Origin: Acidobacteriota bacterium
GTDB taxonomy: Bacteria > Acidobacteriota > Terriglobia > Terriglobales > Acidobacteriaceae
NCBI GenBank assembly: GCA_021846985.1
Contig: JAJZVX010000005.1
Span: 62,001 to 126,000, forward strand
Length of the DNA stretch: 64,000 bases
Reading direction: 5' to 3'
The notes beneath the pieces are model-generated. The model saw only the letters and a list, made by a program, of their open reading frames with translations. It was not told where the DNA came from and ran no database searches. Within the stretch, counting starts at the first letter, position 1, and each line of letters starts with the position of its first letter. A program made the translations under genes and the position numbers. Below are positions 1 to 64,000 of this stretch, one piece after another.

Positions 1-256
1 TCGAGAAGAAGCTTCTGCATCGAGAATCCCCGCACGGCAACGAGCCGAGAATGTTCAATACGATGTTTGTGGAAGCCCGCCAGCCATCCTGGTGGATGAG
101 AGAATCAGGCTTCTGGGAGCATATACGTCCATTCCGGCCAGCCGGTTCAATGCCCGCCCCGGAGATGACGCATGGCAGCAAACACCAGCGCGGGCAGAGT
201 GCGGACGCGGCCGTGCGCCTGCTTTTCTTCCTGCCAGGAAGACCGGGGCGGTGTGC
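1..256. other. no supported gene
   Basis: The 256 bases before the end of the ADOP permease gene carry no reading frame with a convincing start, ribosome-binding site or recognisable protein. Short open frames here look like by-products of high GC. Confidence 0.5.
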
Positions 257-2755
257 TCATTCGGCGCGCAAAGCCTCAACCGGATCGACCTTCGCGGCGC
301 GGCGCGCCGGAACCCAGCAGGCCAGCAGGGCGGCAAACAGCAGCGCCGCCGCGCCCAGAGCGTAGGTCTCCCCATCGGTGGCGGTGACGGCGTAAAGCTG
401 GCTTTCGAGAGAACTGCCCAGCGCCCACGCTCCCAACAGGCCCGCGACCACTCCCGGAACGACCAGCGCCAGGCCCCGCAACAAAACGTTGCCAATCACC
501 TTGCGCGGCGACGCGCCCAGCGCCATGCGAATGCCGATCTCGCGCGAGCGCCGGCCCACGTTGAACGCCAGAACCCCATACAGCCCCACGGAAGCCAGAA
601 TGAGCGCGACGGCAGCGAAGCCACTCAAAAGCCTGGCCTGGAACGTACGCGTGGCGATGGAAGCCGAAACGCGCGCGGCCAGCGGTTCCACGTCGTAGAC
701 GGCCTCCGTGGTGGTCATGCGGCGCAGCTGATTTTTGGCCGCTTCCACCAAAAGCGCGGGGTTGCCGCGCGTGCGCAGGATCAGCGAAAACTCCGGGAAG
801 GCCGGGAACTGCCGCAGCGAGAGATAGAACTCCTCGTAGTCGGACTGTCCCAGGTTGTCCTGCGTGGTGTCGCCCACCACACCAATGACCGTGCCGTGCG
901 CGACCTCGATGTCCGGCGGACCAATCAGGATGACTTTGCCGATGGGATCCTGGCCGGGCCAGTAGCGCCGGGCAAAGCTGCGCGTCACAACAACGTCGAA
1001 AGGAATCTTTTGTAACGCCCCGATAATCTCCGCCATGCCGGGATTCTGAGAAGCGAAAGACGGCATCGGCTCGGAGCCGGTAAAAACGTGCCCCTGCAGA
1101 AGCGGAATGCCCATCACGGCAAAGTAGTCGCGGCTCACCACGCGAAAGGAGGCCGTGGGAAAATCGGCCGGCGCGGGCGTGGGCCGATCCGGCAGATGAA
1201 ACTGATTGTGCGAGTCGTTGAAGTCGAAGGCCAGATTGCTGGTGGCCGCGGCCGACTCCACGCCGGGAAGCTCGGCCAGCCGCTCGGCGGCGGTCTCGTA
1301 GAAGGTGCCCACCTGCGACGGCGATCCGCCCAGACGCGCCTTGGGGGAAGCCAGATGCAGAGACAGCACATGGGCCGGCTCGTAGCCCAGCGTCCGGTTC
1401 GACAGAGACCAGAGACTGCGCAGAAGGAGCCCGGCAGAAACGAGCAGCAGCGTGGCGCAGGCCACCTGGGCCACAATCAGCAATCCAGGCACGCGGCTGT
1501 GGGAGCGGAAAGAGAGGCTGGCCGCGCTGCGGTCCTTCAGAACATCGTTGGGGCTGGCGTGCGAAAGCTGCCAGGCGGGAACCAGTCCGAAACCCGCGCC
1601 CGTGAGCAGCGTAATGAGCACGGCGAAGGCCTCCACGCGGAGACTGATGAAGGAACCCGCTCCGGCATAAAGCTGCAGAACGGCGAAAGGAACCAGCGAG
1701 TGCAGCGTAGCGCCCAGCGCGCTGGCCAGCAGCAGGCCCAGGCCTCCACCCAGGGCGGCAAGCAGAAGGCTCTCGACCATCAACTGGCCCACCAGGCGCA
1801 TGCGGCCCGCGCCCAGGGCAATGCGCACCGCCATCTCCCGCTCGCGCGCCAGCGAGCGCGCCAGTGACAGCGTGGCGATGTTCACGCAGACAATCAGTAG
1901 CACCATGCCCACAGCGGCCATCAGCAGGAGCTGCTGCTGCCGCGAGTCGCCAACCAGGTACTGGTGCAGCCCCATCACGGTAACGCCAACGCCGTTGTTG
2001 CTCTTCGGGTAAAGCTGCGCAAGATGGGCCGCGATGGACTCCATGTCGCCGCGCGCGGCGGCCAGAGTCACGCCGGCCTTCAATCGGCCAACCACCGTTG
2101 CGTTGCTGTGGTTGTTGCGCGTTTGCATGTAGAGCTGATCGACAAACGGACCCAGCGGCAAAAACAGATCGGCATGGTCGTAGAAGACAAAGGCGCGCGG
2201 AAGAACGCCCACGATGGTGGCAGCCTTGCCGTCAATGCTCACGGAGCGGCCCACAACGCCGGCGTCGGCATGGAAGCGGCGGGTCCAGGTGTCGTAAGGG
2301 AGCAGCAGGACAAGCGGAGAGCCGGTGCGGTCGTCAGCCTCCGTAAGGTCGCGCCCCAGCATGGGCTGCAAACCCAGCACCTTCAAAAAATCGTGATCCA
2401 CCAGAACGGTCGCCATCCGGTCCGTGCCTGCGGCCGTGGTCATATTCACAGAGTTGCTGGTGCGATAGATGGCCAGGGCGGAAAACACAGTTTGCTGACG
2501 CTGCCAGTCGATGAAATCCGGATACGCCACCGGCATGGCGCCACTGGCTTTGAGCGGAGCCTCCGAGATGTGCACGAGCCGGTTCGCATCCGGGTATGGC
2601 AGCGCGCGAAAAAGCGTCGCATTCAGCACCCCAAAGAAGGCCGTGTTGGCGCCAATGCCCAGGGCGAGCGTGGCCACGGCCACGGTGGTGAATGCTGGAC
2701 TTTTGCGCAGTTGGCGCGCGGCGTAGAGCGCGTCTTGCTTCAGAAAGTTCATCAT
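257..2755 (-). CDS. ADOP-family ABC transporter permease (MacB/FtsX-like)
   Basis: A protein of about 832 aa with two tandem copies of the MacB periplasmic core plus FtsX membrane domain. An N-terminal helix (near residues 20-45) precedes the first periplasmic domain. A three-helix FtsX block lies in the middle, a second periplasmic domain follows, and a C-terminal FtsX block ends in DPVEALRAE, the usual end of MacB-type permeases. This is the acidobacterial duplicated orphan permease family, which is expanded in these genomes and lacks an adjacent ATPase; none is seen here. Substrate unknown; MacB relatives act as mechanotransmitters for export rather than as classical pores. The start was chosen at one of two adjacent ATGs (2755 or 2752) because GGAGG lies just upstream and the family begins MNFLxQD. 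The open frame extends 23 codons further without support. Confidence 0.93.
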   Translation of the reverse strand: MMNFLKQDALYAARQLRKSPAFTTVAVATLALGIGANTAFFGVLNATLFRALPYPDANRLVHISEAPLKASGAMPVAYPDFIDWQRQQTVFSALAIYRTSNSVNMTTAAGTDRMATVLVDHDFLKVLGLQPMLGRDLTEADDRTGSPLVLLLPYDTWTRRFHADAGVVGRSVSIDGKAATIVGVLPRAFVFYDHADLFLPLGPFVDQLYMQTRNNHSNATVVGRLKAGVTLAAARGDMESIAAHLAQLYPKSNNGVGVTVMGLHQYLVGDSRQQQLLLMAAVGMVLLIVCVNIATLSLARSLAREREMAVRIALGAGRMRLVGQLMVESLLLAALGGGLGLLLASALGATLHSLVPFAVLQLYAGAGSFISLRVEAFAVLITLLTGAGFGLVPAWQLSHASPNDVLKDRSAASLSFRSHSRVPGLLIVAQVACATLLLVSAGLLLRSLWSLSNRTLGYEPAHVLSLHLASPKARLGGSPSQVGTFYETAAERLAELPGVESAAATSNLAFDFNDSHNQFHLPDRPTPAPADFPTASFRVVSRDYFAVMGIPLLQGHVFTGSEPMPSFASQNPGMAEIIGALQKIPFDVVVTRSFARRYWPGQDPIGKVILIGPPDIEVAHGTVIGVVGDTTQDNLGQSDYEEFYLSLRQFPAFPEFSLILRTRGNPALLVEAAKNQLRRMTTTEAVYDVEPLAARVSASIATRTFQARLLSGFAAVALILASVGLYGVLAFNVGRRSREIGIRMALGASPRKVIGNVLLRGLALVVPGVVAGLLGAWALGSSLESQLYAVTATDGETYALGAAALLFAALLACWVPARRAAKVDPVEALRAE

Positions 2756-3076
2756 CAGCCTAAGCCTTCCTCCAACCTTGGCACGCGGGACGGACGTACC
2801 GGGATTCCAGCTATCTGGTAGCAATCGGCATGCCAGACGATTAAGGGGGAAGTTAGCCTTGTTTTCATAAAGTTACGGAGGGATACGCGATTTCGTCCGA
2901 CCGCCACGCCGTTCGCTTCCGGCCAGTTTTTTACGAAAATGAACAGTGCGGCCACAGGCAGCTATCACGAAGAGCAATCGCAGCAGCAGGAGACAAAATC
3001 AGCAAGGGGAGAGCCGTCATCAGCACTCCCCTGCCCCACGCGGAACGTGCGGGGCCGCACGGCCACGACTTGGCGC
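2756..3076. other. intergenic, no gene seen
   Basis: About 320 bases between the ADOP permease and the SDR gene. It must contain the permease promoter and the SDR 3' end. Both overlapping plus-strand frames lack a ribosome-binding site and resemble no protein I know. No strong terminator hairpin was seen. Confidence 0.45.
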
Positions 3077-3865
3077 TCACACTGTCTTCAGCATTCCGCC
3101 ATCCACAAAGTACGCTGCCCCAACGCAATACGACGCCCGTTCCGAGCACAGAAACACAAAAAAGTCCGCCAGCTCCGCCGGCGTCGCAAAGCGTTTGATC
3201 GGCGCATGCTCGTCGGCCACCGACTGCAGATACCCTTCCCAGTCGCCGCCCTTCTGCGCCGTCAGAGCTTTGGCCGTCTTGATCCAGTCCGGCGTCAGGA
3301 TCAGTCCGGGATTGATTGTGTTCACGCGAATTTTCTTCTTGATCAGCTCGGTCGCCAGGCACTTTGAAAACATCATCAGCGCAGCCTTCGTCGTGTTGTA
3401 GATCGGCTCATACCACAGCGGCTGCGCCGCGCAAATGGACGCGTTGTGGAGGATCACGCCGCCGCCCCGCGCCTCCATCAGCGGAGCCAGTCCTCGTGCC
3501 AGCCGCACCGCCGCCATCACGTGCAGCTCCCAGTAGTACTGCCACTTCGCGTCCTCCGACTCCAGCACGGTCTCGTTCGATCCCGTCCCGGCGTTGTTGA
3601 TCAGAATGTCCACCCCACCGGCCTTCTTGGCCGCCTCGATCAGCGCCCCGGTCCCCTCCGCCGTTGCCACGTCGCAGGCCACCGGCGCCGCCTTCACCCC
3701 AAACGCCTTCGCAATCCGTGCCGCCTCCGCGCTCAACCGCTCGCTATTGCGCGCCGCCAGCACCAGGTCCACGCCCTCGGCCGCCAGCCCCTCGGCCACC
3801 GCCAGCCCAATGCCCACACTTCCGCCCGTAATCGCCGCAACCTTCCCCTTCAGTCCGAGATTCAT
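3077..3865 (-). CDS. short-chain dehydrogenase/reductase (SDR)
   Basis: A 262-aa classical SDR oxidoreductase using NAD(P)H in a Rossmann fold. The nucleotide-binding glycine motif TGGSVGIG is at residues 13-20 and the structural NNAG at 90-93. The catalytic Ser is near 143 and the YxxxK pair is Tyr156/Lys160. The end, YFVDGGMLKTV, is typical of the 3-oxoacyl-ACP-reductase-like branch. Length is normal. The start at 3865 has AGGAG seven bases upstream. A TATACT box lies about 39 bases before the ATG. The substrate cannot be read from sequence, and neighbours give no pathway clue. Confidence 0.92.
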   Translation of the reverse strand: MNLGLKGKVAAITGGSVGIGLAVAEGLAAEGVDLVLAARNSERLSAEAARIAKAFGVKAAPVACDVATAEGTGALIEAAKKAGGVDILINNAGTGSNETVLESEDAKWQYYWELHVMAAVRLARGLAPLMEARGGGVILHNASICAAQPLWYEPIYNTTKAALMMFSKCLATELIKKKIRVNTINPGLILTPDWIKTAKALTAQKGGDWEGYLQSVADEHAPIKRFATPAELADFFVFLCSERASYCVGAAYFVDGGMLKTV

Positions 3866-3903
3866 CTCCGTTCTCCTGCCCGCTCTGGATTTTTGCTAGC
3901 GCA

Positions 3904-3909
3904 AGTATA
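3904..3909 (-). promoter_or_regulatory. possible -10 box of the SDR gene
   Basis: TATACT on the minus strand, 39 bases upstream of the SDR start codon, next to CTAGC-rich AT-containing sequence in an otherwise GC-rich region. No convincing -35 hexamer was found at 16-18 bp. Confidence 0.3.
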
Positions 3910-4114
3910 GAATTCCCCTTCCCAGCCGCGCGCAGAACTCTCCACGGCAATCCGGCGCGCCCATCCCTCCTTCCGCCTCAACGCCCGGGCAGGCACACGC
4001 GCTCCTGACAGGGAAGGCCGTCCCAGACGCCGCAGCAGACCTCTCTCTTCCGCGCACAAAGAGCATTTTCGCGGCCCGCGTGCGCATCCACGGCCGCGGC
4101 TCCGATGATCTTCA

Positions 4115-4273
4115 CTATTTCGTGGCGTTCCCCGCGCACTCCTCGTGGCCGCAGTGGCAAATCATCACCGTCTGCCCCGCCGTACCCTCGCAATACGCGC
4201 TGCAATACTTGTTCTTCCCGGTTGGAACACAGCTACAGACAGGGTTCGCACACTTCTTCTTGTTCTCACTCAT
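4115..4273 (-). CDS. bacterial metallothionein (SmtA/BmtA-like)
   Basis: A 52-aa cysteine-rich protein. Eight cysteines (8, 13, 15, 24, 28, 39, 41, 46) and two histidines (40, 43) follow the bacterial metallothionein pattern: CxxxxCxC, then YCSxxC, then CxCGHxxC. Such proteins bind Zn, Cd or Cu in a thiolate cluster and buffer or detoxify these metals in the cytoplasm. SmtA of Synechococcus has nine Cys and two His, so this is one ligand short. The start MSENKKK was chosen because AAGGGG lies just upstream; an in-frame extension of eight residues is less likely. It stands alone between the SDR gene and the secreted pair; no SmtB-type repressor is adjacent. Confidence 0.85.
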   Translation of the reverse strand: MSENKKKCANPVCSCVPTGKNKYCSAYCEGTAGQTVMICHCGHEECAGNATK

Positions 4274-4443
4274 GCTGTCCCCTTTCGTACCGCCCACAGT
4301 GGTTCCTGGACTGTTTTACCTCCAAACCAGTTCTGCGCAGCAGATTTATTCTCAGATGCTGTGTTCTTCGTCACACCCGCCGCTCCGGCCATCGTTTCTC
4401 CCGCCTCTCAGGTCGATATGGGCCGCAACGCTCTGACTGCCGT

Positions 4444-5577
4444 TCAAGGCAGAACCCGCATCTCCGCGCGAAAGAGATGAAAGTCAGTGAAGGTGACGTC
4501 ATTCAGGAACTCCCGGGCGGGAAAGTCGATCCGCGCTCCCGCGGAGTCCACGCCGTGGAAGCCGGCCGCCCGGGAAAGAGCCACTCCCCTTACCGGGCAG
4601 ATATATGGACGGCCGCCGATGGTCACTGAACCGTATTCCACCGCAATGCCCGATTGGAATCCTCTGCCCAACCAGTCCGTGTCCGATTCAACCGTCAGCC
4701 GCAGAATGGTTCCATCTTCCGGGTCCACGGCGATTTCCCCGTGATAGGCAGGCGATTGGGGCTCGACTTCGTCTCCCAGCGGCGTCAGCGAGACGCTCTC
4801 GTGCGAGTTTTCCGCGGGCACCGCATAGCCCAGAACGGCGAGGGGGCCGGAGGCGCCCTTCTCCCAATGGCTCCAGAAAATCCGGCTGTGAAGCGCATCG
4901 CCTACGACCACCGCCAGGATGGGCCCGAATTCGCCTGAAGTGGTCAGCCCAGCTGTCAGCAAGTCAGACTGGCCGTCTGTCTCATCTCCGCTTTTGCCCC
5001 CGCCGCTTCCATCGGCCGCAACCTCCCATCCATGCCGCTCCGTGACCACGACGGCCGTACTGCTCACCGCGTGAAACAACCCCGGCGTGGAAGGTGTTTC
5101 CGGGTCGGCGATGAGAGGCTGAAGAAACCCCTTGTGCCTGCCGTGCCTGGTCCTTCGCTGCTGCTGGTCGTCAAAGTGGATGGTGGTGCGTTTGGCCAAG
5201 AAGTCGGGTAGCCGGGGCACCGTTGTCTTCACATACTCAACCATCCGGGAGACGATCTGTTTCTGCGTTGCGGCATCGGGCGCTGCGAGTGCGGGGATCT
5301 CGGACGCGGGCAGATGGAGAAAGGCCGAAGCGTCCGCCAAGGCCAGCAGCGCCGTGCGGGTCTCCGAGCCCGGAAAGCTCTCCTGCCAGCGGGCAAGCCG
5401 CGCCGAGCTTGCCCGCTCGGTCAACTCCAGGCCGGCGAGCATCTTTGCGGCCTTGGCATCCGGCTGGCCGCGCTCCTGCGCCAGCAACTCTTCCACCTGC
5501 TGAACGTTCACCCGCTTGGCCGCCAGCGCCCCCGGAGTCAACCCTGCCAGCAACAACAGAAAGACGATCTTGCGCAC
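4444..5577 (-). CDS. secreted protein of unknown function
   Basis: A 377-aa exported protein that I do not recognise by function. Residues 1-19 form a signal peptide (MRK, hydrophobic core, cleavage after ALA). The rest is soluble, with no membrane helix. It ends in a conserved-looking block, NDVTFTDFHLFRAEMRVLP. A Gly/Asp-rich low-complexity stretch lies near residues 190-205. The start is GTG at 5577, with AAGAGG six bases upstream. It lies 33 bases downstream of the VWFA-related gene on the same strand, so both are probably one transcript and may work together outside the inner membrane. Confidence 0.8.
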   Translation of the reverse strand: MRKIVFLLLLAGLTPGALAAKRVNVQQVEELLAQERGQPDAKAAKMLAGLELTERASSARLARWQESFPGSETRTALLALADASAFLHLPASEIPALAAPDAATQKQIVSRMVEYVKTTVPRLPDFLAKRTTIHFDDQQQRRTRHGRHKGFLQPLIADPETPSTPGLFHAVSSTAVVVTERHGWEVAADGSGGGKSGDETDGQSDLLTAGLTTSGEFGPILAVVVGDALHSRIFWSHWEKGASGPLAVLGYAVPAENSHESVSLTPLGDEVEPQSPAYHGEIAVDPEDGTILRLTVESDTDWLGRGFQSGIAVEYGSVTIGGRPYICPVRGVALSRAAGFHGVDSAGARIDFPAREFLNDVTFTDFHLFRAEMRVLP

Positions 5578-5610
5578 AAAGCACCTCTTGCCCGGTTGAC
5601 CCTCTCGCCG

Positions 5611-6729
5611 TCACTTCCCAGGCTGGTTGTAATAACCGGTGCGGGTGCGAAGCTTAAGCCCCGGCCGGTCGATCTTCATCTCCAGATCGTGATACTCGTT
5701 GGGCTTGTGCGCGGGCGGCGGATCAAACGTGATGGTGTAAAAGGCGCTGGCGTCAGCCACGCAGCGGTTGATCTGTGCCGTCATGTTGTTATCTGGTCCC
5801 AGAACCAATCCGCCACTCTGCTCCGCCAGCACGCCCAGCGTCAAATTCGCCGGCGCAGCGTCGTTCGGCTTTGTCACGCCCTTCAGGAACATCTCGAAGT
5901 AATCGTTCCTCACATAATTCCCCAGGGTTACGCTGTAGAGAGTGATGCGCGCCTGGCGCAGCCTGGTGGAAAGCTCGACAATCGAGGCAAATACTTGCTC
6001 CTCTATCTTGGGAGGCAGGATGCCGCCCATCGCCTGCACATCGAAGAGCGGCCAGCCCGGCCCGCCCCAGATCAGCAGCTTTCTGCCGGGTTTTTGCGCT
6101 TCCGCCTGGGCAATGCGGTCGAGCAACTGGATCGATTGCAGAAAGCTATCCCAGCCGTCGGCGCCCTCTCGCGCGGTCCTGCGTAAAATGCGGTCCATGC
6201 TCTCCAGTTCCGCGGCCTCTACCTTGCCATCCATCGAAGGCCTTGGCTGCGCGCTCACTCCGTCGTAGACAAGCGAAAAGACGGAAACCGGCTCGGCCAA
6301 ATGGCCGTCATTCTGGAGGAGGAATTTCTCCATCTCCTGCGTGAAAAAGGTAACGTCCCGGTAGCTGAAGTTCAGGGCGTCGACCAGGAGGATCACCTCC
6401 ACCGGCGAGTTGGCAGCTTGAGGGGTTCCGTGAAATGGGTGAAAAGAGAGAATGGGCGTGGGATGATGATTGTCCAGCAGAGTGAAGTCGGCAAGGTCGA
6501 GTCCGCTCACGGGATGGCCCCTCTTATCGGTCACCACCACGTCCAACTTGATGCGGCCTTCCTTCTTTTCGGCTCCCACAGAAGTGCGCCCAGCACTTTG
6601 AGCCGTGATGGGGCTGGATGGGGATGCCTGCTGCGCCGTCAGTCCAGCGCCGTCAGGCGGCTGCTGGGGTAACCCCAACCGCGGAAATCCCAAACAAAAC
6701 ATCAGGACAATGGACTGGCAAACTCTCAT
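5611..6729 (-). CDS. VWFA-related acidobacterial domain protein
   Basis: A 372-aa exported protein with a signal peptide (residues 1-21). After a Pro/Gln/Ser-rich linker comes the block IKLDVVVTDKRGHPVSGL and then DFTLLDNxxP, which opens the family known as 'VWFA-related Acidobacterial domain'. The central von Willebrand A-like fold has a modified metal site, VDALNFS, in place of DxSxS. The C-terminal part contains YYNQPGK, typical of the end of this family. Function is unknown; these proteins are abundant in acidobacteria and probably mediate binding in the periplasm or outside the cell. The start has GAGG seven bases upstream. The unknown exported protein follows 33 bases later. Confidence 0.88.
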   Translation of the reverse strand: MRVCQSIVLMFCLGFPRLGLPQQPPDGAGLTAQQASPSSPITAQSAGRTSVGAEKKEGRIKLDVVVTDKRGHPVSGLDLADFTLLDNHHPTPILSFHPFHGTPQAANSPVEVILLVDALNFSYRDVTFFTQEMEKFLLQNDGHLAEPVSVFSLVYDGVSAQPRPSMDGKVEAAELESMDRILRRTAREGADGWDSFLQSIQLLDRIAQAEAQKPGRKLLIWGGPGWPLFDVQAMGGILPPKIEEQVFASIVELSTRLRQARITLYSVTLGNYVRNDYFEMFLKGVTKPNDAAPANLTLGVLAEQSGGLVLGPDNNMTAQINRCVADASAFYTITFDPPPAHKPNEYHDLEMKIDRPGLKLRTRTGYYNQPGK

Positions 6730-7041
6730 TCCATCACCTCGCCATCTTTCACGGGAGTGAAGCTTGACGAGACTTCTCTCCTGAAACTCACGAACCTTCG
6801 ACCCGCAAGGTTAGAGGATGCTACCGAAGCCTCGGTCCTCTCATCCCCGCAAAGTTACGGCTGCTTGTACCAAGCGCTGATTGCCGAACATCCATCATTG
6901 TACGGGATGGCGTCATCCCTGAACGGGAGCACGAATTGCGCCTCTGGCGCGCAAATCAAGGCATTGAGCCCGCATCCAATCAATTCCATACCCACATCTG
7001 TATCCCCATCGCCTCTGCTATACTTTTAGAGTTCACCCCAG
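6730..7041. other. intergenic region before tRNA-Leu
   Basis: About 310 bases between the start of the VWFA-related gene and the tRNA. It holds the promoters of both. A 90-codon plus-strand frame (6757-7029) was judged non-coding. Apart from the TATACT box near the tRNA, nothing else is recognisable. Confidence 0.5.
7019..7024 (+). promoter_or_regulatory. tRNA-Leu promoter -10 box
   Basis: TATACT preceded by TGC (extended -10 type), 17 bases before the mature tRNA 5' end. That places the transcription start about 10 bases before the tRNA. No good -35 hexamer is visible. Confidence 0.5.
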
Positions 7042-7128
7042 GCGGAGGTGGCGAAATTGGCAGACGCACTAGCTTGAGGTGCTAGCGCCTCACAAGGCAT
7101 AGGGGTTCAAGTCCCCTCCTCCGCACCA
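7042..7128 (+). tRNA. tRNA-Leu (anticodon GAG)
   Basis: An 87-nt class II tRNA. The acceptor stem GCGGAGG pairs with CCTCCGC, followed by discriminator A and an encoded CCA end. The anticodon arm is CTAGC-TTGAGGT-GCTAG, with anticodon GAG at 7076-7078 reading CUC/CUU leucine codons. A long variable arm follows, as expected for tRNA-Leu. The T arm contains GGTTCAAGTCC. secG follows 53 bases downstream. Confidence 0.97.
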
Positions 7129-7181
7129 AGGATTTTTCTCCCCCGGCCTGCCGGGCGAGAGTCTGGAAAGCAGCCTACAAG

Positions 7182-7487
7182 ATGAATTTTCTCGTTTATT
7201 TCGTAATTGCCGTGCATGTGATTGTCTGTCTCTTCCTGATTGGTGTGGTTCTGCTTCAGCAGGGCAAGGCGGCCGACCTGGCCGGAGCCTTCGGTGGAGC
7301 CGGTTCGCAGACGGCCTTTGGCCCGCGCGCCGCAGCCAATATGCTCACCCGCCTTACCACGTGGTCGGCGGTCATCTTCATGGTCACCTCCATTACCCTC
7401 ACCATCCTCTACGAGAAGTCCACCGGCTCCCACTCGGTCCTCGATCAGTCCACGCACTCATCGGCGCCGGCAAAGTCAGGCAAGTAG
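7182..7487 (+). CDS. secG: preprotein translocase subunit SecG
   Basis: A 101-aa inner-membrane protein that assists SecYE during Sec-dependent protein export. It has two transmembrane helices (about residues 3-20 and 57-76). Between them is the conserved loop LLQQGKAADLAGAFGGAGSQ, which identifies SecG. The C-terminal tail is Ser/His-rich and variable. It is placed just after tRNA-Leu, a frequent arrangement for secG. The ribosome-binding site is weak (GGAAAG, spaced widely). A GC hairpin follows the gene. Confidence 0.96.
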   Translation: MNFLVYFVIAVHVIVCLFLIGVVLLQQGKAADLAGAFGGAGSQTAFGPRAAANMLTRLTTWSAVIFMVTSITLTILYEKSTGSHSVLDQSTHSSAPAKSGK

Positions 7488-7517
7488 TTAGCAGGCTTTC
7501 ACCCTTCCGTTCCTCCC

Positions 7518-7545
7518 GGCGGCAGGCCTTCGGCTTGCCGCCTTT
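7518..7545 (+). terminator. terminator-like hairpin after secG
   Basis: GGCGGCAGGCC, a TTC loop, then GGCTTGCCGCC: an 11-bp stem with one G-T pair, followed by TTT. It lies 31 bases after the secG stop. Confidence 0.6.
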
Positions 7546-7645
7546 GCCTGACGTGCCTCGTTTTTTCCTCTGGGCCTCTCTTAACGTTCGGTCACGCGCC
7601 TTGGTCGCGCGCAAGATCCCGCAAGCGTCTTTCCGTACGCAACGC

Positions 7646-7651
7646 TAGAAT
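7646..7651 (+). promoter_or_regulatory. -10 box placed for a leaderless transcript
   Basis: TAGAAT exactly 6 bases before the ATG of the MBL-fold gene. With normal spacing, transcription would begin at or next to the start codon. There is no Shine-Dalgarno sequence. Confidence 0.45.
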
Positions 7652-7657
7652 TGAATC

Positions 7658-8290
7658 ATGATTCTTGAGACCTTCCCGGTGGGCCCGTTGCAATGCAACT
7701 GCACCCTGCTTGGCGATGAACAGGCCGGCGAAGCCATCGTCATCGACCCCGGCGACGAGATTGGCCGCATTCATCATCGCCTCTCCGAACTTGGCCTCAA
7801 GCTCAGGCAGATTCTCGTCACGCACGCCCACATCGACCACATCGGCGGCGCGCTTCGTCTGAAACGCCTCACCGGAGCGCCCATCTATCTCAACGAAAAC
7901 GACCTGCCTTTACTCCAGACTCTGGATACCCAGGCCGCCTGGCTCGGCATGGCCGTCCCGGAAAGTGCGCCCCCCGATGAGTCTCTTGCCGACAGCCTCA
8001 TCGTCGGTCTCGGCAGCTATCCCGCTCAGGTCCTCCATACCCCCGGCCACACCCAGGGCTCGGTCTGCCTCCACTTCGCCCCGCTCAACCTCCTCGTGGC
8101 GGGCGACACTCTCTTTGCCGGCAGCATTGGGCGCACTGACCTGCCCGGCGGCAACTATCCGCAGATCGTCGATTCCATTCGTGACCGCCTGCTCGCACTG
8201 CCCGGCGAAACCCGCGTCCTCACCGGCCACGGACCCCACACCACCATCGGCGAAGAGCGCCGCACCAACCCCTTCCTGCAAGGCCGGTAG
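7658..8290 (+). CDS. MBL-fold metallo-hydrolase, glyoxalase II-like
   Basis: A 210-aa single-domain metallo-beta-lactamase-fold hydrolase. The dinuclear metal motif HAHIDH is at residues 56-61. Further metal ligands are in HTPGHTQGS and GDTLFAGSIGRTD, and the last His is in LTGHGPHT. This arrangement, with no C-terminal glyoxalase II domain, matches the short YcbL-type thioester hydrolases, which cleave S-lactoylglutathione-like thioesters. The true substrate is uncertain. There is no ribosome-binding site; TAGAAT six bases before the ATG suggests a leaderless message. It is convergent with the aminotransferase gene. Confidence 0.9.
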   Translation: MILETFPVGPLQCNCTLLGDEQAGEAIVIDPGDEIGRIHHRLSELGLKLRQILVTHAHIDHIGGALRLKRLTGAPIYLNENDLPLLQTLDTQAAWLGMAVPESAPPDESLADSLIVGLGSYPAQVLHTPGHTQGSVCLHFAPLNLLVAGDTLFAGSIGRTDLPGGNYPQIVDSIRDRLLALPGETRVLTGHGPHTTIGEERRTNPFLQGR

Positions 8291-8345
8291 AGTTGCGCTC
8301 CTCAAGCGCTATCTCATTCTTTATCAATCCATTAAATCTCCAAAC

Positions 8346-9560
8346 CTATAGTGGATCTTGATCGATAACTGCATCTCGAGTAACGCCGCTCTTCGCCAGG
8401 TAATCAACCAGACGCCTGACCCCTTGCTGAAACTCCTGCTCCTCTCCCAGCAGGCTCACCACCAGCCATCCCGACTCCGGCATCCCGAAGAAGTACCCCG
8501 GATGCACCCACACCCCACGCTCCAGTAGTTCTAGCACCGTCCGCTCGTCCCGCTCTGTCGCCGGAATCCGAAGCACGGCGTACCAGCCGCCCTCCGCCTT
8601 CAGCCGGCTCACGGCTGGCGCTCCAGCGAATTGCCGGTCCAATTCCGCTAAATTCCGCGCGACCCGTCTCCGGATTTGTGCCTGAATCGCCCCGCGCCCA
8701 GCCAGCCATGTGGGCAGCGCACACTGCACCGGCGCGTTCATGGGCAGAAATGTATCCCCAATCACCTCCAGCCGGTCCAGCGCCGCCGCTTTCTCCGTGC
8801 CTGTGACCGCAATCCACGCCGCCTTCATCTGCGGCAACCCGGCGATCTTGCTCAGCCCGCTCACCACGAAGACCGGCACGCCCCCCAGCCCTGCCGCAAA
8901 GCTCGTCACCGCTTCGCTTCCCGCAAACCGGTAATCCAAAAACACCTCGTCCACCACCAGCGCCAGGTCGAACTCCCGGCAAAGCGCGGCCAGCTCCTTC
9001 TTCTCCCACGCCTTCGTGAAGTGTCCGGTTGGATTGTTGGGATGCACGAGGACCATGGCCCGGGTCCTTGGCGTAATCGCCCGCCGGATTCCTTCCGGAT
9101 CGATCTGCCAGCCATGGTCGTAAACGAGCGGCGCGTTCTTCAGCCGCACATCGTCCAGGGCGGCCAGAAAATCGAAGAGCGGATAGCCTGGCTGCGGAAC
9201 CAGAATCTCGTCTCCCGCGTCGCACAGCAGCCGGAACAGGTAGCTGTATGCCTCGCTGGTACTCGTCGTCAGAATGATCTGCTCCGGCGCCACCTTCACG
9301 CCCAACTCCGCATAGTACGCGCACACCGCCTCGCGCCCCCGCAGGCTTCCTCGCGGCTGCGGGTCGTAATCGAGCGTCTCGGGACTCGCCAGCGCCGCCA
9401 GCGATTCCGCATCATACCGGAACCCGCACCGCGTCGGGTTGGAGGCCGTCAGATCCGCAACCGGCAAACCCGCCTCCATGCGCAGCCGGTGCGCCCGCGC
9501 CAGCGCGTTCTCTTCCGTATTCCAGTTTGTCCTTGCCGAAAACCGCATCGCCTCGCCCAT
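8346..9560 (-). CDS. pyridoxal-phosphate aminotransferase, class I/II
   Basis: A 404-aa fold-type I PLP enzyme that transfers an amino group between an amino acid and a 2-oxo acid in the cytoplasm. Visible landmarks are the early TASNPTRCGF block, the PNNPTGH motif, VVDEVFLDY (the Asp that contacts the PLP ring) and SGLSKIAGLPQMK, with the Schiff-base Lys in SLSK-like position. The substrate is not evident; the context offers no pathway. The start at 9560 has GGGAG eight bases upstream; an ATG further upstream (9584) has none. It is divergent from the HAD-like gene. Confidence 0.9.
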   Translation of the reverse strand: MGEAMRFSARTNWNTEENALARAHRLRMEAGLPVADLTASNPTRCGFRYDAESLAALASPETLDYDPQPRGSLRGREAVCAYYAELGVKVAPEQIILTTSTSEAYSYLFRLLCDAGDEILVPQPGYPLFDFLAALDDVRLKNAPLVYDHGWQIDPEGIRRAITPRTRAMVLVHPNNPTGHFTKAWEKKELAALCREFDLALVVDEVFLDYRFAGSEAVTSFAAGLGGVPVFVVSGLSKIAGLPQMKAAWIAVTGTEKAAALDRLEVIGDTFLPMNAPVQCALPTWLAGRGAIQAQIRRRVARNLAELDRQFAGAPAVSRLKAEGGWYAVLRIPATERDERTVLELLERGVWVHPGYFFGMPESGWLVVSLLGEEQEFQQGVRRLVDYLAKSGVTRDAVIDQDPL

Positions 9561-9641
9561 TGCAGACGCTCCCGCTTCCCTCATGCACAATAGAAGCAGG
9601 CGTCCTCTCCAACCATACACGGACGCCACCAGGGAGGCGGC

Positions 9642-10274
9642 TTGGACCTGCGCGCGGTTGTTTTCGACTACGGAATGGTGCTTACAGGTTTACCCAGGCA
9701 GGATGCCCACGCCGCCATGGTCCGCATCACCGGCCTGCCCGTGGACCGCTTCGAAACCCTCTACTGGCTCAACCGCCACGCTTACGACGAGGGCAAGCTC
9801 ACCGGCATCGCCTTCTGGAAGGAGTTCCTGCGCAACGCCGCGCTTCCTGAAAACCAGGCCATGGTGGAAGAGCTCAACCAGTGGGACGCTCGCATGTGGA
9901 CCACCCAGGACCCCGTGATGCTCTCCTGGCAGGCCCGGCTCAAACAAGCAGGCCTCCGCACCGCCATCCTCTCCAACATGGGCGACAATGTGCTCGAAAA
10001 CATGCAGCGCGAGTTCGACTGGCTGCCCCGCTTCGACGTCCTTGTCTGGAGCTTCCAACTGCGCATGGCCAAGCCCGACCCGGCCATCTTCCATTACACC
10101 CTCGACAAGCTCGGCGCGCAGCCCTCTGAAACCCTCTTCCTCGACGACAAACAGGTCAATGTGGATGCTGCCCGCGCCCTCGGCATCCTGGCCCTCCGCT
10201 TTACCTCCGTTCCGCAGCTCCGCGCGGATCTCGTCGCCCAGGGCCTTGACCACGCGCTTCCCCTGCCCGCCTGA
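9642..10274 (+). CDS. HAD-superfamily hydrolase-like protein
   Basis: A 210-aa protein of the haloacid dehalogenase superfamily, subfamily IA. Motif I reads FDYGMVL: the nucleophile Asp is present, but the second Asp of DxD is Gly, as in YihX-type phosphatases. Motif II is ILSNMGD, the Lys of motif III lies in MAKPDPAIF, and motif IV is LFLDDKQVNV. All core elements are therefore present, so it is probably an active phosphatase, substrate unknown. The start is TTG at 9642, with AGGGAGG upstream. It ends ten bases before the converging O-antigen ligase gene. Confidence 0.87.
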   Translation: MDLRAVVFDYGMVLTGLPRQDAHAAMVRITGLPVDRFETLYWLNRHAYDEGKLTGIAFWKEFLRNAALPENQAMVEELNQWDARMWTTQDPVMLSWQARLKQAGLRTAILSNMGDNVLENMQREFDWLPRFDVLVWSFQLRMAKPDPAIFHYTLDKLGAQPSETLFLDDKQVNVDAARALGILALRFTSVPQLRADLVAQGLDHALPLPA

Positions 10275-10284
10275 TCGGCTTGTA

Positions 10285-11502
10285 TCACGCCTGCGCGACG
10301 GCCGTGTCTTCCGCTTGCGCCTCCTCCACGGGGGCAAAGCACGCCTCCAGTCCCTGTGCATCCTCGTCCGCCAGCCGTCCCGCCACGGCCATCAGCGCCA
10401 GCAGCAGCCATGTCGTGCGGCTTTCCTCCACCGTTGCCACCAGCGAGATCACCAGCCATGTGGCCAGAGCCGTCGCCAGGCCCAACCGCAGATTGCCTCG
10501 GGTCCGCATCACGGCCCACCCAGCCAGCACCACAATGGCCGTGGCCAGAGAAAGTCCCACGAGCCCGCTCTCCACCGCAATTGACAACGCCGTGTTGTGC
10601 GCCGTATCCATGGACGCGGTGCCCGCCGCCGCTACAAAGTTGCCGGCGCCGTGCCCCAGCACCGGAGCCTGCGCAAAGGCACGCCAACCCGCCTCCCAGA
10701 TATTCCATCGCTGGTTCAGGTCGCCTCCATGGAGCTGTTCGCCAATCGTCGCCAGCCGCTCAAACGTCCCCGCGGGAATCCACCACCACAATCCCGCGAT
10801 CAGGGCAGGCAGCGCAAAAAAAACCGCCAGTGTCCGCCCGGCGTGGCCCCGCAACAGCAGCAGGGCGCTGCCGGCCAGAGCAACGGACGCCGCGACGACT
10901 CCGCCGCGGGAAGCCGTCAGTAATACCGCCACAACGCCCAGCGGCAGATAGCCGGCCGCCAGCATGCGCCCCGCCCAGCCCGATTCGCCGTCAAACAGCA
11001 GGGCCGCCAAAGGAAAACCAAAATCCAGGAACCGCGCCACGTCGTTGGGATCCTGGCCGGTAGCCGCAAAGCGCACCTGTTCCGCTGCAATCGTCTCAGG
11101 CGATATGAAGTTGGCCAGTGTCAGCAAGGCCAGCACCCAGCAGCCGGCTACCGTCGCGCGAAACAGCGTCCGCAACTCTTGCGGACTTTCTGCCAGTTCC
11201 CACGCCAGCCACACCACCATCATCTCCTGAAAATAGGCCCGCATCCGGTAGAGGGTTTCTGTCCCGTCGATGGTCCAAAAATACGTGCAGCAGAACCACA
11301 CCAGCAGCGCCAGCGTCATCCACGGCAGCACGCCCGGCGCGCGCACCCGGCCTGCCTCGAAAACCGCCGGGATCGCCGCCAGCAGCAACACGAAACCCAC
11401 CACCCGGGCAATGTTGCCCAGCGGCTCGCCCAGGTCCAGAGAATACTCCCACGGGATCGTGAAGGCGTAGAGCGCCAGCAGCCACCACGCCATCCGCCGC
11501 AC
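10285..11502 (-). CDS. O-antigen ligase/polymerase family membrane protein
   Basis: A 405-aa integral membrane protein with about ten to twelve hydrophobic helices. A large periplasmic loop near residues 245-290 contains LGHGAGNF and then AHNTALSIAVESGLVGL, the conserved His block of the Wzy/WaaL O-antigen ligase family. Such proteins polymerise sugar repeat units or join them to lipid A. The start is GTG, two bases after the stop of the Wzz-Wza fusion gene and with AGAGG eight bases upstream, so the two are translationally linked. The context (co-polymerase, export protein, nucleotide-sugar enzymes) supports a role in exopolysaccharide or O-antigen assembly. Confidence 0.88.
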   Translation of the reverse strand: MRRMAWWLLALYAFTIPWEYSLDLGEPLGNIARVVGFVLLLAAIPAVFEAGRVRAPGVLPWMTLALLVWFCCTYFWTIDGTETLYRMRAYFQEMMVVWLAWELAESPQELRTLFRATVAGCWVLALLTLANFISPETIAAEQVRFAATGQDPNDVARFLDFGFPLAALLFDGESGWAGRMLAAGYLPLGVVAVLLTASRGGVVAASVALAGSALLLLRGHAGRTLAVFFALPALIAGLWWWIPAGTFERLATIGEQLHGGDLNQRWNIWEAGWRAFAQAPVLGHGAGNFVAAAGTASMDTAHNTALSIAVESGLVGLSLATAIVVLAGWAVMRTRGNLRLGLATALATWLVISLVATVEESRTTWLLLALMAVAGRLADEDAQGLEACFAPVEEAQAEDTAVAQA

Positions 11503-11504
11503 TC

Positions 11505-14018
11505 TCAGTACCTCTGCGAGTACACCAGCGCGGAGTAGATCGCCACGCCCACCGTCGATTGGATCATTGATTCCATGCTGCGGTTCAGCAGACTCTTGGC
11601 CTGCGAATCCGGCACGAACAGAATGTCCCGGTCGTGAATCGCTTGGTCGGGCTCCTGGCCGTGCAACAGCCGCTTCAGATTCAGCCTCGTCAGCGTCCGG
11701 CCGCCTTTCTGCTCGCGAATCAGCAGGGCTTTGGTCGCCGCTGCATCCCGTGTTGGTCCCCAGGCCAGCGAGAGCGCCTGAACCACCGTCAGCCCCTGCG
11801 CCGGATCCACCGGAAACCCGCCCGGCCGCACCACGTCCCCGATCACATACACCAGCCCGGCGCGGCTCACCTGTACCGTGTCGCCCGGATCGAGCTCGGG
11901 GTTGTGATTGCCTCCGCTCTCCGTGCCGCTCGGATCCAGCACCACCGGATGCGGCGTGCGCGGATCGCCGCGGTGGAAGATGTTCACCAGTCGGCCAGCC
12001 GTCGGTGTCAGCCCCGAAGCCGCCGAAATCAGATCCAGCAGCCGGTGGTGCATCGTGTAGGGATAGACCCCCGGACGCGCCACCTCGCCCAGCACGCTTA
12101 CGTCCTGCCCCGCGTACGCCACCACCAGCACCGAAACGGCGGGATGCAGCAGCATGCCCTTGGCCACCAGCGCCTTCTCGATCGCCCTCGCCGCCGCAGT
12201 CTCATCCAGCCCCTGTAGCCTGATCTCGCCGATCAGCGGCAGCATCGCCGTGCCGTCTTTTGCCACGTGCGCCTGCGTACGGAACTCCGGTGTATGAAAC
12301 TCGCTCACCTCCAGGATGTCGCCCGGTCCAATCGGAGCCGGCATGGGCGTTGCGCTCAGCGCCGTCGCCATCGAAGGCATCCCCGTCTGGCCGCTTTCTT
12401 CCCCGTTCCAGATGGCCGGCGCCTCCTTGGGGTTGGGCACGTTCCGGCGATCCTCCGAGAGCGGATAGTGCGCCACGCCCGTCGGCAGTCCCGACGTGCT
12501 TGGCGTCGGCGCCTGCCCCCGGCCTGTCGCCGCAGCCAGAACCAGAATCAGCGCCACCGCCGCCGCGCCTTTTGCGCCCCATCCCTGCGATTCCATCAAG
12601 AGCGCGCCTCCTACCGCCAGCCAGATGCCCACAAAGAGTGCGATAGCCATGTATAACGGCAGATTCGGCGCCGCCGGTTTGGCCGGTGTCCGCGCCGGAT
12701 CCACCACCACGATGTTCGAGCCGTGAACCCCTGCCGACAGCCCCGCCTCTTCCACCTTCTCCAGCACCCGCACATATAGCTCGCGGCTGGTGTCGGCCTC
12801 CTGCCGCATCGTCGCGTACTCGGTCGCCGCCTGGTTCAGACTCGTCCCCTCGCCGGTCCGCTCTTGCAGGCTCTTGCGCACCATCTCTTCGCGGTCCGCC
12901 GCCATCTTCCACGCGCTGCGGAAGCTCCCCACCAGCTTTGCATCCTCGGCCTTCACCTGGCGCTCCAGGTCCTTCAGTTGTCCCCGGATCTCCACCACGC
13001 GCGGAAAATTCGGCCCGTGCTCAATCCGCAGTTGTGCCTCTTCCTGTTCCAGGGCACTCTGCTGCGCATGGAGCTGTTTCAGCAGCGAGGTGGCAAAATT
13101 CCCGCCTTCGGTCTGCAACCGCGGGTCGGAGGCCACCACCAGCTCCGGATCTCCCTGCAAGGCCGCCCGATACTCGGCTTCATGCAAAATTCGGTCTGCG
13201 GCCGCCGCCACCAGTTCCCGCTCCAGTGCGTCTGCCTCCTCAATTGCGGCAACGTGCTGCGCCTCGCCCTGCTGCCCGTTCGGCAGCGTCTCCGGCGCGC
13301 TCAGAATCCCATGCGCGCTCTCAAACGATGCCAGCCGCGCATCGTCCCGGTCCATCCGCGCCTTCAGATCCCTTAGCTGCCCTTCCAGCCACACCGATGC
13401 CTGCGCCGTGGCCCGCATGCGCGCTTCGCCGTCCTCGTCCGCGTATGCCTTGATCAGGCCGTTCACCACCGCCGCCGACAATGCCGCATCCCGCGACCGG
13501 AACCGGATCCGGACCATCATCGTTCGCGGAATGGTCTGCACGTGCAGCCGCCACGCGAACCGCTCGAGAAGCCACGCCTGCGCCTCCGCGCCCGGCGACT
13601 CCATCCGGAATCCCGGAAACCGCTGCGCAAAATCACCTTTAAATCCCGCCGCCTGGTAGAGCTTCAGATCGCCAATCACCCGCCATGCCAGCCGGCCGCT
13701 CCGCAGCACATCCGCAAGCGTCTCCTGTTGCACCGGCGACGATAAGAGCGAAGCCGCAACATACGGCTCCTGACTGCTTTCCAGGCTTAACGGCGAGGCG
13801 GGCGAGGTGCGCAGCGCCACTTCCGCGCTGGCATCGTATTGATTGGGTGCAATCAGGCAATATAGCAGGCACACCAGCAGCAGTCCGCCCACCACAATCG
13901 CCATCATGCGCCGCCGGCGGCCTAGAACACCTGCCACTTCCCTGAGCGATAGCCTTGGCTCCGTCTGGCTGTTTCCTCGCCGTCTTCCGTCTGGAATAAC
14001 TGTGGTCGCGTCCGCCAA
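11505..14018 (-). CDS. Wzz-type co-polymerase fused to Wza-type polysaccharide export protein
   Basis: An 837-aa protein in one uninterrupted frame. Residues ~20-470 form a polysaccharide co-polymerase (Wzz/GumC-like): a first helix near 40-57, a long periplasmic coiled-coil section, a Pro-rich PARTPAKPAAP motif and a second helix near 452-473. No kinase domain follows. Instead, residue 475 begins MESQGWGAKG plus a hydrophobic core ending GRGQA, a complete signal peptide. Then come the polysaccharide export domain (IGPGDILEVSEF) and two SLBB-like domains (VLGEVARPGVYPY; VIGDVVRPGGFPV). The internal ATG at 12596 has TAGGAGG ten bases before it, so the export part may also be made on its own (363 aa). 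The annotated start is TTG; the upstream ribosome-binding site is poor (GAGG about 11 bases away). The O-antigen ligase gene follows two bases later. Confidence 0.88.
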   Translation of the reverse strand: MADATTVIPDGRRRGNSQTEPRLSLREVAGVLGRRRRMMAIVVGGLLLVCLLYCLIAPNQYDASAEVALRTSPASPLSLESSQEPYVAASLLSSPVQQETLADVLRSGRLAWRVIGDLKLYQAAGFKGDFAQRFPGFRMESPGAEAQAWLLERFAWRLHVQTIPRTMMVRIRFRSRDAALSAAVVNGLIKAYADEDGEARMRATAQASVWLEGQLRDLKARMDRDDARLASFESAHGILSAPETLPNGQQGEAQHVAAIEEADALERELVAAAADRILHEAEYRAALQGDPELVVASDPRLQTEGGNFATSLLKQLHAQQSALEQEEAQLRIEHGPNFPRVVEIRGQLKDLERQVKAEDAKLVGSFRSAWKMAADREEMVRKSLQERTGEGTSLNQAATEYATMRQEADTSRELYVRVLEKVEEAGLSAGVHGSNIVVVDPARTPAKPAAPNLPLYMAIALFVGIWLAVGGALLMESQGWGAKGAAAVALILVLAAATGRGQAPTPSTSGLPTGVAHYPLSEDRRNVPNPKEAPAIWNGEESGQTGMPSMATALSATPMPAPIGPGDILEVSEFHTPEFRTQAHVAKDGTAMLPLIGEIRLQGLDETAAARAIEKALVAKGMLLHPAVSVLVVAYAGQDVSVLGEVARPGVYPYTMHHRLLDLISAASGLTPTAGRLVNIFHRGDPRTPHPVVLDPSGTESGGNHNPELDPGDTVQVSRAGLVYVIGDVVRPGGFPVDPAQGLTVVQALSLAWGPTRDAAATKALLIREQKGGRTLTRLNLKRLLHGQEPDQAIHDRDILFVPDSQAKSLLNRSMESMIQSTVGVAIYSALVYSQRY
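12607..12613 (-). promoter_or_regulatory. internal Shine-Dalgarno inside the Wzz-Wza gene
   Basis: TAGGAGG on the minus strand, ten bases upstream of an in-frame ATG at 12596 that opens a signal-peptide-like sequence. It is a near-perfect match to the 16S rRNA tail and suggests a second translation start for the export domain. Confidence 0.5.
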
Positions 14019-14181
14019 AGGCTCGGAACCTCAACACATCAAAAGACTCTCCGGCGGGCAATCCCTGGATTTAGCTGCGAAACGCCTGTGCGGAGGAAGT
14101 ATGGCTCAGTGTCCCTCATCGAGACCAATCCGTCAATAGACCTCTTTGCCGGGCAAACTGCCTGTGGAAATCCAACGTGTC

Positions 14182-15126
14182 TCAGTCGCCTGCCCCTGTC
14201 CGGTACCACGCCACCGTCCGCCGCAGTCCCTCCTCAAAGTCCACCCGGGGCTGGTAGCCCAGCAGTTCTCCCGCCAGCCGAATGTCAGCCAGCGAATCCC
14301 GTATGTCCCCGCTCCGCGGCGCCGCATACTCGGGCTGCCCCTTGAATCCCGTCAACCCGCACAGAATCCTGAACGTCTCGTTCAGCGTAATGCGCTTTCC
14401 CGTGGCCACGTTCATCATCTGCCCGGCCACCTTCTCCGCCGGCGCCGACGCCGCCAGCAGATTCGCCTCCACCACGTTGTCAATGTAGGTAAAATCCCGG
14501 CTCTGCTCTCCATCTCCGTAGATGGCTGGTTGCTCGCCCGCCAGCATCTTCCGGCAGAAGATCGCCAGCACGCCCGAGTAGTGCGAGGTCGGGTCCTGGT
14601 AGGGCCCGAAAACATTGAAGTAGCGCAGCGTCACTGTCTCCAGTCCGTACACACGCCGGAACGCCCGCATGTAGTGTTCCCCCGCCAGCTTCGCCACCGC
14701 GTAGGGCGAAATCGGGTCGGGCAGCATCTGCTCGTGCTTGGGCAGCGTCGGCGACTCGCCATAGGCTGACGACGACCCCGCGTACACCACGCGCCGCACT
14801 GCCGCCGCGCGCGCCGCCACCAGCACGTTCAACGTCGCGTCCACGCAATTTACGTTGGTCGCCACCGGATCGGCCACAGACCGCGGCACCGAGGCCAGCG
14901 CCGCCTCGTGAAACACAATCTCCACCCCTTCGCATGCCCGCGCGCAGGCCGCCGCATCGGCCAGATCGCCCTCGATGAACTCCATCGCCTCCAGACCGGC
15001 CAAGTTCGCCCTCTTGCCGGTCGAAAAGTTGTCGATCCCTCTCACCTGTTTGCCCCGCGCCAGCAGCGCGGCGGCAATTGAACGGCCAATAAAGCCGGCT
15101 GCTCCCGTCACCAGATACCTTGCCAA
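14182..15126 (-). CDS. NAD-dependent epimerase/dehydratase (UDP-sugar 4-epimerase type)
   Basis: A 314-aa extended short-chain dehydrogenase. NAD-binding TGAAGFIG is at residues 7-14, DNFSTGKRAN lies after beta-strand 2, and GDLAD at the adenine site. The catalytic part is GSSSAYGE plus YAVAK. The sequence most resembles UDP-GlcNAc/UDP-GalNAc or UDP-glucuronate 4-epimerases of surface-polysaccharide loci. It would supply a sugar nucleotide for the neighbouring assembly genes. The start is TTG at 15126, with GGAGG seven bases upstream. It is divergent from the UDP-sugar dehydrogenase gene and leads the minus-strand polysaccharide genes. Confidence 0.9.
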   Translation of the reverse strand: MARYLVTGAAGFIGRSIAAALLARGKQVRGIDNFSTGKRANLAGLEAMEFIEGDLADAAACARACEGVEIVFHEAALASVPRSVADPVATNVNCVDATLNVLVAARAAAVRRVVYAGSSSAYGESPTLPKHEQMLPDPISPYAVAKLAGEHYMRAFRRVYGLETVTLRYFNVFGPYQDPTSHYSGVLAIFCRKMLAGEQPAIYGDGEQSRDFTYIDNVVEANLLAASAPAEKVAGQMMNVATGKRITLNETFRILCGLTGFKGQPEYAAPRSGDIRDSLADIRLAGELLGYQPRVDFEEGLRRTVAWYRTGAGD

Positions 15127-15294
15127 TGTCTATCCTCCCGCTTGGTGCTTCCGGCGGGCGCATCGCTCCGCCTTCATCGGAAAGCATACTCCCTCCACTG
15201 CCTGTTCCCCATGGCTGCCCTGCGCCAGCCGCAATCCCAGAACCCTTCTCGGCCACGAATCTCACTTGCAACTTTTCATTCCGTTTCCGCGCCG

Positions 15295-15300
15295 TACAAT
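15295..15300 (+). promoter_or_regulatory. -10 box placed for a leaderless transcript
   Basis: TACAAT 7 bases before the ATG at 15308 (one base before the ATG at 15302). There is no Shine-Dalgarno sequence. The arrangement favours the second ATG as a leaderless start. Confidence 0.45.
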
Positions 15301-15301
15301 C

Positions 15302-16654
15302 ATGTCCATGACTACCGCCAATGGTGGAACGTACGCCGAGCTGAAACAAAGACTGGAAACCCGCGACGCCCGCATCGGCATCATCGGCATGGGCTATGTG
15401 GGCCTGCCTCTCGCCCTTCTCTTCAGTGGCGAACGCTTCCGCGTTACCGGCTTTGACATTGCGCCGGATAAGGTGGCCACCCTCAACGCCGGCGGATCCT
15501 ATATTGTTCGCATCGCCCCTGAGGCCATCCAGCAGGCGCAAAAGGCCGGCTTCCGCGCCACCTCCGACTACTCTGAAATCGCATCCATGGACGCCGTCAT
15601 CATCTGCGTCCCCACCCCGCTCGACGACCACCATGAGCCCGACCTGAGCTTCATCACTGGCACCGTCCGCTCCATCGCGCCACACGTCCACGAAGGCCAT
15701 CTGATCGTCCTCGAAAGCACCACCTATCCCGGCACCACCGAGGAAGTCGTCGTTCCCCTCCTCGAAGACGGTAATCCGCACGGCCTGAAGGCCATCCGTT
15801 CCACCGGCCAATCCGGCCTCTTCGTAGCCTTCTCGCCCGAGCGCGAAGATCCAGGCAACGAGAGCGTTGCCCGCCACGATATTCCCAAGGTTGTGGGCGG
15901 ATGCAGCCCCGAGGCCAGCCAGCTCGCCGCCGCCATGTATGGCGCCATCTTCCGCCGAACCATTTCCGTCAGCAGCCCCGCCGTGGCGGAGATGACCAAG
16001 CTGCTCGAAAATATCTATCGCTGCGTTAACATCGCCCTGGTCAACGAGCTGAAGCAGCTCTGCATGCGCATGGACATTGACATCCACGAGGTCATCGACG
16101 CCGCCAAAACCAAGCCCTTCGGCTTCCAGGCCTTCTATCCCGGCCCCGGCCTGGGCGGCCACTGCATCCCCATCGATCCGTTCTATCTCTCCTGGAAGGC
16201 TCGCGAATTCGACTTCCGCACCCGCTTCATCGAACTGGCCGGCGAAGTGAATACAGCCATGCCCGCCTTTGTCATTCAGAACGTCTCTGCCGCTCTCAAC
16301 CAGCGCCGCAAATCCATCAACGGCTCCAGAATTCTCGTTCTCGGCCTCGCCTACAAGCGCGACATCGACGACCTCCGCGAATCGCCCTCGCTTGCCATCA
16401 TCGAGATGCTCCGCGAAATGGGCGCCATGGTCGCTTACAACGACCCTTTCTTCGCCCAGGTGGGCCGCGGACGTCACTACGACCTGAATATGACCAACAC
16501 GCCGCTCGACAACCTCGGACAATACGATGCCGTCCTCATCGTCACCGACCATTCGAGCTACGACTACAAAGCCATCGTCCAACAGTCGCAACTTGTCGTC
16601 GATACGCGCAACGCCACCAAAGGCATCCAGGCCCCCAACATCGTCCGCTGTTAG
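15302..16654 (+). CDS. nucleotide-sugar dehydrogenase (UDP-HexNAc dehydrogenase type)
   Basis: A cytoplasmic NAD-dependent UDP-sugar 6-dehydrogenase of 450 aa (448 if the second ATG is used). N-terminal Rossmann motif GMGYVGLPLA; ESTTYPGTTEE and FSPEREDPG in the middle; the catalytic Cys in GLGGHCIPIDPFYL; C-terminal domain with LGLAYKRDIDDLRESP. These blocks mark the WbpA/WecC/TviB group, which oxidises UDP-N-acetylhexosamines to uronic acids for surface polysaccharides. Together with the divergent epimerase it would provide UDP-HexNAcA-type sugars. The start is either 15302 or 15308; TACAAT just upstream and the absence of a ribosome-binding site suggest a leaderless message from the second. 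Confidence 0.93.
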   Translation: MSMTTANGGTYAELKQRLETRDARIGIIGMGYVGLPLALLFSGERFRVTGFDIAPDKVATLNAGGSYIVRIAPEAIQQAQKAGFRATSDYSEIASMDAVIICVPTPLDDHHEPDLSFITGTVRSIAPHVHEGHLIVLESTTYPGTTEEVVVPLLEDGNPHGLKAIRSTGQSGLFVAFSPEREDPGNESVARHDIPKVVGGCSPEASQLAAAMYGAIFRRTISVSSPAVAEMTKLLENIYRCVNIALVNELKQLCMRMDIDIHEVIDAAKTKPFGFQAFYPGPGLGGHCIPIDPFYLSWKAREFDFRTRFIELAGEVNTAMPAFVIQNVSAALNQRRKSINGSRILVLGLAYKRDIDDLRESPSLAIIEMLREMGAMVAYNDPFFAQVGRGRHYDLNMTNTPLDNLGQYDAVLIVTDHSSYDYKAIVQQSQLVVDTRNATKGIQAPNIVRC

Positions 16655-16844
16655 CGCGCGTCCATCCATCCTTCCTTCCATGCCAGCACAGGCGCGCGGG
16701 CTTGTCTTTTTTGTACACGGGCCTGAAAAACCCTGGCCGTCGTGTTCATTCTCTGTCCAGAGTCAGGCGGCGTCACGCTCCAAAACCGTGTTCTCCGCCC
16801 GCGACATCCCCCGAGTCCATCGTGTATCTTGACTGCGTTCTCTT

Positions 16845-18734
16845 ATGACTCTGCTATCCTTCACCCTCGCCGAACCGTCGCACTTCTCCCTGCTTGAAAA
16901 GCTCCTCCTCATCGCGCTCACCGCGGCCTCCGCCGTCCTCTTCTGGCGACGCTTCGGAGCCGTTCTCCGCACCATCCTCGCCGCCAAAAAAGACCCGGCC
17001 TTCTCGCTTTCGCCGCTCGGGCCGCGCATCCGCGACTTCATCCTCGAAGTCGGTCTCCAGTCCAAGGTCATCCGTCAGCGCCCACTCCCCGGCCTTGCCC
17101 ACGCGGCTGTCTTCTGGGGCTTTTGCGCCTTCGCACTCGTCACCGTCAACCACTTTGCCTCCGCTCTCGGCCTCGCTTTTCTCTCGCCCGATGGCTTCTT
17201 TGGCCGCTTCTACTTCTGGTTCGCCGCCCTCTTTGCCCTCGCCTGCGCCATCGGCATCCTCGGCCTCTTTGTCCGCCGCTTCTTCGTCCGTCCCCGCTGG
17301 CTTGGTCAAAAAATCTCCTGGGAGTCGGGCTTCATCGCCCTGCTGATCTTCCTCCTCATGGCCACCTACCTGGCCGCGTTCTTCGTTACGGACTCCAGCC
17401 CCGCCATCCGCATTCTCTGGTGGATTCACACCCTGGCCATCCTCGTCTTTCTCCCCATCATTCCCCACACCAAGCACCTTCATCTCGTCCTCGCCCCGTT
17501 CACCGTCTTCCTCTCCCGCGGCAGCTTCAGCCGCATCCCGCCTCTCGCCGGCGACGAGGACTTCGGCCTCGTCGCCGGCGCCGACCTGACCCGCATCGCC
17601 GCCCTCCAGGCCTACTCCTGCGTGGAGTGCGGCCGCTGCACCGAGCACTGCCCCGCCGCCGCCACCGGCAAGCTCCTCAACCCCAAGGAAGTCATCCTCG
17701 GCCTCCGCGCCTACCTCAACGACATCGGCCCTGCCACCGATCAGCCTCTTCTGGGCCCCTACAACCCGCCCGAAGCGCCCTTCCAGTGCACCACCTGCGG
17801 CGCCTGCGAGTTCCAGTGCCCCGTCGGCATCGAGCATCTGCCCATCCTCGTCGGCCTGCGCCGCGGCGCCGTCAACACCGGCGCATGGGAAGACGACTAT
17901 GGCGCCAAACTCTTTCTCGCCCTGGAGCGCGGCGGCAACCCCTTGGGCATGCCCGCCTCCGACCGCGACAAGTTCATCGAGCGCGCCGCCCTGCCGCTCT
18001 TCGACGGCAGCCAGGAATACTGTCTCTGGCTCGGCTGCATGGGCGCCTACGACCCCCAGGGCCGCGAGATCGTCACCGACTTCGCCCGCATCCTCCGCCA
18101 TCTCGGCGTCAACTTCGGCGTCCTCCGCAAAGAGAAATGCACCGGCGACGCCGCCCGCCGCCTGGGCAACGACCTCCTCTTCCAGCAGCTTGCCGAGGCG
18201 AATCTCGAAAACCTGGCTCAATCCAAAGTCACAAAAATGCTCTCCATCTGCCCCCACTGCGTCCGCACCATCCAGGAGGACTGGCGCGAATACGGCACGC
18301 CCCCCGCCATCGAGCACCACACCGAATTCCTGGCGCACATGGCCGGAAAACTCCCTCCCATAGCTTTCCGCTCGGAGAGCATCGTCTACCACGACCCCTG
18401 CTATCTCGGCCGCTATCGCAATATCTACAATCCGCCGCGCATGCTCCTCCGCCGCGCCGGCCAGCTTGTCGAAGCGCCCCGCCACGGCGAGCGCAGCTTC
18501 TGCTGCGGCGCCGGCGGAGGCCTCACCTTCCTTGGCGAAGAGAAGGGCGAGCGCATCAGCCGCGTCCGCGCCGCCGAGCTCGTCTCGACAGGCGCCCAGG
18601 CCATCGCCACCGCCTGCCCCTTCTGCCACTCCATGTTCCGCGACGCTCTTGGCGAGTCCGCCACTCCCGCGCCTCAACTCCTCGACATTGCCCAGATCCT
18701 CGCCCGCGCCCTGCCGCCAGTGAAGAAACCGTAA
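16845..18734 (+). CDS. membrane Fe-S oxidoreductase, ETF:quinone oxidoreductase type (EMO-like)
   Basis: A 629-aa protein. The N-terminal third has about five or six membrane helices with His residues suited to b-type haem (nitrate reductase gamma-like). Then two ferredoxin-type clusters: CVECGRCTEHCP near residue 258 and CTTCGACEFQCP near 315. The C-terminal half has two heterodisulfide-reductase CCG domains (CLWLGCMG with CPHC; DPCYLGR with FCCGAGGG and CPFC). This layout matches the DUF224-type ETF:menaquinone oxidoreductase described in syntrophic bacteria. etfB and etfA follow on the same strand, so it probably passes electrons from acyl-CoA dehydrogenases via ETF to the quinone pool. 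No clear ribosome-binding site. Confidence 0.88.
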   Translation: MTLLSFTLAEPSHFSLLEKLLLIALTAASAVLFWRRFGAVLRTILAAKKDPAFSLSPLGPRIRDFILEVGLQSKVIRQRPLPGLAHAAVFWGFCAFALVTVNHFASALGLAFLSPDGFFGRFYFWFAALFALACAIGILGLFVRRFFVRPRWLGQKISWESGFIALLIFLLMATYLAAFFVTDSSPAIRILWWIHTLAILVFLPIIPHTKHLHLVLAPFTVFLSRGSFSRIPPLAGDEDFGLVAGADLTRIAALQAYSCVECGRCTEHCPAAATGKLLNPKEVILGLRAYLNDIGPATDQPLLGPYNPPEAPFQCTTCGACEFQCPVGIEHLPILVGLRRGAVNTGAWEDDYGAKLFLALERGGNPLGMPASDRDKFIERAALPLFDGSQEYCLWLGCMGAYDPQGREIVTDFARILRHLGVNFGVLRKEKCTGDAARRLGNDLLFQQLAEANLENLAQSKVTKMLSICPHCVRTIQEDWREYGTPPAIEHHTEFLAHMAGKLPPIAFRSESIVYHDPCYLGRYRNIYNPPRMLLRRAGQLVEAPRHGERSFCCGAGGGLTFLGEEKGERISRVRAAELVSTGAQAIATACPFCHSMFRDALGESATPAPQLLDIAQILARALPPVKKP

Positions 18735-18737
18735 ATA

Positions 18738-18841
18738 TTGATCCGGCCCTATGAGGTGAGACTTACCTGCCCCACCCTGGCCACAAAGGCGTGGCGGGGG
18801 TGGGACACCCGTAGATGTCTTATCCATTGGGGCCGGATCAA
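18738..18841. repeat. 104-bp palindromic intergenic element
   Basis: Perfect 12-bp inverted ends (TTGATCCGGCCC and its complement at 18830-18841) enclose nested inverted blocks CCCCACCC/GGGGTGGG and GCCAC/GTGGC around a short AAAG loop. The whole element can fold into one long imperfect hairpin. It begins four bases after the stop of the Fe-S oxidoreductase. It looks like a REP or MITE-type repeat; similar CCCCACCC-rich palindromes are, to my recollection, frequent in acidobacterial intergenic DNA. No coding capacity. It also separates the Fe-S gene from etfB and may act as an RNA hairpin between them. Confidence 0.75.
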
Positions 18842-19054
18842 GAATGACTTCGTCCTCGCCATACCCGATTCCACTTACACGCTGGCCCAGATGCGTCTCA
18901 AGGCTCTCGACGCCGACACCGCTCCGCCGGCCAGGTAGATTCTCGAAGGCAGTGCGCCTCTCCCGCACACTGCCTTCCGCGCCTTCTCCAACCCGGGCCT
19001 TCGTCATGGCGAATCCCCGCCCTCTGGCCGTACTATGTTCAAGGACAAACCCGT

Positions 19055-19825
19055 ATGAAGATCATCGTTGCCATGAAACAGGTTCCCGCGCCCGACGCCC
19101 AGATTCGTATCGACGCCGCTGGAAGGTGGATCGACGAGTCGGGTCTCCAGTGGGCTCTGAACGAATCCGATGCCTACGCCCTCGAGGAGGCCCTCCAGCA
19201 AAAGGAAAAGCATGGCGGTGAAGTCGTAGCCGTCTGCGCCGGCCCCGAGCGCGTGGGCTCGACCATCCGCGAAGCCTTGGCCAAGGGCGCCGACCGTGCC
19301 ATCCATATCGACTGCGACGACCTCGCCTCCCGTGATGCCCTCGGCATCGCCCGCCTCCTTGCCGCCGCCATCCAGCCTGAAAGTCCCGATCTCATCCTGA
19401 CCGGGCTCCAGTCCGAAGATCTCGGCCTGGGCCAAACCGGCGTCATCCTTGCCGAGTTGCTCGGTCTGCCCCACGCCACCCTCATTCTCCATGTCGAAAA
19501 AACCGAATCCGGCCTGCGCGTCAAGCGCGAGCTCGAGGAGGGCTGGTTCCAGAACGTCGAGCTTCCCATTCCCGCCGTTCTCACCATTCAGTCCGGCGGC
19601 AACAAGCTTCGCTACGCCACCCTCATGGGCATCAAACGCGCCAAGACCAAGGAGGTCCGCCGCATAGCCGCCGCCAGCCTCGCCGCCGCCGCCGCGCCCG
19701 TCGTCCTTCTTGACCGCATCGCCCTGCCCCAGAAGCAAAAAACCACCCAGATGCTCTCCGGCTCTCCCCAGGAAGCCGCCGCGGCCCTGGTCGAAAAACT
19801 GAAATTCGAAGCGAGGGCCCTATGA
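19055..19825 (+). CDS. etfB: electron transfer flavoprotein beta subunit
   Basis: A 256-aa EtfB. It opens MKIIVAMKQVP and contains the family blocks ALNESDAYALEEAL, GLQSEDLGLGQTG (AMP-binding region) and PAVLTIQSGGNKLRYATLMGI with KRAKTKE, which recognises partner dehydrogenases. With EtfA it forms the FAD/AMP heterodimer that accepts electrons from acyl-CoA and other dehydrogenases in the cytoplasm. The start has AAGGA about ten bases upstream. It overlaps etfA by four bases (ATGA). The upstream membrane Fe-S protein is the likely quinone-side partner. Confidence 0.95.
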   Translation: MKIIVAMKQVPAPDAQIRIDAAGRWIDESGLQWALNESDAYALEEALQQKEKHGGEVVAVCAGPERVGSTIREALAKGADRAIHIDCDDLASRDALGIARLLAAAIQPESPDLILTGLQSEDLGLGQTGVILAELLGLPHATLILHVEKTESGLRVKRELEEGWFQNVELPIPAVLTIQSGGNKLRYATLMGIKRAKTKEVRRIAAASLAAAAAPVVLLDRIALPQKQKTTQMLSGSPQEAAAALVEKLKFEARAL

Positions 19826-20790
19826 GCAGCGTATTGGTCGTGCAGGAAGCGCGCGCGGATGGGAAAAGCCGCTTCTTTCAGGAGTCTCTGGCTGCGGGCC
19901 GAATCCTTGCCGGCTTGACGGGTCTTCCCCTGGAAGCGGCGGCTATCGGGAATCCCAACAGCAGCGTTCTGGCCGAATTCTCCGGACCGCCGCCGGCGGC
20001 AGCCCACGCCGTCCAGCATCCGTTGCTCGAAACCTACACCTCTGACGGCTACGTGCTCGCTTTTGAGCAGTTGATCCGTAAACTCCAGCCCGCATTTGTT
20101 GTTTTTCCGCACTCCTACCAGGTCCGCGATTTCGTTCCGCGTCTTGCGGCCCGATTCGGCAAAGGACTCATCGGCGATGTAACCGCCATCGAAGCCGGAC
20201 CCACGTTTGTGCGCCAGCTCTTCCAGGGAAGAGTGAACGGTATGTATCGCGATGCGGGCGATGGACCTTGTTTTATCTCGATCCAAAGCGGGGCGTTTCC
20301 GCCGGATTCTGCAACCGCTGGCGCCACCACGATCCATCCCTTCGTTCCCGAGATGATTGCCGCGCAGATTCGCACCCATCCCGGCGAGCCCTTCCGCGCC
20401 TCGGCCCGAACCGTCGATCTCGGTTCCGCCCAGGCCATCGTCGCCGTCGGCCGCGGCATCAAGGAAGAGGCCAACATGCCCCTCGTCCGCGACCTTGCCG
20501 CCGCTCTCGGCGCGGAGTTGGCCGCCTCGCGCCCCATCTGCGACAACGGCTGGCTCCCCATGGAGCGGCAGGTCGGCAGTTCCGGCCAAACCGTTGCCCC
20601 CAAACTCTACCTCGCCGCCGGCATCTCCGGAGCCATCCAGCACCTGGTTGGCATGAAAGGCTCCCAGTGCATCGTGGCCATCAATAAAGACCCTGACGCT
20701 CCCATCTTCGAAGTCGCGGACTACGGCATTGCCGCCGACCTTTTCGAAGTCATCCCTGCGCTCACCGAGGCTATCAAAGCCGCAAGGTAG
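19822..20790 (+). CDS. etfA: electron transfer flavoprotein alpha subunit
   Basis: A 322-aa EtfA. The C-terminal FAD-binding domain is clear: [20 protein letters not shown], then [20 protein letters not shown] and [18 protein letters not shown], including the SGQT and His residues that touch the flavin. The N-terminal domain is less conserved. It starts inside the end of etfB (ATGA overlap), giving coupled translation in a 1:1 ratio. A strong GC hairpin follows 11 bases after the stop. Confidence 0.95.
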
Positions 20791-20800
20791 AAGCCCCAAC

Positions 20801-20828
20801 CGGCCGGAAGGTAAGCCGCTTCCGGCCG
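20801..20828 (+). terminator. terminator-like hairpin after etfA
   Basis: CGGCCGGAAG, an 8-base loop GTAAGCCG, then CTTCCGGCCG: a perfect 10-bp stem. There is no T-tract, so termination strength is uncertain. Confidence 0.5.
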
Positions 20829-20877
20829 CCGCGAGTCCATCGGGCCCCCGTCTCCCCTGCCGCTCCTGAGGTCTGCC

Positions 20878-21795
20878 ATGGCCGCAACTCGCAAGCCCAT
20901 CGTCGTCGTCGGCAGCATCAACATCGATCTCGTCGCCCACGCACCGCGTATTCCTCTTGCCGGCCAATCCCTCATCGGATCGGATTTCGTCACCACCCCC
21001 GGCGGCAAAGGCGCCAACCAGGCCGTCGCCGCCGCCCGTCTTGGCTATCCTGTGCATATTGTGGGCGCCGTCGGCGACGATGTTTTCGCGCAATCCCTCC
21101 TCGACAACCTCTCCGCCGCAGGCGTGGATGCCTCCGCCACCGCCCGCGTCTCCGGTCCTTCCGGCGTCGCCGTCATCCTTCTGACCACCAGCGGCGAAAA
21201 CTCCATCGTCGTCGTCCCCGGCGCCAATGCCCGCGTCACACCGGCACTCATCGACCGCCATGCCGCGCTCATCCGCTCGGCAGGCATGGTCCTTTGCCAG
21301 TTGGAACTGCCCCTTGCCGCCACCTTGTATCTGCTCGCCCTCTGTGCCCAGGCAGGCGTCCCCGTCATCCTCGATCCCGCCCCCGCCGCCGCTTTGCCCG
21401 ATGCCGTCTTTCGCCAGGCCGCCTGGTTCACACCCAACCAGACCGAAGCCGCTTTCTACCTCGGCCACAAAACGACTCCCAAACAGGGCGCGGCAGCGCT
21501 GCTGGACCGCGGCCTTCAGGGTGTCGTCTTGAAGCGCGGACGCCACGGAGCTTACGTCGCCATCTCCGGCGCTGCTGCCGCCCTGCCGCCCTTCCACGTC
21601 GAGCCCGTCGATACGGTCGCAGCCGGCGATTGCTTCAACGGCGCCTTTGCCGTCGCCCTTCTTGAAGGCCACGACCCCTTTTCCGCCGCTCGCTTTGCCT
21701 CCGCTGCCGCCGCCCTTTCCGTCACCCATCACGGCGCTCAGGCTGCCATGCCCACGCGCACCGAAGTCGAGCAGTTTCTCCTCCATCGCTCCTGA
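20878..21795 (+). CDS. rbsK: ribokinase (PfkB family)
   Basis: A 305-aa sugar kinase that phosphorylates D-ribose to ribose 5-phosphate with ATP. PfkB signature 1 region is PGGKGANQAVAAARLG; signature 2 is DTVAAGDCFNGAFA near residue 243, containing the catalytic Asp. The opening VVVGSINIDLV and the PNQTEA motif fit ribokinase rather than fructokinase or adenosine kinase. GAGG lies seven bases before the ATG. No ribose transporter is adjacent, so the ribose would come from elsewhere, for example nucleoside breakdown. Confidence 0.9.
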   Translation: MAATRKPIVVVGSINIDLVAHAPRIPLAGQSLIGSDFVTTPGGKGANQAVAAARLGYPVHIVGAVGDDVFAQSLLDNLSAAGVDASATARVSGPSGVAVILLTTSGENSIVVVPGANARVTPALIDRHAALIRSAGMVLCQLELPLAATLYLLALCAQAGVPVILDPAPAAALPDAVFRQAAWFTPNQTEAAFYLGHKTTPKQGAAALLDRGLQGVVLKRGRHGAYVAISGAAAALPPFHVEPVDTVAAGDCFNGAFAVALLEGHDPFSAARFASAAAALSVTHHGAQAAMPTRTEVEQFLLHRS

Positions 21796-21833
21796 CCGGC
21801 TTCCTGCTCGACAATTCCTTGTCCACTTCAACC

Positions 21834-21886
21834 CATCCTCGTGCAGTATCTTGGCCACCGCATCCACGACCGCTTCCTGCCCATCC
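21834..21886 (+). repeat. stray copy of part of the MsbA-like ABC transporter gene
   Basis: The 43 bases at 21834-21876 match 43550-43592 inside the ABC transporter gene with one mismatch. Weaker similarity extends about ten bases further (3 mismatches). In frame it encodes ILVQYLGHRIHDRF, as in the transporter. It lies in the gap between rbsK and the next minus-strand gene and has no function of its own that I can see. Confidence 0.8.
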
Positions 21887-21890
21887 CCGC

Positions 21891-22205
21891 TCAAAAAGTC
21901 TTGCGCCACCACGCCGTCTTTTCGTAGTTGAGCAGCCTCGTCCTGCCCCCGCGCGCCAGATAAAAATCCAGCACGTCGTCCGCCTGAAAGACCGAGCAAT
22001 CCGGCCAACTCTCGTCTTTCATCAGGTGCGTTGCCTCCAGGCGGCTGTCCACCAGCGTAATCTCCGTCGGGGAGCACTGCACCACCCGTTGCGCCTTCAG
22101 CGCAAACGTCGTCCCCGGCAGCGGATCGGGCGGCATCTGGTTGGCTATTTTGGTCAGCACCAGGACCAATACGAACACCGCGGCGACAATGACAATCTTC
22201 TTCAT
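21891..22205 (-). CDS. small membrane-anchored hypothetical protein
   Basis: A 104-aa protein not recognised. Residues 1-19 are MKK followed by a hydrophobic stretch, which is either a single N-terminal anchor or an uncleaved signal. The rest (residues 25-104) is a small soluble domain predicted outside the cytoplasm, with two Cys (residues about 44 and 70). The upstream sequence offers only a weak AGG ribosome-binding site. The start codon is ATG. It could be co-transcribed after the M48 protease, 156 bases upstream on the same strand. Confidence 0.6.
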   Translation of the reverse strand: MKKIVIVAAVFVLVLVLTKIANQMPPDPLPGTTFALKAQRVVQCSPTEITLVDSRLEATHLMKDESWPDCSVFQADDVLDFYLARGGRTRLLNYEKTAWWRKTF

Positions 22206-22361
22206 GACCTGTGTGCGTTTTTCGCGTCCGCGGCTGGCCGCGCTCCCAACCGGCGTGCGCCGCCACGCGGACCTTCCGCAATCAATCTATAGCCTCTGCT
22301 GGACAAACACAACTCAGCCCCGGCAGGCACGGCACGCAGTTCTTCAATCGTTGCGCCTTTG

Positions 22362-23627
22362 CTAGTTCTGATCGTCCCGCCGGTGCAGCGTGGGCCGGTC
22401 GTCCGCGCTCGTCCCGTTTCCACTCGATCCGTTGCCCGTGCCGGCTCGCCGCAGCGAGGGCCTGTTTTTGTTTCGCGCGTCCATCAGCCGCCGCTTGTTT
22501 TCGATCCGCGCCAGCCGCGCCTTCACCTGGTCGAACTCCGATGTCGTCACCGTGTACTCGTCCCGCGCGGGCAGTATCCGCGCTATCTCCTCCTGCGAGT
22601 GCAGAATCCGCTCCGGCGTCTGCGGATGGTCCGAGAAGGTGCGCGACACCAGCCCTGGCTTGCGCTTCTGCAGCGCCTGAATCTTCTCAAAGAAAGTGAT
22701 GAACGCCTGCGGATCGTACCCCGCGCGGTACATATACTGCACCCCCAGGAAGTCTGCCTGCGCCTCAAACTCGCGCGAAAACCTCAAGAACGTGACCGGC
22801 ACCGCAAACTGCGCCGCTTCGTAAATGCCCAATCCCGTCCAGTCGTAGGGCAGCATGACCATCAGCGGCACCATGCCAATCTGCGTGTAGTTCATTCGCG
22901 TCTGCTCGCGCATGGCGTGGTGCGCGCACACGTGCGCCACCTCGTGCGCCATCACGCCCGCCAGTTCCGCCTCCTCGTCCGCCGCCAGAATCAGTCCCGA
23001 GTTCACATAAAAGAACCCGCCCGGCAGCGCCATGGCGTTGATCTCGTCCGAATCGATCACTTTTATCGTGAACGGCACCTTGCAATCGGAGTTCTTCACG
23101 ATGTTTTGCCCGATGCGGTTCACATACTCGGTCACCACCGGATCGGTGATAAACCGCGTGCTCTTGTCGATCTCGCTGGCATACATTCTGCCCATCTTGA
23201 TCTCGGTGTCCGTCGAGTACCAGTTCCCCAGGCCCCGGCCGCCGATGTTCCGGTTCCCCACCGCGTTCACATCGTCAATCGAGCCGTGCTTCACCTTGAT
23301 CATCTCGCTGCCCGGTTCCACCACCTTCTCCGGGTTCACGTCCACCTTCGGCACATCCCCGCCCACCGGCTCCGTCCCCGGAGCCGCTTTGTCCTTCTTG
23401 TCCTTGCGCTTGTCCTTTTCCTGGCCGGCCGCAACCTGCGCCGCCGGCGCGCTTTGCGCGGTAGCGTTCTTCTCCTGCGGCGTCGCGGGAACGTCCCCGC
23501 CCGCCGGCGCCGATTCCGGAGCAGGCGGGGCGGCGGGCGTAGTCGATGGCGCCGTTTGCGCCCATGCTGCCGTGGCCAGCGCCAGGGCCAAACCGGCCGT
23601 CCTCCATGCTTTCCCGGGCATGCTCAT
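22362..23627 (-). CDS. secreted M48-family metalloprotease
   Basis: A 421-aa exported zinc protease. A signal peptide (to about residue 24, ending AWAQ) is followed by a low-complexity Ala/Pro/Lys linker to about residue 100. The peptidase domain contains LPGGFFYVNSGLI and the zinc motif HEVAH, with the third ligand Glu in REFEAQADFLG. This order matches BepA/LoiP-type periplasmic M48 proteases, which control outer-membrane protein quality. The C-terminal region lacks clear TPR repeats. The start MSMPGK was chosen because GGAGG lies six bases upstream; a longer frame of 16 residues exists. It is divergent from the PP2C phosphatase gene. Confidence 0.9.
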   Translation of the reverse strand: MSMPGKAWRTAGLALALATAAWAQTAPSTTPAAPPAPESAPAGGDVPATPQEKNATAQSAPAAQVAAGQEKDKRKDKKDKAAPGTEPVGGDVPKVDVNPEKVVEPGSEMIKVKHGSIDDVNAVGNRNIGGRGLGNWYSTDTEIKMGRMYASEIDKSTRFITDPVVTEYVNRIGQNIVKNSDCKVPFTIKVIDSDEINAMALPGGFFYVNSGLILAADEEAELAGVMAHEVAHVCAHHAMREQTRMNYTQIGMVPLMVMLPYDWTGLGIYEAAQFAVPVTFLRFSREFEAQADFLGVQYMYRAGYDPQAFITFFEKIQALQKRKPGLVSRTFSDHPQTPERILHSQEEIARILPARDEYTVTTSEFDQVKARLARIENKRRLMDARNKNRPSLRRAGTGNGSSGNGTSADDRPTLHRRDDQN

Positions 23628-23851
23628 CGGATGCCTCCCGCGCAAAACCGCGCCCGGCGGCGAGCGCCGCTTCACTCCATTCCCTAGACGCTATCATCCT
23701 CTCCTTCGGCAACCTCTGCAATCCAGAATCGTTCCGCCGCCTTCATCCTCTTCGCATCCAGAATCCCGTCTCTCCAGCGCTGTTTCTGGCCCCTTGGAGC
23801 CTCCATCCGGATGAATTAGAGTGAAGAACACACGGGGCTGCGGGAGGCACC

Positions 23852-25978
23852 TTGTTCGGAAAGAAAGCTGCACTGGCTATGCTCGTTCTCTGCGGCGCGC
23901 CATTCCTGGCCGCCCAGCACCCCGCTCCGCCCAATCCCCTGGCGCAGATGCTTCACCTCCACGCCCATATGCCCCCTGCGCCCGCCAACGCCACACGCAC
24001 TCCGGAGACCATCTTCGACGCCACCCGCCTGGGCTCTCCTCTTGTCCTCGACAAAGGCTGGCGCGTGGGCGTCTCCTCCAATCCCGCCGTCGCCGATCCT
24101 GCCTTCGACGACTCCACCTGGGCCATCCGTAACGCCAGCGACTCCATCGACGATGTCCCCGATGAAGACCACCCCGCGGGCACGCCTCTTCCCCAACACA
24201 AAGGTCCGCCGCAGCCCGGCCACCATCGTCCCTTCGCGTGGTTCCGCATCCATATCCGCCTGGCCCCCAACCACGGACCCGTCGCGCTCCTTATAGAGAT
24301 GCCCGTCTCCCACAGCGCCTCCTTCGCCCTCAGCTCCCAGGTCTTCTCCGTCGATGTCTTCGCCAACGGCAAACAGATTCAGGCCGGCGGGCCCCACGGC
24401 GATTCCCCCGGGCCCTATCAGCAGATTTCCCGCATCTACGACCTCGACATCCCCTCCTCTGAAACCTCTCTCACCCTTGTCGTCCGCAGCGTCTACATCC
24501 CCGTCGGCTACGGCGCTTACACCACCTTCTTCGGCAACCGCAAGCTCAGTCTCGGCAACCCCGACGACCTCGCCGTCCGGCTCGATGTCTGGAGCGACCT
24601 CAGCCTCTTCGAGCGCTTGCCCCGCCTCGTCAACTCCATCCTCCTCGTCGTCCTCGCCCTCTTCCTTCTCGCCCTCTATTTCACTCAGAAGGGCCACCTC
24701 GAATACCTGCTTCTCGCCCTCTACGAGCTCACCGAAGCCCCCGTCGGCTTCATCGACCAGGCCGGCAGCTCCGGCCACCTTGATCGCCTCCTCTACGGGG
24801 CCATCGTTCTCCAGTTGCTCGTCCTCTCCGCCTATCTCTACTTCGAATTCCTCATCCGCTTTCTTTCCCTCAAGCGCCGCCGGTACATCACCATCCTTCG
24901 TCTCAGCGCTCCCATTCTCGCCGGCGTTGCGCCTGCGCTTCTCAGCCTTGGCCGTGGCCGCGCCTCCGGCATCTTCCTGCTCGTCGTCGCCCTTGGCACC
25001 CTCATCTGGGTCGTCTGCTGGCTCACCTTCGTCCTCACCACCCTCTTCCGCGCCACCCTCCGCCGCAACTTCGAGGCCGGTCTCCTCCTTTTTCCTCTCT
25101 TGCTCAGCATGGTCGGCTGGATCGAGCCCATGCTCCTCGGCAACATGAATCAGTGGGGCGGCCGCACTTACCACTCGACCCTCACCATTCAGGCTGGCCC
25201 CATCCCCATCCACCTCTCCGCCATTGCCGACTTTGCCGGCATCCTCGGCATCGTCATCATCGTCTTCTTCCGCTTCCTTCGCATCCAGCAAGACCAGGAG
25301 CGCGCCGCCAGCGAGCTCGCCGCCGCCCGCAGCGTCCAGGAGCTCATGATCCCCCACGAGAAGCTCCAGACGCCCGGCTTCGAAGTTGACTCCGTCTACA
25401 ACCCCGCCACCGAGGTGGGCGGCGACTTCTTCCACCTCCAGAGCACCCCCGATGGCGGCCTCCTCGTCGTCATCGGCGACGTGGCCGGCAAGGGCCTCAA
25501 AGCCGCCATGAACGTCTCCATGCTCATGGGCGCCCTGCGCCGCATTCCCGAGCACAGCCCCGCCAAAATCCTCGAAGCTCTCAACCGCGTCCTTGTTGGC
25601 CCTGACAGCTTCACCACCTGCCAGGCGGCTCTCTTCGGCCCCAACGGCGAGCTCGTGGTCGCCAACGCCGGCCATCTGCCGCCTTACCTCAACAGTCAGG
25701 AGGTCAACCTCCCCGGCAACCTCCCGCTCGGCGTCCTTCCCGACACCACCTACGCCGAAGTTCGCCTCTACCTCCACCCCGGCGACCGCATCCTCCTGCT
25801 CTCCGACGGCGTGGTGGAAGCCCGCAACCCCACCGGCGAAATCTTCGGCTTCGACCGCGTCCACAACCTCTCCAACCAATCCGCCTTCTACATCGCCGAT
25901 GCCGCCAGGGCATTCGGCCAGGAAGACGACATCACCGTCCTCACCATCCGCCGCCTCAACCAGGCAAAAGCCGCATAG
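23852..25978 (+). CDS. membrane sensor PP2C (SpoIIE-type) serine/threonine phosphatase
   Basis: A 708-aa signalling protein. A signal peptide (to about residue 21) leads into an exported beta-rich domain (about 60-240) like the sensory domains placed before 7TM receptors. A set of about seven membrane helices follows (about 260-480). The cytoplasmic SpoIIE/PP2C phosphatase begins near residue 500, with metal-binding Asp residues in VGGDFF, GDVAGKG, LLSDGVVEA and EDDITVL. Such enzymes dephosphorylate anti-sigma-factor antagonists; no such partner is adjacent. The start is TTG, with GGGAGG four bases upstream; an ATG 27 bases later has no ribosome-binding site and would shorten the signal peptide. 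Confidence 0.88.
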   Translation: MFGKKAALAMLVLCGAPFLAAQHPAPPNPLAQMLHLHAHMPPAPANATRTPETIFDATRLGSPLVLDKGWRVGVSSNPAVADPAFDDSTWAIRNASDSIDDVPDEDHPAGTPLPQHKGPPQPGHHRPFAWFRIHIRLAPNHGPVALLIEMPVSHSASFALSSQVFSVDVFANGKQIQAGGPHGDSPGPYQQISRIYDLDIPSSETSLTLVVRSVYIPVGYGAYTTFFGNRKLSLGNPDDLAVRLDVWSDLSLFERLPRLVNSILLVVLALFLLALYFTQKGHLEYLLLALYELTEAPVGFIDQAGSSGHLDRLLYGAIVLQLLVLSAYLYFEFLIRFLSLKRRRYITILRLSAPILAGVAPALLSLGRGRASGIFLLVVALGTLIWVVCWLTFVLTTLFRATLRRNFEAGLLLFPLLLSMVGWIEPMLLGNMNQWGGRTYHSTLTIQAGPIPIHLSAIADFAGILGIVIIVFFRFLRIQQDQERAASELAAARSVQELMIPHEKLQTPGFEVDSVYNPATEVGGDFFHLQSTPDGGLLVVIGDVAGKGLKAAMNVSMLMGALRRIPEHSPAKILEALNRVLVGPDSFTTCQAALFGPNGELVVANAGHLPPYLNSQEVNLPGNLPLGVLPDTTYAEVRLYLHPGDRILLLSDGVVEARNPTGEIFGFDRVHNLSNQSAFYIADAARAFGQEDDITVLTIRRLNQAKAA

Positions 25979-26177
25979 CATCCGCCTCATTGTTCCCGGC
26001 AGCAAAACTCGAAATTGAAAAAGAGGAATCGGCGGCGCAAGCGCCTTCACGCGCATACTCGGACCTCGGCCTCACGCCCCGGAGAGGCACATGTAAAAGT
26101 CCAAATGCATGTGTTCTGAAACACGAGACTAACTGCAATCGCAGGCAGTCCCGGCGGGGCAAATACCGGACAGCGTG

Positions 26178-27488
<1,311 letters not shown>

Positions 27489-27558
27489 GGGATTTGCTCC
27501 TTCTCAATGAGGCCGGCCGTGTAGGCCGCCAACCCTTGATTGTACGAGGCAGCGCCGC

Positions 27559-27816
27559 CTAGGAGCGAACCAGCCCCAGCCGCTTTTCCAGCTCCTCAAT
27601 CAGCAGGCCGCGTCCCGGCCTGTAAGGCTGGAACCACTCGCCGTCAATCACCATCTGGGGAACGGCACGCTTGCCCACGCGGCGCAGAAGTTCGGCCTCG
27701 GCGGCCGGATCGTTGTCCACATTGATCTCCGTATAGGCGATGCCGTGGGAGTCGAGAAAATACCGGGCGGCGCGGCAGTCACCGCACCAGCGGGTGCAGT
27801 AGAGCTGGATCTTCAT
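27559..27816 (-). CDS. glutaredoxin-like protein
   Basis: An 85-aa thioredoxin-fold protein. The redox site is CGDC (Cys11-Cys14), preceded by another Cys at position 7. A cis-Pro motif, VPQMVIDG, lies near residue 60, as in glutaredoxins that use thiol exchange. The dithiol CGDC differs from the CPYC of classical Grx and is like NrdH/mycoredoxin-type proteins; the exact partner is unknown. There is no ribosome-binding site. TACAAT lies exactly six bases before the ATG, which suggests a leaderless message. It is divergent from the broken cupin gene with only 41 bases between start codons. Confidence 0.85.
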   Translation of the reverse strand: MKIQLYCTRWCGDCRAARYFLDSHGIAYTEINVDNDPAAEAELLRRVGKRAVPQMVIDGEWFQPYRPGRGLLIEELEKRLGLVRS

Positions 27817-27822
27817 GGGTGC

Positions 27823-27828
27823 ATTGTA
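27823..27828 (-). promoter_or_regulatory. -10 box placed for a leaderless glutaredoxin transcript
   Basis: TACAAT on the minus strand, separated by six bases from the ATG at 27816. No Shine-Dalgarno sequence. Confidence 0.5.
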
Positions 27829-27843
27829 CCCTCGTCCTGCTGC

Positions 27844-27849
27844 TAAGAT
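27844..27849 (+). promoter_or_regulatory. possible -10 box of the cupin gene
   Basis: TAAGAT, eight bases before the cupin ATG, with TTGTAC 14 bases upstream as a weak -35. It lies in the same 41-bp gap as the glutaredoxin -10 box, so the two promoters face away from each other and overlap. Confidence 0.3.
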
Positions 27850-27857
27850 CGGTGACG

Positions 27858-28343
27858 ATGACCGCACACGAGATCAGGAACCTGCTCCGTCTGGAGCCGC
27901 ACCCCATCGAGGGCGGCAGCTTTCGCTAGACCTACATCTCCGCCGCCACGGTGGAGCTGCCGCGCGGCCGCAGGGCTTATGGAACGGCAATCTACTACCT
28001 GCTGGAAACGGGCGCCTTCAGCGAGATGCACAAACTGGAGTCGGACGAGGTCTTCCATTTCTATCTCGGCGACCCCGTCGAGATGCTCCAACTCCATCCT
28101 GATGGCAGCTCCACTGTGGTCACCCTGGGCCCGGATCTGGCCGCGGGCCAACAAGTCCAGGTGGTGGTGCCGGCCGGGATCTGGCAAGGCACGCGCCTGA
28201 TTGGCGATGGAACCATGGCCCTCATGGGCTGCACCGTGGCGCCGGGGTTCGACTATGCCGACTACCACGGCGGCAGCTATGCGGAGCTGGCCGCGAAGTG
28301 GCCGGGAGAGAAAAACCGGATTCGGAAGCTGACTCGAAGTTAG
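27858..28343 (+). pseudogene. cupin_5 (DUF985) family gene with one in-frame stop
   Basis: The full frame would encode 161 aa of the cupin_5 family (YML079-like). Codons 1-23 give MTAHEIRNLLRL...EGGSFR, then TAG at 27927-27929, then TYIS and the rest of the domain without another stop (SDEVFHFYLGDPVEMLQL, VVVPAGIWQG, GCTVAPGFDYADY). Homologues have FRETY here, so the stop probably arose from GAG by one G-to-T change. Translation could perhaps restart at GTG 27951, but that would lose the N-terminal strand. It may be a recent pseudogene, a sequencing error or a readthrough gene. Function in this family is unclear (a small-molecule-binding or epimerase-like cupin). Confidence 0.82.
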
Positions 28344-28361
28344 CGAACTGCCGGGAAACAC

Positions 28362-28808
28362 TTATCGCCGCTCGCGGAAGAAGCTGCGGAGTAACTCGGA
28401 TGCCTCCTGGGCGGCGATCCCCTGCTCCACCTGCATCTGGTGGTTGAGTTGCGGATGGTTGAGGACGGCGAGAACGGAGCCGCAGGCGCCGGATTTAGGG
28501 TCGGAGGCGGCGAAGACCAGCCGGTGGAGACGGGCGTGGATCATGGCGCCGGCGCACATGGCGCAGGGCTCCAGAGTGACATAGAGGGTGCAGCCGGGCA
28601 GGCGGTAGTTGCCGAGAACACCGGCAGCGGCGCGCAGAGCCACCATCTCCGCGTGGGCTGTAGGGTCGTTGTCGCGCAGCACGCGGTTCTGTCCGCGCGC
28701 AACGATGGTTCCCTCGCGGACGGCAATCGCGCCAATGGGGACTTCGCCGGCCTCGCCTGCCAGTCGCGCCTCGGCCAGAGCGGCTTGCATGGCTTCGCGG
28801 TCGTTCAT
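28362..28808 (-). CDS. tadA: tRNA-specific adenosine deaminase
   Basis: A 148-aa zinc-dependent deaminase that converts adenosine 34 to inosine in tRNA-Arg(ACG). The zinc and catalytic motifs are HAE (His52, Glu54) and PCAMC (Cys81, Cys84). Other family marks are GEVPIGAIAV, the RVLRDNDPTAHAE block, and CGSVLAVLNHPQLNH. Two adjacent ATGs (28811, 28808) overlap the agmatine deiminase stop; the second has GGAGG at a better distance and is preferred. It is the last gene of the arginine-to-putrescine set, probably by position only. Confidence 0.94.
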   Translation of the reverse strand: MNDREAMQAALAEARLAGEAGEVPIGAIAVREGTIVARGQNRVLRDNDPTAHAEMVALRAAAGVLGNYRLPGCTLYVTLEPCAMCAGAMIHARLHRLVFAASDPKSGACGSVLAVLNHPQLNHQMQVEQGIAAQEASELLRSFFRERR

Positions 28809-29911
28809 CATGCCTCCGATGGTAAAGCCGCCGGCTGCTGCTGGGTCATGCAATGCAGTGTGCCGAGCCCCCACACCAGATCGACCGCATGGATGCCGAT
28901 GACTTCGCGATCGGGAAAGAGGCCGGCGAGGATCTCGAGCGCCACGCGATCGTTGGGATCGTGGAAGGTGGGCACAAGCACCAGCCCATTGGCAATATAG
29001 AAATTCGCGTAGCTGGCCGGCAGCCGCTGGCCGTGGAAGACGACCGGACGCGGCATGGGAAGTTCGATCACTTCGAACCGCTTGCCGTCCAAAGTGCGGG
29101 CGGCGCGAAGACGGGCGAGATTGTCGGCGAGCGGCGCGTGGTTGGGATCGCGCGTGTCGGGCTCCACGGCCGTGACGATGGTGGTGGGGCCGGCGAAGCG
29201 CGAGATGTCGTCCACGTGGCCATGCGTGTCGTCGCCGGCGATGCCACAGCCGAGCCAGATCACCTGGTCGATGCCGAGATAGTCGCCGAGCGCCTGCTCC
29301 AGCCGCTCGCGGCTCACGCCAGGATTGCGCTGTTGCACCTCGCTCAGCAGGCACTCCTCGGTGGTGAGCAACGCGCCCCTGCCGTTGGTGTCGATGGAGC
29401 CGCCTTCCAGAACCAGGCGGCGCGGGTCTCCACCCTCCATGGGTACGGCAGGCTCCCACATCGGCAGGCGAAGAAGCTCGGCCACGCGCCCGGGAATCTG
29501 GCCGTCGAGCTTCCAGTTGTCGTACTTGGCCCAGGCGTTAAAGCGCCAGTTCGTGAGGCCTGTCTGGCCCGCGGCGTTGCGGACGAAGAGAGGGCCGGAA
29601 TCGCGGGTCCACACGCGGTTCGTGGGCCAGCGATGAAATGCAACCCGGTCGAGATTGGCGCCGGCGCGGCGCAGCATGCCGCGGGCGCGCTTTTCCTCCT
29701 GCTCGCCCTGCACAAGCAGGCGTACAGTTTCATGCCGGGCCAGCAGGCGCACAATCTCGGCATAGAGCCATGGGATCGGATGGAACTTGCCGGGCCAGTC
29801 CTCGCGGTTGTGCGGCCAGGCGAGCCAGGTGGCTTCGTGCGGCTCCCACTCGGCGGGCATGCGGTAGCCGAGGGAGCGCGGTGTGCCGTGAACCGGAAGA
29901 GACGCGGACAT
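28808..29911 (-). CDS. aguA: agmatine deiminase
   Basis: A 367-aa member of the peptidyl-arginine deiminase/agmatine deiminase family. It hydrolyses agmatine to N-carbamoylputrescine and ammonia. Family residues are visible: WTRDSGP, EGGSIDTNGRG, HGHVDDI (His and Asp of the active site) and the nucleophile Cys354 in GLGTLHCMTQQQP. Length is usual. The start MSASLPVHG lies two bases after the amidohydrolase stop; a longer frame overlapping that gene is unlikely. Neighbours supply both its substrate (arginine decarboxylase) and the next step (carbamoylputrescine amidase), which makes the agmatine assignment firm. Confidence 0.95.
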   Translation of the reverse strand: MSASLPVHGTPRSLGYRMPAEWEPHEATWLAWPHNREDWPGKFHPIPWLYAEIVRLLARHETVRLLVQGEQEEKRARGMLRRAGANLDRVAFHRWPTNRVWTRDSGPLFVRNAAGQTGLTNWRFNAWAKYDNWKLDGQIPGRVAELLRLPMWEPAVPMEGGDPRRLVLEGGSIDTNGRGALLTTEECLLSEVQQRNPGVSRERLEQALGDYLGIDQVIWLGCGIAGDDTHGHVDDISRFAGPTTIVTAVEPDTRDPNHAPLADNLARLRAARTLDGKRFEVIELPMPRPVVFHGQRLPASYANFYIANGLVLVPTFHDPNDRVALEILAGLFPDREVIGIHAVDLVWGLGTLHCMTQQQPAALPSEA

Positions 29912-29913
29912 GC

Positions 29914-30855
29914 TTACTTCGAGTCTCCATCCTGTGACCATGGGTCGGCCCGGTCGAGAAAACGCCGCGTGATGGGCGCGTACGCGTCAATCCGCCGGTC
30001 GCGCAGGAACGGCCAGTTGCGCCGCGTTTCCTCAATCAGGCTCAGATCCACTTCGCCCATCAAGATCTCTTCGCTGTCGTGCGAAGCCTTGGCTAGAACG
30101 CGGCCAAAGGGATCGGCGAGGAAGCTGCCACCCCAAAACTCGATGCCCCGTCCTTCGGCGCAATTGCCGAGCACATCGCCGTTTTCGTGCCCCACGCGGT
30201 TGACGGCGGCAACGTAGACGCCGTTGGCGATGGCATGCGCCCGCTGGATCGTCTGCCAGGCGTCGTACTGGGCGGCCCCGAACTCAGCCTTCTCGGCCGG
30301 ATGCCAGCCGATAGCGGTGGGATAAAAGAGCGCTTCCGCGCCCTGCAGAGCGGTCAGACGAGCGCCCTCGGGATACCACTGGTCCCAGCACACCAGCGTG
30401 CCCACGCAGCCAAAAGCCGTATCCACGGCCTGAAAGCCGCGGTCGCCGGGCGTAAAGTAATACTTCTCATAGAAGAGCGGGTCGTCTGGAATGTGCATCT
30501 TGCGGTAGACGCTCGCCAGCGCGCCATCGGCATTCAGCGTGACCGCGGTGTTGTGATAAAGACCGGCGGCGCGGCGCTCGAAGAGCGAGGCAACGATGGC
30601 GACGCGCAGTTCGCGGGCCAGCGCGGAAAGCTTCTCCGTCGAGGGGCCGGGAATGGGCTCGGCAAGGTCAAAAAGCCGCAGGTCTTCCCGCTGACAAAAA
30701 TACTGCGTGCGAAAAAGCTCCGGCAGACACACAATGTTGGCGCCGAGCCGGGCCGCCTGGCGAATGTGACGAACCGCCGCGGCAAAGTTGGCTTCCGGAT
30801 CGGAGCCCATGCGCATCTGCACCAGGCCCAGGTTATATTTGCGTGCGTTGTCCAT
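29914..30855 (-). CDS. aguB: N-carbamoylputrescine amidohydrolase
   Basis: A 313-aa nitrilase-superfamily enzyme that releases putrescine, CO2 and ammonia from N-carbamoylputrescine. The Glu-Lys-Cys triad is Glu46 (LPELF), Lys119 (YRKMHIPDD) and Cys156 (LVCWDQWYPE). MHIPDDPLFYEKYYFTPGD is characteristic of the carbamoylputrescine branch rather than general nitrilases. The start at ATG 30855 follows family length; a TTG 51 bases upstream would add an unconserved tail. It is the middle gene of the putrescine operon, 97 bases after the decarboxylase and 2 bases before aguA. Confidence 0.95.
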   Translation of the reverse strand: MDNARKYNLGLVQMRMGSDPEANFAAAVRHIRQAARLGANIVCLPELFRTQYFCQREDLRLFDLAEPIPGPSTEKLSALARELRVAIVASLFERRAAGLYHNTAVTLNADGALASVYRKMHIPDDPLFYEKYYFTPGDRGFQAVDTAFGCVGTLVCWDQWYPEGARLTALQGAEALFYPTAIGWHPAEKAEFGAAQYDAWQTIQRAHAIANGVYVAAVNRVGHENGDVLGNCAEGRGIEFWGGSFLADPFGRVLAKASHDSEEILMGEVDLSLIEETRRNWPFLRDRRIDAYAPITRRFLDRADPWSQDGDSK

Positions 30856-30952
30856 GGCGCGGGACAGTCTCTCCCGTGGTTTGTGTTGTGGATGCAGAAA
30901 CGCCAACCCCGTCTGCGCGCAGGGTTGACCTCAAGGACGCCACCCCATGCGG

Positions 30953-31501
30953 CTACTCCTCCAGAATCAACACGGCTGCCGCGATCGTGGTCGTCCATTT
31001 GCCGCGCCTGTCGCCCACCGCCGACTGGGTCACGTTGCTGGTGCGGACGATTTTGTTGGAGATGCGGTAAATCTCCTTCTTCTCGTCCCAGCTGGTGTCG
31101 GGATCGAAGTCGAGATTCAGCGTGGTGGCCAGCATCTCGGCCGCCAGTTCCTCGGCGTATTCACCCGCCTGCTCCTCGGTCTCGCCAAAGCTGTGGTGCT
31201 CGCTCAGATAACCGTAGGTGTTGCGGTCGGCGGGAATGGCAACGCCAATGCTGGCTGCCACCAGCCGGTGCGGCTCGCGCGTGGAATTTTCGGCAATCAC
31301 GGCGAAGACAACCTCGCCGTGATTGAGATGCGTCAGGCCTTCCTTGCGCGTGATGACCTTGCACTGCGGTGGAAAAATGGAAGAGACGCGCACCAGATTC
31401 TGCGAGGCGATGCCTGCATCCCGAAGGGCCAATTCAAATGAGGTGAGGCGCTCCTTGTGCTTGCCAACGCCCTTGGTAAAGAAAATCTTCTTCGGGACCA
31501 T
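30953..31501 (-). CDS. pdaD: pyruvoyl-dependent arginine decarboxylase
   Basis: A 182-aa PvlArgDC, which makes agmatine from arginine without PLP. The proenzyme cleaves itself at [10 protein letters not shown] between Ser40 and Ser41, generating the pyruvoyl cofactor. The opening [20 protein letters not shown] and the later [10 protein letters not shown] and [12 protein letters not shown] (catalytic Glu region) match the family. The start at ATG 31501 agrees with homologues that begin MVPxK; a TTG at 31513 has GGAGGA ten bases upstream and would add four residues. As first gene of pdaD-aguB-aguA it commits arginine to putrescine. The pyruvoyl type is mainly archaeal and is scattered in bacteria. 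Confidence 0.93.
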
Positions 31502-31792
31502 GCTCTTTCCCAATTTCTATGTATCCTCCCTCTGTGTGAAGATCCGGCGTTTTTTGCCGGGTTCCCGGTTGAGTCTATCGCATCTGGACGGGCTGAACGA
31601 GATTTTCTCGCGTGAATTCCTCCGCCAGGCAGGCTCCGGCGCCGGGTGTTATCCGCGTGCGGGATGCCTCCGCCCGGTTCTTGCCTCCGGAGAACTGTTT
31701 TCTGGCGCTGCCCCCACGGGCCGAGGGTTCTTGGCCCTGACGCCGCACGGCATGAAGCCGGTGACAGTGGCTGGCAACCTGAGCCTGGCACG

Positions 31793-31987
31793 ATGGGGCC
31801 GCCAGGACCAATCGAAACCGCCCCGCTCGCCGTCGATCCATCAGGTCAGTACCTCTATGTGGGTGGACCCGAAAGTGGAATCGCGATCTACCAGATCGAC
31901 CAGACCTCCGGTGCTCTCTCGGTTATCAATGGGCCGCCTGAGTTTTTTGCCAGGACTCGGCAATTTGCATTCCTGATGGCCCGGTAG
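31793..31987 (+). pseudogene. remnant of a lactonase/YVTN beta-propeller gene
   Basis: About 65 codons read APLAVDPSGQYLYVGG, then IAIYQIDQTSGALSVINGPPEF, which is the repeat pattern of seven-bladed YVTN/6-phosphogluconolactonase-like propellers. Only about one and a half blades remain, ending at a stop. No start, signal peptide or other blades are found nearby, so this is a gene fragment, perhaps left by deletion. Confidence 0.6.
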
Positions 31988-32068
31988 CGCGGTTTCATGC
32001 GCCAGGGCCGGCCACACCCGGCCACGGACCTAGGGCAAACGCATTTCAAGTTGCGGGATGATTCTGTT

Positions 32069-32234
32069 TTTGAAAGGGCACGACTTCAGTCGTGCCGCAG
32101 ATAGATTCAGATGCATGTCTCTGGCCTTCAGGCCCCGAGGGATGGGTTTTCATCCCCAAAACTTCCCCCAGAAGCTAAAGCCCATCCGTTTTTCGGACCA
32201 TCTTACCGTACGACTGAAGTCGCGCCCTTTCAAA
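32069..32234. repeat. 166-bp element with 25-bp inverted ends
   Basis: Ends 32069-32093 and 32210-32234 are complementary at 24 of 25 positions (TTTGAAAGGGC, A or G, CGACTTCAGTCGT). The left end carries a further perfect palindrome, GGCACGACTTCAGTCGTGCC. Inside are smaller palindromes (GGCCTTCAGGCC; GGGATG...CATCCC). It encodes no protein. This is MITE- or REP-like, and the GACTTCAGTC core strongly suggests a family present elsewhere in the genome. It lies between the propeller remnant and icd. Confidence 0.8.
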
Positions 32235-32365
32235 GTTGCTTCTGCTCGCGAATTGAAATCCAAATGCGTTTGCCCCGCCCACGGACCCGCCCGTCATTGC
32301 CACCCCTGAATCGCAGGTGTTAGCCTCTTGCAAGAGTTCGTATCGAAAGGGATTCTGAAAAGGCC

Positions 32366-33778
32366 ATGCAGAGCACATATAACGGACTGGCGTTACCTGC
32401 GGACGGCCAGCCGATTGACTATATTGATGGGCAATTCAAGGTGCCCGACCACCCCATCATTCCTTTTATTGAAGGCGACGGAACAGGTCGCGACATCTGG
32501 AAGGCCGCGCAACGGGTGTTTGACGCGGCGGTAGAGAAGGCTTACGGCGGTAAGCGCAGGATTCATTGGTTCGAGGTCTTTGCCGGCGAAAAGGCCTTCC
32601 GGCAGTTTGCCACATGGCTGCCCGACGAAACGGTGGCGGCGGCGCGGGATCTCCGCGTCTCCATCAAAGGACCATTGACAACGCCGGTGGGCGGCGGAAT
32701 CCGCTCGCTCAACGTGGCGCTGCGGCAATTGCTCGACCTCTATGCCTGCGTGCGCCCGGTCAAGTATTACCAGGGTGTGCCCAGCCCCGTGAAGCGCCCC
32801 GAAAAACTGGATGTCGTCATCTTCCGCGAGAACACTGAGGATGTGTACGCGGGCATCGAGTTCAAGGAAGGCTCGGCAGAGGCGGCGCGGCTCATCCAGT
32901 TTGTCAACGACGACCTGCTCAAGGGCGGCAAGAAGAAGGTGCGCGCCGACTCGGGCGTGGGCATCAAGCCCATCTCCATCTTTGGTTCCAAGCGACTGGT
33001 CCGCTATGCCATCCGGCACGCGCTTGAGACGGGCCGCAAGGCGGTTACCCTGGTCCACAAGGGAAATATCCAGAAGTTCACCGAGGGAGCCTTCCGCGAG
33101 TGGGGCTATGAGGTGGCCACCCAGGAGTTCCGCGAGCAGACGGTCACCGAGCGCGAAAGCTGGATTCTGGGCAACGTGGAGGCAAATCCCGGTATTACCG
33201 TGGAGCAAAACGCCGCGTTGATTGAGCCGGGCATCGAGTTTGCGCAGCCGGCTTACCGTGAGGCGGTCTATACCGAAATCCGGGCCGTGCTGGCGGCGAT
33301 CGGCAAGAGTCACGGCAACGGCGCGTGGCGGTCGAAGATTCTGGTCAATGACCGCATTGCCGACTCCATCTTCCAGCAGATCATCATCCGCCCCGAGGAC
33401 TACAGCATCCTGGCCACCACCAACCTCAACGGCGATTACATTTCCGACGCCGCCGCCGCGCAGGTGGGTGGCCTCGGCATCGCCCCCGGAGCCAACATCG
33501 GCGACGGCTTCGCGGTCTTCGAAGCCACCCACGGCACCGCCCCGAAATATGCCGACAAGGACATGATCAATCCCGGATCGGTGATCCTTTCGGGCGTCAT
33601 GCTGCTGGAGTTCATCGGCTGGAAGGAAGCCGCCGCGATGATCGAAACGTCGATGGAGAAAACCATCCAGCAGAAGTTCGTCACGTACGATTTTGAGAGG
33701 CAGACGGCCGGGGCGACGAAGGTCGGAACCAGCGAATTCGCCACCCGCATCATTGGCAACATGACAGCAAACAGCTAA
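32366..33778 (+). CDS. icd: NADP-dependent isocitrate dehydrogenase
   Basis: A 470-aa TCA-cycle enzyme that oxidatively decarboxylates isocitrate to 2-oxoglutarate. Substrate-binding RSLNVALRQ (the regulatory Ser of E. coli Icd lies here), [12 protein letters not shown] and the metal site [14 protein letters not shown] are present. [11 protein letters not shown] retains the Lys-Tyr pair that marks NADP rather than NAD use. It is about 50 residues longer than E. coli Icd owing to an insertion around residues 305-345 ([18 protein letters not shown]). AAAAGG precedes the ATG. mdh follows 106 bases later, so two adjacent TCA enzymes are probably co-expressed. Confidence 0.96.
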
Positions 33779-33872
33779 CAGCAACGCAGCAGCAAAACCC
33801 AACGCAGCAACGGAATGCCCTTACGATTCAAGCCAACTGCCCCTGATGTGCGGCTGGCTGCCATTTTTCTGA

Positions 33873-34811
<939 letters not shown>

Positions 34812-34834
34812 AAGGCTCGGATGGCGTTCAACCA

Positions 34835-34863
34835 GAAGGGGCTGCCCGCCGGGCAGCCCCTTC
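34835..34863 (+). terminator. terminator hairpin after mdh
   Basis: GAAGGGGCTGCCC, loop GCC, GGGCAGCCCCTTC: a perfect 13-bp stem, 23 bases after the mdh stop. No long T-tract follows. Confidence 0.75.
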
Positions 34864-35126
34864 GCATTGCGTCTCCACCCCTGGTTGGAGACAAAACTCA
34901 ATCCCCCGGCGGTTGTTCCTCCTCCACAACGCCTTCATTCTTGACTGAGTGCAAGGAAGGGCTCTGCCATTCCCCTCCCTTCCTTTCTTTTCTTCCCAAT
35001 GCGGCAAGCATGCAGGCTCTTGACCTTCAAAGCAGTCCTGATCGCTTGAGCCGTACGCCATAATGCAACTGCATGATCTGGTGTCTGGGTCAGGCCCCAC
35101 CCGCTCCTCGGCTTTCGGAGGTCTCT
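34864..35126. other. intergenic region before the outer-membrane barrel gene
   Basis: About 260 bases with no supported gene. It should hold the promoter of the barrel gene; CATAAT at about 35061 is a candidate -10. The frame upstream of the chosen TTG start is open but not protein-like. Confidence 0.4.
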
Positions 35127-36596
35127 TTGCGGTTCGTGTTCGCGTTCATTCTCATAGCTTCTGCGGCGTTGCCGGCACAGACCCAGACGACGCCCTCCCC
35201 TGCTGGCCGTTCCACCGCCATAGCTTTTGCCAACCTGCGCACGCGCACCGAAGGGTGGCAATTCTTCCAGGCTCCGCCTGTAACCAGTTCCTACGGATAT
35301 GGCCAGTCTCTCCTGCGTTTTGGATTCGCGCAGAACCTCACCCGCTGGGACTGGCGCATCGAGCTTGCGCAGGCCACCATCTTCGACGCGCCGTCCGGCG
35401 CCATCAGCTCCGTTGCCGCACAGGGACAGCTCGGCCTTGGCGCCAGTTACTACGCTGCCAACGGCGCTGCTTATCCCGCCGCGCTCTTTGTCAAGCAGGC
35501 ATTTCTCCGCTACAACTTCGACCAGCACGACAAGAACCTTCGGCTCGGGCGCTTTGAATTCTTCGAAGGCATGGAGATGGAGCAGAAAAACCCAGCCCTG
35601 GCGTGGCTACAGGCAAACCGCGTGGCCCAGCGCCTGGTGGGCAACTTCGGCTTCACCAATGCCCAGCGCAGCTTCGACGGCATCGACGCGCACCTGGGCC
35701 AGGGCGCATGGGATCTGACCGCGATGGCGGGGCGCGGCGATCAGGGCGTTTTCAACATGAATGGCAATCCCGAACTGAATGTCGATATCCAGTACCTCGC
35801 CTTTAGCAGGCGCCAGTGGAAGCAGCGATTGGTGTGGCGCGGATTCGCCATCGGCTACCACGACGGACGCACCGGGATCGTGAAAACCGATAACCGCCCC
35901 TTGACGGCGCGCCAGGCAGACCACGGCAATATACGCGTCGGCACGTACGGAGGCGACCTGCTCACCCTGATTCCGGCCGGCGCGGGAGAGTTCGATTTTG
36001 TCGGCTGGGGAGCTCTGCAAAACGGCAGATGGGGCGCGCAGCAGCAGCGCGCGGGCGCGGCGGCGGCGGAAGGCGGCTACCAGTTCCTTCGCCTGGCCAG
36101 CACGCCGTGGATTCGCGCCGGCTGGTTCTGGAGCAGCGGCGACAACAACCCCTCGGACAACACCCACGCAACCTTCTTCGAACTGCTGCCCACGCCTCGA
36201 AACTACGCGCGGCTGCCGATCTACAATCTGATGAACCTCAAGGATGCCTTCGCGCAGATCATCGACCGGCCGGCTCGACATTGGGATTTGCGCAGCGATC
36301 TGCACTGGGTGCAACTGGCCTCAAAAAACGATCTCTGGTATCAGGGCGGCGGCGCCTTCGACAATAAGGTGTTTGGATTTGTGGGCAGGCCCAGCGGCGG
36401 CGCGGCATCGCTGGTCAGCATGGCCGACGTGAGCGCGGATTGGCATCCCGATCCTCACTGGGATCTAGGCCTCTACTATGCGCATGCCTGGGGCAAGTCC
36501 GTGGTGGCAAGCATATATCCGCAGAACCGGAACGCGCAGTTTGCCTTTCTCGAACTCACCTATCACTGGAGCGCACCGCTGCCCGCGCGCCGCTGA
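35127..36596 (+). CDS. outer-membrane beta-barrel, alginate-export-like
   Basis: A 489-aa exported protein. A signal peptide (MRFVFAFILIASAALPAQ) precedes a chain of alternating amphipathic strands with aromatic girdles, ending in LELTYHWSAP. Blocks such as FLRYNFDQHDKNLRLGRFEFFEG, QRSFDGIDAHL and SGDNNPSDNTHATFFELLPT match the AlgE-like alginate export barrel family, which forms an 18-strand anion-selective pore. No alginate genes are nearby, so it is probably a general porin-like channel. The start is TTG at 35127, chosen for GGAGG five bases upstream and the clean signal peptide; an ATG 54 bases earlier would add a non-signal leader. Confidence 0.8.
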   Translation: MRFVFAFILIASAALPAQTQTTPSPAGRSTAIAFANLRTRTEGWQFFQAPPVTSSYGYGQSLLRFGFAQNLTRWDWRIELAQATIFDAPSGAISSVAAQGQLGLGASYYAANGAAYPAALFVKQAFLRYNFDQHDKNLRLGRFEFFEGMEMEQKNPALAWLQANRVAQRLVGNFGFTNAQRSFDGIDAHLGQGAWDLTAMAGRGDQGVFNMNGNPELNVDIQYLAFSRRQWKQRLVWRGFAIGYHDGRTGIVKTDNRPLTARQADHGNIRVGTYGGDLLTLIPAGAGEFDFVGWGALQNGRWGAQQQRAGAAAAEGGYQFLRLASTPWIRAGWFWSSGDNNPSDNTHATFFELLPTPRNYARLPIYNLMNLKDAFAQIIDRPARHWDLRSDLHWVQLASKNDLWYQGGGAFDNKVFGFVGRPSGGAASLVSMADVSADWHPDPHWDLGLYYAHAWGKSVVASIYPQNRNAQFAFLELTYHWSAPLPARR

Positions 36597-36626
36597 AAAG
36601 CGGGATGCCAATTCCTGCTCTGGCCC

Positions 36627-37547
36627 CTACCGCTGTTGCACAAACTGCACCACCCGCGGACCGATCTGCGCGGCGCATTGGCTCGGGGCCAGATGGCCGC
36701 AGCCGGAAACAATATCGAGCTGCGACTGCGGCGCCAGCGCGTGCATCTTCTCCGCCTCATCGACTGGAGTAATACGGTCCAGCGAGCCCCACACAAGGAG
36801 AACAGGCATCTTCATCTGCGGCAACAGCCTGTCCGTGGCGTCCTTGCCGGTGAGCATCGAGGCCAGCGCGCGCCGCACAATCCAGCCGTTCCTCGCCACG
36901 CGACCAAGCATGTCGCGCGCCACAAATCCAGGCACCGGCGGCGGATGCGGCATCAGCAGCGCGTCGAGTTGGCTGATCTGCCCGGGAGTGGACGGAGTGA
37001 ACAGATTCGTGTCCCAGGTGGGCCTTTGGTAGAGTCCGGCGGCGTCAAAGAGCATCAGCCGGCGCACGCGGTCAGGATGCTCGGCCGCCACTAACTGCAC
37101 AATCCAGCCGCCCATCGACCATCCGCCCAAATCGGCTTGCCCAAGGCCGAGCGCATCGAAGAATCCCACCACCACCGCTGCCTGGTCTCGTACCGAGTAA
37201 GAAAAGTCCATGGGCTTGTCGCTCTGTCCGTAACCGGGCAGGTCGGGAAGGTAGGCGCGATAACCGGCGCGGGCCAGATACGGCGCAAGATTCCGCCAGT
37301 CTTCCGCGCGGCCGCCCAAACCGTGAACAAGCACAACGGCAGGGCCCGTGACGGGCCCCTCTGCGTAATAGTGGATGCGATAGCTGCCAACCAGAACGGT
37401 GCGGCTTTCGGCGCCTGCCATGCGCATGCGCAGCGCGGCGTACCGTTCAAAGCAACGGACTGGATGAACCGCGAGCTCCGCCGCGCCCGCCAGAAGCAGA
37501 ACTGCCGCGGTGGCGGCGAACCACAACAGCGCGCGTCTCCGCCTCAC
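36627..37547 (-). CDS. alpha/beta hydrolase with N-terminal membrane anchor
   Basis: A 306-aa alpha/beta-hydrolase. An Arg-rich start and one hydrophobic helix (about residues 6-24) anchor it in the membrane or export it. The catalytic Ser is in GGWSMGGW, the Asp in WGSLDRITP and the His in GCGHLAP; HGLGGRAEDWRN is the oxyanion region. Such proteins are esterases or C-C hydrolases; the substrate is unknown. The start is GTG overlapping the stop of the upstream NUDIX gene (GTGA), indicating translational coupling. An open frame extends 32 codons upstream inside the NUDIX gene and is not used. Confidence 0.88.
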   Translation of the reverse strand: MRRRRALLWFAATAAVLLLAGAAELAVHPVRCFERYAALRMRMAGAESRTVLVGSYRIHYYAEGPVTGPAVVLVHGLGGRAEDWRNLAPYLARAGYRAYLPDLPGYGQSDKPMDFSYSVRDQAAVVVGFFDALGLGQADLGGWSMGGWIVQLVAAEHPDRVRRLMLFDAAGLYQRPTWDTNLFTPSTPGQISQLDALLMPHPPPVPGFVARDMLGRVARNGWIVRRALASMLTGKDATDRLLPQMKMPVLLVWGSLDRITPVDEAEKMHALAPQSQLDIVSGCGHLAPSQCAAQIGPRVVQFVQQR

Positions 37548-37999
37548 TGGCCGCTTCCTTTCCGCCCGCGGGCCATCTGCCAGCCGGCTTCGATCACACG
37601 CGCCGTGACCGGCTCGATCTGCAGCTCGCTGCCGCTGCCCCACTCCGCGCGCTCAACCCAGCGCGCAGCGTCCGCATCGGAACCGGCGCGCAGCTCTCCC
37701 CCCACCACACGGCAAAGGTAATCGGCGATCACGTAGTGGTAGCGGACACGGGCGCCCTCGCGGTAGATGCGGTCGAGCAGCTCCACCAGACCCAGCACTT
37801 CAACTTCGAGCCCTGTCTCTTCCCTCACCTCGCGGGCCACGCCTTCGGCCAGCGGCTCGCCCAGTTCCAACAGGCCGCCGGGCAGCGACCAGCGGCCTTT
37901 CATAGGCTCCGTGCCGCGCCGGACAAGCAGCACCCGGCCCTGCTCCACCACAACCGCGCCCACGCCGGCCAGCGGCGCCGATGGAAATTCTCTCTGCAT
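37544..37999 (-). CDS. NUDIX hydrolase
   Basis: A 151-aa pyrophosphohydrolase that cleaves nucleoside diphosphates linked to another group. The NUDIX box begins GGLLELGEPL and ends REVREETGL, fitting GX5EX7REUXEEXGU completely. The preceding KGRWSLPGG is usual for ADP-ribose or sugar-nucleotide NUDIX enzymes. The ATG at 37999 is preferred to a GTG one codon earlier. It is divergent from the copper genes and coupled to the hydrolase behind it. Confidence 0.92.
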   Translation of the reverse strand: MQREFPSAPLAGVGAVVVEQGRVLLVRRGTEPMKGRWSLPGGLLELGEPLAEGVAREVREETGLEVEVLGLVELLDRIYREGARVRYHYVIADYLCRVVGGELRAGSDADAARWVERAEWGSGSELQIEPVTARVIEAGWQMARGRKGSGQ

Positions 38000-38124
38000 C
38001 ACGTCCCGCTCTTTGCCCTTTCAGACTACCAACTCCACTTCCTTCGCGCCAACGGACACATGCGCCCGCCGCCGGCCTGCATCTTTCACGCCGCGCTATC
38101 ATCAAAAGCAGGCGGAGGGTTTCT

Positions 38125-38334
38125 ATGGCCGAATTCAAGCTGCGAATCGAGGGAATGCACTGCGGCGGCTGCGTGCGCCGGGTAAGCCAGGCGCTGAGCG
38201 CCGCCGAGGGCTTCAACGTGGAAGAAGTCACAGTGGGAGCGGCGCGGCTGAGCGCCAGCGCGGAGCCGGCGCCGGTGGATCGGGCGATTGAGGCCCTGGC
38301 CAAAGCCGGGTACAAGGCGGAACTGGAAGCCTAA
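38125..38334 (+). CDS. copZ: copper chaperone, heavy-metal-associated domain
   Basis: A 69-aa single HMA domain with the metal site GMHCGGC (Cys13, Cys16). It carries Cu(I) in the cytoplasm and hands it to the copper ATPase. The start has GGAGGG five bases upstream. copA begins eight bases after its stop without its own ribosome-binding site, so the two are made together. Confidence 0.9.
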   Translation: MAEFKLRIEGMHCGGCVRRVSQALSAAEGFNVEEVTVGAARLSASAEPAPVDRAIEALAKAGYKAELEA

Positions 38335-38342
38335 AACCCTCC

Positions 38343-40601
38343 ATGACGAATCCTGCGACAGAATCCCTGACCCTGCCGATCCTGGGGATGAGCTGCGCGG
38401 CCTGCCAGCATCACGTCGAAGAGGCGCTGCGCTCCACCACCGGGGTGGAATCGGCGCGCGTGGACCTGATGGCCCATCGCGCCAGCGTGGTCTTCGATCC
38501 GGCTGTTGCCGCGCCCGCAACCCTGGTGGAGGCCGTCCGCGCCGCCGGCTACGATGCCGTGCTGCCCCGAGCGGATGCTGCCGCCTCGCATGCGGCGGCC
38601 GATGCGCAGGCCAAAGGCGCGGACCGCAAAGCTCTGGCGGCGATTGTGGCCGGAGCCGCGGCCATGCTGTTGGCCATGCCGCTGGCGCCGCAGATGGGCG
38701 GAGCCGATCGCCTGCTCATGCGTCTTTTGCCCTGGCTTTATGCGCTGCCGCACAGCCTGCTGCGCTGGACGCTGCTCACGGCCACTGCCCTGCTGATGAT
38801 CTGGGCCGGCCGCGGAATCTATCTGAGCGCCCTGCGCGGCCTTCGCCACGGCTCCACGAACATGAATACGCTGGTGAGCCTGGGAACCAGCGTGGCCTTT
38901 GCGTATTCGGCCTATGCCACCCTCTGGCCCGCGCCGGGACGGCAGGTCTACTTTGACGCGGTCCTGCTCATCATCGGCTTCCTTCTCCTCGGCAAGGCGC
39001 TCGAGGCCCGCGCCAAGCACCGCGCCCTCTCCGCGCTCGACTCGCTCTCGCGCCTGCGCCCGGCCACGGCGCGGCGCCTCCGAAACGGCGTGCAGGAGGT
39101 TGTGCCACTCGAACAGATTCAACCCGGCGATCGCGTCGTGGTGCTGCCCGGCGAGCGCTTCCCGGTAGATGCGGAAATTGCGGAAGGCCGCACCAGTGTG
39201 GACGAATCCATGCTCACCGGAGAATCCACGCCGCTGCCCCGCGAACCGGGAGGACGCGTGCTGGCCGGATCGCTCAACTACGACGGCGCCGTAGTGTGCC
39301 GCGCGCAGTCGCTGGGCGAAGCCACCGTGCTGGCACAGATTACGCGCATGGTGGAGCAGGCCCAGGGCTCCCGCGCGCCCATCGAGCGCCTCGCCGACCG
39401 CGCCAGCGCCATCTTTGTGCCCGTGGTGCTGGCGCTGGCGGCGTGCACCTTTCTGGTTTGGATGGCAGCCTCCCACTCCCTGCAACTGGCGCTGGCCAAC
39501 ATGGTATCGGTGCTCGTAATTGCCTGTCCCTGCGCCATGGGCCTTGCCGTCCCCGCCGCGCTCACGGTGGCCGTGGGCCGCGGAGCCCAGCTCGGCGTGC
39601 TCTTCAAGGGCGGCGAAGCCCTGGAAAGGCTTGCCGGTCTCAACGCCATCGTTCTCGACAAGACAGGAACGCTCACTGCGGGACGCCCCGTGCTCGTTGG
39701 CGTTCACTCATTGGGCACGGTAACGGAAGAACAGCTCCTGCGCATAGCTGCGGCCGCGGAGGAACGCTCCAACCACCCCCTGGCGCACGCCGTGGTGGAA
39801 GCGGCCCGGGAGCGCGGCCTGAACTGGCAACAGCCCGAAGAAACGCAGATCCTGCCCGGCAGGGGACTCACCGCCCGCGTCGAAGGCCACGCATGCACCC
39901 TGGGCAACGAGGCCCTCTTCCAGGAGTTCTTCATCAAGCTGCCGCGGGACGCCGCGGCTGCGGAACCTGGAGTCACGCGCCTGTGGATGGCCCTGGACAA
40001 CAAACCAGCCGGATATTTCGATGCGCGCGATACCTTGCGCTCCGACGGCGCCGCTGCGGTAACCGCGCTGCGGCGTCATCTGCGTGTGCTCATGCTCACC
40101 GGCGACTCCGCCGCGGCCGCCGCGCCCATTGCGCGTGAGGCGGGCATCGAGGAGGTGGAAGCGGGCCTCGATCCCTCCGCCAAGCTGGCCCGCATCCGCA
40201 CGCTGCAACAGAGCGGCCTGCGCGTGGCCATGGTGGGCGACGGCATCAACGACGCCGCCGCCCTGGCCCAGGCCGACGCCGGCATCGCCATGGGCAGCGG
40301 CGCAGACCTCGCCCAGGAAGCGGGCGACGTGCTGCTGCTGCGCGCGCGCCCCAGTTCCATTCCTGCCGCCCTCGACCTGGCCCGCCAAACGCTGCGCATT
40401 ATGCGCCAGAACCTCGGCTGGGCCGTCGGCTACAATCTCGTGGGCATTCCCCTGGCGGCGGGCGCGCTTTACCCTGCATTCCATGTCTTGCTCAGTCCCT
40501 GGGTTGCCGCCGCGGCCATGGCCTTCAGCTCTGTCAGCGTTTTGGCCAACAGCCTGCGGCTGCGGCGCTGGCAGCCGGCGTCATCTGCGCAAACACGATA
40601 G
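38343..40601 (+). CDS. copA: copper-translocating P-type ATPase
   Basis: A 752-aa P1B-type ATPase that pumps Cu(I) out of the cytoplasm. One N-terminal HMA domain (GMSCAAC, Cys18/Cys21), about eight membrane helices, TGES actuator motif (LTGEST), the CPC metal site in VIACPCAMGLAVP near residue 395, phosphorylated Asp in DKTGTLT near 439, the SNHPLAHA motif of P1B pumps, and GDGINDAAAL. CPC and the paired copZ indicate monovalent copper or silver. It has no ribosome-binding site and is presumably coupled to copZ. Confidence 0.95.
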   Translation: MTNPATESLTLPILGMSCAACQHHVEEALRSTTGVESARVDLMAHRASVVFDPAVAAPATLVEAVRAAGYDAVLPRADAAASHAAADAQAKGADRKALAAIVAGAAAMLLAMPLAPQMGGADRLLMRLLPWLYALPHSLLRWTLLTATALLMIWAGRGIYLSALRGLRHGSTNMNTLVSLGTSVAFAYSAYATLWPAPGRQVYFDAVLLIIGFLLLGKALEARAKHRALSALDSLSRLRPATARRLRNGVQEVVPLEQIQPGDRVVVLPGERFPVDAEIAEGRTSVDESMLTGESTPLPREPGGRVLAGSLNYDGAVVCRAQSLGEATVLAQITRMVEQAQGSRAPIERLADRASAIFVPVVLALAACTFLVWMAASHSLQLALANMVSVLVIACPCAMGLAVPAALTVAVGRGAQLGVLFKGGEALERLAGLNAIVLDKTGTLTAGRPVLVGVHSLGTVTEEQLLRIAAAAEERSNHPLAHAVVEAARERGLNWQQPEETQILPGRGLTARVEGHACTLGNEALFQEFFIKLPRDAAAAEPGVTRLWMALDNKPAGYFDARDTLRSDGAAAVTALRRHLRVLMLTGDSAAAAAPIAREAGIEEVEAGLDPSAKLARIRTLQQSGLRVAMVGDGINDAAALAQADAGIAMGSGADLAQEAGDVLLLRARPSSIPAALDLARQTLRIMRQNLGWAVGYNLVGIPLAAGALYPAFHVLLSPWVAAAAMAFSSVSVLANSLRLRRWQPASSAQTR

Positions 40602-40622
40602 ACTAATCCCCAGAGCTGGCTT

Positions 40623-42968
40623 GTGCGCATCCTTACCCGTTACATGCTCGGTGAGATCCTCTCCCACACGCTGATAGGCTGCGCGCTCTTCACCTTCATC
40701 CTCTTCATGCGCGATCTGCCCAGGATCCTTGAGATGATGGTGCGCAATAGCTCCACCTTCACCAATGTGCTGGAGATCTTCCTCTTCACGCTGCCCAACA
40801 CCTTCCGGGTAACGATTCCCATGGCGGTGCTGGTGGGCATCCTTCTGGGTCTCAGCCGCCTGGCGGCCGACAGCGAAGTAATCGCCATGCGCGCCTCGGG
40901 CCTGGGGATTGGCTACTTTGTGCGCGTCGCGGCCATTGTGGCCACCACGGGTACCCTCCTCGGCCTGGTGAACTCCCTCTATGTCGCCCCGGTGGCCAAC
41001 CAGGCAATCCTCGACATGCAGCAGGCCCTCGCCACTTCGCAGGCATCCTACGAAATTCAGCCGCGCGTCTTCTACGAAGATTTTAAGAACGTTGTCCTCT
41101 ACGTGCAGGATGTGCGTGCCGGCGCCGGCGCCTCCAACTGGCGTCAGGTCTTCATGGCCGACGTCAGCGACCCCGCCACTCCCGCCATCACCACCGCCAC
41201 ATCCGCAACCGTGGCCAGCGACTCAACCCAGTTGCTGCTCATGCGCCTGCGTGACGGCTCGCGCCATGAAATGGCCGCCGGTCAGCCGCAACAGTACAAC
41301 ATCTCCACTTTCACCACCACCGACCTGCCGCTTGCCCTCAGCCCGCAAAGCGCAGTGCAGTTGGGTCGCATGGACACAGCCCTCTACGCCCTGCCGCTCA
41401 AAACCCTGCTGGCGCGTACCCGCGGCCCCGACCCCAAGCGCTACCTCATTGAACTCAACAACCGCTTCGCCTATCCGGCGGCCTGCCTGGTCCTGATGCT
41501 GGTTGGCGTCCCGCTGGGCGTGGTCTCGCGCCGCGGCGGCAAAAGCTCGGGCTTTGTCTTCACCATCCTGCTGGTCTTCTTCTATTACTTCCTCTCCTCC
41601 ACCGGCACAGCCCTCGGCCGCCAGAATAAAGTGCCGCCCTTCCTCGCCGTCTGGTCCGCCAACCTCATCTTTGCCTCCGCCGGCATCTTCCTGCTCTGGC
41701 AAATGGCGTCTGGCGGACGCGTGCTGGCGGCAATCACCGCCTGGACCTCCCGCTTCTCCAATCGCGCTCCCTCGCCCCATGCCAGACCGCGAACCCCCAT
41801 CGCCGCCCGGCTTTCCCGCCTCCTTTCGCCTTCCCCGCAGCGCCGTAAAGCCCGCGGCGTCTTCCCGCGCATTCTGGACGAATACGTGGTGCGCGAGTTC
41901 CTGAACACCTTCTTCCTCGTGCTCTCGGGCTTCGTGATGCTGATGCTGGTGTTCACCTTCTTCGAATTGGTGGGCGACATTCTGCGCAACCACATTCCCC
42001 TCTCCACGGTCGGCGCTTACCTGGTCAACCTGACTCCCAGCATGCTCTATCAGATCGCCCCACTGGCCGTGCTGATCGCGGTTCTCGTCACCTTCGGCGT
42101 GCTCAACCGCAATTCCGAACTCGTCGCGATGAAAGCCACCGGCATCAGCCTCTACCGCCTCGTGATTCCCATCGTCTCCATCGCCGCCATCCTCTCCGTG
42201 AGCCTCTTCCTCTTCGACCAGTTCTACCTGCCCCAGGCCAACCGCCGTCAGGAGGCGCTGCGCAGCACCATCAAAGGCCGCCCCCCGCAAACCTTCCTCC
42301 ATCCCGAGCAGAAATGGATCTTCGGCCAGCAGCGCCCAGGCGAGCCGGACCGCATCTTTTACTACCAGTTCTTCGACCCCGACCGCAACGAGTTTGCCAA
42401 TCTCTCCCTCTTCGAGTTCGATCCGCGCTCCTTTGCGCTCATGCGGCGGGTCTTTGCGGCGCGCGTGGTGTGGAACCCAAATTCGGCCAGCTGGGACTTC
42501 CAGAACGGCTGGCAGCGCAGCTTCAGCGGAGCCAACATCACCGAATACCGCGAATTCAAGCACGCCGCCTTCCCTGAAGTTCACGAGGAGCCCGCCTACT
42601 TCAAAAAAGAGAGCCTGCAATCCCAGGAGATGAACTTCGGCCAGCTTGAGGGTTACATTAACGACCTGCGCCAGAGCGGATTCGACACCATGCGCCTGCA
42701 GGTGGCCCTGTGGCACAAACTCGCCTATCCCCTCATCGCCATTATCATGGCCGTGCTCGCCATTCCCTTTGCCCTTACCATGGGCCGCCGTGGTTCGCTC
42801 ACCGGCATCGCCGTCGCCATCGGCGTGGCGCTCGCTTACTGGGTGGTCAACGGCCTCTTTGAGGCCATGGGAAACGTCAACTACCTGCCCGCGGGCCTGG
42901 CTGCATGGTCGGCCGATGTCCTCTTCAGCCTGGTGGGCGGTTACCTGCTGCTGCGCACGCCCACATAA
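40623..42968 (+). CDS. fused LptF-LptG lipopolysaccharide export permease
   Basis: A 781-aa membrane protein made of two YjgP/YjgQ (LptF/LptG) permease domains in tandem. Domain 1 (about 1-370) opens RILTRYMLGEILSHTL; domain 2 (about 415-781) opens ILDEYVVREFLNTFF. Each has an initial helix pair, a periplasmic beta-jellyroll (about 125-265 and 555-680) and a final set of helices. In most Gram-negatives these are separate LptF and LptG, which pair around the LptB ATPase to pull LPS from the inner membrane. The linker (about 370-415) is Pro/Ser/Arg-rich. The start is GTG, 21 bases after copA. The MsbA-like exporter follows. Confidence 0.9.
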   Translation: MRILTRYMLGEILSHTLIGCALFTFILFMRDLPRILEMMVRNSSTFTNVLEIFLFTLPNTFRVTIPMAVLVGILLGLSRLAADSEVIAMRASGLGIGYFVRVAAIVATTGTLLGLVNSLYVAPVANQAILDMQQALATSQASYEIQPRVFYEDFKNVVLYVQDVRAGAGASNWRQVFMADVSDPATPAITTATSATVASDSTQLLLMRLRDGSRHEMAAGQPQQYNISTFTTTDLPLALSPQSAVQLGRMDTALYALPLKTLLARTRGPDPKRYLIELNNRFAYPAACLVLMLVGVPLGVVSRRGGKSSGFVFTILLVFFYYFLSSTGTALGRQNKVPPFLAVWSANLIFASAGIFLLWQMASGGRVLAAITAWTSRFSNRAPSPHARPRTPIAARLSRLLSPSPQRRKARGVFPRILDEYVVREFLNTFFLVLSGFVMLMLVFTFFELVGDILRNHIPLSTVGAYLVNLTPSMLYQIAPLAVLIAVLVTFGVLNRNSELVAMKATGISLYRLVIPIVSIAAILSVSLFLFDQFYLPQANRRQEALRSTIKGRPPQTFLHPEQKWIFGQQRPGEPDRIFYYQFFDPDRNEFANLSLFEFDPRSFALMRRVFAARVVWNPNSASWDFQNGWQRSFSGANITEYREFKHAAFPEVHEEPAYFKKESLQSQEMNFGQLEGYINDLRQSGFDTMRLQVALWHKLAYPLIAIIMAVLAIPFALTMGRRGSLTGIAVAIGVALAYWVVNGLFEAMGNVNYLPAGLAAWSADVLFSLVGGYLLLRTPT

Positions 42969-43025
42969 CCGGGCCGTGGGCAGATCCCTCTCCGCCTTCC
43001 CATTTCCTCCACTGAAACAAGCCCG

Positions 43026-43031
43026 TACAAT
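43026..43031 (+). promoter_or_regulatory. -10 box placed for a leaderless ABC exporter transcript
   Basis: TACAAT exactly six bases before the ATG at 43038; no Shine-Dalgarno sequence in between or upstream. Confidence 0.5.
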
Positions 43032-43037
43032 GAGAAC

Positions 43038-44789
43038 ATGCTTCGCGATCTGGCCCCCCTCTTCGCCTATATGCGCCGCTACCGCTGGGGATATCTCTGG
43101 GGGACCCTCTCCTGTATTGCCACCAATGCCGTCGCCGTGCAGTTTCCGCGCGTCATCGAGTGGGCCGTGGACGCCATGGGCAAGGGCGCGCCCCGGCGGC
43201 TCATCCTCGGCTTCGCCGGCCTGCTGGTTCTCATCGCCCTCGTCAAAGGCGTCTTCCTTTATTCCCAGCGATGGATTCTGATCGGCATCTCCCGGGACAT
43301 CGAGCTCGATATCCGCAACGACCTCTTCCGCAACCTGGAGCGTCTGGATTCAGGCTTCTACCAGCGCTACCGCACCGGCGACGTCATGGCCCGCATGACC
43401 AACGACCTGAATGCGGTGCGCATGCTGCTCGGTCCGGCGCTCATGTACAGCGCCAACACCATCTTCTTTAGCGTCTTCGCGCTCTTTTTCCTCCTGCACA
43501 TCAGCCCCTATCTGACCCTGGTCGCGCTGGCTCCCATGCCCCTGGCCAGCATCCTCGTGCAGTATCTCGGCCACCGCATCCACGACCGCTTCGAGCGCAT
43601 CCAGGCCAGTTTCTCCGAGATTTCCGCGCAAGCCCAGGAGAACTACGCCGGCGCCCGGCTGGTGCGCGCCTTCGCGCGCGAAGAATCGCAGATCGGCCTC
43701 TTCGAAAAGCTCAACCGGGAATACATCCATCGCTCTCTCCGCCTCGTGCAGTTGATGGGCATGCTGTGGCCCACCCTCGAATTCATCCTGGGCGTCTCCA
43801 TGCTGATCACGCTCATGGCCGGCGGCCACCAGGTGCTGGCCCATCGCATCACCCTCGGCCAGTTCGTTGAGTTCAACACCTTCATGGTGATGCTGATCTT
43901 CCCCATCATTGCGGTGGGCTGGGTGGTGAACCTCTTTCAGCGCGGCACCGCCTCGGTCAAGCGTATCCACGAACTGCTGCTCGCCCAGCCGGCCATCGAT
44001 GACAAGGATGCGGATGCGACCATTCCTGAAGATGCGGCGCTGGGCGGAGAAATCGAGTTCCGCGGACTGAGCTTCAGCTACGGTGACGTGGAAGTGCTGC
44101 ACGACATCTCGCTCCGCGTCCCCGCTGGCTCCAGCCTCGCGATCGTCGGCCCCACCGGATCGGGCAAAACTACCCTGGTCAGCCTCCTGCCCCGCCTCTA
44201 CGAGGCGCCCCAAGCCACGCTCTTCCTCGACGGGCGTCCCATCCGCGACTTCCCGCTGGCCATGCTGCGCCGCAACATCGGCATGGTGCCCCAGGAAACC
44301 TTCCTGTTCAGCGAAACCATCCGCGAAAACCTCACATTCGGCGCGCCCAACGCCAGCACCGAGGCCATGCTCGAAGCCGCCGAGGTCGCGCACATCCGCA
44401 TTGAGTTCGAGGAGTTTCCCCAGAGCTTCAACACCATGGTGGGCGAGCGCGGGCTTACCCTCTCCGGCGGCCAGAAGCAGCGCTCCGCCATTGCGCGAGC
44501 CCTCCTGCGCCGTCCTCCCATCCTCATCCTCGACGATGCCCTGGCCAGCGTCGATACCTACACCGAGGAACGCATCCTGGGCAGGCTCCGGGAATACACC
44601 GCCGGCTCCACTACGATCCTGATCTCGCATCGCGTCTCCACCGTGCGCGACGCCGACCAGATCGCCGTGCTCGACCACGGCCGCATTGTCGAACTGGGCA
44701 AGCACGAGGAACTGCTCGTCCTCGACGGCTACTACGCCAGCCTCTACAGAAAGCAGCAACTGGAAGAAGAATTAACCGTGGCTGGCTAG
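43038..44789 (+). CDS. MsbA-like ABC exporter (permease plus ATPase)
   Basis: A 583-aa half-transporter that would act as a homodimer. The N-terminal six-helix exporter domain (about 1-320) is followed by a nucleotide-binding domain: Walker A GPTGSGKTT near 372, Q-loop in GMVPQETFLF, signature LSGGQKQRSAIARAL near 474, Walker B ILILDDALASVD and the switch His in LISHRVST. It resembles MsbA lipid-A flippases and related multidrug exporters. Next to the LptF-LptG gene a lipid A/LPS role is likely but not certain. Bases 43550-43592 are duplicated near 21834. Confidence 0.9.
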   Translation: MLRDLAPLFAYMRRYRWGYLWGTLSCIATNAVAVQFPRVIEWAVDAMGKGAPRRLILGFAGLLVLIALVKGVFLYSQRWILIGISRDIELDIRNDLFRNLERLDSGFYQRYRTGDVMARMTNDLNAVRMLLGPALMYSANTIFFSVFALFFLLHISPYLTLVALAPMPLASILVQYLGHRIHDRFERIQASFSEISAQAQENYAGARLVRAFAREESQIGLFEKLNREYIHRSLRLVQLMGMLWPTLEFILGVSMLITLMAGGHQVLAHRITLGQFVEFNTFMVMLIFPIIAVGWVVNLFQRGTASVKRIHELLLAQPAIDDKDADATIPEDAALGGEIEFRGLSFSYGDVEVLHDISLRVPAGSSLAIVGPTGSGKTTLVSLLPRLYEAPQATLFLDGRPIRDFPLAMLRRNIGMVPQETFLFSETIRENLTFGAPNASTEAMLEAAEVAHIRIEFEEFPQSFNTMVGERGLTLSGGQKQRSAIARALLRRPPILILDDALASVDTYTEERILGRLREYTAGSTTILISHRVSTVRDADQIAVLDHGRIVELGKHEELLVLDGYYASLYRKQQLEEELTVAG

Positions 44790-44861
44790 AACGCCTTCAA
44801 GAGCGCGTTCCCGCCGGCGGGGAAACAGCGGATCGCCGCCCCCGGCTAAGAGAAAGCAGCC

Positions 44862-45326
44862 TCAGGCATTCCATCGCGAGCTGGCCGCGGCCTCCGGGCC
44901 GGCATCACCGCCCTCGTCCCCCTCCAGCCCCCTCAGCAAAGAGCCCACCTGCAAGGGCGGAGGATTGACGGCGGGATCTTGCGCCACTTGCTTCCAGGCA
45001 TCGCGCACGTTGCGAACGCACTCGATCGCATGCGCGAACTTGGCCGGCGAGGCGGCCTGCGAGGCTTGCAGTATCTGCGCGAAAATCGAGGCGTAAAACT
45101 CGCTGAGAACCTGCGCCGGCCGGCCCCCAATATCCATCCGCAGACGCGCCTGCAGGTGAATGATGATGTCCAGCGCCCGCTTCACCGCCGCACGCCTTCC
45201 CTCGGCGTCTCCCCGCTCTGCCGCCTCGCGGGCAACATGCAGAAAGCGGATCATGCCGTCATAAAGCGCCACCACCAGATCGACCGCGGAAGCCGCCTCC
45301 AACGCGCGTTGCTGATAACCACCCAT
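44862..45326 (-). CDS. fliS: flagellar secretion chaperone FliS
   Basis: A 154-aa helical chaperone that binds unfolded flagellin and prevents early polymerisation. The family pattern is clear: GGYQQRALEAASAVDLVVALYDGMIRFL, followed by a helix ending in RALDIIIHLQARLR. The C-terminal tail from about residue 125 is acidic and variable. The start at 45326 has AAGGAG ten bases upstream and fits the family N-terminus. An upstream ATG (45404), two bases after the fliD stop zone, would add 26 unconserved residues. It follows fliD in the same direction. Confidence 0.85.
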   Translation of the reverse strand: MGGYQQRALEAASAVDLVVALYDGMIRFLHVAREAAERGDAEGRRAAVKRALDIIIHLQARLRMDIGGRPAQVLSEFYASIFAQILQASQAASPAKFAHAIECVRNVRDAWKQVAQDPAVNPPPLQVGSLLRGLEGDEGGDAGPEAAASSRWNA

Positions 45327-45408
45327 CGATGTGCAACTCCTTGCGGCCGCATTCGAGCGGGTTGCCGCTTCCTGTTGCCCGGTTTGAGGGATGGGGCCGT
45401 ACATGCCC

Positions 45409-47427
45409 CTATCCGTGGGCCTGGTTGTAGCCGGTAATGGCTGAATAAAGCTGGTTGATGCCCTCCAATTGCGTAGGCAGTTGCTGCAGAATCTCGTTGG
45501 CGCTGTTCAGTTCCGCCGTCAGGCTCTTCTGCTCGGCAGAAATCAGGCTCTCTTCCTTGGAGATATTGGCGTTCAGCAGCGACTCACTGCTGCTGTTGGA
45601 ATTCTGCGCCAGCTTCAAAATACCCGACGAAGAGCTCGTGCCGGCGTTGTTGAGTATGGAAGCAAAGTCGAGACCCCAACTGTTGGCGCTCTGAAAGAAT
45701 CCCTGCACGCCGCTGAAGTCGGAGTTCAACACCGAATCGAGCATCGTGGCGTCGAAACTGATCGTCCCGTTGTCGGTCTGCGACGCCGTAATCCCCAGAC
45801 TGGACAGCGCGGAAAGATCCGACGACCGGGTGTAGTTCACTGGCGACGAGCTGGTGTTCGTGGTATCAATGATGTTCGACGTGACCGTCAGATTCCCGGC
45901 GGTCCCGGAGGTATTGGAGAGAAACGAAAGCGTTGTGCCGTCCGAGCTTACCGACGCCGTCACCCCGATCCCCGTCGTGCCATTGATGGCGTTGGCCAGC
46001 CCCTGCAGGGTGTTGTCGGAAGAGTCCAGCGTGATGGTCTGTGGCGCACCGCTGCCTACCTGAATCGTGAGCGATCCGGTTAGCGTGTCGGTGGAACTGG
46101 CGATCGGATCCAGCGCGCCGCTGGCGTTATACCCGCCGGATGACTGGATGCCGGTAAAGTTCAACAGCGTCGGAGCCGTGGCCGTCAGGCTGGAACTCAC
46201 CGTAAGCGCCCCGGCCGACCCCGCTGTCTGCGCGAGCAGCGACAGGGTCGATTGCCCATTTTTGGTGACAATATTGGCGGTCACGCCCAGATTGGCGTTG
46301 TTGATGGCATCGGCCAGCCCCTGCAGCGTGTTGTCCGTGGAGTCCAGCGTAATCGTCTGCGGGGTCCCGCTGCCCACCTGAAGGGTGATGGAACCGGAGA
46401 GCGTCGTTCCGCTCACGGCCGAAATGGCGTCGAGATACCCGCTGGGGTTGGACGAGTTCAAACCCGAAAACAACTGCTGTTGCAGAAGAGTCAGCGTTGG
46501 CGAGCCAAAGAGCGGCTCGGGATTGCCCGAGCTGTTGTTCCCTTCTTGCGCATTCATCGCGCTCACCAGCGAGTTATAGTCGCTGACAAAGGAATTCACC
46601 GCGCTCTCCACCCCGCTGTTGTCGTTGCCGATGACGATCTGCACCGGCTCCAGGCTGTTGTCCGACTGCAAAGGACTGGCCGAGAGCAACTGAAACGTCA
46701 GCCCCGGAATCAAATTGCTCACCGTGTTGGACGCGCTGGTCAGGCTCACCCCGTCCACCACCAGACTGGCGTCCTTGCCCGCCACGGCGCTGGTATAGCC
46801 AAGGGCCGCGTTGCTGTTGCTGGTGTCCACAATCGAGTTGGCCGTCACCTGTATGTTCCCGCCCGCGCCCGAGGTCCCAGAGACCAGGCTCAGCCGCGAC
46901 CCGGATGAATCGGTCAGTACGCTCGCCGTCACACCCACTCCGGAAGAATTGATCGCCTGCGCCAGCCCGGCCAGCGTATTGTTGGTCGAGTTCAGGGTGA
47001 TCGTCTGCGCCGTGCCGCCGCCCACCTGGAGGGTGATCGAGCCGGAGAGCGTGTCCGAGGCGCTGCTGATCGCCGCCAGATACCCGCTCGAAGTCTGTGC
47101 CAGATTGTTTACCACCACCGTGTGCGTCCCGGCTGACGCCGAGCTCGTCGCACTGGTCAATTGCAGCACGTTGGTGTCGGAACTGGAGCCCGTCTTCTGG
47201 GCCATGATCCCCGTAAAATCCGTCAACTGGCTCAAATCATTGGACAGATTCGACAGCAGCGACCCCAGATTCGAGATGACCGTATCCTGGCTTTGCAGGG
47301 CGCTCAACTGGGTTTTCCAAGGAGTCTCGACATTCTGCAGGTTGCTGACGATGGCCGCCACAGTCGAGCTGACGTCAAATCCCTGCCCGCTGGTCGGCGA
47401 CCCAAAACTCAGACCGACTGTGCCCAT
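45409..47427 (-). CDS. fliD: flagellar hook-associated protein 2 (filament cap)
   Basis: A 672-aa FliD, longer than the usual 450-500 aa. The N-terminal D0 (SGQGFDVSSTVAAIVSNLQN) and the C-terminal helix (ISAEQKSLTAELNSANEILQQ) are typical of the filament cap, which assists flagellin assembly at the filament tip. The extra length comes from three copies of a ~70-residue 'flagellin IN' motif beginning near residues 127, 344 and 449 (GSITLQVGGGTAQTITL, GSITLQVGSGTPQTITL, GSLTIQVGSGAPQTITL, each followed by NTLxGLAxAIN). The start has GGAGG five bases upstream. fliS follows. Confidence 0.93.
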   Translation of the reverse strand: MGTVGLSFGSPTSGQGFDVSSTVAAIVSNLQNVETPWKTQLSALQSQDTVISNLGSLLSNLSNDLSQLTDFTGIMAQKTGSSSDTNVLQLTSATSSASAGTHTVVVNNLAQTSSGYLAAISSASDTLSGSITLQVGGGTAQTITLNSTNNTLAGLAQAINSSGVGVTASVLTDSSGSRLSLVSGTSGAGGNIQVTANSIVDTSNSNAALGYTSAVAGKDASLVVDGVSLTSASNTVSNLIPGLTFQLLSASPLQSDNSLEPVQIVIGNDNSGVESAVNSFVSDYNSLVSAMNAQEGNNSSGNPEPLFGSPTLTLLQQQLFSGLNSSNPSGYLDAISAVSGTTLSGSITLQVGSGTPQTITLDSTDNTLQGLADAINNANLGVTANIVTKNGQSTLSLLAQTAGSAGALTVSSSLTATAPTLLNFTGIQSSGGYNASGALDPIASSTDTLTGSLTIQVGSGAPQTITLDSSDNTLQGLANAINGTTGIGVTASVSSDGTTLSFLSNTSGTAGNLTVTSNIIDTTNTSSSPVNYTRSSDLSALSSLGITASQTDNGTISFDATMLDSVLNSDFSGVQGFFQSANSWGLDFASILNNAGTSSSSGILKLAQNSNSSSESLLNANISKEESLISAEQKSLTAELNSANEILQQLPTQLEGINQLYSAITGYNQAHG

Positions 47428-47477
47428 AGCCACCTCCACGGCAGTTTTATGCAACCCTCAAGCCAATGCAGGAAAAC

Positions 47478-47495
47478 GAGGATTGGAGAATCCTC
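47478..47495. other. small hairpin in the fliD leader
   Basis: GAGGATT, loop GGAG, AATCCTC: a perfect 7-bp stem about 50 bases upstream of fliD. Its role is unknown; it may help end transcription from fliC. Confidence 0.3.
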
Positions 47496-47524
47496 ATGCA
47501 TGCGGTTGCTGGCTGTTACGGGAA

Positions 47525-47560
47525 CGGCGAAGGGCATCCTCCCTCGGACGCCCTTCGCCG
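47525..47560 (-). terminator. terminator-like hairpin between fliC and fliD
   Basis: CGGCGAAGGGC and GCCCTTCGCCG form a perfect 11-bp stem around a 14-base loop, downstream of fliC on the minus strand. No T-tract. Confidence 0.55.
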
Positions 47561-47598
47561 CTTTGCCTGCCGCAATGGCGGAAGGCGGGTTAAAGTCC

Positions 47599-47625
47599 CT
47601 CGGACGGCGGGGCGCGCCGCCCGAG
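47599..47625 (-). terminator. hairpin just after the fliC stop
   Basis: CTCGGGCGG pairs with CCGTCCGAG (8 of 9) eight bases after the fliC stop codon. It is the first of two hairpins between fliC and fliD. Confidence 0.4.
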
Positions 47626-47633
47626 ACCGCTGG

Positions 47634-48929
47634 TTACTGCAGCAGTTTCAAGACTTCCTGCTGCACGCTGTTGGCTTGGGCCAGAGCCGAGATGCCGGTC
47701 TGGCTCAGGATCTCGTACTTCGACATGTTCGAGGCGGCAGACGCATAATCGGTCGCCTGCACGGCATTCTGCGCGCCGACAATGTTCTGCTGTTGGGTGC
47801 CCATCACCGTACTGACCGAGTTGAGGGTGTTGATCTGCGCGCCGATGTATCCGTCCTGCGCGGCCACGTCGGCAATGGCCGCGTTCAGCGTGGTCAATGC
47901 GGCCTGAGCGCCGGACTGCGTGGTCAGATTGTTGGCCGTCAAGTTCGCTCCCGCGCTCGCCGTATAGCCGATGGTCGCGATGCCGCCGGTATTGTCGGCC
48001 GTCAGGGCTGCTCCTGCCGCCGCGGTGGCATTGACCGAGGTGTCGTAACCGCCGGTGGCGATGGAGATCTTCTGCGCGCCCGAAGTGCTGGCGGCCGTGG
48101 TGTTCACGTCACCGGAGATCATGATGCCGGTGTCGGTGCCGGTCACCGTGCCCCCTGCGCCGGCCTGCGCAGCCGTCGTGAAGGTTGCTGTCAGGCCGCG
48201 TCCGGAGGCATTGATCGCGGCGATCAATCCGCCCACGGTCGTGGCGGCCGTGGTGGTTACCTGACCGGCCGAGCCGTCGGGGTTTTGATAGCCGATGGTG
48301 AGCGTGGTCGAGGCAATGGTGTCGGTCGACTGCGCATTTCCGGTTCCGGCCGTGCCGTTCGACAGATCGAGGAAGACATTCTTGCCGCCGTTGTAGGACA
48401 TGACGCCCGCCGTATCGCCCACGTTGGTCGAAGACAGCGAAGAGATATTCAGGTTGTCGAGCGAAGCGCTCATGCTGGAAGAGTCGCCGGTATAGATGCC
48501 GACCGTGCCGGCTCCGAAAACCTTCGTCTGGTTGTAGGTGGTTGTCGATCCGATGTTGTTGATCTCGGACAGAATCGACTGATACTCCTGGTTGGCCGCC
48601 GTGAGCTGCGAGCCGTTCAGAGTGCCGTTGGAAGCCTCGGTGGCCAGCGTCACGGCACGGTTAAGCAGGTTCGTCACTTGTGAGAGCGCTCCATCGGCCA
48701 CCTGCAGCAGGCCGGCGCCTTCCTGCGCGTTGGTCTGCGACTGGGCCAGTGCGGTAGCGTTGGCCTGCAGGCCGTTCACCAGTGAAAGCCCCGCGGCATC
48801 GTCGGCGCCGGAGTTGATCCTCGATCCAGAAGACAACTGCTGCAGCGTCTTGGACAGGTTGTTGCTGGTGTTGTTCAGATTGTTCTCCGCATACATGGCG
48901 GAGAGGTTGTTCAAAACACCCAGGGACAT
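47634..48929 (-). CDS. fliC: flagellin
   Basis: A 431-aa filament protein. The conserved N-terminal D0/D1 helices (NNLSKTLQQLSSGSRINSG, DDAAGLSLVNGLQA) and the C-terminal helix (QNAVQATDYASAASNMSKYE...LLQ) flank a variable Thr/Ala/Gly-rich centre that faces outward. Such proteins leave the cell through the flagellar type III apparatus and polymerise under the FliD cap. The start MSLGVLNN has AGGAG seven bases upstream. A sigma-28 promoter lies about 110 bases further up. fliD and fliS follow. Confidence 0.96.
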   Translation of the reverse strand: MSLGVLNNLSAMYAENNLNNTSNNLSKTLQQLSSGSRINSGADDAAGLSLVNGLQANATALAQSQTNAQEGAGLLQVADGALSQVTNLLNRAVTLATEASNGTLNGSQLTAANQEYQSILSEINNIGSTTTYNQTKVFGAGTVGIYTGDSSSMSASLDNLNISSLSSTNVGDTAGVMSYNGGKNVFLDLSNGTAGTGNAQSTDTIASTTLTIGYQNPDGSAGQVTTTAATTVGGLIAAINASGRGLTATFTTAAQAGAGGTVTGTDTGIMISGDVNTTAASTSGAQKISIATGGYDTSVNATAAAGAALTADNTGGIATIGYTASAGANLTANNLTTQSGAQAALTTLNAAIADVAAQDGYIGAQINTLNSVSTVMGTQQQNIVGAQNAVQATDYASAASNMSKYEILSQTGISALAQANSVQQEVLKLLQ

Positions 48930-49041
48930 GGGTTTCTCCTTGTCGAGATGCGCGGATTTGCGGCTCCCATTCCCTGTCGCGCTCCCATGTTTTTTGCTCT
49001 GGGATGCTGCTTCGGGGGTGATGCCGCCGCATCTGGCCCCT

Positions 49042-49068
49042 TTTTCGGCGTGGGGTGCGCGCACTTTA
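49042..49068 (-). promoter_or_regulatory. sigma-28 (FliA) promoter of fliC
   Basis: On the minus strand: TAAAGTGC, an 11-base spacer, then GCCGAAAA, against the consensus TAAAGTTT-N11-GCCGATAA (13 of 16 matches with exact spacing). It lies 112 bases upstream of the flagellin start. Confidence 0.8.
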
Positions 49069-49168
49069 TCAACTTCCGTTTTTTGTCCCCAGCAGGACAC
49101 TCGACGCCATTCGGCATGATCATTTTTCGCCAACCGTCGATAACCCTTCATAAGGGAGTTGCGCGCCC

Positions 49169-49477
49169 ATGATCGAACTCACGCGACTTAACGGCAGCCC
49201 CATGGTGCTGAACAGCGATTTGATCAAGACCGCCGAGGCCTCGCCAGACACCATGCTGACCCTCATTAACGGCGAAAAGCTCATTGTGCGCGAGGAGTGC
49301 GCCGAAGTGGTCGAGCGCGTGCTGGCCTACCGCGCCCGCCTGCTGACCATGGTGGCCCGGCGCATGAACACGCTCGACGGCGTTCAGACGATCGTCTCAC
49401 TGGCCAGCCTGGATGTTTCCGGCCAGCCGGCCCCACCCGCGGCGCCGCCCAAACACGGCCCGGAACCGGGCCGTTGA
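49169..49477 (+). CDS. flbD: flagellar FlbD family protein
   Basis: A 102-aa protein beginning IELTRLNGSPMVLNSDLI and containing INGEKLIVRE, the small FlbD family found in flagellar operons. Its biochemical role is not firmly known. The C-terminal tail (about 85-102) is Pro-rich. The AAGGGAG ribosome-binding site at 49152-49158 forms part of a CCCTT-CAT-AAGGG hairpin. motA follows after 47 bases. Confidence 0.88.
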   Translation: MIELTRLNGSPMVLNSDLIKTAEASPDTMLTLINGEKLIVREECAEVVERVLAYRARLLTMVARRMNTLDGVQTIVSLASLDVSGQPAPPAAPPKHGPEPGR

Positions 49478-49524
49478 TCCCCGGCGGCAGCCGATGGCGC
49501 ACCGTATAGATAAAGGAGCGTTCG

Positions 49525-50298
49525 ATGGATAAGGCCAGTTTGGGCGGAGCAGTTCTGGCCATGGCCGGCATCGTGGCCGGCCTGCTGATCGAGGGTGGCA
49601 ACCTGGGACAGGTTCTGCAGCCCACTGCGGCTCTCATCGTCTTTGGCGGAACCATGGGGGCCGTTCTGTTGCAATTTCCCCTGACCACGGTGCTGGCCGC
49701 CTTTGGCCGCCTGGCGCACCTCTTTGCCGCTCCCGCCAGGCAGGATAGCCAGCTGATCCGCCTTCTGGTTGCCTTCGCCAACAAAGCCCGGCGCCATGGC
49801 GTGGTCTCGCTCGACAGCGACCTCCAAACCATCGAGGATCCTTTCCTCAAGCGATCGCTCATGCTGGCCGTCGACGGCACCGAACCGGCGGAACTCCGCA
49901 ACATCATGCGCGTCAGCCTGGAATCCACCACCGAAGGCGAGGAGCGGTTGCCGGCGGTCTTCGAGTCGGCGGGCGGCTTCTCGCCCACCATCGGCATCCT
50001 CGGCGCGGTGCTCGGCCTCATCCAGGTCATGCACCACCTGGACAACATGGAGGCCGTCGGCCGCGGCATTGCCGTGGCTTTTGTCGCCACCATCTACGGT
50101 GTCGGCATCGCCAATCTCTTCTTTCTGCCCTTCGCCGGCAAAATGCGTCTGCGCATCCACGAGGACCACCGCAGACGCGAAATGATGCTCGAAGGCGTGA
50201 TCTCCATCCTCGAAGGCATGAATCCGCGCATGCTCGAGGTCAAGCTGGCCGGCTTTCTCAGCCATGCCCAGGAAAACAAAAAGGAGAAAGCCGCATGA
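49525..50298 (+). CDS. motA: flagellar motor stator protein MotA
   Basis: A 257-aa inner-membrane protein with four helices: two near residues 5-50, then after a long cytoplasmic loop with charged torque residues, two near 150-200 (PTIGILGAVLGLIQVM and IYGVGIANLFFLP). It forms the ion channel with MotB and drives rotor rotation. AAAGGAG precedes the start. Its last codons overlap motB by four bases (ATGA). Confidence 0.94.
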   Translation: MDKASLGGAVLAMAGIVAGLLIEGGNLGQVLQPTAALIVFGGTMGAVLLQFPLTTVLAAFGRLAHLFAAPARQDSQLIRLLVAFANKARRHGVVSLDSDLQTIEDPFLKRSLMLAVDGTEPAELRNIMRVSLESTTEGEERLPAVFESAGGFSPTIGILGAVLGLIQVMHHLDNMEAVGRGIAVAFVATIYGVGIANLFFLPFAGKMRLRIHEDHRRREMMLEGVISILEGMNPRMLEVKLAGFLSHAQENKKEKAA

Positions 50299-51152
50299 GG
50301 AACCGAGTGCCGCGCAGCCGCGTCACGCACGACCGCTGGCTCGTCTCCTATGCCGACTTCATTACCCTCATGTTTGCCTTCTTCGTCGTCCTCTATGCCT
50401 TCGCCAAGGCCGACCAGAAGAAGCAGATACAGGTATCCATAGCCATCGATACGGCTTTCAAATCGCTCGGCCTCTTTCCCGAGGCCACCCGCCATCCAGG
50501 CGATGCGGCCGCTGCCGGAACCGAGCCGGCGGCCATGCCGATGAACATCGTGATGGGCGAGGATGTGCTCTCGCCCGCCCAGGTGCAGACCGACCTCGAA
50601 CACGTCCGGCGCGAGCTCACCCAGACCCTCTCCAACCAGGTTGCCCAGCACACCGTTTCCATCAAAATGGGGCGCGACGGGCTGGTGATCAGCCTCCGCG
50701 AGGCAGGCTTTTTCAACTCCGGCTCGGCCACGCCCAAACCCGGCACGCTGACCACAATCAAGCAGATCGCCGCCTCCCTGGGACGAACGCCCTACGACCT
50801 GCGCATCGAGGGCCACACCGACAACGCCCCCATCCATACAGCCCAGTTCGCCTCCAACTGGGATCTCTCCTCCGCCCGCGCCATCGGCATCGCACGGCTC
50901 ATCATCGAGCAGCACGCCATCCCCCCGGACCGGATCTCGGCCGCAGGTTATGCGGAGTTCCATCCCGTAGCCAGCAATGCCACCGCGGAAGGCCGGGCGG
51001 AGAACCGGCGCGTCGATTTGGTGGTGCTGCCCCGCACCAGGATCGACCTCTCCCGTCCGCAGTACGCCCATCCGGGCGGCGCGTGGCGCAAAATCACCGA
51101 CGACGATCCCGCGCCGCCAACACCCGATCCGCCCCCCACAACCAATCCGTAA
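50295..51152 (+). CDS. motB: flagellar motor stator protein MotB (OmpA-like)
   Basis: A 285-aa MotB. The single membrane helix, WLVSYADFITLMFAFFVVLY, holds the ion-carrying Asp21. A periplasmic linker is followed by an OmpA/peptidoglycan-binding domain (RIEGHTDNAPIHT, NWDLSSARAIGIARLI, GRAENRRVDLVVLP) that fixes the stator to the cell wall. The C-terminal tail is Pro-rich. It is translationally coupled to motA. mutS begins 58 bases after its stop. Confidence 0.94.
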   Translation: MRNRVPRSRVTHDRWLVSYADFITLMFAFFVVLYAFAKADQKKQIQVSIAIDTAFKSLGLFPEATRHPGDAAAAGTEPAAMPMNIVMGEDVLSPAQVQTDLEHVRRELTQTLSNQVAQHTVSIKMGRDGLVISLREAGFFNSGSATPKPGTLTTIKQIAASLGRTPYDLRIEGHTDNAPIHTAQFASNWDLSSARAIGIARLIIEQHAIPPDRISAAGYAEFHPVASNATAEGRAENRRVDLVVLPRTRIDLSRPQYAHPGGAWRKITDDDPAPPTPDPPPTTNP

Positions 51153-51210
51153 TGCCTCCGCACTGGACGCTATCCCTCCACCAAGCCCGCGCGATACTCT
51201 TAGAGCCAGA

Positions 51211-53871
51211 GTGACCCACGAAGACTCCCACGCCGCGGCGCCCGTTTCTCCTCCTCTGGACAAGGATTCGCACCCGCTCACGCCCTTCATGCGCCAGTGG
51301 ACCGCCGCCAAGCGCGAAAATCCCGGCGCGCTCCTCTTCTTCCGCATGGGTGACTTTTACGAGCTCTTCTACGACGACGCCGTGGTGGTGAGCCGCGAGC
51401 TGCAACTCACCCTGACGGCGCGCGACAAGGAGCGGTCGCAGCCCATGTGCGGCGTGCCCTATCACGCCGTGGACGCCTACCTGGCGCGCCTGCTGCGCAA
51501 GGGCTACCGCATCGCCATCTGCGACCAGATGGAAGATCCCAAACTCACCAAAAAAATCGTCCGGCGCGAGGTCACCCGCGTGCTGACCCCGGGCACGGCC
51601 CTCGATGCCACCCTCGGCCAGGAGCAAAACAACTTTCTCGCCGCCTATCTCGAAAGCGGCGCGCCCGGCCAGCCCTTGTGCGCCGTGGCGCTGCTCGATG
51701 TCTCGACCGGCGAGTTTCGCACCGCCGAATTCTCCGGGGACGCCGCCCGGCAGCAGGCAGTTGACGAGATTCTGGCCGCCCAGCCGCGCGAAGTCCTCCT
51801 GCCCGCCAGCGCCGCGCTGCCCGATCCACTGGAGCGCATTCCGGCATGCACCCGCGTCGAGGATTGGGTCTGGACCCGGGATTTTGCCGTCCCGCTGGTC
51901 GAGCGCCAGCTCAACGTCCGCTCGCTCGATGGCTTCGGGCTTAGCCAGCATCCCTTCGCGGCCATCGCCGCCGGAGCGGTACTGCACTACGTGCGAACCA
52001 CACAGAAAAACGAGGCACCGCACATTGACAGCCTGCGTTTTCAGGAGCGCTCCACCGCCCTCGCGCTCGATCCGGTCACAGTGCGCAACCTTGAATTGGT
52101 GGAACCGCTCTTCCAGGGACAGGACAGCCGCGCGACGCTCTTTCATACTCTAGACGCCTGCCAGACGCCCATGGGCAAGCGGCTGCTGCGCGCCACCATC
52201 CTCCGCCCCCTGCTCGACGCCGCCGCCGTCGAGGCGCGACATGATGCGGTTGCCGAGACGCACGAAGATCTCGTCAAGCGCGAGGAGCTCCGCCGCGCCT
52301 TCGCGGGCATCCTCGATCTCGAACGGCTGCTGGCGCGGCTCTCTCTGGATTCGGCCGGCCCGCGCGATGTGGTGGCGCTGGCCGCAAGCCTCGCCCGCTT
52401 GCCGGCCCTCAAGACGGCGCTGGCCGCCATGGCCGCGCCCGCCTGGCGCACCCTGCTGGATCGCCTCGACCCGCTTGCCGATGTTACCGCGCGCATACAA
52501 ACCACGCTCGTCGCCGAGCCTCCCCTCACTCTGGCCGATGGCGCCGTGATCGCCGCCGGCGTCGATCCCGAACTGGACGAGCTGCGCGCCATCTCCACCA
52601 CCGGCAAGCAAAGCATTGCGGCCATCGAGGAACGCGAGCGCCAAAGAACCGGCATCGGCTCGCTCAAGGTGCGCTACAACTCCGTCTTCGGCTACTACAT
52701 CGAGATCACCAGGGCCAACCTCGCCTTGGTTCCCGCCGACTACGAGCGCAAGCAAACGCTGGTCAACGCCGAACGCTTCACCACGCCGGAACTCAAGCAA
52801 TACGAGGTGAAGATTCTCACCGCACACGACCGCGCCATCGAGATCGAAAAACGCATCTTTGCCGATCTGCGCCGCGCCGTGCTGGAAGCCGCCGGCCGCA
52901 TCCGCCTAAGCTCCGCGGCCGTTGCCGAGGCTGATCTGCTGGCCACCTTTGCGCATCTGGCCGCGCTGCGCCGCTACGTCCGGCCGCAGTTGGCCGCTGA
53001 GCCCATCGTCGAGGCTGTCGCCGCGCGCCATCCGGTCATCGAGCAGTGGATGGAGGAGACGCGCGAAGGACGCTTCATTCCCAACGACCTCTATCTCAAC
53101 GCCGCCGGCAAAGGCCCCTGCCTGCTCCTCATCACCGGCCCCAACATGGGAGGCAAAAGCACCTATCTGCGCCAGGCCGCCATGCTGGTGCTCATGGCGC
53201 AGATGGGCAGCTTTGTCCCCGCCCAGAGCCTGCGCTTGGGCCTTGTGGATCGCATCTACACGCGTATCGGTGCCAGTGACAACGTGGCCCGCGGACGCTC
53301 CACCTTCATGGTGGAGATGACCGAAACCGCAACCATCCTGAACACGGCCACCAGCCGCTCCCTCATCCTGCTCGACGAGATGGGACGCGGAACGGCGACC
53401 TTCGACGGCCTCTCGCTGGCCTGGGCCACGGTGGAGTACCTACACGCTGAAGTGGGCGCGCGCACGCTCTTCGCCACCCACTACCACGAGCTGACCATGC
53501 TGGCCGACAAACTGCCCCGCGTCCGCAATCTGCGCGTGGGCGTGAAGGAGGCGGCCGGAGGCATCGTCTTCCTGCATCGCATTGAGCCCGGCGCGGCCAG
53601 CAAAAGCTACGGCATCGAAGTGGCCCGCCTGGCGGGTTTGCCGGCCGCGGTCATCGAGCGCGCCCGCCACGTTCTGCGCCAGCACGAAAAGCAGGAGCGG
53701 CAGAGCGTGCAGGTGGAAACCACCCCCGAGCCGCTGCAGATGACCATCTTCACCCCGCTCTCGCAGCGCATTGTCGATCGCATCGAGTCCACCGACATCA
53801 ACACGCTCACCCCGCTCCAGGCGCTCAACCTGCTTCAAGAGCTTCAGAACGAGTTGAAGGAGAAGGCATGA
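51211..53871 (+). CDS. mutS: DNA mismatch repair protein MutS
   Basis: An 886-aa MutS, which recognises mispaired bases and recruits MutL. The mismatch-binding Phe-x-Glu motif is in GDFYELFYDD. The ATPase has Walker A GPNMGGKSTYLRQ, the N3/Walker B part LLDEMGRGTATFDGL, and TLFATHYHEL. The C-terminal helix-turn-helix is present and the length is typical. The GTG at 51211 is favoured because homologues begin some 20 residues before TPFMRQW, but no good ribosome-binding site is visible. nagZ starts inside its stop codon (ATGA), an unusual link between DNA repair and cell-wall recycling. Confidence 0.95.
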   Translation: MTHEDSHAAAPVSPPLDKDSHPLTPFMRQWTAAKRENPGALLFFRMGDFYELFYDDAVVVSRELQLTLTARDKERSQPMCGVPYHAVDAYLARLLRKGYRIAICDQMEDPKLTKKIVRREVTRVLTPGTALDATLGQEQNNFLAAYLESGAPGQPLCAVALLDVSTGEFRTAEFSGDAARQQAVDEILAAQPREVLLPASAALPDPLERIPACTRVEDWVWTRDFAVPLVERQLNVRSLDGFGLSQHPFAAIAAGAVLHYVRTTQKNEAPHIDSLRFQERSTALALDPVTVRNLELVEPLFQGQDSRATLFHTLDACQTPMGKRLLRATILRPLLDAAAVEARHDAVAETHEDLVKREELRRAFAGILDLERLLARLSLDSAGPRDVVALAASLARLPALKTALAAMAAPAWRTLLDRLDPLADVTARIQTTLVAEPPLTLADGAVIAAGVDPELDELRAISTTGKQSIAAIEERERQRTGIGSLKVRYNSVFGYYIEITRANLALVPADYERKQTLVNAERFTTPELKQYEVKILTAHDRAIEIEKRIFADLRRAVLEAAGRIRLSSAAVAEADLLATFAHLAALRRYVRPQLAAEPIVEAVAARHPVIEQWMEETREGRFIPNDLYLNAAGKGPCLLLITGPNMGGKSTYLRQAAMLVLMAQMGSFVPAQSLRLGLVDRIYTRIGASDNVARGRSTFMVEMTETATILNTATSRSLILLDEMGRGTATFDGLSLAWATVEYLHAEVGARTLFATHYHELTMLADKLPRVRNLRVGVKEAAGGIVFLHRIEPGAASKSYGIEVARLAGLPAAVIERARHVLRQHEKQERQSVQVETTPEPLQMTIFTPLSQRIVDRIESTDINTLTPLQALNLLQELQNELKEKA

Positions 53872-54980
53872 GCGCAACCTTGCGCCGGGCGGCCGGCTGT
53901 GTGATGGTGGTGGGGCTGGGAGGCGCGGAACTCACCGGCCTTGAGCGCGCATGGCTGCGCCTGGTGCGCCCCGCGGGCATCATTCTCTTCCGGCGCAATA
54001 TCGTCGAGGCGGCACAGACGCGCGCCCTGCTCATGCAGGCCGCAAGTCTTTGCGCCGCCAGCAGCCTGCGTTGCGTCGATCTGGAAGGCGGCCCGGTGGA
54101 CCGGCTGCGCGATGCCCTCGCGCCCATGCCTTCCGCGCAAGCTGTTGCCCAGGCGGCGCGCTGTTCAGGCAAAGGCCGCCTGGCCCGCCAGAACGGCGAA
54201 CTGATTGCGCAGTCCGTGCTGGCCTTCGGCTTCAACACCACCCTCGCTCCGGTGCTCGATCTCGCGCTGCCCGCATCGGCTGAAGTTCTGGGCGCGCGCG
54301 CAGCCGCGGCCCATGCTGAGGGTGTGATCGCCTACGCGCGCGCCTTTCTTGCCGGGCTGGGGGCCCACGGCGTGGCGGGCTGCGGCAAGCATTTCCCGGG
54401 GCTGGGCGGAGGAACGCGCGACTCGCACAAAGAAACGCCAGCGATCGCGCGCGCCTGGCCCGAGCTTTGGCGTCAGGATCTCGCGCCTTATCGCGCCTTG
54501 CGCGGCGAACTGCCCATGGTGATGGTGAATCACGCCGCCTATCCCGCCACGCCGGGCAAGAACCGGCCCGCCAGCGTCTCGTCCTTCTGGATCGCGACGG
54601 TGCTGCGCAGACGCATCGGCTACCGCGGCCTTGTCTTCTCCGACGATCTGGAGATGGGCGGCATCCTCAAGCGCATGCCCATCGAAGAAGCTGCCGTCGC
54701 GGCCCTGCGCGCGGGCATGGACCTGATCGAGATCTGCCACAGCCCCGAGTTGATCCTGCGCGCCTTCGAAGCGCTGATCGCGGAGGGCGAGCGCTCGGCA
54801 GCCTTCCGGAAACTGCTCGAGGCCCGCGCGCGCCGCACAGCACAGCAGCGCGGCCGGCTCTTCGGCGGCTCCGTTGCGCGGCCTCTCGCACCAAAGCAGT
54901 TTGAAGCCTTGCGCGCCCGCGTTCTGCGCTTTGGCGAAGCGGTCGCAAAGGCCCAGCCCACAGAGGCGCGGCCCGCATGA
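53868..54980 (+). CDS. nagZ: beta-N-acetylhexosaminidase NagZ (GH3)
   Basis: A 370-aa cytoplasmic family-3 glycosidase that removes GlcNAc from 1,6-anhydro-muropeptides. The KHFPGLGGGTRDSH motif carries the general acid His loop of NagZ; the nucleophile Asp is in FSDDLEMGG. The substrate strip reads DLEGGPVDRL, with Pro where most NagZ have Arg (GGRVQR). It overlaps mutS by four bases at the 5' end and anmK by four at the 3' end, so the product is made with the next recycling enzyme. Confidence 0.9.
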   Translation: MSATLRRAAGCVMVVGLGGAELTGLERAWLRLVRPAGIILFRRNIVEAAQTRALLMQAASLCAASSLRCVDLEGGPVDRLRDALAPMPSAQAVAQAARCSGKGRLARQNGELIAQSVLAFGFNTTLAPVLDLALPASAEVLGARAAAAHAEGVIAYARAFLAGLGAHGVAGCGKHFPGLGGGTRDSHKETPAIARAWPELWRQDLAPYRALRGELPMVMVNHAAYPATPGKNRPASVSSFWIATVLRRRIGYRGLVFSDDLEMGGILKRMPIEEAAVAALRAGMDLIEICHSPELILRAFEALIAEGERSAAFRKLLEARARRTAQQRGRLFGGSVARPLAPKQFEALRARVLRFGEAVAKAQPTEARPA

Positions 54981-56146
54981 ACGCAAAGACCATGGTCGTG
55001 GCGGGCGTCATGAGCGGCACCTCGGCCGACGGCATTGACGTGGCCCTGGTGCGGATTGCGCCCGGCACTACCAGGCCGCGGCTGACTCTCCTGGCTCATG
55101 AGGGCTTCCGCTTCCCGGCCGCGCTGCGCCGCGCCTTGCTGGTAGCCATGAATGCCGGCGCCACTTCGACGGCGGAGCTGGCCCGGCTCAACTGGCGCCT
55201 GGGCATTGCCTATGCGGAGGCCGTCGCGGCAACCATCCAGCGGCATCCCATGCGCGTCGAGCTGATCGGATGTCACGGCCAGACGCTCTATCATCAGCCC
55301 CGCGCCGCGGCTTATGCGGGACGCGCCTTCGCCTGCACCTGGCAGGCCGGCGAAGCGCAGGCCATCACTGCCGCGCTCAGCATTCCCGTGGTTTCCAACT
55401 TCCGCCCCGCCGATATGGCGGCCGGCGGCCAGGGTGCCCCCCTGGTGCCCCTGCTCGATTACGTTCTCTTTGCGCACAACAAGCGCGGGCGCGTGCTCCA
55501 GAACATCGGCGGCATCGCCAACCTCACGGCCATTCCCGCCGCGGCCGCCCCCGCGCAGGTCATCGCCTTTGACACCGGCCCCGGCAATATGGTGATCGAC
55601 GCGCTGGCGCAAGCGCTGCTTGGCCGGCCCTTTGATCGCAACGGCGACGCGGCCGCCGCAGGCGTGGTGCTGCGTCCGGTTCTCGCCCAGGCCCTGCGCA
55701 ATCCCTACTTCCGCCTCCGGCCGCCGCGCACTGCGGGGCGCGAGCAGTTTGGCCGCGAGTACGCCGCCCGTTTTTTGAGCGCCTGCCGGCGCCGCAGCCA
55801 ACGGCCCCAGGACGCTCTGGCCACCGCGACGGCGCTGACCGCCGAAACCATCGCGGCCAGCTATCGCCGCTTCGTCCATCGCGCGATGAAGAGCGGGGGC
55901 GTGGATTACATCGTCTCCGGCGGCGGCGCGCGCAACAGCACCTTGATGGCCATGCTGGCGCAGCGGCTGGAACCGCTGGGATGCGGTCTCGCCACCAGCG
56001 AAGACTTCGGCCTGCCCGCGCAGGCCAAGGAGGCCGCTGCCTTTGCTCTGCTCGCGTGGCAAACCTGGCATCGGCTCCCGGGCAATCTGCCCGCCGCCAC
56101 CGGCGCCGCTCGTCCCGCCATTCTCGGGCAGGTGACCTATGCATAG
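54977..56146 (+). CDS. anmK: anhydro-N-acetylmuramic acid kinase
   Basis: A 389-aa kinase that hydrolyses and phosphorylates 1,6-anhydroMurNAc to MurNAc 6-phosphate, returning cell-wall sugar to metabolism. The family start GVMSGTSADGIDVALVRI, the sugar-contacting QNIGGIANLT, DTGPGNMVIDAL and the C-terminal VSGGGARN are all present. It overlaps nagZ (ATGA) and the next gene by eight bases. It acts directly after NagZ in the recycling pathway. Confidence 0.95.
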   Translation: MNAKTMVVAGVMSGTSADGIDVALVRIAPGTTRPRLTLLAHEGFRFPAALRRALLVAMNAGATSTAELARLNWRLGIAYAEAVAATIQRHPMRVELIGCHGQTLYHQPRAAAYAGRAFACTWQAGEAQAITAALSIPVVSNFRPADMAAGGQGAPLVPLLDYVLFAHNKRGRVLQNIGGIANLTAIPAAAAPAQVIAFDTGPGNMVIDALAQALLGRPFDRNGDAAAAGVVLRPVLAQALRNPYFRLRPPRTAGREQFGREYAARFLSACRRRSQRPQDALATATALTAETIAASYRRFVHRAMKSGGVDYIVSGGGARNSTLMAMLAQRLEPLGCGLATSEDFGLPAQAKEAAAFALLAWQTWHRLPGNLPAATGAARPAILGQVTYA

Positions 56147-57653
56147 GTTGTTCATGGTTGCTTTGCTGCTGATGCTCGCCGGCTGCCACGGCTCGCCCCG
56201 CGATCCGCACACGGTGGTCTTTCTCATCGAGAGCAGCCCCGCCAATCTCGATCCGCGCATCGGCACCGACGGCCAGTCGGAGCACATCGACGAGCTGCTC
56301 TTCGATGGTCTCGTGGCCCACGACGCGAGCTTTGGCTTTACGCCGGCGCTTGCCCAAAGTTGGGAGCAGCCGGACCCGCTTACGCTCGTCTTTCATCTGC
56401 GCAAGGGCGTTCGTTTCCACGACGGCCGCTTGCTGACCGCGCGCGACGTGGCCTGGACCATCGACTCCATGCGCACCGGCAAAGTGATTTCGCCCAAGGC
56501 CGCCGCCTATGCCGCGGTGGACAGCATCCAGGCTCCCGGCCCGCAAACGGTGGTCTTCCATCTCAAGCACCCCGACAACTTCCTGCTCTCCAATCTCTCC
56601 ACCGGCGCCATCGGCATTGTGCCCTGCGGCAGCGGACGCGACTTCTGGCGGCATCCGGTCGGCACCGGACCGTTTCGCTTTGTGAGCCAGCAAATCGATC
56701 AGGATGTAGTCGTCGAGCGCAATCCCCTCAGCTGGTCGGTTTTGCCTCGCATTCAGCGCGTGCGCTTTGCCGTGGTGCCGGACGCGATTACAGAGTCGCT
56801 GGAGTTGGAGAAAGGCTCCGCGGACGTGGCCATCAATTCCCTGCCCATGGATACGCTGCCGGTTCTGGCGCAGAGATCGAATCTGCAGGTGGCCGCTACG
56901 CCAGGAACGCAGATTCAGTACCTGGCTTTCAACGTGCGCGACCCGCTGCTGAAGGATGTGCGTGTCCGCCAGGCCATCGCCTGTGCCATTGACCGCGATC
57001 TGCTCATCCGCACCTTGCTGCGCGGCCACGCGCGCCCCGCCGTCAGTCTGCTGCCTCCCACCCATTGGGCCTTCACCAGCAACGTGGCCCGCTACGACTA
57101 CGACCCCGCGCGCTCGGCCGCGCTTCTTGGCCAGGCCGGTTACAAGCCGGGACCCGGTGGCGTGCGTTTCCACCTCACCATGAAGACCAGCAGCGACGCC
57201 GGCACGCGCCTGCTCGCGGCTGTCCTGCAGCAGCAACTGGCCAAAGCCGGAATCGCCCTCGATCTGCGCAGCTACGAGTTCGCCACCTTCTACTCTGACG
57301 TCACGCGCGGCGCCTTTCAGATGTACTCGCTGCGCTGGATCGGCGGCAACGAGCAGCCCAGCATCTTCGACTACGCCTTCGCCACGCGCAGCTTTCCCCC
57401 CCAAGGCGGCAACCGCGGCCACTACTCGAACGCGCGGCTGGATGCGCTGCTCGACGACGCGGACCGCGGCAGCGACACCGCGCGGCAGCGCGCCGATTAC
57501 GTCGAAGTGCAGCAAATCCTGGCCCGCGATCTGCCCGCCTTCAACCTCTGGTATCTCGACACCATCGTCGTGCACAACCGCCGGCTCACGCGCGTCAACC
57601 CCACGCCGTCGGGCAGCTATACCTTCCTCGAAACCGTCGATCTCGCGCGCTGA
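56139..57653 (+). CDS. oligopeptide-binding lipoprotein (SBP family 5)
   Basis: A 504-aa periplasmic substrate-binding protein of the OppA/DppA type. A lipoprotein signal ends in LAGC (Cys16), so it is lipid-anchored. Family blocks: SSPANLDPRIGTDGQS, FHLRKGVRFHDGR, RQAIACAIDRDLLIRTL, and the C-terminal FNLWYLDTIVVHN. Co-translation with nagZ and anmK makes murein peptide uptake (MppA-like) the best guess; di- or oligopeptides in general cannot be excluded. No permease or ATPase genes follow here. Confidence 0.88.
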   Translation: MHRLFMVALLLMLAGCHGSPRDPHTVVFLIESSPANLDPRIGTDGQSEHIDELLFDGLVAHDASFGFTPALAQSWEQPDPLTLVFHLRKGVRFHDGRLLTARDVAWTIDSMRTGKVISPKAAAYAAVDSIQAPGPQTVVFHLKHPDNFLLSNLSTGAIGIVPCGSGRDFWRHPVGTGPFRFVSQQIDQDVVVERNPLSWSVLPRIQRVRFAVVPDAITESLELEKGSADVAINSLPMDTLPVLAQRSNLQVAATPGTQIQYLAFNVRDPLLKDVRVRQAIACAIDRDLLIRTLLRGHARPAVSLLPPTHWAFTSNVARYDYDPARSAALLGQAGYKPGPGGVRFHLTMKTSSDAGTRLLAAVLQQQLAKAGIALDLRSYEFATFYSDVTRGAFQMYSLRWIGGNEQPSIFDYAFATRSFPPQGGNRGHYSNARLDALLDDADRGSDTARQRADYVEVQQILARDLPAFNLWYLDTIVVHNRRLTRVNPTPSGSYTFLETVDLAR

Positions 57654-57868
57654 TCGCCGTTCGTCTTCATTGATCCTTAAGACAACCTTAAGAAATCCCC
57701 GCTCAATCCGCATGGATTGAGATATCCGGTGTGTCCGTGCACTTCTGTCTTACGCAATGCCGCACATTCAAAATCCTCTCAACCTTTTGAACCATTCTCT
57801 CGTCTACCGCTGTAGAAGTCACAGGCAGCGCCAACCGGTGCACAAATACATTCCTGGATGACTGGTAC
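57654..57868 (+). promoter_or_regulatory. regulatory region before the DUF5666-TonB receptor genes
   Basis: CTTAAG occurs twice, at 57676-57681 and 57687-57692, centred exactly 11 bases apart. One helical turn is typical of OmpR/PhoB-type response-regulator sites. A perfect small hairpin, TCAATCC-GCAT-GGATTGA, follows at 57702-57719. The region is more AT-rich than its surroundings. The hairpin may instead end the preceding transcript. Confidence 0.4.
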
Positions 57869-59032
57869 ATGAATAGGACAATGAAGATTCGGTTTCTGAC
57901 TTTCGTGCAAGTGGCTCTCTTTATCGTGTGTCTGGCGGCCGCGCCCCTGCTCGGCGCACAAGAGCCCGTGAGGTTTATCGGCACCATCACTGCCATCGAA
58001 GGTTCCACCATCACCGTAAAGACCGACGCCGATGGGGAACATCGCTTCGAAGTTCCCGCCACCGCGCAGATCCGCCGCGTTTCTCCGGGGCAGAAGAACC
58101 TCAGCGCCGCGCAAACCATCCCGGTCGGCAGCCTGGCCACGGGTGACCGTGTCCTGGTCAAGCTGGCCCCCGAGACGCTTAAAACCACGCCCCGCGCCCT
58201 GGAAGTGATTGCCATCAAAGAGGCCGACATCGAGCTCGAGCACCAGAAGCAACGCGAAGACTGGCAGCGCCACGGCGTCGGCGGACTGGTCAAGAGCGTG
58301 GACACGGCCTCCGGAACAATTCTGCTGAGTAGCGGCTTTGGGCCTACAGCCAGAACCGTCACGGTGCATGTCACCACGGCAACCGTTCTCAAACGCTATG
58401 CGCCGGCTTCCGTGCAATACAAAGCAGCGCTGCCCGCTCCCCTTTCTGCCATTCACCCCGGAGATCAGTTGCGCGCCCGTGGACCGAAGAACACGGACGG
58501 CAGCGAAATCCAGGCGGAGGAAGTCGTTTCAGGTTCCTTCCGCAACATCTCCGGCGTCATCACTTCGCTCGATGCGTCAACTTCCACGATGGAGCTGAAG
58601 GATCTCCTCACCAAGAAACCTGTCGCCGTGCACGTCATGCCGGAGACGCAGATGCGGCGGGTGCCGGAAACCGTGGCGCGCGTGCTCGCGGCACGGCTCA
58701 AAGGCGCTTCCGCCGGAACGGCTGAACACGCTGCGCCGGCCGCGGCAAACGGCGCCGAGATGCGCGCCAACGGCTTCCGGCAGTGGGGCGGCCAGGGGGC
58801 CGGTGCTGGCGGCGATCCGCAGCAAATGCTCAACGGTCTCTCCGCCATTCCTTTCGGCGATATCAAGAAAGGCGAAGCGGTCATGCTGGTCGCCACCGAT
58901 GGCAAGACCGGCGTCACGGCCATCACCCTTCTGGTCGGCGTTGAGCCGCTGCTCGAATCGCCTGCCGCCAGCCAGAATCTGCTCACCAATTGGAGTCTGG
59001 GATCAGGCTCGGAAGATGCGGCCGCTCAATAG
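57869..59032 (+). CDS. exported DUF5666-like protein
   Basis: A 387-aa exported protein. A signal peptide (to about residue 30, ending LLGAQ) precedes repeated small beta domains of the DUF5666/OB-like kind: GTITAIEGSTITVKTD, then VPVGSLATGDRVLVK, later GVITSLDASTSTMELKD. A Gly/Ala/Gln-rich segment (about 300-320) precedes a last strand set. Function is unknown. Two possible ATGs (57869, 57881); neither has a strong ribosome-binding site. The TonB-dependent receptor follows 37 bases later, so this protein may assist that receptor in the periplasm. Confidence 0.78.
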   Translation: MNRTMKIRFLTFVQVALFIVCLAAAPLLGAQEPVRFIGTITAIEGSTITVKTDADGEHRFEVPATAQIRRVSPGQKNLSAAQTIPVGSLATGDRVLVKLAPETLKTTPRALEVIAIKEADIELEHQKQREDWQRHGVGGLVKSVDTASGTILLSSGFGPTARTVTVHVTTATVLKRYAPASVQYKAALPAPLSAIHPGDQLRARGPKNTDGSEIQAEEVVSGSFRNISGVITSLDASTSTMELKDLLTKKPVAVHVMPETQMRRVPETVARVLAARLKGASAGTAEHAAPAAANGAEMRANGFRQWGGQGAGAGGDPQQMLNGLSAIPFGDIKKGEAVMLVATDGKTGVTAITLLVGVEPLLESPAASQNLLTNWSLGSGSEDAAAQ

Positions 59033-59069
59033 CTGCCAACCAAAGCACTTCGAAAACTGCGAGGGATGC

Positions 59070-62063
59070 GTGTACGCGAAACTGCACTACTTTATCCATT
59101 TTGTGGTGGCTCTGGCGATCTTCGCAGCCAGCCTGGCCGTGGGACACTCTCAAACGCCCGCGCCGGCACTGACCGGCACGCTCCACGGCCACATCGCCGA
59201 CCCCACTGGCGCGCTGCTCCCCGGAGCCAAAATCACCGTCGCCACCCAGGCCGGAGCCTATGTGACCTCCGTAGAGTCCGATGCCTCCGGAAGCTACGCC
59301 GTCAAAGGATTGGCCCCGGGTAGCTACGTGATCCAGGCCACGGTCGAGGGCTTTGCCCCCTTCGTCTCCCAGCCCATCCTGCTCGCCTCCGGCCAGATCA
59401 TGCGCGTGGATCTCTCCATGGCCATCGCCACTGAGCAGCAGAGCGTGGTCGTCACGGACGAGTCCCCTACCGTCAGCGTGGAAGCAGGCGAAAATGCCAA
59501 CGCCGTGGTTTTGAAGGGCAAGGATCTCGACGCGTTGTCCGACGATCCCGACGAGCTGGAAAATGAGCTCATGGCGCTGGCCGGACCCTCGGCCGGGCCC
59601 AACGGCGGACAGATTTACATTGATGGATTCAGCGGCGGCGAGTTGCCCCCCAAGTCAGCCATCCGCGAGATACGCATCAACCAGAATCCCTTCTCCGCCG
59701 AATACGACCGGATCGGCTACGGGCGCATCGAAATCTTCACCAAGCCCGGGACCGACAAACTCCATGGCCACTTCTTCCTCATGGGCAACGACAAAGCCTT
59801 CAACACCGGCAACCCCTTCACCAGCACCATCCCGTCCTACTACAGCTACCAGTTTCACGGCACCGTCGAAGATGCGCTAACCAAAAACTCCTCCTTCTTT
59901 CTCAGCGCCGAGCAGCGCAACATCGAGAGTGTGAATGCGTGGCGCATCTTCAACGCCGTGCTCGACGATGGCACTTCGGGATACGTCAACTATCCCGACT
60001 ACGGCGTCAACCTTCTCAACCGGCGCATCCGCGACAACGTCTCAGCGCGAGTGGACTGGCAACTGGGCCAAAAGAACACGCTCACGGTGCGCTACGGCTT
60101 CTGGTCCGAGGCCGAGCGCGGCGACCTGAACTCCGGCTATCTACCCACGGCCTCCACGCACGAGTCGAATACCGATCACACCGTGCAGGCGAGCGATACC
60201 ATCATCCTCAGCGATCACGTCATCAACGAGACGCGCTTCCAGTTCGAACGCAACAACGAAAACCACTATCCCGACTCCATTGACCGCAGCATCATGGTGC
60301 AAGGCGACTTCACCGGAGGCGGGTTCCCCGGACAGGTTTACCGCGACCACACCACCAATCTCGAGTTCTGGAACATCACAACCATGAGTCACGGTGGCCA
60401 TTCCATCGAGCTGGGCACGCGCATGCGCGACTCCCGCGACGCCAATCTCACCACTTCGAACTTCAACGGCATGTTCATCTTCGATTCGTACGACAAGTAT
60501 CTGAACATGGCCAACGGACTGGCGGCCGGAACGCCCTTCGATCAACTCGTCAGCGAGGGCTACGGGCCCACCACGGCCACTTACACCACAGGCTCGCAAT
60601 CAACGCTGGCCAACATGTTCGATATCGCCCTCTTTGCGCAGGACGACTGGAGGGTGAGCCCACGCTTCACGTTCTCCAGCGGCATCCGCTGGGAAGCGCA
60701 AAACCACGTCGCCGATCACAACGACTGGGCGCCCCGCTTTTCGCTCGCCTACGCCCTCGACGGCGGCAAGGACCGGAAGAAAACCAAAACCGTGCTGCGC
60801 GCGGGCTACGGCTTCTTCTACAGCAGGTTCCACACCACCAATCTGCTCACCATCAACCGGTCGCACATTCAACAACAAGTTGTGCTCAACAATCCGCTCT
60901 GCAGTGCAACGGCATCCACGCTCACCGGCATCGACATGACCACCTGCACCAGCAGCGCCGGATCCTCTAGCAACACAAACCCCGTACAATACGAAGTCGA
61001 TCCGAATTACCGCTCCCCGTACATCGGACAGGCCGCGGTCAGCATCGAACGGCAAATCGTGCCCGGCACCAGCGTAACCGCCACCTACCTGCGCTCCTTC
61101 GGCGCCCACCAAATGGTCACCCGCAACGCCAACCAGGCCGAGGGAGGCACGCCGCAAAACAACTCCGGCAGCTACCTCTACGAGTACTATCCGGAAGCGG
61201 TCTTCAAGGAAAACCAGCTGATCGTGAGCTTCAATGGAAAATTGAGCAAGAACATGCAGATCATGGGCTCCTACACGCTGGCCGCCGCCAACAGCAACGG
61301 CGGCGGGGGCAGCGACGCCTCCAATGCCTACAACCTCGACCAGGACTATGGACGCGCCATCTTTGTCTCGCGCAACATGCTCTTCATGATGGGCGCCTAC
61401 AACGGCCCCTGGGGCATTCGCTTCAATCCTTTCCTGGTTACCTTCTCCGGAAAACCCTACAACGTGACCCTGCCCACCGACCCGCTGAACAACTTCTTTA
61501 ACCAGCGCCCGGCCTACGGCACCGCCAACGATTGCGCATCGAGCACGGGCCGGTATGTATCCACCTCGTTGGGATGCTTCGATACGCAGCCCGCCTACGG
61601 CTCGCAGTTGGTCCCCATCAACCTGGGTAACAGTCCCGCTTCCGTGGCCTTCAACCTGCGCATCAGCCGCGCCATCGGCCTCGGACCCAAATTGCAGCCC
61701 AATGCGGGCCCCCAGGGCGGACCTCCAGGCGGCCCCCGTGGCGGTCCCCGCGGTGGCCGCGGCCCGGGAGGCGGCCTTGGACCCGGAGGCCTGAGTGGCG
61801 GCGGTGGTCCTCCGCCCGGCATGTTCTCCGGCGGACCCATCAACCGGAAATACTCGCTGAACTTTACCGTCCAGGCGCTCAACATCTTCAACGACATCAA
61901 CTACGGAACCCCGGTCGGCATGCTCACGCCTACGGTCAACCCAACCACCGGAGCGGTTACGCCCGGCAGCCAGTTCGGGAAATCCGCCAATCTGGCCGGC
62001 GGCATCTTCTCCACCGGTTCGGCGGCCCGCCGCATCTTTGCCCAGGTCGTGTTTTCCTTCTGA
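59070..62063 (+). CDS. TonB-dependent receptor with carboxypeptidase-regulatory-like domain
   Basis: A 997-aa outer-membrane receptor. A signal peptide (to about residue 28) precedes a carboxypeptidase-regulatory-like domain (GHIADPTGALLPGAKITV, about 38-115), then a plug domain (YIDGFSGGELPPKSAIREI) and a 22-strand barrel ending in FAQVVFSF, with the terminal Phe required for insertion. This Oar-like architecture is typical of acidobacteria. A 40-residue Gly/Pro/Arg-rich loop sits near residues 875-915 (GGPPGGPRGGPRGGRGP). The ligand is unknown. The start is GTG at 59070, with GAGGG four bases upstream and an immediate signal peptide. Confidence 0.9.
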   Translation: MYAKLHYFIHFVVALAIFAASLAVGHSQTPAPALTGTLHGHIADPTGALLPGAKITVATQAGAYVTSVESDASGSYAVKGLAPGSYVIQATVEGFAPFVSQPILLASGQIMRVDLSMAIATEQQSVVVTDESPTVSVEAGENANAVVLKGKDLDALSDDPDELENELMALAGPSAGPNGGQIYIDGFSGGELPPKSAIREIRINQNPFSAEYDRIGYGRIEIFTKPGTDKLHGHFFLMGNDKAFNTGNPFTSTIPSYYSYQFHGTVEDALTKNSSFFLSAEQRNIESVNAWRIFNAVLDDGTSGYVNYPDYGVNLLNRRIRDNVSARVDWQLGQKNTLTVRYGFWSEAERGDLNSGYLPTASTHESNTDHTVQASDTIILSDHVINETRFQFERNNENHYPDSIDRSIMVQGDFTGGGFPGQVYRDHTTNLEFWNITTMSHGGHSIELGTRMRDSRDANLTTSNFNGMFIFDSYDKYLNMANGLAAGTPFDQLVSEGYGPTTATYTTGSQSTLANMFDIALFAQDDWRVSPRFTFSSGIRWEAQNHVADHNDWAPRFSLAYALDGGKDRKKTKTVLRAGYGFFYSRFHTTNLLTINRSHIQQQVVLNNPLCSATASTLTGIDMTTCTSSAGSSSNTNPVQYEVDPNYRSPYIGQAAVSIERQIVPGTSVTATYLRSFGAHQMVTRNANQAEGGTPQNNSGSYLYEYYPEAVFKENQLIVSFNGKLSKNMQIMGSYTLAAANSNGGGGSDASNAYNLDQDYGRAIFVSRNMLFMMGAYNGPWGIRFNPFLVTFSGKPYNVTLPTDPLNNFFNQRPAYGTANDCASSTGRYVSTSLGCFDTQPAYGSQLVPINLGNSPASVAFNLRISRAIGLGPKLQPNAGPQGGPPGGPRGGPRGGRGPGGGLGPGGLSGGGGPPPGMFSGGPINRKYSLNFTVQALNIFNDINYGTPVGMLTPTVNPTTGAVTPGSQFGKSANLAGGIFSTGSAARRIFAQVVFSF

Positions 62064-62079
62064 ACCCTGACTCCGCCAG

Positions 62080-62116
62080 GCAAAAAGGCCGGGAATCTCT
62101 CCACCGGCCTTTTTGC
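62080..62116. terminator. bidirectional terminator
   Basis: GCAAAAAGGCCGG and CCGGCCTTTTTGC form a perfect 13-bp stem with an 11-base loop. The A5 and T5 tracts serve both strands. It lies between the converging TonB-receptor and glycosyltransferase genes. Confidence 0.9.
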
Positions 62117-62122
62117 ATCCCG

Positions 62123-63217
62123 TCACCGGCCCGCCGCTATCTCCCCATAGAGCGCTTCCCACTCGTCGCACTTGGCGTCGATGCTGAATGTGCGCAGTAC
62201 GCGTTCGCGCGCAGCCCGTCCCAGGGCCTGCCTCTGCTCCGGATGCTGCCGCATCGCCTCCAGCATGGCGGAGGCAAGCGCTTCGGCGGAACGCGCCGGC
62301 GCCAGCCACCCGCTTTCTCCCAGCAGTTCGCGCACGCTGCCCACGTCCGTGGCCACCACCGTCTTTTCCATCGCCATGGCCTCGGCAACGGCCAGCGGCA
62401 TGCCCTCCCACGCCGAGCCCAGAACAAATCCGTCTGCGCCATCGAGCAGCGCCGGCATCGCGCGCCGCAAACCGAGCCAGCGAATCGAGCCGGCCAGCCC
62501 CAACTCAACTGACAGGGCATGAAGCGCAGCCCCATCGCCGCCGCCGGCAATCCACAGCCGCGCCTCCGGGAAGGCATCCAGCACCCTCCGAAAGGCGCGC
62601 AGCAAGTTGGGATAATCCTTTGCCGGCGCCAGCCGGCCGGCGGTCAGCCACACAAACGCATCGCCGGCCTGCATGGCCTCTCTTGTCGCCTTCCGGCGCT
62701 CGCCGCACGGCGCAAATTCCTTGGGGTCGACCCCGTTGCCCATCGTCACGCTTCGTCGCGCGGAAACTGCCTTCAGACACACAAAACGAGCCAGAACAGC
62801 GTTGCCCACCAGCGCGGTGCGGCAAGCCAGTCGATCTGTCAACCGGTAGGCAAGCATGCGCGGCCAGCCGCCTTCCCACATGTTGTGAATCGATGACACA
62901 ACCGCTACCCGCGGGTCCAGAATCTTCAGCACGCGCGTAAAAACATTTGCATGAAAGGAGTGGCTATGCGCCACGTCGGGACGAAATTCCCTGAAAAAGC
63001 GCCGTCCGCGGCGCAGAGCCGCCCAAAAGCTTGCGGGACTCTTGCGCATCCCCAGATAGACCACCCTCAGCGCAGTGACGCACTCTTCGTCCGCCTGCGG
63101 CTGCAGAACCAGAATCGCAACCGTGTGACCGCGCTCGGCCATCTTCGCGGCCAGCGCCAGCGCCTGGCGTTCCGCGCCTCCCACGCCCAGCGATGTGAGC
63201 ACGTACGCAATCCGCAT
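62123..63217 (-). CDS. glycosyltransferase family 4
   Basis: A 364-aa GT-B fold sugar transferase. The N-terminal acceptor domain opens LTSLGVGGAERQALALA with the Gly-rich GGAE motif; HSHSFHANVF and SSIHNMWEGG follow. The C-terminal donor domain has AGRLAPAKDYPNLLRAF and the EX7E motif in SAWEGMPLAVAEAMA. It would transfer a sugar from a nucleotide donor to a lipid-linked glycan in the cytoplasm; the sugar is not known. The ATG at 63217 is preferred to a GTG two codons earlier. No other polysaccharide genes adjoin it here. Confidence 0.92.
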   Translation of the reverse strand: MRIAYVLTSLGVGGAERQALALAAKMAERGHTVAILVLQPQADEECVTALRVVYLGMRKSPASFWAALRRGRRFFREFRPDVAHSHSFHANVFTRVLKILDPRVAVVSSIHNMWEGGWPRMLAYRLTDRLACRTALVGNAVLARFVCLKAVSARRSVTMGNGVDPKEFAPCGERRKATREAMQAGDAFVWLTAGRLAPAKDYPNLLRAFRRVLDAFPEARLWIAGGGDGAALHALSVELGLAGSIRWLGLRRAMPALLDGADGFVLGSAWEGMPLAVAEAMAMEKTVVATDVGSVRELLGESGWLAPARSAEALASAMLEAMRQHPEQRQALGRAARERVLRTFSIDAKCDEWEALYGEIAAGR

Positions 63218-63269
63218 TCCCACCTGCTCTGCAGCGGAAACTCAAACCTCACGATCATATCGCGCGCGG

Positions 63270-63756
63270 TCAAGCCCTGCTTTTCGTCCCCCGCCGTCCC
63301 CCTATGAACGTGTCCACCGCGAACCGGCCTGGGCCCAGAATCAGAATCAACAGGGCGCAAACCAGCAGGCATGCGGCGTCGCGCCATAAAAGTCGTCTGG
63401 CTTGGAAAGAATGTGCAGAAAGTTGATGCGGTCATCGGGCACACTCCGATACGCCATGGTCATGTTCACAAGCAGAACCAGCGACGTCAGCCCGGAAACA
63501 GCGCCCAGCGCCAACAGAACCCCGCCGTCGGACTCCACCCGTGCGACGAGCAGCGCGGTCGCAGCAGGCACAGGCAGGTTGAGCTTCGCAAAGAAAACAG
63601 CCACCCGGCTCAGATGCGTCCGCTTGCCCCAGCCATCTTGAGCCAGTTGCCAGCCGCAGTAGGACGGATGGCCAGCAGCAGCGGGCTCTGCATCCGGTTC
63701 AAGCCTGCTTGCGCGTTCACGCAAATTCCGCGCATTAAGCGCAAGATCGAACGCAT
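63270..63756 (-). pseudogene. doxX-family gene with two frameshifts
   Basis: Three frames together spell one DoxX-type membrane protein of about 160 aa. Frame 1: start at 63756 (AAGGA six bases upstream), then NRMQSPLLLAIR. Frame 2: YCGWQLAQDGWGK, LNLPVPAATALLVARVE, NMTMAY and KPDDFYGA. Frame 3: DAACLLVCALLILILGPGRF, ending at TGA 63270. The switches, near 63660 and 63391, each fit loss of one base. DoxX proteins are small membrane proteins linked to thiol redox or respiration. Two separate errors make true inactivation more likely than a sequencing slip. Confidence 0.75.
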
Positions 63757-63806
63757 ACAATTTCCTTTCAGGCGGGGATGGGCGGGTTGAGACCGGACGC
63801 GCAGAT

Positions 63807-64000
63807 TCAGCCAAGCTCTGCCCAGATGGCAAACCATTCGCGGACACATTGCGCGCGCCGGGCCTCGGGAATCATCGAGTCCTCAAAACCGGCTTCGAGC
63901 ACGGCCGGCTCGTCGCCGCTGCCCGCGCTCCGTTCACACCCGGATGAGTGCGAACTCACGAAAATGGTTACAACCGGGGTCGTGGCGGAAAAATCAATCT
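63807..64000 (-). CDS. possible C-terminal end of a gene cut by the window edge
   Basis: A frame with no stop enters from the right edge and ends at TGA 63807, reading ...VLEAGFEDSMIPEARRAQCV and REWFAIWAELG. Its composition is protein-like and a start codon would lie outside the window. I do not recognise it. It ends 51 bases before the doxX pseudogene start, in line with an operon. It could also be chance. Confidence 0.3.
   Translation of the reverse strand, partial: IDFSATTPVVTIFVSSHSSGCERSAGSGDEPAVLEAGFEDSMIPEARRAQCVREWFAIWAELG

Follow-up and report, generated by a model that had tools for sequence, protein, structure and literature searches.

Wzc-type co-polymerases of the inner membrane (PCP-2a) and kinase-less PCPs such as EpsF have two membrane helices, a periplasmic coiled arm and a GNVR domain; GumC is likewise a kinase-less PCP. 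Export proteins of the Wza or EpsE type (OPX) carry Poly_export, two SLBB stretches and a C-terminal helix. In Bradyrhizobium FbcH, one gene encodes a membrane protein, then an internal signal peptide and then a periplasmic partner, and this cytochrome b/c1 precursor is cleaved at the internal signal sequence. It is an unsettled question of polysaccharide export how PCP and OPX encounter each other, in what ratio, and whether the two remain joined; an OPX survey, in its available parts, sets out several models (PMC9603273). For E. coli, the available text of PMC12881504 characterizes Wza-Wzc as an octameric heterodimer. The accessible part of PMC2850547 reports that alpha-proteobacterial OMA proteins share a helical region with membrane fusion proteins (MFPs); they resemble the gene described below in that an export-protein family is joined to parts of another envelope protein, but they represent an exchange of helical regions with MFPs and not a PCP-OPX fusion. 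In the open-access literature, as far as its text was available and with many subscription papers lying outside that scope, we found no natural PCP-OPX fusion, nor did one appear in the available parts of PMC9603273 and PMC9601211 (OPX surveys among them), PMC1796856, PMC4594306 and PMC12220298. For exopolysaccharides of Acidobacteria, the open-access literature yielded only work on pseudomonads.

One reading frame for a co-polymerase and an export protein

We analyzed a stretch of 64,000 nucleotides from a member of the Acidobacteriaceae (here, the window), in which the sequence-only reading had described a PCP and an OPX joined in one frame of 837 codons without naming the strand. The frame was confirmed and lies on the minus strand, running from a TTG start at 14018 to a TGA stop at 11505 and encoding 837 amino acids. 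The features of the locus are as follows.

10285 to 11502, minus strand: Wzy_C O-antigen ligase/polymerase-like gene, its start 2 bases past the stop codon of the fusion (open reading frame, Pfam)
11505 to 14018, minus strand: PCP-OPX fusion gene, 837 codons, TTG start, TGA stop (open reading frame, Pfam, junction count)
11505 to 12344, minus strand: OPX half, with Poly_export, two SLBB and a C-terminal helix at residues 807 to 836 (low confidence) (Pfam, AlphaFold2, Foldseek)
12351 to 12515, minus strand: conserved motif QAPTPSTSGLPTGVA (residues 502 to 516) and low-confidence linker to about residue 556
12516 to 12593, minus strand: signal-peptide-like internal segment, residues 476 to 501 (n-, h- and c-region), with a predicted signal peptidase I cut before Q502 (conservation pattern)
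12594 to 12599, minus strand: possible internal starts TTG (codon 474) and ATG (codon 475) (Shine-Dalgarno motif plus start in 30 of 56 copies)
12607 to 12613, minus strand: TAGGAGG, Shine-Dalgarno-like, including the GGA codon of Gly470
12597 to 12662, minus strand: second membrane helix (residues 453 to 474), whose codons also carry the Shine-Dalgarno-like motif
12594 to 13952, minus strand: PCP half (residues 23 to 475), with membrane helix 1, periplasmic coiled arm, GNVR and membrane helix 2 (Pfam Wzz and GNVR, AlphaFold2, Foldseek Wzc)
14182 to 15126, minus strand: SDR-type nucleotide-sugar epimerase/dehydratase, next upstream and in the same direction as the fusion (open reading frame, Pfam)
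14975 to 16654, plus strand: UDP-sugar dehydrogenase, divergent (domain match)

Pfam placed Wzz at residues 23 to 117 (24.5 bits, just below the cut-off of 25.5), GNVR at residues 404 to 474 (39.3 bits, cut-off 27.7), Poly_export at residues 562 to 632 (51 bits, cut-off 28) and, C-terminal to it, two SLBB stretches (60.4 bits). The N-terminal half is thus a PCP of the Wzz/Wzc superfamily, with Wzz/GNVR and two helices flanking a periplasmic coil, and the C-terminal half is an OPX, with Poly_export followed by SLBB. Neither AAA_31 nor any other kinase-type domain was detected by Pfam in the 837 amino acids, so the protein lacks the BY-kinase that marks PCP-2a. The best NCBIfam matches, all below their cut-offs, were EpsE for the second half (125 bits) and the exopolysaccharide transport family TIGR01005 and EpsF for the first.

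An AlphaFold2 model built with an alignment of 53 fused proteins (mean pLDDT of 75.9, pTM of 0.44) showed helices at residues 36 to 56, 453 to 477 and 482 to 498, a long coil between the first two, and an OPX fold after a stretch of about 58 residues (499 to 556) with pLDDT below 50. The C-terminal helix (conservation of 0.81), a candidate for the amphipathic helix that forms the outer-membrane pore in Wza-like OPX, was predicted at a pLDDT of about 42 to 57. The top-ranked PDB match in Foldseek was a Wza chain (2j58), and Wzc chains took ranks 6 (9r68_I) and 8 (9r64_I); E values started at 4e-14 overall and were 4e-13 and worse for the Wzc chains; TM-scores by target were low for Wza/Wzc chains (0.24 to 0.39, with Wzc at 0.24 to 0.30) and reached 0.66 for the class-3 OPX 9n9a. 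A sequence profile search of the PDB named the same families, 2j58 and 9n9a being matched by both sequence and fold. Unlike Wzc, the fusion has no kinase domain, which often controls assembly, and the OPX comes after the second helix via a short loop. Unlike Wza and EpsE, its OPX has no gene of its own, the signal peptide lies inside the fusion, and the residue at +1 is Gln and not Cys.

A homologue of the Wzy gene was located no more than about 1 kb downstream of the fusion, on the same strand, in 19 of 19 loci compared, and the SDR gene had a homologue in 16 of the 19, being absent from L092 and from two short loci (L088 and L089). All four loci inspected for flippases (L095, L097, L100 and L104) had one of the MurJ/MatE type near the fusion, and two of the four had GT4 glycosyltransferases as well; in the genome of the window, the flippase homologue (74% identity) sits on a different contig from the fusion. 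Because Wzy and Wzx-type flippase genes accompany the PCP and the OPX, the locus appears to be a Wzx/Wzy-dependent polysaccharide cassette. The true start of the divergent dehydrogenase lies downstream of 14975, since its domain match begins at residue 133 of the longest open reading frame.

Spread and origin of the fused gene

We searched acidobacterial genomes for PCP-OPX fusions and compared their junctions. Of the 80 genomes available for the genus, 61 matched the fused gene (E value of 1e-150 or better); among the 42 with a completeness of 90% or more and a contamination of 5% or less, 34 did. From the 61 matching genomes, 56 copies were fetched and counted, 3 fetched copies were broken, and 2 genomes (G458 and G466) were left out. 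The junction lay in a single open frame in all 56 counted copies, the identity of fused copies to the window copy being as low as 52%, and none of the 59 fetched copies consisted of two separate intact genes. In a tree of the OPX domain, the 20 sampled fused sequences formed one clade (SH-aLRT of 100), apart from 33 unfused sequences and from the OPX of G402, a genome described below. The PCP-OPX fusion is therefore genuine and conserved, in one group of soil acidobacteria.

These counts refute, for the genus, the loss of a stop codon in this assembly alone. A recent stop loss or an assembly error in this genome, with relatives retaining two genes, would find its precedent in another genus, where tandem PCP-kinase and OPX genes meet in the same frame at TAG ATG or TAA ATG junctions (L117 to L120) and where G402 carries a separate PCP-kinase-OPX fusion of 1,097 amino acids. 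We consider it extremely improbable for the window, given the 61 matching genomes, the single clade of fused OPX, and the fact that two of the three broken copies (G455 and G462) break at NN gaps; in the third (G481), the PCP half contains a stop and the frame shifts near residue 530.

Across a phylum sample of 396 genomes, the two-part PCP-OPX fusion was confined to this genus (E value of 1e-40 or better), with the two best candidates scored per genome, so that weaker fusions may escape. A scan of a genome collection with the fusion protein, which picks up close relatives only, returned three loci, each full-length and in metagenome-assembled genomes of the Acidobacteriaceae. Matches were found in 223 of 72,556 plasmid records, none of which had one place covering 80% of the query; the genome-collection scan and the plasmid search were the coverage of bacteria outside the Acidobacteriota. 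Long OPX frames (753 to 1,284 amino acids) in a class sample of 46 genomes were considered as further fusions, but the eight that were scanned, a set that excluded fetched frame L144 and other long frames, proved to be OPX that carry numerous SLBB stretches and lack a PCP domain.

The G402 fusion, from the same family as the window, comprises PCP, kinase and OPX in one frame (L075:6096-9386). Like the window gene, it runs from PCP to OPX without a break and has a signal-peptide-like segment inside, but it retains the kinase domain. The 62 genomes of its genus held no other full-length match, with up to 12 candidates scored per genome, and its OPX grouped with an unfused one in the tree; on these two grounds, it represents an independent event. 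Other genomes of that genus have adjacent PCP-kinase and OPX genes, some with the TAG ATG or TAA ATG junctions mentioned above. Seven PCP-kinase frames of more than 1,000 amino acids in that genus had looked open (L117 to L120, L125, L126 and L131) and proved to be two open reading frames with a stop between, with junction sequences for six of the seven; four further frames stood outside this check.

The sequence-only reading had suggested that the fusion came from the loss of a stop codon between two genes, which we find doubtful. Because the PCP genes that sit side by side with an OPX gene have a kinase region ahead of the OPX in the loci inspected, a deletion that removed the kinase would fit the origin better: reaching from just behind PCP helix 2 to the OPX signal peptide, it would join the two halves and take out the kinase in one step. 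Outside the genus, the unfused PCPs most similar to this one have long frames, in which kinase motifs were present wherever they were aligned, and the genome of the window retains a PCP-kinase and OPX pair on contig C14. A simple deletion is harder to reconcile with several of the closest unfused OPX (L106 to L110, 37 to 42% identity), which have no PCP within the fetched 14 to 19 kb around them.

A probable internal signal peptide and the proposed fate of the precursor

Next, we looked into the segment that links the two halves across the 56 copies. From codon 475 to residue 501 it is signal-peptide-like and 24 to 35 residues long (median of 27). The mean fraction of the majority residue was 0.43 in the n-region and 0.52 in the h-region, and it rose to 0.90 at residues 502 to 516 (QAPTPSTSGLPTGVA). 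Residue -1, just before Q502, was Ala, Gly or Cys in 55 of 56 copies (the exception, L027, has Pro), residue -3 was A, L, G, S, I, T or M, and Gln stood at +1 in all 56. The window copy has Gly at both -3 and -1 (GRG|Q), which makes its site weaker than AxA would be. Hydrophobicity is lower in the third helix (KD19 of 1.73) than in either PCP helix (2.45 and 2.09). Since a lipobox Cys at +1 occurred in 0 of 56 copies, the signal is not lipoprotein-like, and judged by this signal the OPX is not a lipoprotein of the Wza type.

Because conservation follows the pattern of a signal peptide, we put cleavage before Q502 by signal peptidase I at about even odds. The gene would make one precursor for the Wzx/Wzy-dependent pathway, consisting of a kinase-less PCP, an internal signal peptide and a Wza-like OPX. 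Its PCP part would cross the inner membrane twice, and the third hydrophobic segment would return the OPX half to the periplasm; signal peptidase I would most likely cut before Gln502, whereupon the OPX could move to the outer membrane and the PCP would remain behind in the inner one, both being made 1:1 from one precursor. The arrangement would resemble FbcH in its order of membrane protein, internal signal peptide and periplasmic partner, but the proteins are unrelated, and cleavage has been shown for FbcH and is only predicted for the fusion. The sequence-only reading had offered two outcomes, a tethered unit that spans the envelope or a gene with two products. Cleavage at the internal signal peptide is a third, and we rate it the most likely: a precursor cut by signal peptidase I into PCP and OPX at 1:1, with extra free OPX from the internal start treated below, has a probability of roughly 0.5.

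In the main rival reading, the precursor may stay uncut, with the third helix as a membrane anchor and each PCP tied to one OPX through roughly 60 linker residues, such that a single covalent unit supplies both layers of the octameric channel across the envelope. The linker (Q502 to G566) kept a length of 60 to 71 residues (median of 64), although its sequence was variable (0.51), as a tether would predict. The roughly 58 residues of very low confidence are probably flexible and, at about 3.5 Å per residue (our own estimate), could span the height of a PCP, which is up to about 165 Å for WzcB of M. xanthus in the available text of PMC9603273. A 1:1 fusion would also suit the octameric Wza-Wzc heterodimer (PMC12881504, in its available part), with which it is compatible whether cut or tethered. 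Set against this are the signal-peptide-like pattern at -1 and +1, the shortness of the third helix (482 to 498), and the demand that a tethered OPX reach the outer membrane while its linker begins at the inner membrane, and we regard an uncut tether as rather unlikely. Cleavage and tether could coexist. A free N-terminal tail on the OPX also permits the kept linker length.

This old and well-kept arrangement may thus set PCP and OPX free in equal numbers or hold them joined. With one gene that links the two covalently in much of a genus, 1:1 pairing can be tested directly.

A probable start codon within the second membrane helix

The sequence-only reading had pointed to an in-frame ATG at 12596, preceded by TAGGAGG with ten bases between AGGAGG and ATG, and had taken it to be the start of the former OPX gene. 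The motif and its spacing are as described: on the minus strand, the ATG is codon 475 (bases 12596 to 12594), and TAGGAGG lies at 12613 to 12607. Its proposed history did not hold up. The ATG was present in 13 of 56 copies only, and we rejected it as a conserved start on its own. The Shine-Dalgarno (SD) motif lies in the codons of the PCP helix, and M475-E-S aligns with the end of the second membrane helix in PCP-kinases, several of which have FLMES there (L125: AFLMESLDTG). Because MES lines up with the second-helix end of unfused PCPs, ATG475 probably descends from PCP sequence, and a retained OPX start is unlikely.

What stood were signs of selection on the site as a whole. An SD 5-mer followed by ATG, GTG or TTG at codon 474 or 475 was present in 30 of 56 copies, vs 12 of 56 at the next best site in the gene (around codon 330) and a median of 0 over sites. 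Synonymous resampling with the protein held fixed gave a mean of 4.8 and a maximum of 11 in 1,000 runs. The codon for Gly470 was GGA in 40 of the 50 copies with Gly there, the highest fraction among 52 Gly columns (next, 0.53; background, 0.18). Copies with the SD motif had a start codon at 474 or 475 in 30 of 31 cases, vs 10 of 25 copies without it. Where the SD motif was combined with Leu474 but no ATG475, the Leu codon was TTG in 7 of 8 copies, vs 2 of 12 copies with Leu474 and no SD motif (Fisher test, P value = 0.0045, relatedness of the copies not being allowed for); TTG makes up 15% of Leu codons in these genes. At the same place in PCP-kinase controls, an SD motif plus start was found in 0 of 25 (24 unfused proteins and the G402 fusion; 33 loci were tried, 25 gave the helix pattern, and one of the 26 pattern hits was a spurious frame in L134). 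An earlier control on Gly codons in PCP-kinase helices gave GGA at 26.5% in the stretch vs 25.3% overall and was weak, the stretch having run into the kinase.

Other measures were less marked. The copies are related, and pairs that are independent on the tree, compared for SD motif against start, all went in one direction, with 0 opposite, yet were not significant (median P value = 0.125). Synonymous conservation at the junction ranked 16th of 803 seven-codon windows (30 copies) and not first, and the GGA column ranked 18th of 228 four-fold columns by parsimony.

Because the SD motif plus start exceeds its synonymous expectation and is absent from the controls, internal initiation is probably under selection in part of the genus, about half of it. 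It would not be essential to the persistence of the fusion, since 26 of 56 copies lack the combination. These copies also suit the alternative that the SD-like motif is no start signal but a pause site in helix 2, or a by-product of Val-Gly-Gly codons, and that a single product is made. Helix 2 contains many L, M and V residues, encoded by start-like codons, a start-like codon is still present in 10 of the 25 copies without the SD motif, and the combination arises elsewhere too, near codon 330. Pausing, however, requires neither a start codon that accompanies the SD motif nor TTG in place of other Leu codons where ATG is missing, and the alternative as a whole sits poorly with the preference for GGA at Gly470 and with the tested PCP-kinase helices, which lack the combination; we judge it improbable. 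In the open-access literature, as far as its text was available, internal initiation was described for other cases and none of the PCP/OPX family.

Selected internal initiation would mean that translation probably begins at codon 474 or 475 as well in roughly half of the genus, adding free OPX with the same signal peptide. Codon choice would then have created an SD site within a membrane helix once the genes had fused. In the fullest form of the cleavage reading, which we hold only tentatively, the exporter would be encoded as one polyprotein that signal peptidase I divides, at a fixed ratio of 1:1, into a co-polymerase for the inner membrane and a pore for the outer membrane, a start evolved within helix codons would add free exporter in some lineages, and control by a tyrosine kinase would have been lost in exchange. 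The mature OPX would be identical whichever start is used.

Kinase-containing fusion and tandem genes in another genus

In G402, a genome from another genus of the same family, the co-polymerase (PCP) and export (OPX) halves are joined with a BY-kinase, and this fusion is an independent event:

L075 (fetched locus of G402) 6096-9386, + strand: PCP, BY-kinase and OPX in a single frame, 1097 aa

An internal segment resembling a signal peptide is located after its Tyr-rich tail. Elsewhere in that genus (loci L117-L120), PCP-kinase and OPX genes stand in tandem and in the same frame with their stop and start codons abutting (TAG ATG or TAA ATG), a single mutation away from fusion.

Fused genes of the window's genus

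Across 56 fused copies, conservation was highest, among the regions tabulated, directly after the predicted signal peptidase I cut (0.90):

12471-12515, - strand: motif QAPTPSTSGLPTGVA, aa 502-516

A second Shine-Dalgarno-like spot, which adjoins neighbouring Glu codons, was found in the PCP coil:

about 13023-13031, - strand: Shine-Dalgarno-like sequence and start codon around codon 330, in 12 of 56 copies

In the sole fetched copy with apparent damage but without an NN gap (L078, genome G481), an in-frame TAG interrupts the PCP half, and the reading frame shifts near residue 530.

Flippase location

A MurJ-like flippase gene lies close to the polysaccharide cassette in the relatives examined and on a separate contig in the window's own genome (G000):

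contig C45, 41759-43081: MurJ-like flippase
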